A stretch of DNA of 47,567 nucleotides, taken from positions 1 through 47,567 of the forward strand of contig CANFNA010000005.1 in NCBI GenBank assembly GCA_947448395.1, given 5' to 3'. The notes beneath the pieces were generated by a model. The model had not been told where the DNA came from. It was given only the letters and a program-made list of their open reading frames with translations, and made no database searches. Below, in pieces: positions 1 to 47,567 of the stretch; positions within the stretch are counted from its first letter, which is position 1, and the number at the start of each line of letters is the position of its first letter. This DNA is from Chthoniobacteraceae bacterium (GTDB lineage Bacteria; Verrucomicrobiota; Verrucomicrobiia; Chthoniobacterales; Chthoniobacteraceae). The position numbers and the translations under genes are program-made.

Positions 1-324
1 AACAGCGTCACCCTCAGAAAATTGAGCCACACTTAGATCCACCTCGCTAAACTCGGCACCATCTCCGCTCGAGCGAAATTCCTTTAACAACTTCTTCGCC
101 CCCACACCGGCTTTTTTAAAATGCCCCAAAGATGCCTTGGTCAAACGCTGCGGCTTCTGATCGTCGAACCCTACTTGAATTGCCGCGTAACCTTCCTTCT
201 CTACAGTCTTAGTCTGGACAACAGTATTTCCTCCGGCCTCTATCACCGTGACCGCGACAACGCGCCCTCTAGCGTCATACACGCGAGTCATACCAAGCTT
301 TTTTCCTAACAGTCCAACTTTCAT
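1..324 (-). CDS. rplC: 50S ribosomal protein L3, partial (C-terminus outside window)
   Basis: Reverse-strand translation from ATG at 324 reads [33 protein letters not shown]..., the typical L3 N-terminus; located directly downstream of rpsJ. Confidence 0.93.
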
Positions 325-355
325 CTTCTTGAAAATCTTTTAAAATTTATCCTAC

Positions 356-664
356 TCAGATTTTAATGGTGATATCAACCCCAGCCGGGAGATTGAGTTT
401 CTTAAGCTCATCTACCGTCTTGGCGGTCGGCTCGACGATGTCCAAAAGCCGCTTGTGTGTCCGGATTTCGAATTGATCCATAGACTTTTTGTCGACGTGA
501 GGTGAGCGGTTTACGGTGAAACGCTCAATACGAGTAGGGAGGGGAATAGGCCCAGAAACCTTGGCACCTGTTCGCTTTGCAGTTTCTACAATCTCGCTAG
601 CCGATTGATCCAACATGCGAAAATCGAAAGCCTTAAGCCGGATGCGAATGCGTTGACCTGTCAT
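356..664 (-). CDS. rpsJ: 30S ribosomal protein S10
   Basis: [44 protein letters not shown]... is characteristic S10. Confidence 0.98.
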
Positions 665-677
665 ATATCTTAATTTA

Positions 678-2825
<2,148 letters not shown>

Positions 2826-2873
2826 GGATGAGAGATTTTTACGCCTTGAAGCGGGTTAAAATGAGAGAACGAG

Positions 2874-3347
2874 CTAGAATCGGAAATGAGCGAATGCACG
2901 ATTAGCCTGTGCCATCTTGTGGGTGTCGTCTCTTTTCTTAATAGCGTTGCCCTGCCCGTTAGCAGCGTCCCTGAGTTCGTTCGCAAGGGCGTCAGCGAGC
3001 CCCGTGGCCTTCCGCGACTTGGCATAGCCCACTAGCCAGCGCATCGCCAAAGCCAAAGCGCGCGCAGGCGCGACCTCCATAGGAACCTGATAAGTGGCCC
3101 CGCCGACGCGGCGGCTCTTCACCTCCAAGCGCGGGCGGACATTCTCAACAGCTTTGTTGAGAACCTCAAGAGGGTCTACGGTATCAGAGGCTTGCCGAGT
3201 CTTCTCAATCGCCGTGTAGACGATTCTTTCCGCAAGCGACTTTTTACCGCTCTGCATAACGCTAGCGATGAGACGAGCCACGACAGCACTGCCGTAACGG
3301 CTGTCTAGTTTCTCTTCCTTGTGAATGACGCGACGACGACGAGACAT
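2874..3347 (-). CDS. rpsG: 30S ribosomal protein S7
   Basis: MSRRRRVIHKEEKLDSRYGSAVVARLIASVMQSGKKSLAERIVYTA... S7 family, between rpsL and fusA. Confidence 0.98.
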   Translation of the reverse strand: MSRRRRVIHKEEKLDSRYGSAVVARLIASVMQSGKKSLAERIVYTAIEKTRQASDTVDPLEVLNKAVENVRPRLEVKSRRVGGATYQVPMEVAPARALALAMRWLVGYAKSRKATGLADALANELRDAANGQGNAIKKRDDTHKMAQANRAFAHFRF

Positions 3348-3379
3348 GGCTAATTTTGATGGAGAGCTAAATACGAAAA

Positions 3380-3796
3380 TTACTTTTTCTTCCCGCCCTT
3401 ACCAGCGGCCGCAGCGACCTGACCAGGCTTAGGACGTTTTGCTCCGTACTTGGAGCGGGAGCGGCGGCGACCGTCTACACCGAGGGCATCAAGAGTGCCG
3501 CGAACAATGTGGTAACGAACACCTGGCAAATCCTTCACACGTCCACCGCGCACCAAAACAATTGAGTGCTCCTGAAGATTGTGACCCTCTCCCGGAATAT
3601 AAGCGATGACTTCATAGCCATTCGTCAGGCGAACCTTTGCAACCTTCCGAAGCGCCGAGTTGGGCTTCTTAGGAGTACGCGTCATCACCTGCACGCAGAC
3701 TCCGCGCCGGAAGGGGCACTTGGTCATCGCAGGACTCTTCGACTTCACCTGAATCTTATTACGCCCTTTACGGACGAGCTGATTGATCGTTGGCAT
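3380..3796 (-). CDS. rpsL: 30S ribosomal protein S12
   Basis: [12 protein letters not shown]...[41 protein letters not shown]; canonical S12. Confidence 0.98.
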
Positions 3797-3994
3797 GAAA
3801 GCTCAGTGGCTATGGTTTCTCCGTTGGTTCGGCCGGGAGTATTGGCCGGACAGTTAGGCGAGGCTGGCTCCCGAGAGCCAAAAACCGCATCCCTTTTGTC
3901 GGCTTCGCTTCTCAAGAGCACACCTCTCAAGCGTCCACGGCACAGAAGCCGAAGCCGCGAGAGCGGGAAATCCCGAGAGCGCGAAGGGGCGGGG

Positions 3995-4024
3995 TGTATA
4001 AGGGATCTTGGCCACTTTAGGCAA
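3995..4024 (-). promoter_or_regulatory. Candidate sigma70-like promoter of the str operon (TTGCCT-18 nt-TATACA on minus strand)
   Basis: Reverse complement reads TTGCCTAAAGTGGCCAAGATCCCTTATACA about 200 nt upstream of the rpsL start; 4/6 match to each hexamer by eye. Confidence 0.4.
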
Positions 4025-4114
4025 GGGAGAGTTTTGTTTTTTTTGTTAAAAACACCTCTTCAAGCGCAACCGCAGCCATCACACTATAAATGCAAAAAGC
4101 TTATAGAAAGCTGC

Positions 4115-6505
4115 TTACGATACTATTTCGGAAAACAACTGCCGTGCTGCACTTTTCCAGTCCATTCCCTTCACGGAAGCATGCCCGTTGCGCCCCATAG
4201 CCGACCTCAACTCCTGATCCGCGATGAGTCTGATGGTTTGTTCCGCAAAATCGCCGCAATCCCCACGCCTGGTCACAAAACCCGTCAGGCCATGCTTTAC
4301 CAAGCCGCTAGGACCGCCTTCGTCGGACACGACGCAAGGCAGTCCGCTGGCCAAGGCCTCCACAACAACATTCCCATAGGTGTCGGTCGTGCTTGGGAAA
4401 AGAAAGACATCCGCAGAGGCATAGGCCGCTGCTAAATCCTCTCCAGTCAGGTAACCCGTAAAAATGGCCTCCGGCAGCATTTTTTCGATCTCACCTCTGT
4501 AGGGCCCGTCTCCTACAAATGCCATTTTGGCAACGCCTTTTGGAAGGTTCCTCACACAACTGACCAACAAGTCGAGATCCTTTTCTTTTGAAATCCTTCC
4601 CACGTAGAGAAGGACCACCTCACACGAACCTACCCCGCGCCGCGTCCAATAATCCGCCTGCCGACGGGTCGGGTTGAAAAAACTCAGATCCATCCCGCGC
4701 GGCAAAAGCCTTAACTTCCAGGAAGTTGCCCCTCTTTCGACCCAAGCCTGCCGGTAAGGCTCACTGTTCACGTAAAGAGCGTCCAAACCTGTGTAAAACC
4801 AATGCATGTATGTCCATGCCAAGGTCTCCAAAGATCCGTCCTCCGTGAGAATGCGAACGTACCGCGGAAAATCAGTGTGATAGATCCCGCTCACACGCAA
4901 CCCCAACAACCTCGCCGCAAGAAGACCCACCAACCCCATCGGTCCAGGCGTGGATAATACAACATCCGTAACCCCCTCGCGGCAGATGTATTCCACCACC
5001 TCCAAGATCGGTGGAAATGCCAACCTCTGAAGCTCATATTCCGGGAGCGCAAACTCCCCAATCGGCTCAAAGTTTTTTAGCGGAACGTCCTGAATTCGAG
5101 AGTCCGCACGACTGGTGAGAATAGTCACCTCATACCCCAATTTTCGGCCCTGTCCCGCAAGCGTACAAATGGTCTTAGAAACTCCATTTACATCCTCCAA
5201 CGTATCGGTAAACCAAGCGATCTTTCGCCGCTCCAAGCTCGGCAAGTCCCTCCCGTAAACGGCCCGGGAAATCGAGCGAAACCACGGCACATTGGGAGCC
5301 TCACGGTGCAATTCAAAGAGGTACGGGGCGAGCGGGGCCAGAATCGGAAGAATCGCCGCCAAATCCTGAAACGCCCTCATGAGATTCCCTTCGCTCGCAT
5401 GCTCCAAAAACAAGCTCACAAAATGGAAAGACAGCTTGTTCGCCAATAGGTTCGCAATGTGAAACGCTCTGTCCTCAACCCCCGCCCCACTCTCGGCCAA
5501 GCGCGTCAATTCGGCCTTCAAAGCCTCGCCGTCCAAAACTTCTGCCAGCGTCATCCACAAAGACACATTTGCAGGCTTTAGCAGATGGAATATCTGACCC
5601 GACAAAATCCCTTCCGCCGCCAGTTCCAACTTCTGCCGCCAAGAGATCTGCGTCGGATCACGCCCCTCCATAAACCGAGCGAACGCGTTCTGCGCCAAGG
5701 GAGAGCTACGCACCGATTCAAATCGTTCCCCAATGAAATAACGCACTTTGTTGTAAAGGCCGTGAGAAACCGTTACCGGCCCTCCAGAAGCCCCTTCAGC
5801 AAAGCAGCGTCCCTCCCGGATATTTTCCAAAAACTCCTCTACCGTCTCCGCTTGAGGAGTTGCTGTCCACGCGCGCCCCGGAAAAACACCTCCTTGGTCA
5901 TCGCTTCCGCCCACCAAAATCTTTTCCCAAGGTCTCTGGTGCGTCGGCTCAATTTCATGGCGATCGGCAATCTGCTCCAATTGACCTTGGGTTAATCCGC
6001 GAAAAAAGGCCTCGGTAAATTCATTCGTCAGAGGTGATCTCAATCCATTCCGCGTCTCGTAATGCTTAAAGAGCAGCAGCAACTTCTCCATATGGACCGC
6101 CTGCAAACGACCTTCCGGCGCAAAAAATGGGTGAGCCACAGCGTGTGCCAATCGTTCCAAATTTAGGTACTTTTGAAACTCATAAATATTCCGCCTCAAC
6201 TTCTGAATTTGGGTGTGTTGCTCGCGGTTAAGCCCCCAGATGAGAACCTCGACGGAAACCTCGTCTTCAGGAAAAAAAACGGTGGCCTGCTCAGAGAAAA
6301 AGACCCCAGGCAGCCCCTCTAACGTCAGAGCTCCCTCCAGAGTATGATGGTCCGTAAGGGTAAAATAAGAAAATCCCTGCTCCCTCAGTCGCTCATAAAG
6401 ATCCTTCGGCTCAGAGTAACTTTTGGCCACTCCGATCTTCCGAAAAATCCACTCCTCAGGCCGATTGCTAAATCGAGAATGCAAATGCAAGTCCACGCGT
6501 GTCAT
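4115..6505 (-). CDS. PHP-domain / GT4 glycosyltransferase fusion protein
   Basis: N-terminus MTRVDLHLHSRFSNR...YFTLTDHHTLEG (PHP motifs DLHLHS and TDHHT); C-terminus LLYVGRISKEKDLDLL...FPSTTDTYGNVVVEALASGLPCVVSDEGGP (GT4). The ORF extends to 6577 but MTRVDLHLHS is the likely start. Confidence 0.88.
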   Translation of the reverse strand: MTRVDLHLHSRFSNRPEEWIFRKIGVAKSYSEPKDLYERLREQGFSYFTLTDHHTLEGALTLEGLPGVFFSEQATVFFPEDEVSVEVLIWGLNREQHTQIQKLRRNIYEFQKYLNLERLAHAVAHPFFAPEGRLQAVHMEKLLLLFKHYETRNGLRSPLTNEFTEAFFRGLTQGQLEQIADRHEIEPTHQRPWEKILVGGSDDQGGVFPGRAWTATPQAETVEEFLENIREGRCFAEGASGGPVTVSHGLYNKVRYFIGERFESVRSSPLAQNAFARFMEGRDPTQISWRQKLELAAEGILSGQIFHLLKPANVSLWMTLAEVLDGEALKAELTRLAESGAGVEDRAFHIANLLANKLSFHFVSLFLEHASEGNLMRAFQDLAAILPILAPLAPYLFELHREAPNVPWFRSISRAVYGRDLPSLERRKIAWFTDTLEDVNGVSKTICTLAGQGRKLGYEVTILTSRADSRIQDVPLKNFEPIGEFALPEYELQRLAFPPILEVVEYICREGVTDVVLSTPGPMGLVGLLAARLLGLRVSGIYHTDFPRYVRILTEDGSLETLAWTYMHWFYTGLDALYVNSEPYRQAWVERGATSWKLRLLPRGMDLSFFNPTRRQADYWTRRGVGSCEVVLLYVGRISKEKDLDLLVSCVRNLPKGVAKMAFVGDGPYRGEIEKMLPEAIFTGYLTGEDLAAAYASADVFLFPSTTDTYGNVVVEALASGLPCVVSDEGGPSGLVKHGLTGFVTRRGDCGDFAEQTIRLIADQELRSAMGRNGHASVKGMDWKSAARQLFSEIVS

Positions 6506-6675
6506 CCCGTGAGTCGACGCGCCTCTGAAGACACTTCCGTGACGTCTTGGTGACGAATTTGAAACAGGCCACTCCATCCCATCTTTCCCATATTCCTGCC
6601 AACTCCCAAAATTTGCTCTGCAGGATTGCCTGCCCCCCCTCCCCCCGCCATGCTATAAGAATCGCTTCTTCTCCC

Positions 6676-7392
6676 ATGCGCATCTCCCTGTTCGTCCCCT
6701 GTTTTATCGACTCGCTTTACCCAAACGTCGCCATGTCGATGGTACGCATCCTTGAGAGACTCGGTCACACTGTTGAAGTCCCTGAATCCCAAACTTGCTG
6801 CGGCCAACCCCCCTTCAACTCAGGGTACTGGGACGAGGCCCGTTCCGTCGCCTCTCATCAACTTAAGGCCTTTGCAGACGCTGACGTCATCGTATCAGGC
6901 TCTGGGTCCTGCGGAGCCATGATGAAGGTCTTTTACCCCGAACTCTTCCACGACCACCCAGAGGAAGCTGCTGCCAAATCGATCTCCTCAAAAACCTGGG
7001 AATTTTCTGAGTTTCTGGTGAACAAGCTCGGCGTGCGCGATCTCGGCTCGAAATTTGAGGGACGCGCTACTTTTCACGATGGATGCCACGGGCTTCGTGA
7101 ACTCGGTACCAAACAGGCCCCTCGAGAATTGCTCCGGCACGTGAAGGGATTGGAACTCGTTGAGATGTCGGAAGCCGAAACTTGCTGCGGTTTCGGAGGA
7201 ACCTTCGCCGTGAAATACCCTCAGATCTCCACAGCCATGGCCGAGGTAAAATGTAATGCCATCTGTGAAACTAAAGCCGACTATGTCATCAGCAACGACT
7301 CCAGTTGCCTGATGCAAATCGGCGGTTGGTTAGACCGAAACATCGGCTCCGTAAAATGCCTTCACCTAGCGGAAGTCCTCGACACCCCATGA
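6676..7392 (+). CDS. lutA: Lactate utilization protein A, CCG-domain (Fe-S)-binding oxidoreductase subunit
   Basis: MRISLFVPCFIDSLYPNVAMSMVRILERLG...TCCGQPPFNSGY, two CCG motifs (ETCCGFGG); first of a lutABC set. ORF track opens at 6547 but 6676 is the better start. Confidence 0.92.
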   Translation: MRISLFVPCFIDSLYPNVAMSMVRILERLGHTVEVPESQTCCGQPPFNSGYWDEARSVASHQLKAFADADVIVSGSGSCGAMMKVFYPELFHDHPEEAAAKSISSKTWEFSEFLVNKLGVRDLGSKFEGRATFHDGCHGLRELGTKQAPRELLRHVKGLELVEMSEAETCCGFGGTFAVKYPQISTAMAEVKCNAICETKADYVISNDSSCLMQIGGWLDRNIGSVKCLHLAEVLDTP

Positions 7393-8822
7393 GCGCCCTT
7401 TCTTCTCCTCCCAAGGATCAGTTCCTGCAAGACGCTGACCGCACCACAGGGGATTCCCCGAGGCGCGACGCCGTACGCAAAGCCCTCCACAATTACCAAT
7501 CGGCCCGCAATCGAACCGGCGCCACCTTCACTGACTGGAAAGCTGCACGCGCCGCCGCCGCCACCATTAAGCACGAGGCGGTTAACCATCTGGACCAGTA
7601 CTTGGAGGAATTTGAACGTCAATTCACCGCCCGCGGAGGCAAAGTCTTTTGGGCCAGCAACAGCCAACAGGCCCGCGACTACATCCTGAATCTGGCGAAG
7701 GCGCGCAATGTTCGCGCCATCGTTAAGTCCAAGGCGATGACTGGCGAAGAAATACACCTCAATGAGGCCTTGGTTGCCGCAGGATTCGGGGTGGTCGAAA
7801 GCGATCTTGGAGAGTTTATCCAACAGCTAAAGGGAGAGGCTCCTTACCATTTCGTCTTTCCGTGCATGCATCTGCGCCGAGACGAAATTAGCGACCTGTT
7901 CAACCGAGAACTCGGCACGGCTAAAACCGACAGCCCTGAGGAACTCACCATGATCGCGCGACGCGTGTTGCGCCGCACCTACGTTGAAGCGGACATGGGC
8001 ATCTCGGGTGGAAACTTTATCGTGGCCGAAACTGGGATGATCTCGATCACCGAGAATGAGGGAAACGCCCGCTTAACCGTTGGGGTTCCCAAGATCCACG
8101 TAGCGCTTGTCGGAATCGAAAAAGTCGTTCCTCGACTCGCTGACCTCGCCCTGCTTCTCCCGATGCTAGCCACCGCCGGAACCGGCCAGCACCTCACCGG
8201 CTACAACTCCATGTACGGAGGTCCACGCCAACCTGGAGAAAACGACGGGCCAGAAGAATTTCACGTCGTGCTTCTAGACAATCATCGCACACGCCTGCTC
8301 GCCGATCCCGAACAGCGAGATGCCCTTCACTGCATCCGCTGCGGAGCCTGTCTGAACGTTTGCCCCATCTTTAAAAATATCGGAGGCCATACCTACGGCA
8401 CCACTTACCAAGGCCCCATCGGCTCCGTGATTACCCCTCACTTCCGAGGCCTCCAAGACTGGAAACACCTCTCCGGCGCGTCTTCCCTTTGTGGCGCCTG
8501 CACAGAAACCTGCCCAGTCGGCATCGACATCCACCATCACCTCCTCCACAACCGCCGCAACGCCGCAGCTCAAAAACCGGCCCCGGGGGAAGGGCTGCTC
8601 TGGAAAGCATTCGCCGTTCTGATGCGTCGTCCAGCCCTCTACAAACTCGCCACCAAATTCGCACCCCTCGGATCCATGCTCCACCCACTCATTCAAGGTA
8701 CTGCCGTGGACCCAGTCATCGCATGGACAGCCACTCGGGATTTTCCCGAGGCTGCGAGGAAATCGTTCCGCACACAGTTTAAGGCGCATCAGGCAGCCAA
8801 ACAACAAGGAGGCGTCCGATGA
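7389..8822 (+). CDS. lutB: Lactate utilization protein B, Fe-S cluster protein
   Basis: CIRCGACLNVCPIF and CGACTETCPVGID ferredoxin motifs, DUF162/LutB N-terminus; ATG overlaps the lutA stop. Confidence 0.94.
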   Translation: MSALSSPPKDQFLQDADRTTGDSPRRDAVRKALHNYQSARNRTGATFTDWKAARAAAATIKHEAVNHLDQYLEEFERQFTARGGKVFWASNSQQARDYILNLAKARNVRAIVKSKAMTGEEIHLNEALVAAGFGVVESDLGEFIQQLKGEAPYHFVFPCMHLRRDEISDLFNRELGTAKTDSPEELTMIARRVLRRTYVEADMGISGGNFIVAETGMISITENEGNARLTVGVPKIHVALVGIEKVVPRLADLALLLPMLATAGTGQHLTGYNSMYGGPRQPGENDGPEEFHVVLLDNHRTRLLADPEQRDALHCIRCGACLNVCPIFKNIGGHTYGTTYQGPIGSVITPHFRGLQDWKHLSGASSLCGACTETCPVGIDIHHHLLHNRRNAAAQKPAPGEGLLWKAFAVLMRRPALYKLATKFAPLGSMLHPLIQGTAVDPVIAWTATRDFPEAARKSFRTQFKAHQAAKQQGGVR

Positions 8823-9517
8823 ATGCACCCCAGAACGATCGAGATGCCGTTTTGGGCAGAATCCGCGAAGCCCTCCGCATTCCCGCCCCACTCCACCATC
8901 CCGCAGAACGCTCCGCAGGAGGCGAACCCACCACCGCACACTTTCGTGAGTGGCTCCCTCCGGTAGGCCCCACTCCGGACGAGCGTCTAGCCCTCTTTAC
9001 ACAACTCTCTGAAACACTTCGCAGCGAACTCATCCTCTGTGACTCGGCTGCCACAGCGGCCTCGCACGTTGCCAGACTCGCATCCGAGAATTCTTGGAAA
9101 ACCCTGGGTCTCCATCGCGGCGAACTCACATCCGCAATGGAACCCCATTTTCCAGCCGACCTCGAACGCCTTTGGGTGGACGAAGGATACGACAAGGATG
9201 CATTGGAAGCCTCCGATGCCGGTCTCACCGAATGTGAACTGCTAGTTGCTCAAACGGGCTCCGTCTGCGTCACCGGCCCAAGCTCTGGAGGCCGTGTCCT
9301 GAGCGTTCTTCCGCCACACCACCTTGTCGTGGCACGACGATCCCAACTGGTCACGGATCTTACTGAGGCGTACGCCTCACTGGCAGCCAAGTACCGCGGG
9401 CAATATCCCAGCATGATCTCGTTCATTACCGGCCCAAGCCGCACTGGAGACATCGAACGAATCCTCGTCCTTGGGGCTCACGGCCCCAAACGGCTCACGA
9501 TATTACTCCTTCCGTAA
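8819..9517 (+). CDS. lutC: Lactate utilization protein C (LUD domain)
   Basis: ATGA overlap with lutB; ECELLVAQTGSVCVTGPSSGGRVLSVLPPHHLVVARRSQLV...GPSRTGDIERILVLGAHGPKRLTILLL is typical LUD domain. Confidence 0.92.
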   Translation: MNAPQNDRDAVLGRIREALRIPAPLHHPAERSAGGEPTTAHFREWLPPVGPTPDERLALFTQLSETLRSELILCDSAATAASHVARLASENSWKTLGLHRGELTSAMEPHFPADLERLWVDEGYDKDALEASDAGLTECELLVAQTGSVCVTGPSSGGRVLSVLPPHHLVVARRSQLVTDLTEAYASLAAKYRGQYPSMISFITGPSRTGDIERILVLGAHGPKRLTILLLP

Positions 9518-9584
9518 AAATTTCCTCCCCGCCGACAAAGTCCATTCCCATCGCTCCTTCACCTCGGCACCTCGAAGGCGCTCT

Positions 9585-10346
9585 ATGTCTGAACTCGCCC
9601 CGCTTAGCTGGATTCTGCTGCTTCTCGCCGGTGTGGCGGCGGGATTTATCGACGCGATCGCCGGAGGCGGCGGTCTCCTTACGGTCCCCGCCCTATTAAG
9701 CGTTGGCATTCCTCCGGCTTTTGCGCTTGGGACGAATAAACTCCAAGGCTCTTTCGGCTCCGCAAGCGCTGCCTGGCACTACACCAAAGCCGGGCTAATC
9801 GACTGGAATGGAACCGGCACAGGAATCATCTGCACCGCCATCGGCTCAACCCTAGGCGCCAAACTCATTCAGCAAGTCCCCGACACCATGTTGCGTCGCG
9901 GCATTCCCTTCCTTCTGATGGGCGTGGTTCTTTTCTTCCTCTTACGACCGAATCTCGGTGACCGGGATTCCAGCCAGAAAATTTCTCCAGCCATTTTTCA
10001 TACCCTGTTTGGCCTCACACTTGGGTTCTACGACGGCTTCTTCGGCCCTGGAGTCGGTTCGTTCTGGGCACTGGCCTTTGTTTTGGGCCTCGGGTTGAAC
10101 CTTGCCCGAGCCACCGCCCACACAAAAATCATGAACTGCACGAGCAACCTTGCGGCATTGGGAGCGCTCGCGTTAGCAGGCAAGGTTCTCTGGTGGCCGG
10201 GCCTCTTGATGGGAGTCGGGCAGATGCTAGGAGCCCGAATTGGAGCTGGGCTTGTGATCCAAAAAGGCACGCGCATCGTCCGATCCGCCTTCATCCTTGT
10301 TGTCGGTGCCATCTGTCTGCGCCTCCTGTGGACCGCTTGGTCCTGA
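9585..10346 (+). CDS. TSUP family transporter (TauE/SafE-like membrane permease)
   Basis: GVAAGFIDAIAGGGGLLTVPALLSVGIPPAFALGTNKLQGSFGSASA...FYDGFFGPGVGSF; multiple TM segments. Confidence 0.9.
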   Translation: MSELAPLSWILLLLAGVAAGFIDAIAGGGGLLTVPALLSVGIPPAFALGTNKLQGSFGSASAAWHYTKAGLIDWNGTGTGIICTAIGSTLGAKLIQQVPDTMLRRGIPFLLMGVVLFFLLRPNLGDRDSSQKISPAIFHTLFGLTLGFYDGFFGPGVGSFWALAFVLGLGLNLARATAHTKIMNCTSNLAALGALALAGKVLWWPGLLMGVGQMLGARIGAGLVIQKGTRIVRSAFILVVGAICLRLLWTAWS

Positions 10347-10458
10347 GGCGGCCGAGTCCCCCCAGTTGCATCAAAAATTCGGATTTCAACCCATTTTTCC
10401 ACCGCGCGTGGCCCGATGCTTGCTTGCGCGACTCGTCGAACAAGTTAAAGTGGGAGGA

Positions 10459-11859
10459 ATGGCCGGTCTTTCCCAAACCCAAAGCCTGTCTCAACAACAG
10501 GTTCTGGCACCCCAACTCCAACAGAGCCTGCAAATTCTGCAGGCCCCTATCTTGGAGCTGCGCAATCTGATCCAACAGGAAATCCAAACAAACCCGACCC
10601 TCGAAGAGGAACGCACCGAGCCTTCCATCGAAGATCGTCAGCGCGAACAAGAGGAGTTCCGCGAAGAATTTGACCGCCTCGCCAAGCTCGATGACGAGTG
10701 GCGCGACTACATGGCCCAGACCTCCACCTACTCCGGTCGCTCTGCGGAGGATGACGAACGCCGCCAGTTCTTCTTCGACTCCATCGTCCGAGAAGAAACG
10801 CTCCAACAGCATCTGCTCGAACAAATCTACGCCCACGGCCTCGCCGGCGCTGACCAGAAAACCGCTGAATTAATCATCGGCAACCTCGACGACCACGGCT
10901 TTCTCCAAACCACTCCCGAGGAAATCGCAGAAACCCACTCCATTCCACTGGAAGATGTCGAACGGGTTTTGCACTCCATCCATCAATTTCACCCAGTCGG
11001 TGTCGGAGCAAGGGACCTGCGCGACTGCCTGCTCATCCAACTCAAACGCCTGGGCAAAGAAGGCTCCGTAGAATGGCGGATCGTCGAACGATTCCTTCCA
11101 GACCTCGGTAAACGCCGATTCCCAGAGATTTCCCGCCGGTTAGCCATCCCCACCGATCAGATCCAACGCGCCGCGAACTTTATCGCTACGCTGGATCCCA
11201 AACCCGGACAGATTTTTTCTCCCGATCCCAACAATTATGTGCTCCCTGATGTCTCCATCGAAAAGATCGGGGACGAATGGCAAATCGCACTCAACGGCGA
11301 TCAAATTCCGCACCTCCGAATCTCAAACACCTACAAGGATTTGATGTCTCAAGAGAATGGGGAGAGCGAGGTGAAGGACTACATTCGAGACAAAATTCGG
11401 AGCGGCAAATTTCTGATCAAGAGTATCCATCAGCGTCAGCAGACCATCGCCAACATCGCGCACGAGATTTTAGCCCGTCAGAAAGAGTTCATGGAGGTTG
11501 GAACCAGTGCGCTCCGCCCCATGACCATGGTCCAAGTGGCGGATGCCGTTGGAGTCCATGAAACGACGGTTAGCCGAGCGATTTCCGGAAAGTATATGGC
11601 CACGCCTCACGGCGTCTTCGAGATAAAGTACTTCTTCACACCTGGTTACCAAAAGTCCGACGGCAACTCCCTCTCGAACACAAGCGTCAAAGCTGAAATC
11701 TCCGAATTGGTCCGAGGCGAAAATACGCACAGCCCTCTAAGCGACAAGGAGATCGTGGATGCCCTCGAGAAACGGGGAATTCCAATTGCTCGACGCACCG
11801 TGGCCAAATACCGCGCAGAGCTCAATATCCTGCCCAGTAACATGCGCAAGGAGTACTAG
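10459..11859 (+). CDS. rpoN: RNA polymerase sigma-54 factor
   Basis: N-terminal SLSQQQVLAPQLQQSLQILQAPILELRNLIQQEIQTNPTLEEE; RpoN box ARRTVAKYRAELNI; HTH TVSRAISGKYMATPHGVFEIKYFF. Confidence 0.97.
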   Translation: MAGLSQTQSLSQQQVLAPQLQQSLQILQAPILELRNLIQQEIQTNPTLEEERTEPSIEDRQREQEEFREEFDRLAKLDDEWRDYMAQTSTYSGRSAEDDERRQFFFDSIVREETLQQHLLEQIYAHGLAGADQKTAELIIGNLDDHGFLQTTPEEIAETHSIPLEDVERVLHSIHQFHPVGVGARDLRDCLLIQLKRLGKEGSVEWRIVERFLPDLGKRRFPEISRRLAIPTDQIQRAANFIATLDPKPGQIFSPDPNNYVLPDVSIEKIGDEWQIALNGDQIPHLRISNTYKDLMSQENGESEVKDYIRDKIRSGKFLIKSIHQRQQTIANIAHEILARQKEFMEVGTSALRPMTMVQVADAVGVHETTVSRAISGKYMATPHGVFEIKYFFTPGYQKSDGNSLSNTSVKAEISELVRGENTHSPLSDKEIVDALEKRGIPIARRTVAKYRAELNILPSNMRKEY

Positions 11860-11964
11860 GGGCAATCCGCCTCGAGATTTAAATCAAACCACTCCCTTTT
11901 TTCGCACCTGCTGCTCCAGATTGCCCGCGCGCCGAGACTCCGCTACGTTCTTCACACCCCCTCT

Positions 11965-12729
11965 ATGACAGACTCGTCTCGCGCCACTGTCCGAAAGAAA
12001 AGTTCCCACGGATTTACGTTGGTCGAACTCCTGGTTGTTCTTGGGATCATTATCATGATCATGGGCATTCTGGCTCCCAGCATGGGCGGAATCTTGAAGG
12101 GGAAAAAAATTGAACAAGCCATCTCCGGTGTAACGCTTGCCCTCGAAAGCGCCCGAATGGAGGCGAGATCCCAGAACGCCTACGTATGGACTGGAATCGC
12201 TCAGGTTCCGTCCACTCAATCCCCGAGCGGTCAGGACGAACTCTGGCTCATGAACTTCCGCGTGAAGCCCGATAAAAAGAGGCTCCCGAGTGATGCCGGC
12301 GGAGGCGCAGTCGCCGTTCCAGTCAGCCCGCTCACCCGAATCGAAGGCGTGAGCATCATTCCTCAGGGCAACCTTCCCGCTGCATTTCCCACATTCGCCG
12401 AGATTGCCGCACGTGCGGAAGACTTCAGCGGAACCCCTGACAGCAACACTCCCCTAAAATGGGTCAAGGGAGGCAACAGCGGCACTCAGCTTTTCTCAAA
12501 ACAGATTCTTTTCACCCCTCGAGGAGAAGCTCTTCGAGAGGAAGGTAATTCTGAACTTCCAAACCCGCTTCCTTACATGTTCATGTGCCTTGCTCAGACC
12601 ATTAACGGCAAACCGATCCCAAGTTCTAAAGACGCCGCGGTCATTGTCATCGCCGGATTCAACGGTCGCATCACCGCCCTTCGCCCCGGCAAAGGCCCCG
12701 CACCCGCTCCAAGCAAGGACACTCCCTGA
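11965..12729 (+). CDS. Prepilin-type N-terminal methylation domain protein (pseudopilin-like)
   Basis: HGFTLVELLVVLGIIIMIMGILAPSMGGIL = type IV prepilin cleavage/methylation motif plus hydrophobic helix. Confidence 0.82.
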   Translation: MTDSSRATVRKKSSHGFTLVELLVVLGIIIMIMGILAPSMGGILKGKKIEQAISGVTLALESARMEARSQNAYVWTGIAQVPSTQSPSGQDELWLMNFRVKPDKKRLPSDAGGGAVAVPVSPLTRIEGVSIIPQGNLPAAFPTFAEIAARAEDFSGTPDSNTPLKWVKGGNSGTQLFSKQILFTPRGEALREEGNSELPNPLPYMFMCLAQTINGKPIPSSKDAAVIVIAGFNGRITALRPGKGPAPAPSKDTP

Positions 12730-12808
12730 TCAAGGTTGTCAAACAGCGGACAGCCACGCATTCGAATGTTGCCGGGCAAAACGGTGCCCTTGACCTTCTC
12801 GAAATAAA

Positions 12809-13315
12809 CTAACCCCGGCCACGCGCTCGGGGCGTTGCCTTTGAGTGCACCTCGCGGCCGCCTCGTATCATCGGCTGCGAAAGCGCCTCTTTGAGGGCTG
12901 CAGGCAACGTCTGCGCGCCATTTCCAAGCAGCGCTGTATCGACATCCTCAAGCTTGCGAATTAAATCCACCACCTCGCGCCGCGAATAAGGCCCTCCCGC
13001 CGCGGCGCAAAAATGCGTCCTGCAACTGAAGGGCCGTGCAGCGTAAGCCTCACATCCACCTGTCTTCGGATTCAGCACCGGACAACTCCCGTCCGCAGGC
13101 TCCATCATCCGACCCTTTCCTGCTGCCCGAAGCGCCTCAGCAAGAACCAAGGCCTCACCTGCAGTCAAATAAGGTGTCTTTCCCGTGAGTCGAAACCGAC
13201 AGCACTCCGTTCTCCTGACACAATCGCGCTCGACGGGGCGTTTATCGAGTTCCTCGTAGACAGCTCTTACTCGCGCAACGGCCTCATCGCGGCTCATTCG
13301 TTCACGGATTGGCAT
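12809..13315 (-). CDS. YkgJ-like cysteine cluster protein
   Basis: Cysteine pattern CVRRTECCRF...CPVLNPKTGGCEAYAARPFSCRTHFC resembles the CxxCxxCC/YkgJ zinc- or Fe-binding family. Confidence 0.75.
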   Translation of the reverse strand: MPIRERMSRDEAVARVRAVYEELDKRPVERDCVRRTECCRFRLTGKTPYLTAGEALVLAEALRAAGKGRMMEPADGSCPVLNPKTGGCEAYAARPFSCRTHFCAAAGGPYSRREVVDLIRKLEDVDTALLGNGAQTLPAALKEALSQPMIRGGREVHSKATPRARGRG

Positions 13316-13342
13316 GATGGAGATCGGTTTAAAATAGACGCT

Positions 13343-14578
13343 TCACGGACGGCTGATCGCCTGCCCTGCGATCCAACCTGTACTCCAAGCAGCTTGAAAA
13401 TTGAAGCCTCCAGTCACCCCATCCACATCCAGCACTTCTCCAGCAAAGTAGAGTCCCGGATGAATCCGACTTTCCATCGTGCGAAAATCGACCTCCTTCA
13501 AACTCACACCCCCGCACGTTACAAACTCGTCCTTGTGCAAACTCTTGCCGCAAACCGATAAATCCATTCGAACCAATCGCTCCGCAAGCGAGAGCATTCG
13601 GGCTCGCGGCAGCTGGTTCCAGCGTTCTTGATCTGAAATCCCCGCATCGCCAACAATCGCTTCCCAAAGACGGGCAGGCACTCCTCCAATCGAGGGACCG
13701 TTGAAAACCAATCTAGCCGGAAACTCCGACCGATTTTTCTGTAACGATTCCACCACATCCTCCGTCCGAATTCCCGGCAGCCATTGAATTCGCAATACAA
13801 ACTCGTATCCACGCTCCTCTAATTCTCGCGCCCCCCAAGCCGACAGACGCAAGATAGCCGGCCCACTCAACCCCCAATGCGTGAATAAAATGGGTCCACG
13901 CTCTTTCAAGCCGGTTCCAGGCACACTCACTTCGCCGTCCTCGATCGCCAACCCCGAAAGACCCTGAACCCACTTCTGCGTGATATGGAAGGTGAATAAG
14001 GAGGGTACGGGCTTCTCCACTCGATGCCCCAACCTCGCTAAAATCTCCGCCAAATTTCCAGAACGACACCCTCCCGTTGATACCAACACTCGCTTCGCTT
14101 CCGCCTGCGTTCCATCGGAAAGACTAACCCTCCATTTTCCAGATCCTTCTCCCAGCTTTAGATCCTCAACCCCACATCGAAGGCGAGTCTCCACCCCTCC
14201 CCGCCGCGCGGCTTCCTGCAAACATTCCACAATCGTTGCAGAGTCATCTGTTACCGGAAACATCCGTCCATCCTCCTCAACCTTCAGCGCAACGCCCCGC
14301 CCTCGAAACCACTCCACCGTGTCTCGCGCCTGAAAGCGGGCAAAGGCCGAAAGCAGCGCCCGTGCACCTCTGGGATAACGCGTCGAAAGCGCCCTCGGCT
14401 CAAAACAGGCGTGCGTCACATTGCATCGCCCACCACCCGAAACTCGCACCTTGGTCAAAGCCTGCGATCCCTTTTCAACAATCAGAATCCGCTGACCTTT
14501 CCTAGCCTCTGCGGCAGTAATCGCGCCAAAAAATCCAGCCGCCCCACCCCCAACAACCAAAAGATCAAAAGTTTCCAT
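13343..14578 (-). CDS. NAD(P)/FAD-dependent oxidoreductase, HI0933/BaiN-like flavoprotein
   Basis: METFDLLVVGGGAAGFFGAITAAEARKGQRILIVEKGSQALTKVRVSGGGRCNVTHACFEP...GLYFAGEVLDVDGVTGGFNFQAAWSTGWIAGQ. Confidence 0.92.
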   Translation of the reverse strand: METFDLLVVGGGAAGFFGAITAAEARKGQRILIVEKGSQALTKVRVSGGGRCNVTHACFEPRALSTRYPRGARALLSAFARFQARDTVEWFRGRGVALKVEEDGRMFPVTDDSATIVECLQEAARRGGVETRLRCGVEDLKLGEGSGKWRVSLSDGTQAEAKRVLVSTGGCRSGNLAEILARLGHRVEKPVPSLFTFHITQKWVQGLSGLAIEDGEVSVPGTGLKERGPILFTHWGLSGPAILRLSAWGARELEERGYEFVLRIQWLPGIRTEDVVESLQKNRSEFPARLVFNGPSIGGVPARLWEAIVGDAGISDQERWNQLPRARMLSLAERLVRMDLSVCGKSLHKDEFVTCGGVSLKEVDFRTMESRIHPGLYFAGEVLDVDGVTGGFNFQAAWSTGWIAGQAISRP

Positions 14579-14587
14579 CCCTCCTCC

Positions 14588-16306
14588 TCACCGCAACTCG
14601 CTGTTTTCGCACAACCGCGCATAGATCCCACCGAACGCGAGCAACTCTTCATGACGGCCCCGCTCCACAATCCTTCCACGACTCATCACCAAAATTTGAT
14701 CTGCGTTACGCACCGTCGACAGGCGATGTGCGATCACAAAACACGTTCGCTTCTGCATCAACCGCTCCAATGCCTTCTGAATTTGCCGTTCGGTCTCGGT
14801 ATCAACACTCGCCGTGGCCTCGTCCAATATCAGCACTGGTGGATCCTTCAAAAGAACACGCGCAATCGACACCCTCTGCTTTTCACCAACGCTAAGTTTG
14901 ATTCCCCTCTCTCCAACAACCGTGTCGAGACCCTGCTGAAGCCGCTCCACAAACTCTAACGCATCCGCGGCCTTCAATGCCTCCCACAATTCTGCATCCG
15001 TCGCATCAGGTTTCCCCACCCGCAAATTCTCTCCAATCGTTCCGTTAAACAGAAAACTCTCCTGAGTCACCATCCCCACTGCATTCCGAAGCGCCCCGCG
15101 CGAAATGTCCCGAATGCAACGGCCATCCAGAAGTATCTCCCCAGATTCATACTCATAAAACCGAGTCAGCATCTGCACCACAGTGGTCTTCCCGGCTCCT
15201 GTTTCGCCAACAAGAGCAACCGTCTCACCTGAGCGCGCGTGTAACGTCACCTCCGACAGCACAGGCACATCATTCCCGTAGGAAAATCCCACCTTTCGAA
15301 ACTCCACATTCCCTTTCACCTCGATTCTCTCCAGCAATCCCGCATCCGAACCAGGCTCGATCTTCTCATCGAGAATTTCAAAAACCCTCTCTCCTGCCGC
15401 ACGTCCTGATTGCAGGATTTGATTGAGTTGATGCAAACGACCGACGGGCTCGTACAGAAAACCAGCGAGCAATAAAAAACCTGTAAGCTCCCCAACACTC
15501 ATCTCGTGGTTCAACACAGCCCGCGATCCAAATCCCACCATCAGCACCGTTCCCAGCGAAGCAAGAAACCCCATCGAAGGACTATAGATAGCCCAAGCGC
15601 GCATCACCACCAAGGTGGCGCGTTGCACTTCCGCACTAGCCTTGTTGAACTCCGCATGCTGCTCCCCTTCACGCACATATGTCTTGATCTGACGAATCCC
15701 AGCGAGGTTGTCATGGAGCATCGAATTCATCGCGGATGCCGCCTTCCGTTGTCCTCGGTAACGCGACTTTGCAGTCAACGTGTAAGCAAGCGCACCCGCC
15801 GCCAAAAACGGGATCGGAATCAACGCCAACCACGCCAACTTTGGATGGTACGCGAATAGCATTGCCACCACCACAACGACCTGAACAAGGCTCACCGCGC
15901 CCAGTTCGACCCCATCAATCAAAACTCTCTCAACGGAGTTTACATCCTCCATGACACGCGTCATCAAATCACCCGTCGAACGATTATCAAACCAACGCAA
16001 AGGCAGTTGCTGGATGTGGGCATACAAATCACTGCGAAGATCAAAAATGACTTTTTGTTCCAGCGTGTTGTTGAGAACCAACCGGACTGCCGCGAGCAGT
16101 TCCCTGACAAAAAAAGCACTCAAGGCGACCCCGACCAACCACCAGATCCGCTCTCCATGGCCTTGTCCAACGTCGTCCACAATCAACTGCGTCGCCTTGG
16201 GGAAAACACTGACTAGTGCCGTCGACGCCAATGCCGTCCCAAGCATCCCTGCTGTCAGCAATGGATACTTGGCCAAATAAGATCGAACCCGGAGGACGGA
16301 CTTCAC
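14588..16306 (-). CDS. ABC transporter ATP-binding/permease protein (MsbA/lipid-type exporter)
   Basis: TM domain followed by Walker A GETGAGKTT, signature LSVGEKQRVSIARVLL, Walker B LILDEATASVD. Confidence 0.94.
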   Translation of the reverse strand: MKSVLRVRSYLAKYPLLTAGMLGTALASTALVSVFPKATQLIVDDVGQGHGERIWWLVGVALSAFFVRELLAAVRLVLNNTLEQKVIFDLRSDLYAHIQQLPLRWFDNRSTGDLMTRVMEDVNSVERVLIDGVELGAVSLVQVVVVVAMLFAYHPKLAWLALIPIPFLAAGALAYTLTAKSRYRGQRKAASAMNSMLHDNLAGIRQIKTYVREGEQHAEFNKASAEVQRATLVVMRAWAIYSPSMGFLASLGTVLMVGFGSRAVLNHEMSVGELTGFLLLAGFLYEPVGRLHQLNQILQSGRAAGERVFEILDEKIEPGSDAGLLERIEVKGNVEFRKVGFSYGNDVPVLSEVTLHARSGETVALVGETGAGKTTVVQMLTRFYEYESGEILLDGRCIRDISRGALRNAVGMVTQESFLFNGTIGENLRVGKPDATDAELWEALKAADALEFVERLQQGLDTVVGERGIKLSVGEKQRVSIARVLLKDPPVLILDEATASVDTETERQIQKALERLMQKRTCFVIAHRLSTVRNADQILVMSRGRIVERGRHEELLAFGGIYARLCENSELR

Positions 16307-17220
16307 CCGAGCACCTCAAACTGACTCATCTTATGGAACGCCTGATAGCGAGCTTCAATGTCCATTTGCGTCAAACTACGGAGTCTCTCGAGACTAAAGG
16401 CTTCCACGTTGAAACTTGCCAAAACACTACCGAAAACAACCGCGTGTCGGAGCTGCGAGAATCCAATGGATCCGTTGCCTCGCGCCGCAAGATAACCCGC
16501 TAAGCCGCCTGCAAAAGTATCTCCCGCACCAGTTGGATCATGGATGTCCTCGAGAGGATATGCCCCGCACGAAAAGAACTCCCCATCTCCAAACAGCAAG
16601 CAGCCATGCTCTCCCTTTTTAATCGCCACATACTTCGGCCCCATTGTCCGGATCTTCGCTCCAGCTTTGATCAGACTAGTTTCTTGCGTGAACTGACGCG
16701 CTTCACTGTCATTTAAAATCAGCATGTCCACACGCTGGAGCAACGCCTCCAAGTCCCCTCGCGCTATGTTGATCCACAAATCCATCGTATCAGCGATGAC
16801 GAATTGCGGACGACTCATCTGATCAAGCACGTGGCTCTGCAAGCTCGGGGCAATGTTTGCGAGCAACACCACAGGACTTTCCACATACGCAGACGGAAGT
16901 GTAGGCGTGAAATGCTCAAATACGTTGAGCTCCACAGAACGAGTCTCACGAGTGTTCATGTCCCACATGTACTCTCCAGACCAGCGAAACGTTTTCCCAG
17001 GAACCTGCTGCAGTCCTCCAAGATCAATGTTGCGCCCCTTTAGATAAGCGATGTGCTCGTTCGGAAAATCTTCCCCCACAATCCCAACGAGTTTTACTGG
17101 CGAGAAGAAACTCGCCCCCACGGCGGCGTAACTTGCAGAGCCCCCGAGCAAATCGGCATGCTCCTCCACAGGCGTTTTGACGGTGTCTAAGGCGATAGAG
17201 CCAACAACAAGAACAGACAT
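16303..17220 (-). CDS. PfkB family carbohydrate kinase
   Basis: MSVLVVGSIALDTVKTPVEEHADLLGGSASYAAVGASFF and C-terminal DPTGAGDTFAGGLAGYLA (PfkB signature 2); the track start at 17253 is probably upstream of the true start. Confidence 0.9.
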   Translation of the reverse strand: MSVLVVGSIALDTVKTPVEEHADLLGGSASYAAVGASFFSPVKLVGIVGEDFPNEHIAYLKGRNIDLGGLQQVPGKTFRWSGEYMWDMNTRETRSVELNVFEHFTPTLPSAYVESPVVLLANIAPSLQSHVLDQMSRPQFVIADTMDLWINIARGDLEALLQRVDMLILNDSEARQFTQETSLIKAGAKIRTMGPKYVAIKKGEHGCLLFGDGEFFSCGAYPLEDIHDPTGAGDTFAGGLAGYLAARGNGSIGFSQLRHAVVFGSVLASFNVEAFSLERLRSLTQMDIEARYQAFHKMSQFEVLG

Positions 17221-17340
17221 ACTTTTAAAGTGCAGGATGGTTGAAATCAGCAATTCGGAATCTTAAACGCGTCCCCCTAGCCCCTCCCGAGAGCTGCATC
17301 TCTACGAGATCGATTAGAAGAAAATACGGAGTGAGCAGAA

Positions 17341-17367
17341 AGCCCTTAAATCATCGATTCAAGGGCT
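17341..17367 (-). terminator. Strong hairpin downstream of the dihydrolipoamide acyltransferase gene
   Basis: Minus strand AGCCCTTGAATC-GAT-GATTTAAGGGCT: 12-bp stem (one G-T pair), 3-nt loop, followed by TTCTGCTC. Confidence 0.65.
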
Positions 17368-17414
17368 TCTTGAGCCATGAACCGCTCTTCCGCATCGGTC
17401 CGCTCATTGAATCA

Positions 17415-18701
17415 TTAAATCAGCAACAGCGACGGCGACTCAATCAGACGCTTAAGCTCTGCCAAGTACTGCGCAGCAACCGCACCGTCGACAACCCGAT
17501 GATCCGCGCTAACGCCAATAGCGAGTCGTTGTCCCACCACAATCGCGTCTCCAGGCCCCACCACAGGCTTCTTCAAAATCGCGCCAACACTCACAATCAC
17601 CGACTGCGGAGGATTGATAATCGCATCAAAAAATTCGACTCCATACGACCCGAGGTTTGAAACGGTGATGGTCCCCCCTTGATACTCATCGGGCTTCAAT
17701 TTTTTCGCACGAGCACGAGATGCGAGGTCCTTCACCGACTCGCTGATTCCAGCAAGACTCTTAGATTGTGCATCTCTAATGACTGGCGTCACCAAACCAT
17801 CCTCCACAGCGACAGCGACTGAAAGATTCACAGAACCGTATTGCAGAATAGAGTCCCCCGCAAAAGAAGCATTAACCGCTGGCACGCGCACCGCTGCGCC
17901 CACGACTGCTTTGAGAATAAAATCATTCACCGTGAGCTTCAGCGCTCCCTCACTCTTATCCCCACCAGAATTTAATTCAGCGCGCATCCGCATCATCGGT
18001 CCCGCGTCAACTTCAACATGGAGGTAGAAGTGCGGAATTTGCGTTTTACTAGCGAGCAACCGATCCGCGATGATACGCCGCATTCCGCTTAGCGGAATCA
18101 TTTGGTCGCCAGGACCCGCGCTAGGAATCTGAATCGGAGCCACCCCGGAGACCGCTACGACCGCCACACTGGAACTCGATCCGACGACCGCCGCAGAAAG
18201 AACATCCTTCACCACCACGCGCCCACCAGGGCCGCTTCCTTTAAGCGAGTCAATCCTCACCCCCTTCTCACGGGCAACTTTCCGCGCAAGCGGCGAACTC
18301 TTCTCCCGTGCCCCACCACTTACTCCAGATGCAGCTGCAATCCCCCCTCCTGCTACAACAACTACCGCTGGAGAAGCCGAGGTCGCCGGACCCGCCACTA
18401 CGACCGGGGTCGCTGCAGAGGCCTTTGCCGCTGCAATTGCCTCAGGAGCTGGAGCTGTCTCGCCTTTCCCTAAGAGCACTGCGATTTTCGAACCAATCGG
18501 CACTTTCTCACCAGCTTTCACCAAAAACTCATGGAGGACTCCATCGTTAAAGCTTTCGATTTCCATCGTCGCCTTATCCGTTTCCACATCGGCAATAACA
18601 TCACCCGTAACCACTTTGTCTCCAACGTTTTTACGCCATTTCAGGAGAGTCCCCTCCGTCATGGTATCTGCGAGTTTGGGCATTTCAATGTAGGTGGCCA
18701 T
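17415..18701 (-). CDS. Dihydrolipoamide acetyltransferase (E2) of a 2-oxoacid dehydrogenase complex, single lipoyl domain
   Basis: Lipoyl motif VETDKATMEIES, peripheral-subunit-binding domain SSPLARKVAREKGVRIDSLKGSGPGGRVVVKDV, catalytic SADHRVVDGAVAAQYL. Confidence 0.93.
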   Translation of the reverse strand: MATYIEMPKLADTMTEGTLLKWRKNVGDKVVTGDVIADVETDKATMEIESFNDGVLHEFLVKAGEKVPIGSKIAVLLGKGETAPAPEAIAAAKASAATPVVVAGPATSASPAVVVVAGGGIAAASGVSGGAREKSSPLARKVAREKGVRIDSLKGSGPGGRVVVKDVLSAAVVGSSSSVAVVAVSGVAPIQIPSAGPGDQMIPLSGMRRIIADRLLASKTQIPHFYLHVEVDAGPMMRMRAELNSGGDKSEGALKLTVNDFILKAVVGAAVRVPAVNASFAGDSILQYGSVNLSVAVAVEDGLVTPVIRDAQSKSLAGISESVKDLASRARAKKLKPDEYQGGTITVSNLGSYGVEFFDAIINPPQSVIVSVGAILKKPVVGPGDAIVVGQRLAIGVSADHRVVDGAVAAQYLAELKRLIESPSLLLI

Positions 18702-18842
18702 GGAAGGGTATTAGCGAGTGGTGGAAAATCAGCCCTGACTTTTAGCGTGTAAAAATCGGTGGTGGAAACCCTTTTTCCAACCCTTCCTAACTCTTAGTCA
18801 CAGAAGGGAAACTGAGGGTTCAAAATCTTAGCAAAGACAACA

Positions 18843-18863
18843 GCCACTTTCGATGAAAGTGGC
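18843..18863 (-). terminator. Perfect 9-bp stem, 3-nt loop hairpin overlapping the tRNA-Glu 3' end
   Basis: GCCACTTTC-gat-GAAAGTGGC; the tRNA GCCA 3' end forms part of one arm. Confidence 0.6.
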
Positions 18864-18935
18864 GACCCTAACGGGATTCGAACCCGTGTTACTCCCGTGA
18901 AAGGGGAGTGTCCTAGGCCACTGGACGATAGGGTC
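18860..18935 (-). tRNA. tRNA-Glu (anticodon UUC), CCA encoded
   Basis: Reverse complement GACCCTATCGTCCAGTGGCCTAGGACACTCCCCTTTCACGGGAGTAACACGGGTTCGAATCCCGTTAGGGTCGCCA; anticodon loop CTTTCAC, T-loop GGTTCGAATCC, paired acceptor. Confidence 0.96.
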
Positions 18936-19031
18936 TCTCAGGGAGCGCAGAGGCTACTCGAAGGACTCCAAACGGCAAGCGGTTTCTCATTAAAAAGAAA
19001 CACAATGACAATTGCCGCAGAATCCAAAAAC

Positions 19032-19967
19032 TCAGCGAATATAATCCAGCAGCGATAGCTTCAGGATTTGAGCCCCAGCTTGCATGGCCGCTTGATAGGC
19101 CGTTTGCGTCTTCGTGAGATTCACCATCGTCTGAGCAATATCCACCGAAGATTCACGTCCAATCAAATCACCAACATCCGCAAACCGAATTTCCATCGAG
19201 GCCTTCAAAGAATCCAAACGGCTCCCTTGGGCTCCATTTTCAGCGATCATGTTCGCCAAATCCGCTTCCGAAGACTTGATATCATTCCCCGTAGTTTGGA
19301 TTCGCGCCGCATCATTGTCTTCCAAAGCATCGCGAAGCGAGATGAGTCGAGAAATGAAACTGGTCAACTTCGCATTGCTCTCTCCTCGGCTGTAAGGCGA
19401 GATCGATAGAGAATCCGAGAGTTTGATCGCAATGCCATCCCCAGGAGGATTCCCGCTGGCGTCACTCTGCGGCCCAGTGACAGAGGTTGGGTGCGCGTCC
19501 GAATCCCCTGGATCCGTCGACACTCCCACGTATGGAGGGTTAGCAATGTCTGTTCCGTTAAAAATATACTGCTGATTGAACCGCGTGTTCCCCAGCTGTA
19601 TCGCCTGCAGCACAAGTTGGTTCACCGTCGTCGCATAAGCACTGCGCTCAGCTTGAGAAACATTGCCACTCGAAGCGCTTGCAACAATCTCAGTCGCATT
19701 CAGATAACAGTCCGAATAGAGATTGCTCAGAGCTGAGCCCGAAGCCTGTGACACGCCTGAGGCAATTCCGGAATTCCGGGCGTACTGCTGCGTAACCGCC
19801 ATCTCCGAACGAAGCGACATCACCCGACTAGCAGCTTGGGGGTCCTCGCTTGGAAGCATGAACCGCTGACCGGTCGACAACTCTTGGTTGAGCTTATTTT
19901 GCTGACCGCGAAGGGTGTTGAGACGATCCACAACACCATCCGACATCGTCATATTTGGAACTCGCAT
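19032..19967 (-). CDS. flgL: Flagellar hook-associated protein 3
   Basis: Flagellin-like N-terminus MRVPNMTMSDGVVDRLNTLRGQQNKLNQELSTGQRFMLPSEDPQAASRVM and C-terminal coiled region; downstream of flgK. Confidence 0.9.
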   Translation of the reverse strand: MRVPNMTMSDGVVDRLNTLRGQQNKLNQELSTGQRFMLPSEDPQAASRVMSLRSEMAVTQQYARNSGIASGVSQASGSALSNLYSDCYLNATEIVASASSGNVSQAERSAYATTVNQLVLQAIQLGNTRFNQQYIFNGTDIANPPYVGVSTDPGDSDAHPTSVTGPQSDASGNPPGDGIAIKLSDSLSISPYSRGESNAKLTSFISRLISLRDALEDNDAARIQTTGNDIKSSEADLANMIAENGAQGSRLDSLKASMEIRFADVGDLIGRESSVDIAQTMVNLTKTQTAYQAAMQAGAQILKLSLLDYIR

Positions 19968-20000
19968 ATTTCAGTCTCCGTTCAAAAAAAGTTACTTAAC

Positions 20001-21515
20001 TTAGCGCACCATGGAATTGATGAGGGAATCCAACATCGAATCCAAAACCGAGATCACTTTCGCGTTAGCCTGATAAGCTCTCTGATACTGCATCAGGTTT
20101 GTAGTCTCCTCATCGAGCGACACGGCACTCACCGCATCCCGCTGGGCTCGGATCGCTGTATCAATCACTTTCGCCTCATCGGCCCTCGTGCCAGCGCTTT
20201 GCACGCTTTGGGCCAAAGAAGCTACTGTGGTTCTCACAAAGTCGCCCAAGCGACCGTCAATCACGCCGGCTGTTGCCCCAGCAGCAGGGATACTAGCAGT
20301 GGAAAACAGCTTCGAGCGAACACTTGCAATCGCCTTAATAAAGGTGCTGTCCCCCGCATTCGTATTCGAGTTCACCAAGCTTCCTGAAGGATCAGCCTTG
20401 GGCCCTGTCGCCAATGTCGACGCGCTGAGGGCGGTATTGACTTGAATTAATCCCGTCGCCAAGCCGGTCTGGAAAAACTCCGTCGCCTGCTCCGGCGTGT
20501 ATTGAGCATTTACAGCCGTCGCAACTTGCTGCGCCAAAAGACTCAACTTCGAACGTAGCGTCGCAATCGATCCAGTCATGGAAGTATACCGCCCACACAT
20601 CGCTCCACTCGTAATCGAAGACGAGATATCCATCCCTGAAACCGTTATCTGACTCGGAGAAGTCGGATTAAGCGGATACAACCCATTCGAATTCGGGGTC
20701 GCTGCCACATAAGCAACCGGATTCGACCCCTTTGGCAACACCCCATAATTCACCACCACTTGGTTGCCGATCAAAATACTAACCTGATTAGGCGCGTCTA
20801 AAGGGATGGAGACCTCGAACTTTAGCAACTTGGCAAGCCCCTCTAGATCAGCCTGCCTACGGTCTATCAAATCAGCAGCGCCGCCACTGAGCATCGCATC
20901 TGCATCCCGAATTTGAGCGTTCAAATGAGCTACGTCCTGCAACAGGAAATTCACTCGGTCTGCATCTGCAGAAAGTTGACGTTCCAAATCATCCTGCAAG
21001 GTCGCCAACCGGTTATCGGCATTATTGATCCGGTCACAGAAAATTTGTGCTGACTGGATCGCCGCATCCCGATTCGGAATCTCGGCAGGCGAGGCAGCCA
21101 ACGTTTCCATCCCGTTGAAAAAATCATCGAGAGCCCCGCCTAATCCCGAAGTCGACGCTCCCGTGTCTGTCACGGAAGTCGGAGTAGAAGCGGAGTCCAC
21201 ACGATCTCCGAGTGCAATTTCGGCATCCGACAGAGCACTCAACTGGGCATTCCATGATTCCACGTCACCTGCCTGGCGAACCACTTGGCGATCTAAAAGC
21301 GTGTCGCGAAGTTGCTGCACTTCGAGAACCTCTAATCCACTCCCCTCCGGTCCGTTCGAAGTCAACACCGAGAACCGCTCCCCTAGCAAAACGCGCTGAC
21401 GGGAATATTCAGGATTATTGACGTTCGCAATATTCCTGCCGGTCACCTGAATAGCCATCTGCTGAGCCTGAAGGGCTCGCGCAGCCGAATTTAAATTTCC
21501 AAAAAGTCCCGGCAT
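20001..21515 (-). CDS. flgK: Flagellar hook-associated protein 1
   Basis: MPGLFGNLNSAARALQAQQMAIQVTGRNIANVNNPEYSRQRVLL...C-terminal SAVSLDEETTNLMQYQRAYQANAKVISVLDSMLDSLINSM. Confidence 0.96.
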   Translation of the reverse strand: MPGLFGNLNSAARALQAQQMAIQVTGRNIANVNNPEYSRQRVLLGERFSVLTSNGPEGSGLEVLEVQQLRDTLLDRQVVRQAGDVESWNAQLSALSDAEIALGDRVDSASTPTSVTDTGASTSGLGGALDDFFNGMETLAASPAEIPNRDAAIQSAQIFCDRINNADNRLATLQDDLERQLSADADRVNFLLQDVAHLNAQIRDADAMLSGGAADLIDRRQADLEGLAKLLKFEVSIPLDAPNQVSILIGNQVVVNYGVLPKGSNPVAYVAATPNSNGLYPLNPTSPSQITVSGMDISSSITSGAMCGRYTSMTGSIATLRSKLSLLAQQVATAVNAQYTPEQATEFFQTGLATGLIQVNTALSASTLATGPKADPSGSLVNSNTNAGDSTFIKAIASVRSKLFSTASIPAAGATAGVIDGRLGDFVRTTVASLAQSVQSAGTRADEAKVIDTAIRAQRDAVSAVSLDEETTNLMQYQRAYQANAKVISVLDSMLDSLINSMVR

Positions 21516-21543
21516 AAGTGTCGTTCGCTAATTTAGGTGAATC

Positions 21544-22080
21544 TCAAGTAATATAAGCCTTTCCCGTGCCAGACAGCTTAATTTTAACGCTGCCTCCCTC
21601 ATCATAAATTCTCCCCCCGGGCTGGGGACTGACTTCCTCTAAAAGCTCTCGGATCAAATCAATCGACCGGGCCAGCAAAACCTGATTCTGATTCGCTTTC
21701 ACTCGCACTCGGTCCGCTATTCTAATCACCTCCTCCACCAAAGCTCTCATGAGGGGCTGAAGCGCTGGAGGAAACTGAGGAACCAGTTCCAACAAAGGAG
21801 TTTGAGGCGAGATCTTGGCCCGACGCAAAGCCTGCGCCATCAGCAACTCCCGACGGCTCCTGGCTGCCTGTGCAGTATCCACCTGTTTCTGAACCACCGC
21901 AACCAAGGTAAGAACCTTGTTGCTGTCCCGATTAATAATCGCCCGCTGCTGCTCCTCGAAAAGACCCAGAAGCGCCCCTTGCTCCTGAATCTCACCGCGC
22001 ATGGCCATAACCACCTGCTCGTGGAACGGAACCGCCGTCTTCATACCCACTCGCGGTCGTATGTAAGAAGGGGGCGGCAT
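21544..22080 (-). CDS. FlgN-like flagellar export chaperone (putative)
   Basis: Small helical protein immediately upstream of flgK in the flagellar cluster; weak sequence signature, assigned mainly by synteny. Confidence 0.55.
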   Translation of the reverse strand: MPPPSYIRPRVGMKTAVPFHEQVVMAMRGEIQEQGALLGLFEEQQRAIINRDSNKVLTLVAVVQKQVDTAQAARSRRELLMAQALRRAKISPQTPLLELVPQFPPALQPLMRALVEEVIRIADRVRVKANQNQVLLARSIDLIRELLEEVSPQPGGRIYDEGGSVKIKLSGTGKAYIT

Positions 22081-22097
22081 AGCAATACAGGGAAAAC

Positions 22098-22424
22098 TTA
22101 AAGTTCAGATCGAGCCGCTCCGTCGCTTTCTCTTAAATGCAACTGCGCCTCTATAACTGATCGGATTCCCAAGCCTCCTCCTTTAGTAATTCCATCAGCA
22201 AGCGCTTCAGTAATAAAATATCCGTACAAATGCCCCTCTTTGCCGTTGTCTAAAAGCGGCTTCATCGTTTCGGTCAACATTTGCCGCACTAGGATCGCCT
22301 CAAACTGACGCGCGACTTCTCCAGGTGGGTGATTTTTGCCGGATAAACCTTCAGAGGTCCCAGAAACGGCTGCAGCATCCTGCATCGAAAGAGAAGAGGG
22401 CGAGGACACCGGGGTGATATTCAT
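22098..22424 (-). CDS. flgJ: Rod-binding protein, FlgJ N-terminal domain only
   Basis: ARQFEAILVRQMLTETMKPLLDNGKEGHLYGYFITEALADGITKGGGLGI resembles the rod-binding domain; no muramidase domain; between flgI and flgN/K. Confidence 0.8.
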   Translation of the reverse strand: MNITPVSSPSSLSMQDAAAVSGTSEGLSGKNHPPGEVARQFEAILVRQMLTETMKPLLDNGKEGHLYGYFITEALADGITKGGGLGIRSVIEAQLHLRESDGAARSEL

Positions 22425-22425
22425 A

Positions 22426-23523
22426 TTAGTTCAAAATCAATTCCGCCTGCAGAGCACCCGCGCGTTTCATGGTCTGAAAAATCGACATCATGTCCCGAGT
22501 GGACAACCCCAGTGCATTCAAGGCCCCAGCCACCTGTTGAATCGTCGGAGTCTCATCCATAACGCGCAAGGATCCCACCCCCTCTTCCACGGAAGTTTGA
22601 GTGCTCTTCGTCAGTACCGTGTTGCCCGCCCTAGCGAGAGCCCCAGGCTGACTGACCCCTTGGTTCGACGTGACATTAATCATCAGCGACCCGTGGCTAA
22701 TCGCCACCGTGGAAACCTTCACGTTTGCGGTCGCCACAATAGTCCCTGTTCTTTCGTTAATCACCACGCGCGCCGGTACGTCTGGCTCCACCTCCACCGC
22801 CCCCATTCTCGCTATAAAGTTCACTTCGTACCCCTCAAAATCATCGGGAACACAAATGCTCACACTTCCCGCATTCTTCGCCATCGCACTCTGGGGAAAC
22901 TCCTGATTGAGGGCTTGGGCTATCCGCGCCGCAGAAGTGTAGTCGGGATTGAGCAGCATCAGATCGATCGTTTTATCCCGAACAAAATGCGCCGGCACCT
23001 CGCGCTCAACCAGGGCGCCCCCCGAGATCATCCCCACGGTCGGGTGATTTTTCTGAACGGTCGCTCCTCCGGGACCACCTTCACCTCCAATAAATCCTCC
23101 CACCGCAATCGCCCCCTGCGCCACCGCATACACGGCATCATCCGCTCCCAACAATGGTGTCTGAAGCAACACCCCACCTTGAATCGTTTTGGCATCCGAC
23201 ATCGACGAAACGGTCACATCGATCCGAGTCCCACTTCTTGCAAAGGCGGGGATGTCCGCAGTGACCATGACAGCAGCCACGTTGTCTGATTTTAACTGAG
23301 CATTGCCGAGGTTGATACCAAACCGCATGAGCGCATTAGCCACGGTGCGGACAATCTGATCCGATTTACTGTCCCCCTTATTCGCAAGACCCACAACCAA
23401 TCCATATCCCACCAACTGGTTATCCCGCCCTCCTTCGATAAGGGTTAGGTCTTTGACACGAGCCGCGAGCCCAGAGGAAGCCAGAATCAGCAGGCTCGAG
23501 AGAGTTAGAATCAGAGTGCGCAT
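22426..23523 (-). CDS. flgI: Flagellar P-ring protein
   Basis: ARVKDLTLIEGGRDNQLVGYGLVVGLANKGDS...NVAAVMVTADIPAFARSGTRIDVTVSSMSDAKTIQGGVLLQTPLLGAD is classic FlgI. Confidence 0.97.
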   Translation of the reverse strand: MRTLILTLSSLLILASSGLAARVKDLTLIEGGRDNQLVGYGLVVGLANKGDSKSDQIVRTVANALMRFGINLGNAQLKSDNVAAVMVTADIPAFARSGTRIDVTVSSMSDAKTIQGGVLLQTPLLGADDAVYAVAQGAIAVGGFIGGEGGPGGATVQKNHPTVGMISGGALVEREVPAHFVRDKTIDLMLLNPDYTSAARIAQALNQEFPQSAMAKNAGSVSICVPDDFEGYEVNFIARMGAVEVEPDVPARVVINERTGTIVATANVKVSTVAISHGSLMINVTSNQGVSQPGALARAGNTVLTKSTQTSVEEGVGSLRVMDETPTIQQVAGALNALGLSTRDMMSIFQTMKRAGALQAELILN

Positions 23524-23577
23524 GGTAATTTAGAGAACCGATCTCCAATCATTTTCATTAATTTCGGGCGGAACCGA

Positions 23578-24282
23578 TTAGTAAGGACTGATTTTTTCAT
23601 CCAAACGCATCAGCCATCCCTTTTTCTGGGTCTCACTCAGAGATCCTTCAGAAACAAGATCAATTCGAGCGTCCGCCACCGCACTCGAGGAAACCGTATT
23701 CGACATCGAAATGTCGTAAGGGCGAATAATCCCTCTCAACGACGCAAACTGACGCTCCTTAGAAAAGCTCACCTGCCGAATTCCCTCGATCACCAAGTTC
23801 CCATTCGGCAAGCGATCGATCACCTGAACCGCCATCTGCGACGTCAGAGTCAGCGTGTTCGTCACATTTGCCGTGTTTTCCGTACCTGGATTTCCAGCCG
23901 CAGCCGCTCCCCCAACACTCATGCCATTCGGCGTAGGAACCGGTAAATTCGGATTTTTACCGAGTATCGAGCTGTTTTTGTTCAACCGATTATTGGCTCC
24001 AGAAATGAACATTCCGACCAAGTTCCCAGCCAACCCATTCGATCCAGTCCCCGTTTTGGTGCTCTTCAATGTCAGCGAGTTGGTTCCCACCGAATTTTCG
24101 CTGACGACGATGGTCACGATATCCCCAATGCGCCGAGCCACCTTATCCGCATACATACCCTTTTCATCCGTCACGGCTTCACGCCAAAGAGACCCTGCCA
24201 GCACCGAAGGAACCCAGGTCAAAGCGCAAAGAAAACCTATCAGCTGAAGAGAAATTTTCGAAGTCAGTCTCATAACACTCAA
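23578..24282 (-). CDS. flgH: Flagellar L-ring protein
   Basis: SLWREAVTDEKGMYADKVARRIGDIVTIVVSENS...VIDRLPNGNLVIEGIRQVSFSKERQFASLRGIIRPYDI; FlgH family, between flgI and flgA. Confidence 0.93.
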   Translation of the reverse strand: MSVMRLTSKISLQLIGFLCALTWVPSVLAGSLWREAVTDEKGMYADKVARRIGDIVTIVVSENSVGTNSLTLKSTKTGTGSNGLAGNLVGMFISGANNRLNKNSSILGKNPNLPVPTPNGMSVGGAAAAGNPGTENTANVTNTLTLTSQMAVQVIDRLPNGNLVIEGIRQVSFSKERQFASLRGIIRPYDISMSNTVSSSAVADARIDLVSEGSLSETQKKGWLMRLDEKISPY

Positions 24283-24292
24283 AATTGTTTAG

Positions 24293-25105
24293 CTAAAACC
24301 GTACCTGCACTTGGTTCTCTCCCACCACTTGGCCCACGAACTCCTTGTTACTATCCAAGTTTTTTACCCGAATCACAGCACCCGCTGCCCCCGCCTCCAA
24401 AGCCATCGCCCTCATCCGAATATTCAGCCCACCCTCAGTAGCCACCGCATCCACAAATTGCCCGCGCTTGACCAAGGATCTCTCCACCAAATCTTTTCGA
24501 CTCAGCGCCCGGCCCTGCGGAACTGATTGAGCCAACTCAAATCCCGCCAACTCCGTTTCGGTAGAAATAGGTTGTCCATACTCCCGAAGCAAATCCACCT
24601 TCTGGGGAACAAGCATCCCCGAAACAATGACCTGACCGCGTTCCAAACGCTGCGGAGCCATCCAAACCTCTTCAAAGAGCTCCACACGAACTTGGAGAGG
24701 CCATTCCCCAACAATCTTCCCAGCACTGACACCTCGGACTGTCAGCGACATGCTGCTCTTCAGGCCCCCTTCTGGAATCTGAATACACTCGGCAAAAAAT
24801 TCCTGCCCAGGAAGTCTCAGAGCCACCCAAGGACGAGCCATTTGAATCCTCAACTCCCCCTTCACAGGGAATCGCTTGGGCAAATCCGCCTGAATCGCCC
24901 GAGCCAAATCCAGCTCCGTCAGCAAAATTCCACCCGCACCCGAAATTGCAGGATCCGAAACGGCGCTCTTACTGGAAGATGCCGCCCGAACACTCCCCGG
25001 AACCGGTTCCAGCAAGGACTTCAAGTCGGCGGCAGGAGACAACCTCCCAGCGCAGAAAAGGGCCAGAAACGCCGTCAGCAACCAGCCTCTACCTGAAAGG
25101 ATCAT
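24293..25105 (-). CDS. flgA: Flagellar basal body P-ring formation chaperone
   Basis: Signal peptide and C-terminal SAF-like domain (RALSRKDLVERSLVKRGQFVDAVATEGGLNIRMRAMALEAGAAGAVIRVKNLDSNKEFVGQVVGENQVQVRF). Confidence 0.92.
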   Translation of the reverse strand: MILSGRGWLLTAFLALFCAGRLSPAADLKSLLEPVPGSVRAASSSKSAVSDPAISGAGGILLTELDLARAIQADLPKRFPVKGELRIQMARPWVALRLPGQEFFAECIQIPEGGLKSSMSLTVRGVSAGKIVGEWPLQVRVELFEEVWMAPQRLERGQVIVSGMLVPQKVDLLREYGQPISTETELAGFELAQSVPQGRALSRKDLVERSLVKRGQFVDAVATEGGLNIRMRAMALEAGAAGAVIRVKNLDSNKEFVGQVVGENQVQVRF

Positions 25106-25878
25106 CGTTTCAGCTGCGCAATCTGCCCCAGCATTTCATCCGAGGTCGTAATCGCCTTGGAGTTAATCTCATAAGCACGCTGCGCCTGAATCATGTTCAC
25201 CATTTCTTCCACCACATTCACGTTGGAAGACTCCAAAAATCCTTGAACCAAAGTCCCAACCCCCTGAATTCCAGGCTTTCCAGTCTGAGGCGCCCCGCTG
25301 GAAGCAGTCTCCTCATATAAATTGCCACCCAAACTCCTCAAACCAGCCGGATTCGGGAAAATCACGAGAGGAAAGTTTCCATTCCCCGCTTTTCCGTCCG
25401 TCGTCCAGGACATCGTGCCGTCTGGGGAAATATTGATGTTCTGCGCCTTATTCATATTCGGCAACCCTGTTACCACGAGTCCATCGCTCGTCACCAACCG
25501 TCCCGTGGCGTCGACCTTCAGCGCCCCATCTCGCGTGTACACATCGGTGCCGTCAGCGCGAGTCACTTTGATAAAGCCATCTCCATCAACCGCAATATCC
25601 ATCCCCCCTCCCGTCTGCTTTAACTGCCCTTGCGTAAAAACTTTAGCGGTGGCCACCACCCGACTCCCATGCCCCAACTCGACTCCCGTCGGAAGCACGT
25701 TGCCGTTTCCAACATCCGCACCAGCCGTCCGAGGCTTCTGGTAAAGCAAATCCTGAAATTCAATCTTGCTCCGCTTAAACCCGTTTGTGTTCGCGTTCGC
25801 TAGGTTATTAGCAATCGTGTTCAGGTTTAGCTGCTGGGCTTCCATTCCGGACGAACCGGCGTAAAGGGACTGGATCAT
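25102..25878 (-). CDS. flgG: Flagellar distal rod protein
   Basis: MIQSLYAGSSGMEAQQLNLNTIANNLANANTNGFKRSKIEFQDLLYQ...NVNVVEEMVNMIQAQRAYEINSKAITTSDEML. Confidence 0.97.
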   Translation of the reverse strand: MIQSLYAGSSGMEAQQLNLNTIANNLANANTNGFKRSKIEFQDLLYQKPRTAGADVGNGNVLPTGVELGHGSRVVATAKVFTQGQLKQTGGGMDIAVDGDGFIKVTRADGTDVYTRDGALKVDATGRLVTSDGLVVTGLPNMNKAQNINISPDGTMSWTTDGKAGNGNFPLVIFPNPAGLRSLGGNLYEETASSGAPQTGKPGIQGVGTLVQGFLESSNVNVVEEMVNMIQAQRAYEINSKAITTSDEMLGQIAQLKR

Positions 25879-25991
25879 AACGAATTACAGGTTAAGGACA
25901 GGGTTCTAGCGAGTGCAGTTTTGAGCAATTAGACGAAGTTAAGCTGTGCTTGGTAAAAAAACATCAAATGACTGAATTTTCTTAGAAATGC

Positions 25992-26747
25992 TTAGGAAAC
26001 GGGATTGCCGAGGCTCTGAATCGCTTTGCCGGCCGAGTCGTCCTGGGTCTCAACGACTTTGCGAGCCAACTCATAGGCCCGACTCACCGTGATCATATTG
26101 ACCATCTCGTTCAGACTGGAAACGTTACTCCCCTCCAAAACCCCTTGCAAAATCGGCGACAATTCCACCGGTCGCGCATTATCTCCCGCCGCCGGCGCAA
26201 GCAGACCGTCCCCAACCCGCGTCATCTCGTTCGGCTTGTCAAATTTGTAAACGGAAAGCTTCGTTAGCTGCTGAGTGCCCTGAACCAAAACCCCCTGCGG
26301 GTTTAACAAAATCGCCCCGCCCTCTTGCCTAAAAGTGATTGCCCCATTGTCCCCGTCCACGGTGAACCCTTCCTGATTCACCAAGGTCCGCTCCGGACTC
26401 ATCCTAAAATTCCCGTTTCTCGTGTAACCCAGCGTCCCATCGGGCTTCCGAATCCTAAAAAAGCCTTCCCCCTCAATCGCAAAATTAGTCTCAACCCCTG
26501 TGTGATAGATGGCGCCGGCGGTCTGATTCAGCTTCGTCTGCATCTCAGGGACCACACTCTTCACGGTTTTCTGCACCTCCCCTTTGCCGTCCTTCAATTT
26601 CGCCAAATTCTGCGCAACACTCTCGAAACTAGCCTCATTGCGCCGGTAACCATCCACCGACGCAGACGCTAGATTCTGCGAAATCGCCTCCTGCCAACGC
26701 TCATAAGCGTTCATCGCAGAAGCTCCCTGGTAAAGGCCAACATTCAT
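25992..26747 (-). CDS. flgF: Flagellar basal-body rod protein FlgF-like
   Basis: MNVGLYQGASAMNAYERWQEAISQNLASASVDGYRRNEASF...NVSSLNEMVNMITVSRAYELARKVVETQDDSAGKAIQSLG; start corrected from 26825. Confidence 0.87.
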   Translation of the reverse strand: MNVGLYQGASAMNAYERWQEAISQNLASASVDGYRRNEASFESVAQNLAKLKDGKGEVQKTVKSVVPEMQTKLNQTAGAIYHTGVETNFAIEGEGFFRIRKPDGTLGYTRNGNFRMSPERTLVNQEGFTVDGDNGAITFRQEGGAILLNPQGVLVQGTQQLTKLSVYKFDKPNEMTRVGDGLLAPAAGDNARPVELSPILQGVLEGSNVSSLNEMVNMITVSRAYELARKVVETQDDSAGKAIQSLGNPVS

Positions 26748-26763
26748 CGTACCCCCTTCTCGC

Positions 26764-26779
26764 AGCATAGCCCGTGCCA
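26764..26779 (-). promoter_or_regulatory. Candidate sigma-54 promoter (TGGCACGGGCTATGCT)
   Basis: Minus strand matches TGGCACG-N4-TTGC with one mismatch and correct GG-N10-GC spacing, upstream of flgF; very short predicted leader. Confidence 0.35.
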
Positions 26780-26877
26780 CCCTGCAGTTTCCCTTCCGTA
26801 TTGCCTCTGAAACTCCCAAATCCACCCTCCCTTGAACAAAACGCCGACTCTGCTAGTCATACATCAGCGTCCACACT

Positions 26878-27402
26878 ATGCGCCCTGACCTACTTCCGTC
26901 CCGCCTCCGTCTCGCTTTGCTGCTTCTTCTGATCGTCGCCTCAGTCTGCCCCCCAGACCTTCACGCTCGCGATCGCGTGTCCGTCGGAATCAGCATCTCC
27001 TCCGGCCCAGTGGGCGGGTACTCCCGACCTTACGGTCCCCGCTACTCCCCTTACCCTAACTCCAGATTTAGTTACTCCTACTCTGAGGTCTACCCCGTTT
27101 ACCCCACTCCCGTTTACGCGGTCCCTGCTGCGCCATACTACTATCCCGCTCCCCCAGCGCCCGTTTACTACGGAACGCCGGTCCCATACCCCTCTCCCTC
27201 TGTCTCCTATGCCCCTCGAACCGGCAATGAACAGGTTCTGCAGGTCCAATCCGCCCTCAAAAAGAAAAAGTACTATCGCGGAGTGGTCGATGGCATCAGT
27301 GGTCCGGAAACTCAAAATGCCATCCGCTCCTACCAAATCGACCGCGGTTTGCCAGTCACTGGACGCATTGATTCAGAATTCCTCTCCGACCTCGGCCAGT
27401 GA
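26878..27402 (+). CDS. Secreted peptidoglycan-binding (PG_binding_1) domain protein with Pro/Tyr-rich N-terminal region
   Basis: Signal peptide, YPVYPTPVYAVPAAPYYYPAPPAPVYYGTPVPYPSP low complexity, then VLQVQSALKKKKYYRGVVDGISGPETQNAIRSYQIDRGLPVTGRID. Confidence 0.82.
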   Translation: MRPDLLPSRLRLALLLLLIVASVCPPDLHARDRVSVGISISSGPVGGYSRPYGPRYSPYPNSRFSYSYSEVYPVYPTPVYAVPAAPYYYPAPPAPVYYGTPVPYPSPSVSYAPRTGNEQVLQVQSALKKKKYYRGVVDGISGPETQNAIRSYQIDRGLPVTGRIDSEFLSDLGQ

Positions 27403-28385
27403 CCACCACGGCTTCAGAGGCCTCAAGCGCACTGGATCCCAGCCTGCTCGCCTCCGTTTCTCGATCCTTTTATCTTTCCCTTCGATTCCTCCCCAAACCC
27501 GTAAGGCATCCGATAGGGCTAGCCTACCTACTCGCCAGAACCAGCGATACTTTAGCTGACGAAGCCTCCCTCCCCCTCGGCCTCCGTCTCGAAACTCTTC
27601 AGGGATTCCGTGCCTCCGTCGAACAGGGAATCCCCCTCGATCTGCTCGAACGATTCCCCGAGTTGCAAGTCCGACGCCCCTCTGAGCAGAACCTCCTGCA
27701 GCACTCAGGCGCCCTGATCGAAAATCTCCTGCGCCTCCCAAGCGATCTACGGTCGGAAATCCAGCGAGTGATCGCGACAATCACCGAGGGCCAAAGCAGG
27801 GATCTCATTCGCTTCGGGTATGCATCATCAACCAACCCCACGGCTCTCGAAAACGCCTCCGATCTTCGTGCGTACACCTACTCCGTCGCCGGATGCGTCG
27901 GCGAATTCTGGACCCGCATTTGCCTCCTCCAACTCCCCAACTTTTCCCACGCCCCAGTAGAACGTCTACTGGAACACGGGCGCCTTTTTGGCCAAGGCCT
28001 TCAATTGGTCAATATCCTGCGCGATCTCCCTGAAGATCTCGACTCAGGACGCTGCTACCTTCCCGCCGACGAACTCGCTCAATGCGGCCTCAGCCCCGCA
28101 TCCCTACGACAATCGGGATCCGCCGCAAAACCCATGATCAAACGCTGGCTCGCCTTGGCCGCCCACTGGCTGGAGCACGGGCGAGACTATGAACGCCTCA
28201 TCCGCGGCTTCCGGATTAAATTTAGTGTCAGCCTACCCAGACGTTTAGGCCAACGCACGCTCGACGCCCTAGAAACTCACCCGCCTCTGGAAACCGCTTT
28301 CCGGGTCAAAGTAGCGAAGGCGGAAGTGCTTCGGTCCTCAATTCTCTCGCTCATCAGCGCTTTCCGCCCCAGCGATTCCCCCTAG
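27399..28385 (+). CDS. Squalene/phytoene synthase family protein
   Basis: SVSRSFYLSLRFLPKPVRHPIGLAYLLARTSDTLADE and FGQGLQLVNILRDLPEDLDSGRCYLPADEL (two Asp-rich motifs). GTG start overlapping the upstream stop (GTGA). Confidence 0.9.
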   Translation: MTTTASEASSALDPSLLASVSRSFYLSLRFLPKPVRHPIGLAYLLARTSDTLADEASLPLGLRLETLQGFRASVEQGIPLDLLERFPELQVRRPSEQNLLQHSGALIENLLRLPSDLRSEIQRVIATITEGQSRDLIRFGYASSTNPTALENASDLRAYTYSVAGCVGEFWTRICLLQLPNFSHAPVERLLEHGRLFGQGLQLVNILRDLPEDLDSGRCYLPADELAQCGLSPASLRQSGSAAKPMIKRWLALAAHWLEHGRDYERLIRGFRIKFSVSLPRRLGQRTLDALETHPPLETAFRVKVAKAEVLRSSILSLISAFRPSDSP

Positions 28386-28489
28386 CCTTGGCCCCAGACT
28401 GCTCGGCAAATTCGTCACTTAAAAAGGACCCGCCTCTTCAGAAGCTTGCCAATCTCGAGCCCGCCTCGGACATTCGCCCACCGCGAATT

Positions 28490-31246
28490 ATGTCCGAGCT
28501 TCCCAAGACCTACGAACCACAGGCCATCGAAGAAAAATGGTACGCCCAATGGCTCTCAAATCACAGCTTTGAGGGACGCCCCGAGCGCGTCTCTGCAAAC
28601 CGCCCTGCCTATTCAATCGTCATCCCTCCGCCAAACGTCACCGGCGTTCTCACCCTCGGACACGTTCTTAACAACACCATCCAGGACATCCTCGCCCGCC
28701 GTGCACGCATGCTCGGCAAAGAAGTCCTCTGGCTCCCAGGAACTGACCACGCCGGGATCGCCACCCAAACCGTCGTCGAGCGGACCCTAAAAAAATCAGG
28801 CGCCATCCGCCATCGAGACGATCTCGGCCGTGAGAAGTTTTTGGAAAAGGTCTGGGAATGGAAGGACAAGCACGGCGGCATCATCATCCAGCAACTCAAG
28901 AAACTCGGAGCCTCCTGCGATTGGAGCCGCGAACGCTTCACCATGGACCCCGAGTACTCGGAGTGCGTTCAACGCGTCTTCGTCGATCTCTTTCAAAAAG
29001 GTGCCATCTATCGCGGCAAACGAATGGTCAATTGGTGCCCCGTCTCGCGAACCGCCCTCTCAGACGAAGAAGTCGTCATGAAACCGCAGTCCGGCGCGCT
29101 CTATCATTTCCGTGTCGAAATCGCGGAACGCCCCGGCCAATTCCTCACCATCGCCACAACTCGTCCAGAAACTATCCCCGGCGACACCGCCGTGGCAGTC
29201 AACCCAAACGACCCTCGTTACACCGACCTCATCGGCCTGCACGTCCTACGACCGCTCCCCGCCGAGCAACCACGCGAGCAACGCCTCCTGCCCATCCTTG
29301 GAGACACTCACGTCGAATTCGGCTTCGGCACCGGCGTCCTAAAAGTCACGCCGGCCCACGACAAGGCCGACTTTGAAATCGGCATCCGCCACTCGCTTCC
29401 AGTTGTCGATATTATGAATCCCGACGGCACCATGAACGCCCTCGCCGGATCCGATCTCCAAGGCAAGGACCGCTTCGATGCACGCTCTATCGCCGTCCAA
29501 AAACTCACTGAACTCGGACTCCTGGAAAAAGAAGAGCCGCACCAAAACAACGTCGGATTCTCCGAACGCGCGGACGTCCCCATCGAACCCCGCCTCAGTC
29601 AACAGTGGTTTCTCAAATACCCCTCCGTCGAGGCCTCTCGCGAAGTTGTGCGCTCGGGCCAAATGCGATTCTTCCCAGACCGCTGGAGCCGCGTTTACGA
29701 GCACTGGATGAACAATCTTCAGGATTGGTGCATTTCTCGCCAACTCTGGTGGGGACACCGCATTCCCGTCTGGTATTTCCACGGTGGCGATCATGCCGCC
29801 GCTTGTCAGTCCCTCGGCTTCGAAGTTCCTTCTGAGGCCATCCGACAACTGGAAGACGGCACGCTTGCCTACTGCGGTCTTCGCGTGCCATCGGACACCA
29901 CCCATTGGGAGCAGGATGGCGATGTTCTCGACACGTGGTTCTCTTCTTGGCTCTGGCCTTTCGCTACCATGGGTTGGCCCGAAAAAACTCAGACCCTCCA
30001 AACCTTCTACCCCACCACAGACCTCGTTACCGGACCCGATATCATCTTCTTCTGGGTCGCACGCATGATCATGGCTGGGTTCGAGTACCTCGGTGAACTG
30101 CCCTTCCGAAACGTCTACTTCACCGGCATCATCCGCGACAAACAGGGCCGGAAAATGTCGAAATCCCTCGGCAATTCTCCAGACCCACTAGACCTCATCG
30201 CCAAATTTGGCGCCGATGCCCTTCGCTTCGGCGTCATGCGCAGTGCACCTCTCGGCCAGGACGTGCTGTTCGACGAAAAGAACGTCGAACTCGGCCGCAA
30301 CTTTTGCACAAAACTTTGGAACGCCTGCCGTTTCCGCCAAATGCAGGGCGGTGAAGTAGAAGCCGAAATCCAAAGCGCATTCCTGTCCACCGAAGACAAA
30401 TGGATTCTCCTGCGTCTCGACCATGCGATTAGCGACGTTTCTTGCGCACTCGACGAGTACCGCTTCTCCGACGCGGCTCAGTCGCTCTACCGCTTTTTCT
30501 GGAGCGAATACTGCGACTGGTACGTCGAAGCCTCAAAGGCTGCTCTCAATGGAGCCGATGCTGCCCGCCGCGAAAACACCCTCGCAGTCATCGACTTCGT
30601 TCTCGCTCACGCGCTCCGATTATTCCATCCGTTCATGCCGTTCATCACCGAAGAACTCTGGCACGGACTTGGCTATCAACAGGATCTCCCCCCAGAGCAA
30701 GGGGGAGAATCCATCATGCGCGCCCCTTGGCCAAAGCCTTTAGGAGCCGATTTCCACGCGCATTACGGACTCCTCCCCGAGGACGAAGCCCGTGCTAATT
30801 CAAAGTTTGAAGTGGTGCTTGCAGGCCGCGGGCTTCGGCGCGACTTCAACATCCCCTCGAATAAGAAAGTTTCCTTCGTCATCCAAAGCACCTCGCCACT
30901 CTCCGAAGACGACCGCAATGTGATCCAACTCCTCCTCAATGCAGAAGCCCTCCAAATCGAGCCTCTGTCTTGGATTCCTCCACGCGGAACCCCAACCGCA
31001 TTGACTCCTTTTGGACAGTTACATCTCCCGCTGGAAGGCCTTGTTGATATGGACGCCGAACGCGATCGCCTCGGCAAGGAGATCACCAAAATCGAGCAGG
31101 AACTTTTGAAAGTACGGGCAAAACTCGCGAATGAAACCTTCGTCAGCGGCGCCCCTGCCAACGTAGTTGCAGAACACCGTCAGCGCGAAACGGATTGGCA
31201 GTCCAAGTTAACCGAACTCCAGCGCATTCAGTCCGCTCTCAGCTAA
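28490..31246 (+). CDS. valS: Valyl-tRNA synthetase
   Basis: PPPNVTGVLTLGHVLNNTIQD, KMSKSLGNSPDPLDL, C-terminal coiled-coil; start at MSELPKTYEPQAIEEKWY rather than 28388. Confidence 0.97.
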   Translation: MSELPKTYEPQAIEEKWYAQWLSNHSFEGRPERVSANRPAYSIVIPPPNVTGVLTLGHVLNNTIQDILARRARMLGKEVLWLPGTDHAGIATQTVVERTLKKSGAIRHRDDLGREKFLEKVWEWKDKHGGIIIQQLKKLGASCDWSRERFTMDPEYSECVQRVFVDLFQKGAIYRGKRMVNWCPVSRTALSDEEVVMKPQSGALYHFRVEIAERPGQFLTIATTRPETIPGDTAVAVNPNDPRYTDLIGLHVLRPLPAEQPREQRLLPILGDTHVEFGFGTGVLKVTPAHDKADFEIGIRHSLPVVDIMNPDGTMNALAGSDLQGKDRFDARSIAVQKLTELGLLEKEEPHQNNVGFSERADVPIEPRLSQQWFLKYPSVEASREVVRSGQMRFFPDRWSRVYEHWMNNLQDWCISRQLWWGHRIPVWYFHGGDHAAACQSLGFEVPSEAIRQLEDGTLAYCGLRVPSDTTHWEQDGDVLDTWFSSWLWPFATMGWPEKTQTLQTFYPTTDLVTGPDIIFFWVARMIMAGFEYLGELPFRNVYFTGIIRDKQGRKMSKSLGNSPDPLDLIAKFGADALRFGVMRSAPLGQDVLFDEKNVELGRNFCTKLWNACRFRQMQGGEVEAEIQSAFLSTEDKWILLRLDHAISDVSCALDEYRFSDAAQSLYRFFWSEYCDWYVEASKAALNGADAARRENTLAVIDFVLAHALRLFHPFMPFITEELWHGLGYQQDLPPEQGGESIMRAPWPKPLGADFHAHYGLLPEDEARANSKFEVVLAGRGLRRDFNIPSNKKVSFVIQSTSPLSEDDRNVIQLLLNAEALQIEPLSWIPPRGTPTALTPFGQLHLPLEGLVDMDAERDRLGKEITKIEQELLKVRAKLANETFVSGAPANVVAEHRQRETDWQSKLTELQRIQSALS

Positions 31247-31279
31247 TCCTTGGAACAACCCATTCAACCGCTATCACCC

Positions 31280-31951
31280 ATGTCTAAAGTTAGTGATCTT
31301 CTCGACAACAACCGCCGGTGGTCGGAGCAAACACGGAGCCGTGACCCCGAGTTCTTCTCCACTCTGGCCAAACAACAGGCCCCGGCATACTTGTGGATTG
31401 GCTGCTCAGATAGTCGCGTGCCCGCAAATCAAATCGTTGGCCTACTCCCCGGCGAAGTCTTCGTGCACAGAAACGTCGCAAACGTAGTCGTCCACACCGA
31501 TCTGAACTGTCTCTCCGCCATTCAGTACGCCGTCGATGTTCTTAAAGTTCGCCACATCTTGGTGGTCGGTCATTACGGGTGCGGCGGCGTCACTAGCGCC
31601 CTAAAAGGCTGGAGATTTGGCCTGGTCGACAACTGGCTCCGCCACGTGCAGGACGTCCGCCAAAAACACGCAGCACTCCTCGAAACGTTTCCAGACGACG
31701 AATCGCAGATCCATCACCTCTGCGAACTCAATGTCATCGAGCAGGTCGTCAATGTCGGCGAAACCACCATCGTCCAAGATGCGTGGCTCAAAGGGCAAGA
31801 CCTCACAGTCCACGGATTGGTCTACACACTGAATGACGGCCTCATCCACGACCTCGGCATGAGCGCTGACTCATTGCCGGTCCTCAATAAAGCATACCTT
31901 TCCGCAGTCCAAAAAATCCGCGATCTCAAAGGCAAAACAATTCTCCCTTAG
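31280..31951 (+). CDS. Beta-class carbonic anhydrase
   Basis: AYLWIGCSDSRVPANQIVGLLPGEVFVHRNVANVV...LVVGHYGCGGVTSAL: zinc-binding C-D-R and H-x2-C motifs. Confidence 0.95.
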   Translation: MSKVSDLLDNNRRWSEQTRSRDPEFFSTLAKQQAPAYLWIGCSDSRVPANQIVGLLPGEVFVHRNVANVVVHTDLNCLSAIQYAVDVLKVRHILVVGHYGCGGVTSALKGWRFGLVDNWLRHVQDVRQKHAALLETFPDDESQIHHLCELNVIEQVVNVGETTIVQDAWLKGQDLTVHGLVYTLNDGLIHDLGMSADSLPVLNKAYLSAVQKIRDLKGKTILP

Positions 31952-31992
31952 CCGCTTCGCCGCCGCCGCTCAGAAAACTCATCTTCCGAAGC

Positions 31993-32901
31993 TTACTGCG
32001 CCGGACTGGAAGCGGTGACCCTCGCCGGTTTGTAGTCCGCGGCATGATAAGAACTACGCACCAACGGCCCGGAAGCCACGTGCCCAAAGCCCTTGCCGTA
32101 GGCCACCTCTTTGTATTTCTCAAACATCTCAGGGTGAATGTACTCCACCACTGGCAAATGCTGCGGACTTGGGCGTAGGTACTGACCCAATGTCAGGTTC
32201 TCAACCCCAGCAACCCGAAGGTCATCCATCGCCTGCAGAATCTCTGACTCCTGTTCACCAAGCCCAAGCATCATTCCGCTCTTGGTCACCACAGCAGGCT
32301 CCAACTCCTTCACCCGCGCCAATACCTTCAGCGAAATCCGATATTTCGCGCGAGAACGCACCATGGGCGTCAGACGCTCCACGGTCTCCAAGTTGTGATT
32401 GAAAATGTCCGGTCCAGCAGCAAGCACCACCTCGATGCACTCGTCCTTTGCATGAAAATCGGGTGTAAGAACCTCAATCACAATCGCCGCATCCACAGCC
32501 CGAATCGCGCGAATTGTCTGCGCAAAATGTTCCGCTCCGCCATCCTTCAAATCGTCACGCGCAACCGCCGTCACCACCACATGCTTCAGACGCATTCTAC
32601 GCACCGCCTCTGCCACCCGCTGCGGTTCGTCCGCCTCCAATGCAAAAGGCTTTGCTGTCGTCACCGCACAAAATCCGCAGGCCCTCGTACAACGATCTCC
32701 GGCGATCATGAAGGTCGCCGTTCCTTGACTCCAACATTCCCACCGATTTGGACACTGCGCCTCCTCACACACCGTGTGAAGCTTCAAGTCCGAAACGAGC
32801 GCCTTCGTTGAAAAAAAGACGGGGTTGGAAGGAAGTCGGACCCGAATCCAGTCGGGTTTCTTAGCTTGATGCAAGGCGGGGTCGATCTTCGAGCAGGCCA
32901 T
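31993..32901 (-). CDS. lipA: Lipoyl synthase
   Basis: CEEAQCPNRWECW and radical-SAM CTRACGFCAV motifs; MLGLGEQESEILQAMDDLRVAGVENLTLGQYLRPS. Confidence 0.97.
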   Translation of the reverse strand: MACSKIDPALHQAKKPDWIRVRLPSNPVFFSTKALVSDLKLHTVCEEAQCPNRWECWSQGTATFMIAGDRCTRACGFCAVTTAKPFALEADEPQRVAEAVRRMRLKHVVVTAVARDDLKDGGAEHFAQTIRAIRAVDAAIVIEVLTPDFHAKDECIEVVLAAGPDIFNHNLETVERLTPMVRSRAKYRISLKVLARVKELEPAVVTKSGMMLGLGEQESEILQAMDDLRVAGVENLTLGQYLRPSPQHLPVVEYIHPEMFEKYKEVAYGKGFGHVASGPLVRSSYHAADYKPARVTASSPAQ

Positions 32902-33002
32902 AGCCCCTTACCCTAGGCAACCATCCGTCAAAATCAACCGCCAGACCTCAAATCATCTCTCCATCTAAACGAATATTTTCCTCCACCCATCTCCACACTA
33001 TT

Positions 33003-33836
33003 GTGGAACTCGTGCGCTCTAAGCTCGCCCTCCCATTCCAGACAGCCCTTTTGGCACTGCTCTTCCTCTGTCTCCACGGTTTCCTCCATGCCGTTAGCCA
33101 AGACAATGCACTGATCCAAACGCTCAACTCCAATAGCGACGAATCTCGCCGACTCGACGCACTCCACCAACTCGAAAAGGCCGGCACCCTAACCGCAATC
33201 CATATCACCCGCTCCATCACAGACATCTCCCCAAACATCAGAGCGGAGTCTCTTCGGATCGGCAAAGGCTTTGCTGCTCAAGACCCAGACCTCATGGTGC
33301 GGCTTATGGCTCTCGCCAACGATCGCTCACCCATTGTGAGGATCGAAGTAATGCCCTTTCTCCTCTCAATCAATCATCCGAAAGCACGTGCGCTTTTTCT
33401 CCAAGTCTTCCGCGCTGAAGCCGACAATCCAAAGACCTGGCCCATCGCAATTCCTCAACTCGGCGCTGATTTGCTACCCTGCGTCGAATCCTTGGCATCA
33501 TCCGATGACTGGAAAAAAGAAGCACCCAGACGGACCCAGTTTTACGAAATCGCAGCCAATCATCTTCGTGAAGAGGGTTCAAAAGCGGGGGTCGAACAGT
33601 TGCTCCAATTCCTTGCCACCGCCCAATCCCCCCCCCGATGGGCGCGAGCTGCCCTACTACGGGGCGTTTTAGGACAGCAAGCATCGCAATCAAACGAGCT
33701 CGCCCCAGTCACGGCCACCCTAGTCTTCGACAGCATTCCGCCATGCGTTCAAGCGCTCTTAGATTCCAAAGACAAGGACATCGCAACGATCATCCGCAAC
33801 CCAAATTCAGCACTCCGCTGGCCGATCTCCCCATGA
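33003..33836 (+). CDS. HEAT-repeat-like hypothetical secreted protein
   Basis: Hydrophobic N-terminus and helical repeats (DESRRLDALHQLEKAG; PIVRIEVMPFLLSINHPKARALFL). Confidence 0.55.
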   Translation: MELVRSKLALPFQTALLALLFLCLHGFLHAVSQDNALIQTLNSNSDESRRLDALHQLEKAGTLTAIHITRSITDISPNIRAESLRIGKGFAAQDPDLMVRLMALANDRSPIVRIEVMPFLLSINHPKARALFLQVFRAEADNPKTWPIAIPQLGADLLPCVESLASSDDWKKEAPRRTQFYEIAANHLREEGSKAGVEQLLQFLATAQSPPRWARAALLRGVLGQQASQSNELAPVTATLVFDSIPPCVQALLDSKDKDIATIIRNPNSALRWPISP

Positions 33837-33885
33837 CGCCATACACTCAACTTCATCTCCTTGTTTGCAGCCCGACCGGCACTCC

Positions 33886-34722
33886 ATGAAATCCGTACCC
33901 GCGCACGATCTCATCGCAATCGCTCTCGCCGAGGACATCGGCTCCGGAGACTTAACCTCGGAGTATTTCGTCGAAAAGCGTCCCGCTAAGGCCCGCTTGT
34001 TCTGCAAAGAAAACGCTGTCGCAGCCGGAGTCGAAATCGCAGCAGACGTTTTCCTGCGCGTCGACCCGAGTTGCCGCGTCACCATCACCCGCTCCAGCGG
34101 CACTCTTCTAAACCCCGGCGATACCGCCATCGAAGTCTACGGCCCTCTCCCATCCCTGCTCACATCTGAGCGCGTTGCACTGAACTTCCTCCAACATCTT
34201 TCCGGCATTGCCACCTTAACCCGACAATTTGTAGATGCGGTTTCAGGGACTAAGGCTCAGATCTTAGACACACGCAAAACCGTCCCTGGATTGCGCCTCC
34301 TCGAAAAAGCAGCCGTCGTTGCAGGAGGCGGAATCAACCACCGCATGGGCCTTTACGACATGGTTATGGTCAAGGACAACCATCTCGCCTCGGGCACATC
34401 TCGCATTGAACTCCAAAACGCCATTCACAAACTTCACGCCAAACACCCTCGCGTTGCCGTTACTCTGGAAGCAGACACGCTCGAGCAAGTCCGAATGTTC
34501 CTCGAGATGGAAGGCGTACACGTCATCTTGCTCGACAACATGAAGCTGGAGCAAATGCGCGAAGCGGTCTCTCTCTCAGCAGGCCGCGTGCTTCTCGAGG
34601 CATCCGGCGGGGTGAATCTTAAGACCGTGTCTGCCATCGCCGCAACAGGGGTTGATCGCATTTCCGTCGGAGCGCTCACCCATTCGGCAAGGGCCGTCGA
34701 CTTCTCCATGGAGCTGCTCTAA
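33886..34722 (+). CDS. nadC: Nicotinate-nucleotide pyrophosphorylase (carboxylating)
   Basis: LAEDIGSGDLTSEYF, LNFLQHLSGIATLTRQFVDAV, ILDTRKTVPGLRLLEKAAVVAGGGINHRMGLYDMVMVKDNHL. Confidence 0.97.
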   Translation: MKSVPAHDLIAIALAEDIGSGDLTSEYFVEKRPAKARLFCKENAVAAGVEIAADVFLRVDPSCRVTITRSSGTLLNPGDTAIEVYGPLPSLLTSERVALNFLQHLSGIATLTRQFVDAVSGTKAQILDTRKTVPGLRLLEKAAVVAGGGINHRMGLYDMVMVKDNHLASGTSRIELQNAIHKLHAKHPRVAVTLEADTLEQVRMFLEMEGVHVILLDNMKLEQMREAVSLSAGRVLLEASGGVNLKTVSAIAATGVDRISVGALTHSARAVDFSMELL

Positions 34723-34755
34723 CGCCCCACAGCTGAAAGCGCGCGTACCTCTACC

Positions 34756-36183
34756 TCAACCGGCGATCCCCTCAAATGGCTCGCCTTCGTTCAACGTCGG
34801 TCGCTCCGGGCGCCCCTTATAGTTGTAAACTAACCCCATGTTATCTAGACCAAGCAGCCAGAGGATCGTCGCATGCAGATCATGCACGTGAAGCCTCTTC
34901 TCCGTCGCGTGAAGCCCTAGATCATCCGTGGCACCAATGGTCTGCCCACCCTTCACTCCACCACCCGCAAACCACATCGAAAATCCAGTCGGATTGTGGT
35001 CCCGTCCATCCCCCTTCTCGCTCATCGGAGTCCGTCCAAACTCGCCACCCCAAACCACCAGCGTATCCGCAAGCATTCCCCGCGACTTCAAATCCCGAAG
35101 CAACGCGGCAACCGGCTGATCCATGCTCGCACACAGCGCGCTGTGATTCTTTTCCATCCCCGTATGCGAGTCCCACTTGCTACCGGACCCATGGAAAATC
35201 TGCACAAACCGAACGCCGCGCTCGACCATTCGCCTCGCTAAAAGACACAACCGTCCCATCTCCGCGGTCTCTTTGCGATCCAGTCCATAAAGCTTCTTTG
35301 TCGCATCGCTCTCGCCAGCCAAATCAACCGCTCCCGGCGCCTGCGCCTGCATTCGGTACGCAAGCTCGTAACTCGTCAAACGCGCACTTAACTCCGTCTG
35401 ATTCGGAAACCGCTCCGCATACCGCCCGTTGAGTGAATTGATGAAGCCTAATCGAGCCCCTTGCTGTTCCTCAGTATGCGATGGCGGCGTGTTCAAATTC
35501 GGAATTGGCTCGCTTCCACCTTGAAGACGAATCCCTTGGTAAACCGCAGGCATGAAGCCAGCACTCCAGTTCCGAGGCCCGTTCACCACACTGCTTTGGT
35601 TGTCTTGGAGCACCACAAACGCTGGCAGGTCGGCATTCTCCGTCCCAAGCCCGTAACTCACCCACGACCCCAGAGAGGGCCGCCCGCCAAGAATCGACCC
35701 CGTGTTCATCTGGCAAACTCCCGCGCTATGGTTAATCCCGTCAGACCAACAGGACCGCACAACCGCGAGATCGTCTGCGCACTGGGCCATGTAAGGAAGC
35801 CAGTCGCTCACCCACAATCCGCTCTCCCCATGCCTCTTCCACTCGCGCCGACTCGCCAAAAGAGGAGATTTCGTCTCCCCCATCGCCGTAATTACACTCC
35901 CGAAACTGTCAGGAATCGGCTTCCCTGCCAGTTCATTCAAAAGAGGCTTTGGATCGAATAAATCCAAATGCGAAGGCCCTCCTTCCATAAACAGGAAAAT
36001 CACATTCTTCGCACGCGCTTTCAGCTGCGGCGTCTTTGCAAGAAGCGGTGACGGTTGCGCCGCTTTCACCTCCCCATTCAAAAGGCTCTGGAGTGCTACC
36101 GCACCGAGACCGACTCCCGATCGAAACAGGAAATCACGTCGGGTATGTTGAGCTTCATATCGGAAACAACGCGGGTCTTTCAT
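34756..36183 (-). CDS. DUF1501 domain-containing protein
   Basis: RRDFLFRSGVGLGAVAL leader; NVIFLFMEGGPSHLDLFDPKP; VVWGGEFGRTPMSEKGDGRDHNPTGFSMWFAGGGVKGG. Confidence 0.93.
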   Translation of the reverse strand: MKDPRCFRYEAQHTRRDFLFRSGVGLGAVALQSLLNGEVKAAQPSPLLAKTPQLKARAKNVIFLFMEGGPSHLDLFDPKPLLNELAGKPIPDSFGSVITAMGETKSPLLASRREWKRHGESGLWVSDWLPYMAQCADDLAVVRSCWSDGINHSAGVCQMNTGSILGGRPSLGSWVSYGLGTENADLPAFVVLQDNQSSVVNGPRNWSAGFMPAVYQGIRLQGGSEPIPNLNTPPSHTEEQQGARLGFINSLNGRYAERFPNQTELSARLTSYELAYRMQAQAPGAVDLAGESDATKKLYGLDRKETAEMGRLCLLARRMVERGVRFVQIFHGSGSKWDSHTGMEKNHSALCASMDQPVAALLRDLKSRGMLADTLVVWGGEFGRTPMSEKGDGRDHNPTGFSMWFAGGGVKGGQTIGATDDLGLHATEKRLHVHDLHATILWLLGLDNMGLVYNYKGRPERPTLNEGEPFEGIAG

Positions 36184-36188
36184 ACTCT

Positions 36189-39100
36189 TTACTCCACATA
36201 GAGAAACTCACTCGAATTTAGTAGCGCATGACAAAAATCAGCCATTGCAGCCTGCTTCGGTACAAGGTGGCCGATCTTCGCAGCCGTCTTTTTCTCGGGC
36301 TGAGAAAGCTTCCTGTCGTGTCCACTAAAGTCCGCAAAAACATCCGGCTTCGCTTCAAACTTCCAATACCCGAGGGTCGAATCACCAACCCCTTCCGCCG
36401 TGTACAGCAGTTGAGGCTGAGAAAGTGCGCCCCCAGACAACCGCACATCATCAAGCACTCCATCAAATGAATTTGGATCCGCTCCCGATCTCCCCCCAAT
36501 CGTAAGCGGCACGTCGTTAACCCAGCCTCCACACACCGGGTGCTCAACCGTTGCCGTCAGTAACGGTTCATCGTCATTGGAGAGATCCTTCAGCGAGAAA
36601 ACCACTTTTCCTAGAGCCGCCTTCGTCGCTGGAGTCACAGAAGCAGCGATGAAATAAGGGCGGTTAATCTGCACATTCAAATCCGAAAATACCGGATACT
36701 CGATCAAAGCTCCGCTGTGATTTTCTCCCACCAACTGGATCGCAACCGTCAGAGGTTTCCTGCGCGACTTCTGTCCAGTAATCCCAAGCGCCCATCCGGG
36801 TTGCTGATGCCCCCCCAACCACTTCGCTGCAATCGTCCGAAGTGCCCCCGTAACAGCCACAGATCTCGGCACCATAAAAGCTTCCAGCGTGAATCCGCCC
36901 TCGCCGAGCATCGAGCCACTGTTTTCCACCTTAAACAACCGCTGAATTCCCTCCGGTTCGATAAGCGCTGCCTGGCCATCCCGATAAGGAACCTTATCCG
37001 GTATAAACCCTGCCTGACCCGAAAATAAACGAGCGGGGTCAGCCTGCGATTCCTGAGTCGCAATAAAAGCAACCGCCTCCGCAACTTCCTCAGGCGTCGC
37101 GGAACGTCCGAAGGCGAACTCGTACGCCCAACGCACTTGTCCCTCAACATCGTTCGGAACAAGTGCCTCCAACCGCCCCGCCATCGCCTTCCCACGGGAT
37201 CGCAACGCTGCACTATTGAGCAGAAGAAGCGATTGAACTGGGGTCGTAGTCGTATCGCGAGACGATGCGCTCGTAAACCACTGCGGCGCGTCAAACACAT
37301 CCGCCAACGCATCGCGCGTATTCCGCATAAATCGAGTGTAGATCGTCCTCACCGGCGCGTCGTGCATCTTTCCTGCGCCACCGCGCATCTCATGCAATTC
37401 ACCGCTCACGCTAAACATCGAATCGCGAATCTGCTCCGCATCCAATCGCTTCGGCACTCGATGCCAGAGAAGTCGATTTGCAGGATCCTTCACAACACAT
37501 TCCGAGAGCGAAGGGTCCTCACGACTGCTACGCCGATACGCCGCACTCGTCACAACGAGGCGGTGAAGTTTTTTTAAAGACCAGCCTTCCTTCACAAACC
37601 AACCCGCCAGCCAGTCCAACAATTCCGGATGCGTCGGTTTTTCCCCAAGCATTCCAAAATCACTCGCATTCGCTGCAAGTCCCCGGCCGAAGTGCTGCTG
37701 CCAAACTCGATTCACCATCACCCGCGAAGACAGAGGATTATCTTTGCGAGTCAACCACCGTGCCAACGCCGCTCTCCGCCCAGTGCTTTGAGGGAAGGGT
37801 ACCGCGTTCAACGGACCAGGATCCAAGATAGTCAAAACACCTGGCTCTATGTCTCCCTCACTAGGCCGCTTTGGAATTCGTACCACCGGCGCTCTCGGCC
37901 CAACATCCGACGCTGCAAAAGCCACGGGAAGGGCGACCGGTTTGTCTTTCTCAAGAGCCGCCAATTCACGACGAAGCGACAAGATCTGCTCCTTTACGTC
38001 TCCCTTAAACCGCCCGTCAACCCGTTCCCAATCATAGACCACCTGCCGCCATGCAAGCCCTGCAAGCTGTGACTCCAGAGGCTCCCTCTGATCAGATGGC
38101 TTTCGGATCATCGTCTGAATGTCGTCCGGAAACCGACCAACCGCCTCCTTCTCCGCAGCATCTAAATAAGGCTTTTCTAGCGCAGCTAGACGCTCCCGAA
38201 TCGGAGCAACCCTTGCCTCCCACGCAGCCTCTTTCTTTGCATGCTCGGCAAACTCCAATTTCGTCACCGCCGCCACATCCCCAGGTTGTATCGCCGCAAA
38301 TACCGCTCGCAGCCGATAATAATCACGCTGAAGAATCGGATCAAACTTGTGGTCGTGGCACCGTGCGCACTGCAACCCAAGTCCGAAAAAGGCGTCTCCA
38401 GTGGTGTCCGTGAGATCGTTCAGAATCGTCTCCCATTGCCCTCGTACGTCACGCGCATTCCACTCGTAAATCCCATGCCTCAAATAGCCCGTTGCAATCA
38501 GCCCTTCCGGAGAATCTGGAAAGATTTCGTCTCCCGCCAGCTGCTCCTGAATGAAGCGGTCATAAGGCTTGTCGTCGTTGAAAGCCTTAATCACATAATC
38601 CCGAAAACGCCAGGCGTGCGGTCGATACGCATCCGCCCGATATCCGTCTCCATCGGCATAACGCACTAAATCGAGCCAATGCCTCGCCATCCTCTCCCCA
38701 TATGCTGGACGTGCAAGCAGTCCATCCACCAACCTTTCATACGCCCCAGCTGACTTATCGGCCACAAATGCTGCCACCTCCTCCGGCGTCGGCGGTAACC
38801 CAGTCAAATCAAACGTCACCCTTCGAACCAAGACTGCAGCACTCGCCTCTGGTGCTGCTTTCAAACCCTCCGCCTCCAGTTTCGCCAAAATAAAACGGTC
38901 CACCGCGTTGCGGATTTCCTTGCCCTCTCCCACCTCGGGTGGCGCCACCTCTTTCAACGGTTGAAACGCCCACCACAAACGATCTTCCTCCGTTATATTT
39001 CCAGGCTTTCGCCTCCTCATCCCTCCAGTCGAGGCAGAGACATCCCCTTTTGGCCACTCCGCACCCGCTGCGATCCATTCCTCCAGAACGCGTATATCTG

Positions 39101-39440
39101 CCTCGCTGAGTTTATCTCCCTTGGGTGGCATTGCCGTGTCGGGATCCAGATGCCTTACCGCTCGCATCAATGCACTTTCATCCGGCTTTCCAGCAATCAA
39201 AACCGCCCCGTTATCACCACCGGCCGCAACAGCCTCAGCAGAATCGAGCATCAAACCGCCTCGACTCTTCTTCGCTGAATGGCTGTGGCATTTGTAGCAA
39301 TTCGCCTCCAAGACGTTGCGAGCCTTCTCAAAGGACGCCCCAGATCCCCACGCCGCAGGCCAAGCAAGCCCACTAACCACCCAAATCAGAGCCAGCGAAC
39401 GTACACGGGCTAGCCATGGTCGAGTGGATAGAGATCGCAT
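36189..39440 (-). CDS. PSCyt1 / DUF1549 / DUF1553 protein with C-terminal LamG-like insertion
   Basis: Heme motif CYKCHSHSAKKSRGGLMLDS; DUF1549 region RHWLDLVRYADGDGYRADAYRPHAWRFRDYVI; DUF1553 region NRVWQQHFGRGLAANASDFGMLGEKPTHPELLDWLA; LamG-like VPLTIGGRSGADPNSFDGVLDDVRLSGGAL. Confidence 0.9.
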   Translation of the reverse strand: MRSLSTRPWLARVRSLALIWVVSGLAWPAAWGSGASFEKARNVLEANCYKCHSHSAKKSRGGLMLDSAEAVAAGGDNGAVLIAGKPDESALMRAVRHLDPDTAMPPKGDKLSEADIRVLEEWIAAGAEWPKGDVSASTGGMRRRKPGNITEEDRLWWAFQPLKEVAPPEVGEGKEIRNAVDRFILAKLEAEGLKAAPEASAAVLVRRVTFDLTGLPPTPEEVAAFVADKSAGAYERLVDGLLARPAYGERMARHWLDLVRYADGDGYRADAYRPHAWRFRDYVIKAFNDDKPYDRFIQEQLAGDEIFPDSPEGLIATGYLRHGIYEWNARDVRGQWETILNDLTDTTGDAFFGLGLQCARCHDHKFDPILQRDYYRLRAVFAAIQPGDVAAVTKLEFAEHAKKEAAWEARVAPIRERLAALEKPYLDAAEKEAVGRFPDDIQTMIRKPSDQREPLESQLAGLAWRQVVYDWERVDGRFKGDVKEQILSLRRELAALEKDKPVALPVAFAASDVGPRAPVVRIPKRPSEGDIEPGVLTILDPGPLNAVPFPQSTGRRAALARWLTRKDNPLSSRVMVNRVWQQHFGRGLAANASDFGMLGEKPTHPELLDWLAGWFVKEGWSLKKLHRLVVTSAAYRRSSREDPSLSECVVKDPANRLLWHRVPKRLDAEQIRDSMFSVSGELHEMRGGAGKMHDAPVRTIYTRFMRNTRDALADVFDAPQWFTSASSRDTTTTPVQSLLLLNSAALRSRGKAMAGRLEALVPNDVEGQVRWAYEFAFGRSATPEEVAEAVAFIATQESQADPARLFSGQAGFIPDKVPYRDGQAALIEPEGIQRLFKVENSGSMLGEGGFTLEAFMVPRSVAVTGALRTIAAKWLGGHQQPGWALGITGQKSRRKPLTVAIQLVGENHSGALIEYPVFSDLNVQINRPYFIAASVTPATKAALGKVVFSLKDLSNDDEPLLTATVEHPVCGGWVNDVPLTIGGRSGADPNSFDGVLDDVRLSGGALSQPQLLYTAEGVGDSTLGYWKFEAKPDVFADFSGHDRKLSQPEKKTAAKIGHLVPKQAAMADFCHALLNSSEFLYVE

Positions 39441-39472
39441 TTGGTATTTCTTAAGCGGTGTCTCGGATTTTC

Positions 39473-39496
39473 GCTATCGTCCATCCGGACGATAGC
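39473..39496. promoter_or_regulatory. Perfect 10-bp inverted repeat (GCTATCGTCC-atcc-GGACGATAGC) in a divergent intergenic region
   Basis: Read directly; lies in the 89-bp gap between two divergent genes. Confidence 0.6.
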
Positions 39497-39529
39497 TTTT
39501 GTTAGCGCCTCAGCGATGCTCAAAAAGTC

Positions 39530-41620
39530 ATGCGATTCTTGCAACTCCCCCTGCCCGCGAGACGCACCAAGTCCCTCGAACGGGCGCTCCTCTTCGTCTT
39601 CTTCCTCGCCTTCGCCATAAACCTCCGCGCCGAAACGATCGCCGAGATTCGCAACCTCCCATTCTCCGAAATCGCATCCGGCAGAGAAGTACAACTATCC
39701 GGAACGGTCACGTACCTGCGCGATATCCCAACTGATTTCAATTTTTACCTCAACGATTCATCGGGAGGCGTCATGGTCTATCCTCTCGAACGGGCGAACC
39801 TGAAACTCGGCCAACGCGTATTTTTAAAAGGGATCACCGGAATGTCGGTCCACGGTTTGCTCGTGAGAAAGGCAGCTCTCCAACTCGGCCCTGCAGGGCA
39901 ACTGCCAGAGCCGCTCAAAACCACGATGGCCGAAGTGCGGGAAGGCCACCACGAAGGCCAGTACGCCGAAATGGAAGGGGTCATCCGCTCTCTGCGACTT
40001 GAATCCCCAGAACTCCAGCCACGCCGAATGGCCTTGGACTTCGGATCCCGAGCGCGAAGACTCACCGTTTGGATTTCGAATTATCCAGAAGGCAACCCTC
40101 CCTTCGAGCTCGGAGCAACAGTGCGGGTCCGCGGCGTTGTCGTACGATGGAAGAATCCGAGAGGACAGCCGCAAAGTATCAACGTTCTACTCAATTCAAC
40201 CGAAGAAGTTCTGGCGATTACCGCCCCATCGAAACCACAGTTTGAAGGAATCGATAAAACCCAGCTCTGGGACGGAGCCGAAGAGCCCGCACGCTCCGCT
40301 GAAATAACCGGCACGATCACGTTTTCATCCGAAGGACTCCTTGTCGTTCAACAAGGCACACAAGCCATGCGCATTCGCCTAAACGACTCTAACCTCTTTC
40401 CGAATCCAACTGGCCCGCAACAACTAGGAAATACAGTCCGATTGCGAGGATTCCCAGTCCTCGGAACATACACCGTCGAACTCGAAGACGCTCACATTCA
40501 GGAGTCTACTCCACCCGTGGCGATCCGTCCTGAATCCCTCCCAAACGCAGCCGCCATTTTCGCCTCACCGCAATTAGTCGACCGTGATGCCCGATTAATC
40601 ACCCTTCCTGCTAACGTTCTCTCAGTTCGCGAACGCGAAGCGCATTGGACACTTGAGCTTTTATCGGAAAATAAACCATTCACCGCGATCCTCCCACACG
40701 CGGCTCCTCCACCAAAGGAAATCCGCGCCGGCTCCCGAGTTCAATTAACTGGGATTTGCACGCTCCATTTGAGCGAGGAACGAAGGCGCTTGGGAAAGAG
40801 CCCAGACTCATTCACCCTCATGATGAGAATCCCAGAGGATCTCACACTCCTCGCTGCAGCGCCTTGGTGGACCCCGAAACGACTGCAGTCAGCGCTCCTT
40901 TTCGCAGCTCTCGGTTCCCTTTTGTTGCTCTTATCAACACTCATGCTCCGCGCACGCAACCGCCGCCTCCGTCTGGAAATTGATGCCAGACAACGTGCAG
41001 AAGCCGAGTTGGCGAACGAAAGAAGACGCGTCGCAGGTCAACTCCACGACACCCTGCAACAGACCATCACCGCAGCATCGCTCCAACTCCATGCAGCAAG
41101 TAAACTGCTACTCAATGATCCCCCATCTGCGGCCTCCTCTATCGACCTAGCTCACCAACTCATAGTCCGCAGCCGAGAGGAACTTCGAGACGCAGTCTGG
41201 GATTTACGGGTCGATGATAAAGCTCGAGTGAACCTGCACGAACTCCTCTCCCGATTGTGCCAAGAGTTTTCAGAAAGCCACCAAACCCGCATCTCCTTTG
41301 CTGGAGATACCAACACTCATTTACCCGCCCACCTCGCCACGCAAGTTGTGAGAGTCACTCGTGAAGCCACCACCAATGCCCTCAAACACGCGTCCGCTTC
41401 GTCCATCCAAGTCCAACTGACTAGCGTCGACTCAACACTCACGCTGACGATCAAAGACAACGGCCGAGGATTCAACTTGGATCGCGCCCCCGGCCCCGAA
41501 ACCGGCCACTTCGGACTGAGCGGCATGAAAGAGAGCCTAGAGCGCATCGGCGGAAGCATTGTTGTGAAATCAACGCTGGGAGCCGGAACTGTGGTGAAGC
41601 TGAAAATTCAAACCGTATGA
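39530..41620 (+). CDS. Membrane sensor histidine kinase (HisKA_3/NarX-like) with large N-terminal OB-fold-like sensor region
   Basis: RRRVAGQLHDTLQQTITAASLQLHAASKLL (HisKA_3 H-box), VTREATTNALKHASASSIQV and DNGRGFNLD (ATPase); TM LQSALLFAALGSLLLLLSTLML; about 420 aa extracytoplasmic region. Confidence 0.88.
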   Translation: MRFLQLPLPARRTKSLERALLFVFFLAFAINLRAETIAEIRNLPFSEIASGREVQLSGTVTYLRDIPTDFNFYLNDSSGGVMVYPLERANLKLGQRVFLKGITGMSVHGLLVRKAALQLGPAGQLPEPLKTTMAEVREGHHEGQYAEMEGVIRSLRLESPELQPRRMALDFGSRARRLTVWISNYPEGNPPFELGATVRVRGVVVRWKNPRGQPQSINVLLNSTEEVLAITAPSKPQFEGIDKTQLWDGAEEPARSAEITGTITFSSEGLLVVQQGTQAMRIRLNDSNLFPNPTGPQQLGNTVRLRGFPVLGTYTVELEDAHIQESTPPVAIRPESLPNAAAIFASPQLVDRDARLITLPANVLSVREREAHWTLELLSENKPFTAILPHAAPPPKEIRAGSRVQLTGICTLHLSEERRRLGKSPDSFTLMMRIPEDLTLLAAAPWWTPKRLQSALLFAALGSLLLLLSTLMLRARNRRLRLEIDARQRAEAELANERRRVAGQLHDTLQQTITAASLQLHAASKLLLNDPPSAASSIDLAHQLIVRSREELRDAVWDLRVDDKARVNLHELLSRLCQEFSESHQTRISFAGDTNTHLPAHLATQVVRVTREATTNALKHASASSIQVQLTSVDSTLTLTIKDNGRGFNLDRAPGPETGHFGLSGMKESLERIGGSIVVKSTLGAGTVVKLKIQTV

Positions 41621-42231
41621 CAATCCGAATTCTCATTGCGGACGACCACCACATCGTTCGCCTCGGCCTTAAAACGGTTCTTAAGCTCGAACGTGACCTT
41701 GAAGTGATCGCCGAAGCCGGCACCGCCGATGAGTGTGTGGCCGTCTGGAGAACCCTCAAGCCTGACGTGACGTTGCTTGACCTTCGGATGCCCGGAGGAG
41801 GTCACGACGCGCTCCAACGCATTCTCGCCACCGAACCAACCGCCCGCATCCTGATCCTCACTACAAGCGAGCTCGAACAGGACATTCATCAGGCGCTGAT
41901 AGCCGGAGCAAAAGGATATGCACTGAAAAGCATTTCGCCGGATGAACTCTCGGAAGCCATCCGTTCTATCTACAAAGGTGGCGAATGGATTCCCAAAGGA
42001 ATTGCCAAAACCCTTTCCCACCGCCTCTCCGGAGCCGAACTCACCGCTCGGGAACTTCAAGTGCTCGAATTACTCTCAAAAGGCCTCACCAACCCCGACA
42101 TATGCCGAGCACTTTCCATTTCGCTCGGCACCGTTAAGATTCACATCCGCAACATTCTCTCAAAACTTGAGGTGACAGATCGCACCGAAGCCACCTCGGA
42201 AGCCTATCGACGAGGGCTGCTCCTCCGGTAA
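41617..42231 (+). CDS. NarL/FixJ family response regulator
   Basis: Receiver ILIADDHHIVRLGLKTVLK...VTLLDLRMPGG; LuxR HTH LTARELQVLELLSKGLTNPDICRALSISLGTVKIHIRNILSKL; ATGA overlap with the kinase. Confidence 0.96.
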   Translation: MTIRILIADDHHIVRLGLKTVLKLERDLEVIAEAGTADECVAVWRTLKPDVTLLDLRMPGGGHDALQRILATEPTARILILTTSELEQDIHQALIAGAKGYALKSISPDELSEAIRSIYKGGEWIPKGIAKTLSHRLSGAELTARELQVLELLSKGLTNPDICRALSISLGTVKIHIRNILSKLEVTDRTEATSEAYRRGLLLR

Positions 42232-42272
42232 TTGCTCTCACCGCAGGACGAAGCAGATTCCTCTGACACTCC

Positions 42273-43280
42273 TTAGTTTCCCTTGCGAGGGGCCCCCTTC
42301 GGAGCGGAACTAGCGGGCCTCAAAATCACTTCCACTCGCCTATTTGGGCCCTGTTCTTCCACGGTCCGCTCCGAGGAGACCAGCAACTCTTGAGAGCCAC
42401 GACCAATCGTCTCCAACTTTGCAGGATTCATCCCGTAGCGACGCACCAACCATTCCTTAACCGCCTCAGCACGGCGCTGGCTTAGCATTTGATTGTACTC
42501 CGGACTTCCAGTGGCATCCGTGTGCCCGATGATCACCATCACATAATCCGGAAAGCGGCGGCGCAAATCTGCGATTTTTTCCAAAACCGGCAGCGAATCG
42601 GCTCCCAAGTCAACACTGTCGTAACCGAACAACGCATTCCCTGGAATGGCTACCGGCGTGTCAGCTCTGACCAACCCAATGTTTTCCAAAACCTTATCCA
42701 AGCTTTGCCGCCCCGGAATCGCCATATCCGCCCCAGCTGCACTTCCCTTCGGATCTCCCTTGCCCATCGCCAAAACAGGCTGGGCTGCAGAAACCGGGGT
42801 GGATTGCAAAAAGCTCCCCGCCAGCGAACCGAGTTCCGCATCGAGCGCTCCGAGTTTGGCCATTGGAATCCCCTCCACTGCCACTGGATTCGGAGTGGAT
42901 TGCGGCTTCTCTTCCAAAGCGGGTTTCGGAACATCAGGCGCCTTCGCCTCCATCTTCATTTCAACCGACTTTGGCTTCGCGTCTGAGAACACAATGGTCT
43001 CGACCTTTGGCGGCATTTTCTCAGGAACCTTCGCGGGCTCCGGAGCATCCTGAAGGGTCTTCGGATCCACGCTCACTTGGCGGACTACAAATTTGGGGGG
43101 AAGAAGCATCGGCGCTGAAGATTCCTTTAAGCCACTAATGCGCACCGCCTTGGACCACGCCAAAAAACCGGCATGCAGCGCCATCGAAAGAAGGAGAGCG
43201 ATTAGGAACAGGGTTTTCACCTGGGACTCCTGAGATCGGCGCGGGACGTTCACGGCATTCTGCATAAGAAGAGGGGTCAT
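42273..43280 (-). CDS. OmpA-family C-terminal domain protein with N-terminal TM anchor
   Basis: DYVMVIIGHTDATGSPEYNQMLSQRRAEAVKEWLVRRYGMNPAKLETIGRGSQELLVSSERTVEEQGPNRRVEVIL; TonB-like Pro-rich middle; start probably MTPLLMQNAVNVPRRS. Confidence 0.85.
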   Translation of the reverse strand: MTPLLMQNAVNVPRRSQESQVKTLFLIALLLSMALHAGFLAWSKAVRISGLKESSAPMLLPPKFVVRQVSVDPKTLQDAPEPAKVPEKMPPKVETIVFSDAKPKSVEMKMEAKAPDVPKPALEEKPQSTPNPVAVEGIPMAKLGALDAELGSLAGSFLQSTPVSAAQPVLAMGKGDPKGSAAGADMAIPGRQSLDKVLENIGLVRADTPVAIPGNALFGYDSVDLGADSLPVLEKIADLRRRFPDYVMVIIGHTDATGSPEYNQMLSQRRAEAVKEWLVRRYGMNPAKLETIGRGSQELLVSSERTVEEQGPNRRVEVILRPASSAPKGAPRKGN

Positions 43281-43435
43281 ATTGCCACAGAAGGCGTTCG
43301 CGAACAACCCCCGTGACTTTGCCAGAATGGATTGTTTTCCGATGGATCCTAGAGAGAGTCGCCCCATAGCGAGACAGGAGAATGTTCTTGTTCCTCGAGA
43401 AGATGCATTTTTGAATCTCATCGCGGTTGTTCAAG

Positions 43436-43511
43436 GGGGGTATAGCTCAGTTGGTAGAGCGTCTCGTTCGCAATGAGAAGGCCAGGGGTTCGAATCCCCT
43501 TACCTCCACCA
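43436..43511 (+). tRNA. tRNA-Ala (anticodon CGC), CCA encoded
   Basis: GGGGGTATAGCTCAGTTGGTAGAGCGTCTCGTTCGCAATGAGAAGGCCAGGGGTTCGAATCCCCTTACCTCCACCA; anticodon loop TTCGCAA; G3:U70 alanine identity pair. Confidence 0.96.
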
Positions 43512-43526
43512 CCTTAATTTTTAAGG
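43512..43526 (+). terminator. Short hairpin immediately after the tRNA-Ala CCA
   Basis: CCTTAA-TTT-TTAAGG, perfect 6-bp stem starting at the nucleotide after CCA. Confidence 0.4.
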
Positions 43527-43599
43527 GACTTACAGAGCCTTCTGGGCGTTTCTAGTACTAAATCTAGTACTGTGTTTTCCTTAGTTCGCTTCCGTTTCC

Positions 43600-43956
43600 C
43601 TACGTCCGCAGGGCTGACGAATCCTCCATACCCACCCGCTTTTTCACCGTCTCAAAAGTCTCGTCCAGCTCCGTAGCCTGATCCTCCAATAGCTGCCGCA
43701 ACGCCAAAAGAAGCGTCACCAACTCCTTCTCCGACGTCACCCCGAATCTCCGCCGCGCTGCTGCCGCCGTGCCGCCGTAGAGAGCCACAAACTCTCCATC
43801 CTCCTCAATCAGCAGCCGAGCGATTGAAAGTCCCGTCAGCGCATCCTTAAATTCCCCAAGCACCCGGGCCGCGAACGGCGGGGGTGTTTCCGGGTCGAAC
43901 TCCAGAAGCTCCGCCAACCGCTCTTCCAAGTCCCCTTCCGCGAGGCGGTGGACCAT
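43600..43956 (-). CDS. Hypothetical protein, possibly N-terminally truncated
   Basis: MVHRLAEGDLEERLAELLEFDPETPPPFAARVLGEFKDALTG...; the frame is open upstream (GIKRPTPEM) toward the IS1380-like remnant. Confidence 0.45.
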   Translation of the reverse strand: MVHRLAEGDLEERLAELLEFDPETPPPFAARVLGEFKDALTGLSIARLLIEEDGEFVALYGGTAAAARRRFGVTSEKELVTLLLALRQLLEDQATELDETFETVKKRVGMEDSSALRT

Positions 43957-43997
43957 TTCCGGGGTGGGGCGTTTAATGCCGCGGGCGGGGACGATTG

Positions 43998-44117
43998 AAA
44001 CTGCTTAAAGTTGGCACGGTGATGGTGCGCAACACGCGCCGGATCAGGCTGCTTCTGAGCAGCGCCTATCCTTACCAAAAGCTGTTCACCCACGTGGCCA
44101 TGGCGCTGAGGCTTTGA
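43998..44117 (+). pseudogene. IS1380-family-like transposase, C-terminal remnant
   Basis: Direct translation KLLKVGTVMVRNTRRIRLLLSSAYPYQKLFTHVAMALRL* resembles the C-terminus of IS1380-type DDE transposases; no upstream catalytic domain present. Confidence 0.65.
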
Positions 44118-44273
44118 TGGCTCAAAAGGCAGTGCCGCGGTGCAGCACCAGCCGATGGGGGTTGGGGCAATCTGCCCCGGATCCACGACGTATCCTTCCA
44201 GAGCACCCAAAAACGCCGACTCTTCTCGCCGTTCGCGGATTGTTGCCTCCAGTTCCGATTTCGTCTCGGGGGC

Positions 44274-45611
44274 ATGAACATCTACCGGGCACGTAATCCG
44301 CGCAAATCGCCCCTCTGGCAGTGCGCCCACCGCCACTTTTCCACCTTCCTCACACATTACCCGGACGACTATCAGCCCCGTCACGGGCCACTGCGACCCA
44401 CCATCCCTCAGGTCGTCGACAAATTCCTCCACTGCGGCAACCTCGAACGCGGTTTCGCACGCATCCGCTGTGATAACTGCGGCCTCAACGCGCTCCTGGC
44501 CTTCTCCTGCAAATCACGCTGGTTCTGCCCGTCCTGCCACCAGAAAAACGTCCAGACCTGCGCCGAATTCCTCGTCGGTCGCGTCCTTGCCGCAGTCCCC
44601 CACAGGCATTACGTCCTCGCTCTGCCGAAGATGCTCCGCGCCTATTTCCAAAGGCACCGCCCTCTCCTGAAGCATCTCTGCACTGCAGCCCATCAGAGTC
44701 TCACTCTTTATTTGCGCTCCGCACTCGGCAAATCCAAGGCGCATCCCGCCATCATTCTCACCCTCCACACCTTTGGCGAATACCTCGATTTTCATCCCCA
44801 CATCCACGCGCTCGTTACCGACGGCCTATTCACACGGGACGGCCAATTCCATCCCCTCTCCGAACTTCCCCTTAAGCCTTTAGAGGAAATCTTCCGCGCC
44901 CATGTGATCCAACTGTTAGTCGACCTCGACCTGCTCCCGCATGATCGTGTCCGTCTTCTGCACTCATGGAAACAAACCGGCTTCAACGTGCACCGCGGAG
45001 AAAGCATTCCACCCGAAAACAAGGCCGTCCTCGAACAGCTCGCCCAGTATATTCTGCGCAACCCGTTTTCAGTCGCCAAAATGACGCTCCACTCCGGAGG
45101 CGAGAAGGTCATCTACCGCTCCAAATTGAATCCGAAGATCAACCGCAACTTCGAGATTTTTACGGGACCGGACTTTCTAGCAACGATCACTCAGCACATT
45201 CCCGACAAGGGCGTGCAGATGATCCGTTACTACGGTTGGTACTCCAACAAAATGCGCGGTCAACGGCATCGCCGCGAAAACGGTGATGTTCCGGCAAATC
45301 CGTTGCGCCCGCCTTGCACACCTCCACCGCCTGCGAGGCTACCTTCCAAAAAATGGCGGGATGTCATTCTCAAAGTCTGGCACACCGACCCGCTGATTTG
45401 CCCACATTGCCAGCAACGGATGCGAGTGATTGCAGTGATTGATCAACGGAAGGTGATCAAAAAGATCCTGCTTCATCTCGACTTGTGGAGCGGACTGCCA
45501 GCGTTCATGCCACCTCGGGGACCGCCCCCTGCCATTCCCAAGCACTGGGAGGCAGACGATCCACAATCCCGGGATCCGTTTCCCGACTACGACAACGTGT
45601 TTACCGACTGA
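44274..45611 (+). mobile_element. IS91-family transposase (HUH/rolling-circle type)
   Basis: 445 aa; Zn-finger-like CDNCGL...CKSRWFCPSCHQKNVQTCAEF; HUH motif FHPHIHALVTDG; Tyr motif PDKGVQMIRYYGWYSNKMRG; C-terminal CPHCQQRMRVIAVI. Confidence 0.92.
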
Positions 45612-45639
45612 TCTCTTGCGCATACCCCTGTTTGTTTTC

Positions 45640-45650
45640 GGGTCTGACCA
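45640..45650. repeat. 11-bp inverted repeat, left arm GGGTCTGACCA
   Basis: Exact reverse complement of 45782-45792. Confidence 0.7.
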
Positions 45651-45781
45651 GGGAAGAAAGCACCGCGCCCAAATTTCCGGATGAGCTAGGATGTTTACCG
45701 AGATAGGCCAAGACAGCCGCTCAATCGGCGACGGAAAAAAACGTATCGGCGTGACGAATTCCTAATTTTTCGCGCGAGACA

Positions 45782-45792
45782 TGGTCAGACCC
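45782..45792. repeat. 11-bp inverted repeat, right arm TGGTCAGACCC
   Basis: Exact reverse complement of 45640-45650. Confidence 0.7.
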
Positions 45793-45835
45793 AGGGAATC
45801 CGCCCCATGTTCCAAACCCTCAAAAGCAATTCTCC

Positions 45836-45907
45836 CTTTAGCGCGCCCCGCGACGATACCGCGCGCGCGAGCTGCGGAAACGGGGCAAAAAGCATTTTCT
45901 TATCACT
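45836..45907. repeat. 72-bp exact direct repeat, copy 1
   Basis: CTTTAGCGCGCCCCGCGACGATACCGCGCGCGCGAGCTGCGGAAACGGGGCAAAAAGCATTTTCTTATCACT, identical at 46634-46705. Confidence 0.97.
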
Positions 45908-46633
45908 TAAACGCATCATCATTAGGAGTGTACAGCCAGCCTGCGCGGCGCTGCTGCTTGTGGCTGCGGGCGCCGCCCGAGGGGAGATTCCGCGCGTGGT
46001 TCATACGATGTTCGAGAACCGCTGCCTTGACTGCCACGATGCGGATTCCAAGAAGGGCAATCTGGACCTCACCGCTCTAAAGCCGGACTTCGGCGATACG
46101 GAGACGTTTGGGACGTGGTTAAAGGTGCATGACCGCATCGCCTCGGGTGAAATGCCGCCGAAGAAGAAAGCACGGCCAGAGGTGGGAGAGTTGAAGGCGG
46201 TGACCGCGTGGATGGCGGAGTCGCTCGTGAAGGCCGAACGCACACGGTTGGATGGTGAAAGCCGCACGGGGGTGAGGCGACTCTCGCGGGCGGAATATGA
46301 GAATACGGTGCGCGACCTCTTTGACCTGCCGGGCCTCGCGCTACAAAGCGGACTTCCTGCGGACGGCTCAGCGCATGGGTTCGATAAGAACAGCGAGGCG
46401 CTCGATATCTCGCATGTAAATCTGGCGAAGTATCTCGAAGCGGCCGACAAAACGCTCGACCTCGCGATCGCCACACAGCCGCAAGCACCGGAGCGGCAGA
46501 CGCATCGCATCTCGCTCGCGCGTCATGTGTATCTCATCCTCATGAACGGCGATGCAGTCATGCTCAAGGATCAGAGGCGGGACACAACCTTTCCAGCCTC
46601 GGGGGAGCATTACCATGTGGGCCCTGGCGAGCA
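45908..46633 (+). pseudogene. 5' fragment of a PSCyt1/DUF1587-DUF1592-type cytochrome gene (within ORF 45807-46802), truncated at both ends by the 72-bp repeat
   Basis: LKRIIIRSVQPACAALLLVAAGAARGEIPRVVHTMFENRCLDCHDADSKKGNLDL...RRLSRAEYENTVRDLFDLPG...HGFDKNSEALDIS; family-like N-terminal half followed by repeat-derived sequence. Confidence 0.72.
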
Positions 46634-46705
46634 CTTTAGCGCGCCCCGCGACGATACCGCGCGCGCGAGCTGCGGAAACGGGGCAAAAAGCATTTTCTTA
46701 TCACT
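46634..46705. repeat. 72-bp exact direct repeat, copy 2
   Basis: Identical to 45836-45907, same orientation, 798 bp apart. Confidence 0.97.
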
Positions 46706-46924
46706 AACATCACACAAGGCGACAATGCGGCCAAACCGGGAAGCGTTTTTCGCATCGCCCTTCCCCATGCCTCCACAACCGATCAGCGCAATCGCCGGTT
46801 GATCGTCCACTACCGTTGCAGCAGCGGCTGATTGAGCCAACTCGTTCAGATACCAGTTCGGCAGAGACGTTGCCGCGGCCGCTGCTGCGGCTGTCTGGAG
46901 AAAACTTCGTCGGTTGGTGTTCAT
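46706..46924 (-). pseudogene. Gfo/Idh/MocA-family oxidoreductase, 5' fragment with Tat-like leader, truncated at repeat copy 2 (within ORF 46610-46924)
   Basis: MNTNRRSFLQTAAAAAAATSLPNWYLNELAQ...PAIALIGCGGMGKGDAKNASRFGRIVALCDV, then directly repeat-encoded SDKKMLFAPFPQLARAVSSRGALK. Confidence 0.75.
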
Positions 46925-46951
46925 GATCGAATTGTCCTTTCGCTTGAAAAA

Positions 46952-47170
46952 TCAAATACTGAAGAAAGTAGCCGACTCCGGGTTCATCATCCACGGGGCA
47001 AACCGGATATGCTCAGAACCCTTCAGCTTCATCTCAGGAGTAAATCCCGGCGGAAGTTGACTCGTTTCGCCACCCCACTCAGCCGGCGCGGCAAGCCTGG
47101 GAGTGCTCGGCTTATCGGCTGCAAGGGACGCCCCGGCCATCAGCGGTGTGACCGTAAAAATTCGAAGCAA
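46952..47170 (-). pseudogene. Truncated secreted hypothetical protein (5' fragment)
   Basis: MLRIFTVTPLMAGASLAADKPS...LPPGFTPEMKLKGSEHIRFAPWMMNPESATFFSI*; stops abruptly after 72 aa, next to another truncated gene. Confidence 0.45.
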
Positions 47171-47202
47171 TTTGACCTCCTTCCAGCGAGCACTGAGGGA
47201 AC

Positions 47203-47226
47203 ATCGTCAATCGTACGTTAGACGAT
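47203..47226. promoter_or_regulatory. Imperfect palindrome (20/24 symmetric) ATCGTCAATCGTACGTTAGACGAT
   Basis: Read directly; located 33 nt upstream of the 47170 start and about 180 nt upstream of the plus-strand gene at 47407. Confidence 0.4.
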
Positions 47227-47406
47227 ATCTGCGGCGGTGTCACTCGAACGGTGGATCATGCCAGCGGAGACAGACGCACGGATGGTGCATCATCGACAAT
47301 TGTCACCAGAAAAAAGCTGTCTCCAGCCGATTCGCAGTAGACGACCGAAGCGTTCCACAATTATAACGATGCTGCAAATGCCACAAATCCATAAGAGGCT
47401 ATTAAA

Positions 47407-47567
47407 GTGACCCGCACACGCCCGATCTGTCAGCTTATCATGTTACTGACATTGTACAGCTCGATCGTCGCGGCGCAGGAAACGGATTTGCAAGGGCCCG
47501 GCGCTCGCGATATTGGATCACGACGAGAGTTGTTTGTGGATCGCTTCCTGATTGATCGGCTGGAAAA
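47407..47567 (+). CDS. Secreted hypothetical protein, partial (runs off window)
   Basis: GTG (or in-frame ATG at 47440): MLLTLYSSIVAAQETDLQGPGARDIGSRRELFVDRFLIDRLE; signal-peptide-like start and open frame to the window end. Confidence 0.6.
   Translation, partial: MTRTRPICQLIMLLTLYSSIVAAQETDLQGPGARDIGSRRELFVDRFLIDRLE

Follow-up and report, generated by a model that had tools for sequence, protein, structure and literature searches.

IS91 and ISCR elements are suspected movers of genes, and the natural evidence comes mostly from full elements. ISCR are IS91-like elements bounded by oriIS and terIS, and are able to mobilise adjacent DNA; in the system described here it is the solo termini that abound, and no sign was seen of intact cargo genes moving with the transposase. 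IS91 transposition initiates at the element's right end and terminates at its left end or at look-alikes of the latter (PMC3189936). In the case of IS801 from Pseudomonas syringae, right-end fragments of 229-679 nt represented 26.3% of the trapped IS801 insertions, adjacent gene fragments were also mobilised, and most natural IS801 fragments were argued to come from reorganisation (PMC3189936); ori-anchored deletions were made by this element as well (PMC6354349). Our locus resembles IS801 in its Y2 transposase, its fixed right end, and the movement of short pieces of that end and of fragments of adjacent genes. It differs in that the IS801 trap fragments measured 229, 360 and 679 nt, whereas here one size of about 70 bp, with a fixed left edge, predominates and has accumulated in dozens of copies. 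Two more distant systems share some of these traits. Helitrons of eukaryotes also combine HUH rolling-circle transposition, gene-fragment capture (inferred in our case) and a subterminal palindrome, but here there is no helicase fusion and the palindrome is unsupported by folding tests. REP/BIME elements, too, are short dispersed sequences associated with an HUH transposase, but they are moved by a Y1 RAYT, whereas the repeat reported here is linked to a Y2 IS91 element.

The window, i.e. the whole stretch of DNA analysed (47,567 nucleotides), is the entire contig C5 of a MAG of 3.18 Mb (268 contigs, 82% complete). The initial annotation had described an exact 72-bp direct repeat in one orientation with a spacing of 798 bp, and this is borne out: the two copies, R1 (45836-45907) and R2 (46634-46705), are 100% identical and lie on the same strand. 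The first base, a C, matches by chance at each of the two sites, so the unit is 71 bp long (TTTAGCG...TTATCACT). R1 (45837-45907, + strand, TTTAGCG...CTTATCACT) is very probably the right terminus of an IS91-type element, and R2 (46635-46705, + strand) is a solo copy identical to it. The 726 bp between them (45908-46633), annotated as a piece of a PSCyt/DUF1592-like gene, do carry PSCyt1 and PSD3/DUF1587 domains; this 5' fragment of a PSCyt1/PSD3 gene extends over 45908-46634 on the + strand, and its homology to intact relatives begins at 45935 and ceases at the left edge of R2. On the other side, the right edge of R2 truncates a Tat-signal gene, leaving a 5' fragment (46706-46924, - strand) whose residues, read by eye, are probably those of a Gfo/Idh-like protein (Gfo/Idh/MocA family type). 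One open reading frame (45807-46802) spans both R1 and R2, and the same peptide is read from both because 798 is a multiple of three. A meaningful repeat-encoded peptide is unsupported, and the frames through other copies differ. The complementary arms pointed out in the repeat are present as strings, but the special single-stranded fold suggested for them was not supported: neither strand showed more stability than shuffled sequences (z -0.42 to +0.79), and covariation across 35 copies gave nothing useful.

R1 begins 225 bp past the end of a transposase gene (44274-45611, + strand) encoding 445 aa with no stop. The protein contains Zn_Tnp_IS91 and Y2_Tnp domains (PF14319, 4e-18; PF04986, 1e-26), an HUH motif (FHPHIHAL at residues 173-180, with HxH at 176-178) and paired tyrosines four residues apart (YYGWY at 319-323, Y319 and Y323). 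Comparison with other copies indicates a full copy of an IS91-type element on the + strand, with its right end at 45907 and a poorly defined left end between 44213, the limit of the sequence common to copies of genomes G009 and G002, and 44250, the limit for the copy of G006, which aligns to 44250-45913 of the window at 90%. The 3' non-coding part of the element (45612-45836, + strand) ends with AAAAGCAATTCTCCC (45822-45836), a motif that partly recurs at the right end of the element. To the left of the element, region 44006-44219 has a 78% match on contig C53 of this genome and looks by eye like the tail of another transposase gene. The other copies that include the IS91 3' region end where R1 ends, and the position of the right end (oriIS) 3' of the transposase gene, typical of the IS91 family, is common to the long copies and kept in distant relatives. 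The proposal that the repeat is a conserved part of some multicopy element holds, although it is not a separate cassette; what had been missed is that it forms the right end of an IS91-type element with the transposase just upstream. The repeat is thus, with high probability, the right (oriIS) terminus of an IS91-family element, mostly dispersed as a mini-element of about 70 bp with a fixed left edge. The observed parts of this explanation are the full element with its conserved terminus, the sharp-edged and dispersed copies, and the gene cut at the left edge of R2.

The 72-mer is multicopy in the source genome and its relatives, and counts go far beyond chance. The own assembly contains 16 matches (76-100% identity), the other copies being 76-96% identical to R1 and R2 over the matched parts and the longest 86-91%; dozens more are found across the genus. 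When 96 relatives were searched, nearly all of them drafts, the repeat was found in 22 other genomes, most strongly in its own genus of freshwater Chthoniobacteraceae (MAGs), where it is present in 11 of the 12 genomes searched with 0 to about 40 copies per genome. Exact 21-mer matches elsewhere belong mostly to Chthoniobacteraceae or Spartobacteria MAGs, and some appear under doubtful names, e.g. Akkermansia muciniphila. No match was obtained in Rfam with the repeat, in phages with the 72-mer, or in plasmids with the 3' region of the element.

Alignment of the flanks revealed sharp edges at TTTAGCG and TTATCANT, which bound the short form. Over 86 short copies the information content is about 0 to the left of TTTAGCG, and on the right it is about 0 from two bases past TATCANT. 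About 13 copies extend leftward into the IS91 3' region and have right flanks that are all different (14 are classed as long by sequence pattern, among which L107 may be short). A single right end is therefore common to the solo copies of about 70 bp, to the longer 3'-region copies and to the full copy, and the left end varies. Pairwise comparison of flanks gave 34 pairs with only the left (IS91) flank in common; as right flanks differ after a common left flank, the moving end of the IS coincides with the right end of the repeat. In 15 pairs, all of type B, only the right flank is common. Both flanks are common in 3 pairs, which correspond to one array in G002 and G009, so almost no positions are common between species over the stretches compared. 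A clean empty site was not found for any solo copy, and among the matches listed the local search gave only self or shared-array ones; for R2 and L139, left and right flanks are not contiguous in relatives. A GAAC/CAAG target tetranucleotide is known for IS91 and IS801 and may differ in this clade: contrary to IS801, no such tetramer was seen here, nor any conserved one beyond the right end TTATCANT of the copies.

Several particular arrangements were observed among the flanks. In type B, the left edge of the repeat opens a conserved segment of about 0.8-0.95 kb, with different left flanks at six loci (L128:1959, L104:8113, L081:7567, L089:3783, L133:3187 and L132:7100); this segment contains a nucleotidyltransferase-like ORF (by eye) and is possibly a separate non-autonomous element. 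In type C, TGCTATGAGGTTGGTCAAGCT follows copies of both subfamilies of the element (L112:329, L013:364, L243, L244; the second subfamily is described below). At loci L258 (tandem), L102:3286 and L236, the terminal motif is present as head-to-tail units of only some 20 nt (AAAAGCGATTTCCTATCAGC and similar).

Of 57 cases of copies adjacent to each other on one stretch, 49 are co-oriented (p = 3e-8), a descriptive figure since repeat-bearing stretches were chosen, similar arrays are included and co-directional genes may contribute. Co-oriented repeats with gene-sized DNA between them recall integron cassette arrays (attC), but in the present case the repeat is very probably an IS91 terminus and the fragments are cut, not whole cassettes; no attC core of the GTTRRRY type was seen by eye in the repeat consensus. 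About 1 kb beyond a four-copy array, a tyrosine-recombinase-like ORF (by eye) is present at L067:2877-4061 (contig of L121).

R2 is a junction, because the PSCyt1/PSD3 gene is cut at its left edge and the Tat-signal gene at its right edge. The closest homologue of the former (91%) runs on where the window gene ends, at the left edge of R2. A similar cut is found on contig C7, where the G004 homologue extends past the repeat edge. N-terminal parts of alpha-galactosidase-like, GH28-like and sialidase-like proteins also occur at left edges, these names being readings by eye. The suggestion that copies join unrelated gene fragments is correct for some of them, but truncated genes are not the usual context: a long open frame runs into the repeat at about 15 of 172 edges (86 copies), compared to 31% at random positions. 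Cut genes are exceptions, and most other copies are located outside long reading frames. An impression that genes start just to the right of the repeat was dropped (40 of 86 copies, versus 41.5% at random positions).

The R2 junction goes back to one of three processes: one-ended transposition, a deletion associated with it, or recombination of one copy with another. The last process, a homologous recombination (deletion or rearrangement) between dispersed copies leaving the left flank of one and the right flank of another, concerns the origin of the junction and not the identity of the repeat. It is a serious rival, because most natural IS801 fragments are ascribed to reorganisation (PMC3189936) and both MITEPsy2 and IS801 are known to cause repeat-mediated deletions (PMC6354349); moreover R2 is flanked by unrelated genes, the gene is intact in a relative, and the type B segment follows the repeat after different left flanks at six loci. 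However, 71 bp is short for efficient recombination, the identity of R1 and R2 while other genome copies have diverged fits recent local copying at least as well, and the spread of solo copies is left unexplained. We consider recombination a quite possible origin of the junction, if somewhat less than probable. An assembly artefact, with a single copy shown twice or a wrong join at the contig end, would suit identical copies bracketing a fragment about 900 bp from a contig end in a MAG of 268 contigs and 82% completeness, but it is very unlikely given a repeat present in 11 of the 12 genus genomes searched and gene cuts recurring elsewhere at its edge.

A second IS91 subfamily (L160, L118) shows a matching terminal architecture with a different core, and it ends in AAAAGCAATTCTCCCTTAACCC..GCAAAAAGGGATTTCCTATCATT. 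Its terminal 64 bp or so are also dispersed, in 10 of 12 genomes, and their left edge TTAACCC is at the homologous place. Genome G008 contains 23 subfamily-2 end matches versus one of the window's type, and G000 contains zero subfamily-2 ends. In the left flank of L160, a degenerate repeat copy stands directly before the left end of the subfamily-2 element. In two other families of the order, IS91 relatives with 52-55% aa identity terminate in AAAGCGATTTCCTATCA or AAAGCGTTTTCCTATCA; this terminal motif is located about 100-250 nt past the end of the transposase match and is dispersed in those two families too. For family f6, sharp-edged solo copies on the left side are not claimed, several matches beginning at contig ends. 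A view of the 71-bp repeat as a dispersed sequence in its own right, beside which IS91-type elements preferentially insert, would agree with most copies being solo and with three draft genomes (G003, G007, G010) having copies and no transposase match, but it is hardly credible when a second subfamily possesses its own divergent, architecturally matching terminus and solo family, and when distant relatives keep the terminal motif at its distance from the transposase. The dispersal of the terminus, the second subfamily and the motif in distant relatives lead us to propose that the repeat acts like a MITE and is produced by one-ended (ori-anchored) rolling-circle transposition, a process demonstrated experimentally for IS801.

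In such a one-ended process the Y2 transposase would nick the right end (..TTATCANT) and, we infer, peel the strand leftward. Synthesis would often stop about 70 nt away, at the sequence that follows AAAAGCAATTCTCCC, releasing the short unit. A secondary terminator is placed there because AAAAGCAATTCTCCC, to the left of the short form, resembles the right-end or ori-side motif AAAAGCAATTTCTTATCA. Read-through would produce longer units or carry neighbouring DNA along, and solo ends could then serve as origins and also provide portable homology. Within the window, R1 would belong to a full element at the 5' end of the PSCyt1/PSD3 gene and R2 would be a solo end inside this gene; in the presumed order of events, a later one-ended event, deletion or recombination would have joined the right side of R2 to an unrelated gene.

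For annotators, these results are a warning that any reading frame crossing the repeat is chimeric. A further proposal, in which solo ends offer a trans-acting Y2 transposase both its origin and its terminator and any DNA between two co-oriented copies can move as a cassette, is improbable; if true, it would reveal an integron-like, Helitron-like gene-shuffling system in a freshwater Verrucomicrobia genus. Two IS91 subfamilies, each with a family of solo origin ends of fixed size that form co-oriented clusters and are sometimes located at cut genes, would constitute a natural record of one-ended transposition and make the origin and the terminator of this clade testable.
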